Shown here: piece by piece, positions 1 to 7,205 of the stretch | Layout: the number at the start of each line of letters is the position of its first letter | How positions within the stretch are numbered: position 1 is the stretch's first letter | From: Chloroflexota bacterium | Lineage (GTDB): Bacteria; Chloroflexota; Dehalococcoidia; Lucifugimonadales; Lucifugimonadaceae | Assembly (NCBI GenBank): GCA_016210435.1 | Contig: JACQUF010000448.1 | Coordinates: 1-7,205, forward strand | DNA: 7,205 nt | Direction: 5' to 3' | Notes under the pieces: model-generated | What the model was told of the DNA's origin: nothing | The model's database searches: none | Seen by the model: the letters and a program-made list of their open reading frames with translations, nothing else | Translations under genes and position numbers: made by a program

Positions 1-57
1 TCCCAGCACCGCGCGGTCGTCGTCCACCGCAAGAATGATCGGCCTCGCCAACTCCAT
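1..57 (-). CDS. Response regulator, N-terminus only (probable receiver-thioredoxin reductase fusion)
   Basis: The first 19 codons of a minus-strand gene run off the left edge. The translation begins MELARPIILAVDDDRAVLG. A hydrophobic beta strand (IILAV) followed by an acidic triplet (D12-D14) is the classic start of a CheY-like receiver domain, where these aspartates bind Mg2+ beside the phospho-accepting aspartate further on. The start at 57 is supported by a GGAAAGG Shine-Dalgarno-like sequence about six bases upstream. The gene lies 47 bases after the histidine kinase on the same strand, so the kinase is its likely phosphodonor. From knowledge of related loci, a receiver starting this way next to a kinase with a cyclic-nucleotide-binding domain is often fused to a thioredoxin-reductase-like FAD/NAD(P) domain. 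That fusion is inferred, because none of it is visible here. A stand-alone or DNA-binding regulator remains possible. Confidence 0.8.
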   Translation of the reverse strand, partial: MELARPIILAVDDDRAVLG

Positions 58-104
58 GAAAACCCTTTCCGTTAAATCTGACCTTTCAAGTCCTGAGAGC
101 CTTG

Positions 105-1553
105 CTACGCCTTCAGCCTCCCCGGCAGCCACACCTTGAACGTGGTCTTGCCGGGACGCGATTCCGCTTCGATTGACCCGCGATGGCGGTGCACGACGAT
201 GTTGTAGCTGACGTTAAGCCCGAGCCCCGTGCCCTTCCCCGGCGGCTTGGTGGTGAAGAAAGCGTCGAAGATCTTCGGCTTCACTTCTGGCGGGATTCCC
301 GCGCCGTTGTCCTCGACTTCGACCGCGATCCCATCCCGCTCCCGGTATGTACGGACCGTCAGTTCCCCGGCCCTGCCGGCCATGGCGTCGATCGCATTAT
401 CGATCAGGTTCGTCCATACCTGGTTGAGCTCGCTCCCGTACGCCTCGACCTTCGGAAGGTTCCGCGCGAACTCTCGCTTGACCTGGATGCCCTGCTTGAG
501 CTTGTGACTGAGGATCACGAGCGTGTTCTCTATTCCCTCTTGGATATCGACGTTCTGCACCGGCGCCTGGTCCAGGTACGAATACGACTTCAGCGCCTTG
601 ACGATCTCGCTCAGGCGCCCGGCCTCCATGCCGATCTCGCGCGCCAGGGCCTGGGCTGTCCGGCTGGCCGCCACGTATCTGACAACAGCCGCGGTCTGCA
701 TCGGATCGAGGTCCGCCAGATCCGTGTCGAAAAGTTGGGGCTCGAGTCCGAGTTCGACGAGTGCGGGAGCAAGCTCCCACGCTGCCTCGACCCCGCGCGC
801 CGCAAGCCACCCCTCGAGTGCGGACTCGCGATCGCTGCGCTCCAGAGGGTCCAGGTCGACCCTGGTCGCCTCCTCCTCTCCCCTCGTGGGAGAGGATCGA
901 GGAGAGGGGGCGAACTTACCGGCCTGTCGCTCCAGCGCAACTACCGATTTCAACTTCGATTCATCCAGCGAGGCTGAAGCGAGCGACCGCGCGGCCGACG
1001 CATACTCTTCGAGCGCCTGGCTTAGCTGGTCCGCGCCCCGTTTGACCGCGGCCGCGGGGTTGTTCATCTCATGCGCCACGCCCGCGGTCAGGGTACCCAG
1101 CTGGGCCATTCGTTCGCTGTGCCTGAGCACCGCCTCAGTTGACCGCCACCGACTTAGAACCGCGTTGAATATGGCACGCGTCGCATCGTGGCTGGTCGCA
1201 ATGAGGCGATCGAAGTCCTTCTTGCCGATCGCGAGCAGCTCCGCGTCTGACCTTGCCCGGACGCTGGCCATCCTCGGCGCGCTCTCGATGATGGCCATCT
1301 CCCCGATCACGTCCCCGGGTCCGCGGCTCGAAAGCGTCGTCTCACGCCCGGCAGCCGTCTTGAAGACCTCCAGCTGCCCTTCCCGGACCACGTAGGCCCG
1401 GTCTCCAGGCTCGCCCTCGCTGAAAAGCAGCTCGCCCGTAGAAAGCCGCACTGACTGGACCGCCTCGCAGACAGTCTGCAGGTCGGCGTCGGAAAGGCCG
1501 GCAAAAAGAGGCACCTTCTTGAGAAAGTCGATGGTCGAGTCAGTGACAGGCAT
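105..1553 (-). CDS. Soluble histidine kinase with N-terminal cyclic-nucleotide-binding domain
   Basis: This is a 482-residue sensor kinase. Residues about 8-130 form a CRP-like cyclic-nucleotide-binding domain. Its phosphate-binding cassette looks intact, with GEMA (E85, the ribose contact) and PRMASV (R94, the phosphate contact). The dimerisation/phosphoacceptor segment carries the H-box [10 protein letters not shown] with H161. The C-terminal HATPase domain shows the N-box [10 protein letters not shown] (N382, N386), G1 DNGAGIP (D415), the F-box FDAFFTTK and G2 GKGTGLGL (439-446). No membrane segment or signal peptide is seen, so it should sense a cytoplasmic ligand, presumably cAMP or cGMP. 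A variable helical linker separates the H-box from the ATPase domain and contains an in-frame repeat-derived insert (residues about 216-228). The gene starts 22 bases after the cyclase stop and has only a weak ribosome-binding site, consistent with co-translation. The likely phosphoacceptor partner is the response regulator just downstream. All catalytic motifs are present, so it is expected to be active. Confidence 0.93.
875..910. repeat. Dispersed inverted repeat inserted in frame in the kinase gene
   Basis: A C/T-rich tract faces its G/A-rich complement. CCTCTCCC (875-882) and GGGAGAGG (888-895) are perfect 8-base arms around a 5-base loop, and a second purine-rich arm, CGAGGAGAGGGGG (898-910), follows. 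On the kinase strand it is read as [13 protein letters not shown] (residues 216-228), a low-complexity string unlike the surrounding helical linker. Short palindromic repeats translating to peptides of the type [10 protein letters not shown] are familiar from many bacterial genomes, where they usually lie between genes. This copy is in frame and introduces no stop codon. The assignment to a dispersed family rests on recognition and was not checked by counting genomic copies. Confidence 0.7.
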
Positions 1554-1575
1554 GGCGTTTACCGGTCGCGGCCGG

Positions 1576-4500
1576 CTACGAGGCGAAGCGGGCCAGCGCG
1601 CCGCGCAGGAACTGCTCCCGTAACGTCACATCCTTGAAATCGCCCGCGATATCGTCGATGGCCGCCCTTGCCTCGGCTGACCTTACGCCGGCCTCTTCCT
1701 GACGGCCCTGGGCCTTGAGTATGCCTGCCGCGGCTACGCGGGCCTGCCACACCATCGGCAGCATCTTCATAGCAACGGCAGCCGCTTCGGCAGACTCGAA
1801 TCTCGCAAGAGCCTCGGACAGACGGCCGCGGGCGGCCTCGATCCGGCCTGATACCAGGCCGAGCATCGGTTCACAGTTCTTCATGCCGTGCTTCGATGCA
1901 GACTGCTCCGCTTCCGCAGCGAGCCGCACCGCTTCTGCCGCTTCTCCCTTTGCAAGCGCCACGAGCGCCCGTCCGGCAATCAGGAACGGCTCGACCAGGT
2001 ACATCGGAGCGGAAGGCCTGGTCAGACCGTTCACGAAACATTCGTCCGCTTGAACGAGGTCTCCGAGGCTGAGATAGCAGAAGCCAATGTCCGCCCAGCA
2101 CATCGCGCCATAAGCCATTCCGAGCGGTTGCTCCATCAGGACCTTGGCCTGGCCATGCAACTCGAGGACGCGGTCGCGGTGCTCCTGCCCGATCTGGAAA
2201 TAATCGGTGCCGAGCGCGCAGAGAGAAACCGCCTCCATGAAGGGGAATCCGGCCATCTTGCCGGCCTCGGCTGCCCGGCGATGCCATTCCATCGCCTTCT
2301 CGTATTCGCCTGTCGCCTGGGCAATCCCTCCCAGCATCAATGCAGCATCCGCCTCGGGACTGACTGCGCGGATCGTCGAAGCGATTGACAACGCTTCCTC
2401 CGCCGAGCGCCGTGCGGCGTCCAGATCGCCGTCTCGCAGGTGTCGCATGGCAACCGGCGCCGCGAGCAATTCCGCATAGTGCTCGCGGTGGCCCAGGTCG
2501 AGCGCCAGCTGCTTCGCCTCCTGGATCACGCCCCACGCATCGTCGAAGCGGCGCATGAGGGTCAGGACGAACGAGATGTGTGTCAGCGAGAGCAGCCGCG
2601 CGGGGCCTGCCCCAAGGTCCTTGCCAAGCTGCGCGGACTGCGATAGATGGTCCATCGCGGTCGCAAACCGGCCGGTGGTGGTATTGATGAAGCAGTGCGT
2701 GATATGCAGTTCGAGGAGCCCCGGGTAGTCCTGGCAATCCCGGGCGAGGCGTTCCGCTTCTGCGAGCCTCCGTTCGGCCTCTTCTAGCCGCCCCATCCGA
2801 AGCCCTGCCGCAAAGCCCGATTTGTTGAGCGCGGAAACCTGCATCGGGCGATCGTTCCTCGCCTTCGCGAACTCGAGCATGCGCTCGTACGTTTCCATCG
2901 CCTTGCCGGCTTCGTTCGCGAACACGTATGCGCCGCCGAGCCCCTCGAACGCCCGTCTGGGGTGCGTCGTATCTGCGACCTGGTCGACGATCCCCATCGT
3001 TTTCAGGTAGTAATCGATTGCCTCTCTTGTGGAATAAGACCTCGCGGCCTGGTCGCCGGCTTCCACGAGCCAGGGCAATGCCTTCTCGGCCTCTCGTGCC
3101 TCGAGATAGTGACGAGCAATTTCCCCTGCCCTGCCCGAATCGCTTCGCTCGTACGAGCCGGCAATCTTGCGATGCAAGTCCCGCCGGCGGCTCAGGAGCA
3201 ATGTGGAATAGGCCGTCTCCTGGGTCAACGCATGCTTGAACATGAAGACCCTCGACGGAAGGCGGCTCTTTTCCCGCACGAGGCCCCTGCGCTGGAGATC
3301 GACAAGGGCTGTTTCGAGCGATTCCGGTGTTTCAGAGATCTCGGCGAGGATGTCGAAACCAAACTCGCGGCCGATCACCGACGCCGTCTGGACCACCGGC
3401 CTGGCTGACTCACTAAGCCTGTCCAGACGGGCGGTGATAACGCCCGCGATAGTATCGGGGACCGCGATATCCGCGATCTCCCGTGTCGCGTGCCAGACCC
3501 CGTTGTCGCGTCTCACTGACCCGCTGTCTATCAGAGAACGGATTACTTCTTCGACGAAGAACGGGTTCCCTTCCGATTTCTTCAGGATCAGGTCCCGCAG
3601 GTGGTCAGGGAGCCCCTCGATATGCAGGAGCGTGTTGACGAGAGTACGGGTGTCCTTTGCATCCAGGGGCTCGAGCATCAAGGACGTATATCTGTGCGCG
3701 TAATCACGGCTCGCGAGTTCGTGAAGCTTCCAGGATGGGTCCTGTCGCTGTGGACGGTAAACGGCGAGCAACATCAGCGTCGACTGCTCAGTGACCGGAA
3801 GAAGGTGCTCGATCAGTTCCAGGGAAGTCGAGTCTACCCAGTGCAGGTCCTCGAACACGAGCACGACTGGCCTGCTCCGGCCCAGCCTGCCGAAGAACTC
3901 GCAAGTCGCACGGAAGACCTGCGCGCGCAGTAGCGGGGGCGCCAGGTACTTGACTCGTTCGAAGTCCTCGCCTTCGACCGGCAGCTGAAGCATCGTGGCC
4001 AGGAACGGCGCAACGTCCAGGGTCCGGTCCGCCATCACACTGGCAACTTCTGCCTTGAGCCTGGCGTACTTTTCCGCCGGCGAGTCCCGCGATCGCAGGC
4101 GAAGGCATTCGACCAGCAGGTCGACGAACGGTGCATATGGCGTGGACGTCTCGTATGAGAACGACCTGCCTTCATACCAGGCGACCGGCGGCCGTTCCGA
4201 CGATCCCGTCGCGCGTTCCGTTGAGGTCACGGTCTCCGAGTTCACTTCCTTGCGAACCTCGGCCACCAGTCTCGATTTGCCGACGCCGGCGTCACCGATC
4301 ACGGAGACAATCTGTCCACGTCCCGCGCGCAGTTCTGCCAGGGCCGCCTTCAGCGAGCGGTACTCGGTCTCGCGACCGATCAGGGGTGCCTCGAGACCTG
4401 CCAGTCCCCGCAGCCGGCCCGGCTCCGCGCGTGGTCGGAGGACACGGTATGACCGGACAGGTTCCGCACGACCCTTGACCTCGACAGCGCCGAGTTCTTT

Positions 4501-5238
4501 GAAGTCGAACAGCGGTGCCACCAGCCGGTGCGTGTTTTCCGCGATCTGCACGGTCCCGGGCTCGGCCGTCTGCTCCATCCTGGCAGCAAGGTTGACCGCG
4601 TCACCGAGCGCCGTGTACTCCATACGAAGGTCCGAACCGACCTCGCCAACCACGACGAGCCCGGTATTGATGCCGGCCCGGACATTGAAGTCGAAACCCC
4701 AACGTGCCTTGACCTTCTCGCGGTACGGCTGGACTTCGTCCAGGACTTCGAGCGCGGCGAGCACCGCACGCTGGGGATCGTCCTCGTGCGCAATCGGGGC
4801 GCCGAAGAAGGCGAGGATCGCGTCACCCATGAGCCGCGCCAGCGTGCCCTCGTACCGGTATACGGGTGCGATCAGGCACTCGAACCCGCCGTTCATGATC
4901 TCGGCCCATTCTTCGGGGTCGAGCTTCTCGGCCGCGGACGTCGAGCCCTTGACGTCGCAGAAGAGCACCGTCACCGTCCGACGCTCGCCCAGCATTCCTC
5001 CGTGCGAGCGTGCGTATTCCAGCTTCGCCATCAGCTCCGCCGGCACGTATCGCTGCAAGGCAGGCGCACGAGCGGCGACACGCTGCTGCCCTACCTTGTG
5101 CCCGCACATCGGGCAGAAAGCTGCCCCCTGAGGAATCGGTGAGGAGCATTGCGGGCAGGCAGTCTGCATCGGGCCGCCACAATTCGTGCAGAATCGAGCG
5201 CCTTCCGGGTTCGGGGTTTCACAGCGCGGGCAGTTCAT
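1576..5238 (-). CDS. Zinc-ribbon / class III nucleotide cyclase / AAA ATPase / TPR signalling protein
   Basis: This is a 1220-residue multidomain protein. Residues 1-46 hold two zinc ribbons (C3, C6, C17, C20 and C28, C31, C42, C45). Residues about 85-265 are a class III adenylate/guanylate cyclase domain: LFCDVKGST and LMGDAILAFFG supply the two metal-binding aspartates (D95, D139), and GDAVNLAARM supplies N216 and the transition-state arginine R220. R135 stands where lysine is typical for purine recognition, and T209 is of the class IIIb type. Residues about 285-540 form an AAA_16/STAND-like ATPase with Walker A GDAGVGKS (315-322) and Walker B VLVFEDLHWVD (E463, D464). Residues about 700-1195 contain roughly ten TPR-like helical pairs. 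No membrane segment is visible, so the protein is probably cytoplasmic, with the TPR array sensing a partner. The start at 5238 is chosen because the zinc ribbon begins there, as is usual in this family. ATG codons at 5376 and 5403 in the same frame would add 46 or 55 residues that match no domain. The one at 5376 has the better ribosome-binding site (GGAG, five bases upstream). It is probably the first gene of the signalling operon. Confidence 0.92.
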   Translation of the reverse strand: MNCPRCETPNPEGARFCTNCGGPMQTACPQCSSPIPQGAAFCPMCGHKVGQQRVAARAPALQRYVPAELMAKLEYARSHGGMLGERRTVTVLFCDVKGSTSAAEKLDPEEWAEIMNGGFECLIAPVYRYEGTLARLMGDAILAFFGAPIAHEDDPQRAVLAALEVLDEVQPYREKVKARWGFDFNVRAGINTGLVVVGEVGSDLRMEYTALGDAVNLAARMEQTAEPGTVQIAENTHRLVAPLFDFKELGAVEVKGRAEPVRSYRVLRPRAEPGRLRGLAGLEAPLIGRETEYRSLKAALAELRAGRGQIVSVIGDAGVGKSRLVAEVRKEVNSETVTSTERATGSSERPPVAWYEGRSFSYETSTPYAPFVDLLVECLRLRSRDSPAEKYARLKAEVASVMADRTLDVAPFLATMLQLPVEGEDFERVKYLAPPLLRAQVFRATCEFFGRLGRSRPVVLVFEDLHWVDSTSLELIEHLLPVTEQSTLMLLAVYRPQRQDPSWKLHELASRDYAHRYTSLMLEPLDAKDTRTLVNTLLHIEGLPDHLRDLILKKSEGNPFFVEEVIRSLIDSGSVRRDNGVWHATREIADIAVPDTIAGVITARLDRLSESARPVVQTASVIGREFGFDILAEISETPESLETALVDLQRRGLVREKSRLPSRVFMFKHALTQETAYSTLLLSRRRDLHRKIAGSYERSDSGRAGEIARHYLEAREAEKALPWLVEAGDQAARSYSTREAIDYYLKTMGIVDQVADTTHPRRAFEGLGGAYVFANEAGKAMETYERMLEFAKARNDRPMQVSALNKSGFAAGLRMGRLEEAERRLAEAERLARDCQDYPGLLELHITHCFINTTTGRFATAMDHLSQSAQLGKDLGAGPARLLSLTHISFVLTLMRRFDDAWGVIQEAKQLALDLGHREHYAELLAAPVAMRHLRDGDLDAARRSAEEALSIASTIRAVSPEADAALMLGGIAQATGEYEKAMEWHRRAAEAGKMAGFPFMEAVSLCALGTDYFQIGQEHRDRVLELHGQAKVLMEQPLGMAYGAMCWADIGFCYLSLGDLVQADECFVNGLTRPSAPMYLVEPFLIAGRALVALAKGEAAEAVRLAAEAEQSASKHGMKNCEPMLGLVSGRIEAARGRLSEALARFESAEAAAVAMKMLPMVWQARVAAAGILKAQGRQEEAGVRSAEARAAIDDIAGDFKDVTLREQFLRGALARFAS

Positions 5239-5540
5239 CTCAGGTTCGTTTACCCGAAGACGCCCAGGTCTCCCACCATGACAATCGGCCCAGATGATAA
5301 CGGTTACGCGGCTGGGCCGCTCGCATCCAGGACCAGACGTTTCCTTGCGACGTGTTGCGGTGTTGAACAGCTTCATGCGCTCTCCATCGGCATTCCCGGA
5401 CATGCTGAAGAACTGAACCTGGATGTTGTATGTTGCGCTCGCTTCTCAAGTCTTTGCGTCGTCACAGTGCAATTGCCGGCAAATTCCTCTCCTCATTCAC
5501 CGAGGGGATGGAGCGACGGCGTGGGGGTGGGTCCAGACAC
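5239..5540. promoter_or_regulatory. Divergent intergenic control region
   Basis: This stretch of about 300 bases separates the minus-strand signalling operon from the plus-strand oxidoreductase pair, so promoters for both must lie in or near it. I see no convincing -35/-10 pair on either strand. The part from 5239 to 5403 stays open in the cyclase frame and could be an N-terminal extension if an upstream ATG is used. The part from 5430 to 5540 stays open in the frame of the small plus-strand protein (ATG at 5430 and 5508). Neither extension resembles a known domain, which favours reading the stretch as leader sequence. Confidence 0.5.
5473..5482. promoter_or_regulatory. Short perfect palindrome, candidate operator
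   Basis: TTGCCGGCAA is a perfect 10-base palindrome and overlaps a second one, GCAATTGC (5469-5476). It sits inside the divergent spacer upstream of the small plus-strand gene, a sensible place for a repressor or activator site. Palindromes of this length also arise by chance in GC-rich DNA, and no regulator gene is visible in the window, so this is a weak call. Confidence 0.2.
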
Positions 5541-5915
5541 ATGCAGCAACCACAGCCGGGAGACACCAGCCTCGAAACCGCCGTTCACACGGCCATCCTG
5601 GCCGGGCGGATCGGCCGCCCTGCCGCGGTCAGGTGGCTTGCACGCCACACGGGGGAGGATGGTGACGTCCACGCCCTGGTACGGGCCCGGCGGGCAGTTG
5701 TGATGTGGTTCGGCTCCGAACCGGCGGGGATTCACCGGGTGGGCAAGCCAGGTACCGGGCATGCCGTCGAAACCCTGATCTGGTCAACCGGGGAGGTTGC
5801 AGTGGTCGTCGCAACGCCGGGGGGCCGGTTTGCCGCGGATGACGTCGTTGTGATCGGGTCCCGCGGCACCATCTACCACGAAACACCCGTCCTGCATACG
5901 CCAGGGGCCCTTTAG
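5541..5915 (+). CDS. Small protein resembling an isolated Gfo/Idh/MocA C-terminal domain
   Basis: This 124-residue protein is read from ATG 5541. The segment AGRIGRPAAVRWLARHTG resembles the point where Gfo/Idh/MocA enzymes enter their C-terminal alpha/beta domain, where an IGxP turn leads into the first strand. The later stretch, STGEVAVVVATPGGRF then VVVIGSRGTIY, resembles the G-x-VA strand and G(T/S)xG(T/A) turn near the end of that domain. There is no Rossmann fold and no EKP motif, so it should not bind NAD(P) alone. Codons end mostly in G or C, as in a maintained gene. The stop codon TAG directly abuts the ATG of the full-length oxidoreductase, which implies co-translation and possibly a complex. 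In-frame ATGs at 5430 and 5508 would add 37 or 11 residues; 5541 is preferred because the recognisable domain starts just after it, and no start has a strong ribosome-binding site. The family assignment is by eye and only moderately secure. Confidence 0.6.
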   Translation: MQQPQPGDTSLETAVHTAILAGRIGRPAAVRWLARHTGEDGDVHALVRARRAVVMWFGSEPAGIHRVGKPGTGHAVETLIWSTGEVAVVVATPGGRFAADDVVVIGSRGTIYHETPVLHTPGAL

Positions 5916-7055
5916 ATGGCCGCTCATGGGGTCCTTCTGATCGGCGGGAATCGAACCCATCTCGAAGGGTACGCTCGGGGGTTCGCCACCGACCCACGTT
6001 GCCGGGTCGTCGCCGTCGCAGACGAGTCCGGACTGCCCGACTACCGGTCCGGGCTCAACCGCCTGCTGGCCTCAGAGCTTGGCGTTCCGTATATCGATGG
6101 CCTGGACGCCGCGCTGAGGCGTGATGACATCGACGTCGTATGCATGTGCGCCGACGTTGAGAGACGGGGGCGGGTCGCCACGCGTTGCGCGGAGGCCGGC
6201 AAGCATATCTACCTCGACAAGCCGCTTGCCGGAAGCGTCGAGGATGCCCGGCGCATCGCCGACGCGGTAGAGAAGGCCAGCGTTCTTGCCCAGATGTTCA
6301 GCAACATCAACGGGCCATGGGAGCAGCGCGCGCGTAAGGCTGTTCGGGAAGGCGCCGTCGGCGACCTCCTCGGAGTTCATTCGGACATGCTGATGGCCAA
6401 GGGCCGGCCGGGTACCGCTCCGTACACGGGTCGGCGGCGAAAGGAAGCACCTTCGCCAGACCGGTGGACGTTCGTTGAGGCCAAGCGGGAGCTCCTCGAC
6501 ATGGGCGTCTATTCGGTCTCAACCGCGCTCTGGCTGGCGGGGGCGCGCGCTAGCAGCGTTTACGCGACGACAGCCAACTACTTCTTCGCCGAGCACGCCA
6601 GGCTGGATATCGAAGACTTCGGCACGATCACAATGGAGCTCGAAAACGGGACTGTAGCGACGGCCACAGGGGGACGCATCGGATGGACGAGCCATCCCCG
6701 AGCAGGGCTGCGCCGCGTGGTACTCGCCGGGACCAGGGGAGCGCTGACTTTTACGGATTCGGACCCGCACGTGAAGGTGTTCAGCGACGAACCGCCATTT
6801 GAGATGCCGCCGGTTCATCCCTGGGACCCGATGGCGATGTGGTCTTCCACGCAGAGGGAGGTCCGGCCACGCCCGAAGAACCAGTGGCTGCCTATCGAGG
6901 AATTCACGCAGGAAGCGGACATCAGGGCGTTTCTGGACTGCCTTGACCGCCGCTCGGAACCTGAGATGAACGCCCGTGTATCCGTCCACCACATCGAGGT
7001 CATCATGGCCGCGTATCGTTCTGCCGCGAGTGGAAAGCCGGTCACCATCGGATAA
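5916..7055 (+). CDS. Gfo/Idh/MocA family NAD(P)-dependent oxidoreductase
   Basis: This 379-residue protein is of normal length for the family. The N-terminal Rossmann domain (about 1-125) has a first strand and glycine turn (GVLLIGGN, 5-12) that departs from the usual GxGxxG. It is followed by the second-strand region VVAVAD and the strand DIDVVCMCAD. The family's EKP motif appears as DKP (101-103), with K102 the conserved lysine near the nicotinamide. In the C-terminal domain, LLDMGVYSVSTALWLAG (193-209) matches the catalytic (D)xGx(H/Y) motif: D195, G197 and Y199, with tyrosine where many members have histidine, as in the glucose-fructose oxidoreductase and dihydrodiol dehydrogenase branches. 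ENGTVATATGG and AGTRGALTF mark the large beta sheet. No signal peptide is seen. The substrate is probably a sugar, inositol or similar polyol, but it cannot be named. The start abuts the preceding stop, with AGGGG about nine bases upstream. Confidence 0.9.
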   Translation: MAAHGVLLIGGNRTHLEGYARGFATDPRCRVVAVADESGLPDYRSGLNRLLASELGVPYIDGLDAALRRDDIDVVCMCADVERRGRVATRCAEAGKHIYLDKPLAGSVEDARRIADAVEKASVLAQMFSNINGPWEQRARKAVREGAVGDLLGVHSDMLMAKGRPGTAPYTGRRRKEAPSPDRWTFVEAKRELLDMGVYSVSTALWLAGARASSVYATTANYFFAEHARLDIEDFGTITMELENGTVATATGGRIGWTSHPRAGLRRVVLAGTRGALTFTDSDPHVKVFSDEPPFEMPPVHPWDPMAMWSSTQREVRPRPKNQWLPIEEFTQEADIRAFLDCLDRRSEPEMNARVSVHHIEVIMAAYRSAASGKPVTIG

Positions 7056-7060
7056 CCCTT

Positions 7061-7129
7061 TGTCGTCCTGAGGAGCCCCGATCCCAACGGGGCGACGAAG
7101 AGCTTGCCCTGAGCCTGCCGAAGGGATCT
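7061..7129. repeat. Composite dispersed repeat downstream of the oxidoreductase
   Basis: Two related units lie in tandem. The first (about 7061-7099) has GTCGTCCTGAGGAG, then a perfect hairpin GCCCCG (7075-7080) / CGGGGC (7088-7093), then GACGAAG. The second (about 7103-7129) reads TTGCCCTGAGCCTGCCGAAG followed by GGATCTG. Both share the CCTGAG...CGAAG framework of a widespread intergenic repeat type often seen as variants of TCCTGAG...GACGAAGGATCT. It begins five bases after the oxidoreductase stop, and the hairpin could protect the mRNA 3' end or slow transcription. It lacks the T-tract of an intrinsic terminator. The family identity is from recognition and was not searched. Confidence 0.65.
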
Positions 7130-7146
7130 GTTGCGCAGGTCAACAG
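7128..7146. other. Hairpin in the tail region
   Basis: CTGTTG (7128-7133) and CAACAG (7141-7146) are perfect 6-base arms around a 7-base loop, directly after the composite repeat. No T-run follows on either strand, so it is not a standard terminator. It could be the outer part of the repeat or a chance structure. The rest of the tail to 7205 shows no gene I can support. Confidence 0.3.
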
Positions 7147-7205
7147 GCCCTTCGTACGCCAAAGGCGAACTGGCGACACCAAGGAGGTCAGTTCAGCTGC
7201 CGCAA

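Follow-up and report, generated by a model that had tools for sequence, protein, structure and literature searches.

A possible cyclic-nucleotide-gated phosphorelay in Lucifugimonadales, with receivers fused in relatives to a CxxC-less flavoprotein

Three consecutive minus-strand genes in the window (the whole stretch of DNA analysed, 7,205 nucleotides, which makes up all of contig C413 in a genome with a listed completeness of 61%) may well encode a cyclic-nucleotide-gated phosphorelay, running from a cyclase to a histidine kinase and then to a receiver whose counterparts in relatives are joined to a CxxC-less flavoprotein of thioredoxin-reductase fold. This reading is held with about even confidence. 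Gene content, gene order, conservation, and the presence and absence of motifs were observed directly. The same-strand layout described in an earlier note on this DNA, with gaps of 22 bases (cyclase to kinase, 1554-1575) and 47 bases (kinase to receiver, 58-104), was confirmed by the coordinates. Features of the window were as follows.

5238-1576, minus strand: cyclase coding sequence, 1220 amino acids
1576..5238, minus strand: class III cyclase with double zinc ribbon, Guanylate_cyc, AAA_16 and TPR region
4462..4980, minus strand: Guanylate_cyc catalytic domain, residues 87-259
3769..4386, minus strand: AAA_16 ATPase domain, residues 285-490, Walker A GDAGVGKS
2245..2688, minus strand: TPR_MalT, best-scoring stretch, residues 851-998 (39.9 bits, below the 45-bit cutoff)
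1553-105, minus strand: soluble histidine kinase coding sequence, 482 amino acids
1194..1451, minus strand: cNMP-binding domain, residues 35-120 (E85 codon 1299-1301, R94 codon 1272-1274)
1071..1073, minus strand: codon of the phospho-acceptor His161 in HEMNNPAAA (invariant in 30 sequences, 101/102 in a larger set)
874..896, plus strand: palindromic interspersed repeat, in frame inside the kinase gene
123..431, minus strand: HATPase_c, residues 375-477
57-1, minus strand: opening 19 codons of a gene that likely encodes a receiver-domain protein (translation of the open frame)

Domain profile search of the cyclase returned DZR, Guanylate_cyc, AAA_16 and a TPR region (TPR_12, 31.8 bits, above the cutoff of 30.1), in agreement with the earlier description of a class III cyclase with an ATPase and a TPR array. 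The reading frame stays open upstream to an ATG at 5403; the start at 5238 was preferred, as both the zinc ribbon and the relatives' matches begin at that point. Metal-binding Asp residues were retained in FCDVKGST and LMGD and the transition-state Asn/Arg in VNLAAR, which places the protein in class III, and all of these residues were kept in 20/20 aligned relatives with sequence in that region (L174 has none). Against solved cyclases, the best match of the catalytic domain was CyaB (3r5g, 5e-30), and ADCY10, the soluble cyclase sAC, which is similar in architecture, was also among the matches. The canonical base-specifying pair of class III cyclases is Lys with Asp or Thr. At the equivalent positions, Arg and Thr were found in the window and Gln and Leu in two cluster relatives (L126, L128), so the cyclase product is uncertain.

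The kinase comprises cNMP_binding and HATPase_c domains by profile search. In a 30-sequence alignment E85 and R94 were invariant and aligned with the cassette of the PKA regulatory subunit, so that the Glu and Arg of a PKA/CRP-type phosphate-binding cassette are present and the cassette is intact, as had been claimed. Also invariant in the 30 were H161, N382, D385, N386, D415, G417, G419, G441, G443 and G445, of which N386, G417, G443 and G445 were found in 102/102 sequences; the protein thus carries the phospho-acceptor His, N box and G boxes of a sensor histidine kinase. The structure model (pLDDT 85, pTM only 0.49) predicts one unbroken helix, residues 122-193, leading from the nucleotide domain through His161. 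The extra kinase residues contributed by the palindromic repeat were missing in 29 aligned relatives.

A tree of 102 kinases was built with residues 1-134 (the nucleotide-binding domain) left out. The Glu/Arg cassette was kept in 39/102 kinases, all within one clade of 40 (support 98/96) with a single loss, and in 0/62 of the sister clade. Wherever a strong cyclase match lay near a kinase, that kinase belonged to the cassette clade; the cassette-less kinase L104 had a weaker match (317 bits) on the opposite strand, 7.7 kb away. Many sister-clade kinases still adjoin the same flavoprotein, so the N-terminal domain can serve without cyclic nucleotides. It might sense another ligand or a protein, the cassette being a remnant of the fold, and the missing phosphate-binding Arg in all three direct cNMP-fold/flavoprotein fusions that were read by eye is in line with this. 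The same 3/3 count weakened these fusions as proof of cAMP control. Set against a remnant are the invariance of E85 and R94, the one loss among 40, and the cassette pattern in 120/120 nearest database kinases (window's own counted), and we regard this explanation as improbable. Cyclic-nucleotide gating of the kinase remained the preferred reading.

Linkage of the cyclase was surveyed in 250 genomes of the order (Lucifugimonadales), with a close homologue defined as a match of at least 1000 bits. Close homologues were found in 16/250 genomes, and in 12 of the 16 the cyclase adjoins, or lies one small gene from, a kinase or receiver-flavoprotein gene. The earlier note had named the absence of conserved adjacency with the kinase-receiver pair as evidence against its proposal; the adjacency proved to be conserved to this extent. 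Nine of the 12 linked cyclases (window included) have 5-149 bases between matches, two (G086, G097) have one small CoA-binding gene between cyclase and pair, and in G109 the cyclase is linked and the receiver gene is cut by the contig end. More than one arrangement was seen, with the cyclase first, or last after the CoA-binding gene. Four close cyclases (G212, G225, G131, G019) lie away from the pair. The kinase was present in 13/16 close-cyclase genomes versus 13/234 others (Fisher 2.9e-12, shared ancestry not corrected).

Among cassette-bearing kinase rows, only 8/38 had a cyclase match of at least 600 bits within 8 kb. Taken by itself, the broad genome set showed no significant association of cassette and cyclase (1/23 versus 0/63, p=0.27); the link is therefore mainly one of a single order, where sampling is denser. 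A draw across the phylum (E up to 1e-220) returned the cyclase in 3/400 genomes, one of them the window's own. Beyond the order, the contig of G275 stops right behind the cyclase; in G563 no kinase or receiver match was found in the 12 kb covered. The 30/38 rows with no strong cyclase match nearby, and the two long cyclase matches in several genomes of the order (e.g. G225, G004), would fit a kinase that draws on a cell-wide pool filled by several cyclases, the neighbouring cyclase being one convenient supplier rather than a partner dedicated to it. This is considered unlikely, given that the same cyclase subfamily tightly adjoins in 12/16 genomes and in more than one gene arrangement. Switching of the kinase by the product of the neighbouring cyclase remained the preferred reading.

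Since the window is the whole contig, the third gene could be read for 19 codons alone. Its frame (57-1) reads MELARPIILAVDDDRAVLG, a receiver start as previously proposed, and is identical to the starts of receiver-flavoproteins at up to 11/19 residues. No further piece of a receiver-flavoprotein was found in the window's own genome (best match 29 bits), and none of 32 viral-contig stretches proved to be a relative. In scanned relatives the receiver is fused in one chain to Pyr_redox_2, of thioredoxin-reductase fold; the expected fusion to a thioredoxin-reductase-like flavoprotein thus holds for relatives, and the window shows the 19 codons only. The receiver Asp pair, acceptor Asp, Thr and Lys were present in 68/68 receiver-flavoproteins, and at 57/80 genome loci the kinase had a receiver-flavoprotein gene on its own strand no more than 1.5 kb away. 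Only 5 of these 57 have the kinase before the receiver, as in the window; this, the short visible stretch and the resemblance of receiver starts across families would allow the third gene to be a different response regulator (e.g. DNA-binding), so that the cluster output would not be a flavoprotein. Besides the 11/19 identities, a small control from the same loci speaks against that possibility (BLOSUM62 scores of 18-28 for 4 other receiver starts, whereas the 36 fused starts had a median of 47), as does a same-genus relative that carries the flavoprotein within the same cluster, and we judge it quite improbable. An earlier small control for the 19-residue start had found 2 other receivers.

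In the relatives, the fused flavoproteins carried CxxC at the glutaredoxin-like or reductase site in 0/68 cases, and no C..C motif of any kind was found in the 120 nearest database proteins. All 20 receiver-less sisters read have both CxxC motifs (CPDC, CATC). The best TM-score over the target among the matches listed was to thioredoxin reductase 5mh4 (0.94); the redox-active CxxC in the NADPH domain that defines a thioredoxin reductase is missing from the relatives' fused proteins. Thiol-redox output was accordingly ruled out for the relatives, and the 'redox output' of the earlier note needs revision because fused flavoproteins have no CxxC and receiver-less sisters have both. Judged by its residues, the receiver-fused flavoprotein cannot be a thioredoxin reductase of known kind. 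Public sets often name these proteins 'thioredoxin reductase (NADPH)'; a large family is likely misnamed, since the members read are without the residues for the thioredoxin reductase reaction. The chemistry of this family is amenable to direct test.

Within the window's family, a metallophosphoesterase gene, which the window does not contain, lies near the kinase in 10/13 other kinase-bearing genomes; in the broad genome set alone it was near the kinase in 2/23 versus 0/63 (p=0.07). Its identity as the proven cAMP phosphodiesterase CpdA was dropped because of its low score (best of three proteins 36.9 bits versus the curated 225 bits of NCBIfam NF008359), its 12 solved relatives by sequence, all purple or tartrate-resistant acid phosphatases, its database names, split between CpdA and CPPED1, and its homologues in 83/250 genomes, often with no kinase.

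In the proposed mechanism, the TPR/AAA part of the cyclase would sense some signal and drive cyclisation. The cyclic nucleotide (cAMP most likely, or cGMP) would bind the N-terminal domain of the kinase and move the continuous helix 122-193 of the model, which bears His161. The receiver's Asp, which is D62 in relatives, would take over the phosphate, and the receiver would alter the FAD/NAD(P)H flavoprotein attached to it; this flavoprotein could donate electrons straight from its flavin to an acceptor other than a disulfide, or read the NAD(P)H state. The metallophosphoesterase, which joins the cluster in several relatives, might end the signal. We tentatively propose, as a possibility below even confidence, a full circuit that bypasses CRP, in which a dedicated cyclase gates the kinase through a PKA-type cassette and phosphate controls a flavoprotein that lost both disulfides on gaining the receiver. 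What was once a thiol reductase would thereby have become an oxidoreductase without disulfides, or a sensor of NAD(P)H, that is switched by phosphorylation.

Other class III cyclases bearing ATPase/TPR tails likewise combine Guanylate_cyc and AAA_16 with a TPR region in a single chain; the cyclase of the window differs in its linked kinase and in Arg for the usual base-specifying Lys. Proteins annotated 'cyclic nucleotide-binding domain-containing thioredoxin-disulfide reductase' carry a cNMP-fold domain on the same kind of CxxC-less flavoprotein; they differ in being direct fusions with no kinase and, in the 3 read, no phosphate-binding Arg. Titles and abstract beginnings of open-licence literature on receiver-thioredoxin-reductase fusions, cNMP histidine kinases, the cyclase and cNMP-thioredoxin-reductases yielded no study of the system. 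The REC-thioredoxin reductase architecture, a receiver on the same type of flavoprotein, is cited as 'Mycobacterium-like' in an archaeal census (PMC5847659); neither the loss of both CxxC (relatives) nor the intact cassette and attached cyclase (kinase clade) is given in the portion of that census available. NTR, FFTR and DDOR share the thioredoxin-reductase fold and FAD motif with the receiver-fused proteins; according to PMC9025218, FFTR and DDOR keep the redox-active CxxC of NTR, a motif that the receiver-fused proteins lack at this position. In ShkA and CckA a nucleotide second messenger likewise sets histidine kinase activity (PMC11139211). Those kinases answer c-di-GMP, whereas the putative sensor here is a domain with the cAMP fold of the PKA/CRP type, attached to the helix that bears the phospho-acceptor. 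The same review (PMC11139211) states that cAMP exerts its global effects through CRP alone in most bacteria; a histidine kinase equipped with a cAMP-fold domain and a cyclase of its own would provide a non-CRP route.

The genes predicted in the window were read together with their domains and are as follows.

Positions 5238 to 1576, minus strand: cyclase, 1220 aa, with a double zinc ribbon, Guanylate_cyc, AAA_16 and a TPR region.
Positions 1553 to 105, minus strand: soluble histidine kinase, 482 aa, with cNMP_binding and HATPase_c.
Positions 57 to 1, minus strand: receiver-like protein, first 19 codons only.
Plus strand, divergent from the cyclase cluster: Gfo/Idh/MocA oxidoreductase.

Gaps of 22 bases (cyclase/kinase) and 47 bases (kinase/receiver-like start) separate the three same-strand genes, as the earlier note had described them. 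The window spans the whole of contig C413, whose genome has a listed completeness of 61%. L043 and G004:C22, which carry the same genes as each other, stand for one relative from the same family. A palindrome, CCTCTCCC-N5-GGGAGAGG, lies in frame within the kinase gene (window 874-896), where the kinase carries approximately 13 additional residues absent from 29 aligned relatives. With one mismatch allowed, 58 such sites were counted in the window's genome versus 0 for the reversed control. A possible further interspersed repeat, of ccctgagcctgccgaaggg type, was noted by eye only at 7076-7130.

The nucleotide domain of the kinase aligns to PKA regulatory subunits, cassette included, and E85, R94 and the phospho-acceptor H161 are invariant across an alignment of 30 relatives; the phosphate-binding cassette is intact, as proposed earlier. 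The AlphaFold model (pLDDT 85.1, pTM 0.49) predicts a single helix from the nucleotide domain through His161 (residues 122-193), a helical insert and a second long helix (284-323). In the predicted cyclase the two motifs with the metal-binding Asp are retained, as is the one with Asn and Arg. At the positions that specify the base in class III cyclases, the window has Arg and Thr versus Gln and Leu in the L126 and L128 cyclases, so the cyclic nucleotide may differ among clusters.

Four proteins served as queries against the full set of 250 genomes available for the order. Matches were obtained for the cyclase in 26 genomes (E <= 1e-150; 16 at 1000 bits or more), the kinase in 26 (E <= 1e-40), the receiver-flavoprotein in 54 (E <= 1e-60) and a metallophosphoesterase in 83 (E <= 1e-40). 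The receiver-bearing kind was present in 17 of the 54 (16 long matches and G090, where the gene is broken); the other 37 gave only matches without all or most of the receiver. Twelve of the 16 close cyclases adjoined a kinase or receiver gene.

Gene order around close cyclases (at least 1000 bits) in genomes of the order
Cyclase-receiver-kinase: G001, G088, G023, G110, G004, G013
Cyclase-receiver, contig ending behind or inside the receiver gene: G132, G161, G109
Receiver-kinase-CoA_binding-cyclase: G086, G097
Cyclase-kinase-receiver: window
Close cyclase not beside the pair: G212, G225, G131, G019

The kinase was present in 13 of the 16 genomes with a close cyclase versus 13 of the 234 without (Fisher 2.9e-12, ancestry not corrected). 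The survey thus bears out a conserved linkage of the cyclase with the kinase-receiver pair, and this adjacency suggests that the cyclase may be dedicated to the kinase.

A maximum-likelihood tree was calculated from residue 135 onward (midpoint root, several long branches flagged). Glu85 and Arg94 were retained in 39 of 102 kinases, all in one clade of 40 rows (support 98/96, one loss), versus 0 of 62 in the second clade. A cyclase match of at least 600 bits within 8 kb accompanied 8 of 38 cassette rows (window excluded) and 0 of 63 others (p 0.00024); for a phosphoesterase match of at least 200 bits the counts in these two groups were 7 and 0 (p 0.0007). Rows share ancestry in both comparisons. 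Against these links stand the broad genome set alone (cyclase 1/23 versus 0/63, p 0.27; phosphoesterase 2/23 versus 0/63, p 0.07) and, for the cyclase, a cassette-less kinase (L104) with a weaker cyclase match 7.7 kb off on the opposite strand. The cassette therefore clearly marks a clade, and only inside this order is the cyclase link strong. The L053 contig bears the label Heimdallarchaeota; its kinase, which has a CoA-binding neighbour, groups among Chloroflexota rows (long branch, odd letter make-up), possibly reflecting contamination or transfer.

In the window's family, the phosphoesterase gene, of the calcineurin-like metallophosphoesterases, was on the kinase's contig in 10 of 13 other kinase-bearing genomes, at 8 to 6095 bases; in the six cases at 1.8 kb or more, receiver or cyclase genes intervene. 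It also lies upstream of the receiver gene in L049 (Acidimicrobiaceae bin) and L081. The window's own genome (61% complete) gave no match at E 1e-40. The linked gene was not upheld as a confirmed cAMP phosphodiesterase.

The kinase alignment picked out at least 589 genome loci. In the best 80 of these, a receiver-flavoprotein match lay within 1.5 kb on the same strand upstream of the kinase in 52 and downstream in 5; 23 had none within 1.5 kb, 6 of these with a nearby contig end on one side. CoA_binding_2 (PF13380) occurred in these 80 loci only behind cassette-bearing kinases. The domain is fused to the kinase C-terminus or encoded adjacently; it lies behind the kinase in L042, L044, L045, L046, L050, L051, L053 and L055 and is a separate gene in L126 and L128. 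Two Rubrobacteraceae bins (L075, L101) have one receiver-flavoprotein followed by three tandem kinases of this family, none with an intact cassette. Among named organisms, kinase and flavoprotein are side by side in, for example, Nostoc sp. C052, Caballeronia sp. NK8 and Deinococcus aetherius, which might be used for laboratory study of the flavoprotein.

The expected fusion of receiver and thioredoxin-reductase-like flavoprotein was found in the relatives scanned (Response_reg and Pyr_redox_2, with a glutaredoxin-like stretch in between); the window shows 19 codons of a receiver-like protein. Most of the solved chains nearest to the receiver-flavoprotein model (pLDDT 88.2) were thioredoxin reductases; the reductase AhpF also ranked near the top. 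All 68 of 68 receiver-flavoproteins kept the receiver's two paired Asp residues, the acceptor Asp, and the Thr and Lys. CxxC was found at the reductase or glutaredoxin-like site in 0 of 68 (4 have a stray C..C elsewhere, and in 4 only the second glutaredoxin-like position is Cys), and any C..C in 0 of the 120 nearest proteins of a large database set, mostly called 'thioredoxin reductase (NADPH)' where sources give a name, despite the absent C..C. This glutaredoxin-reductase layout recurs in 39 matches that lack a receiver, and CPDC and CATC were present in all 20 of them that were fetched (35-42% identical); the receiver therefore co-occurs with the lack of both disulfides. A thiol-redox output is not supported for the relatives' flavoproteins, and on these motifs the predicted output is no known kind of thioredoxin reductase.

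On public plasmids, flavoproteins of the CxxC-less kind are fused directly to a cNMP-fold domain (CxxC in 0 of 3 read; cassette Arg in 0 of 3, by eye). These fusions indicate recurrent pairing of cNMP fold and flavoprotein, not cAMP as ligand. In L222 and L225 they stand in a clpB - trxA - UBP zinc-finger row on Streptomyces and Rhodococcus plasmids; UBP zinc-finger genes likewise adjoin flavoprotein genes in L224 and L228.

In the proposed mechanism, a signal would reach the cyclase, a cyclic nucleotide, of whichever identity, would act on the kinase cassette, the helix would shift at His161, phosphate would pass to the receiver, and flavoprotein activity would be altered, with sign of control and flavin reaction left conjectural. 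Among open-licence papers, judged by titles and the openings of abstracts, no study of this cluster type came up. Histidine kinases controlled by c-di-GMP are known (PMC11139211), and an archaeal census mentions a combination of REC and thioredoxin reductase, the architecture of the relatives' receiver-flavoproteins (PMC5847659). The thioredoxin-reductase relatives FFTR and DDOR are described as retaining CxxC (PMC9025218), whereas the receiver-flavoproteins lack it.
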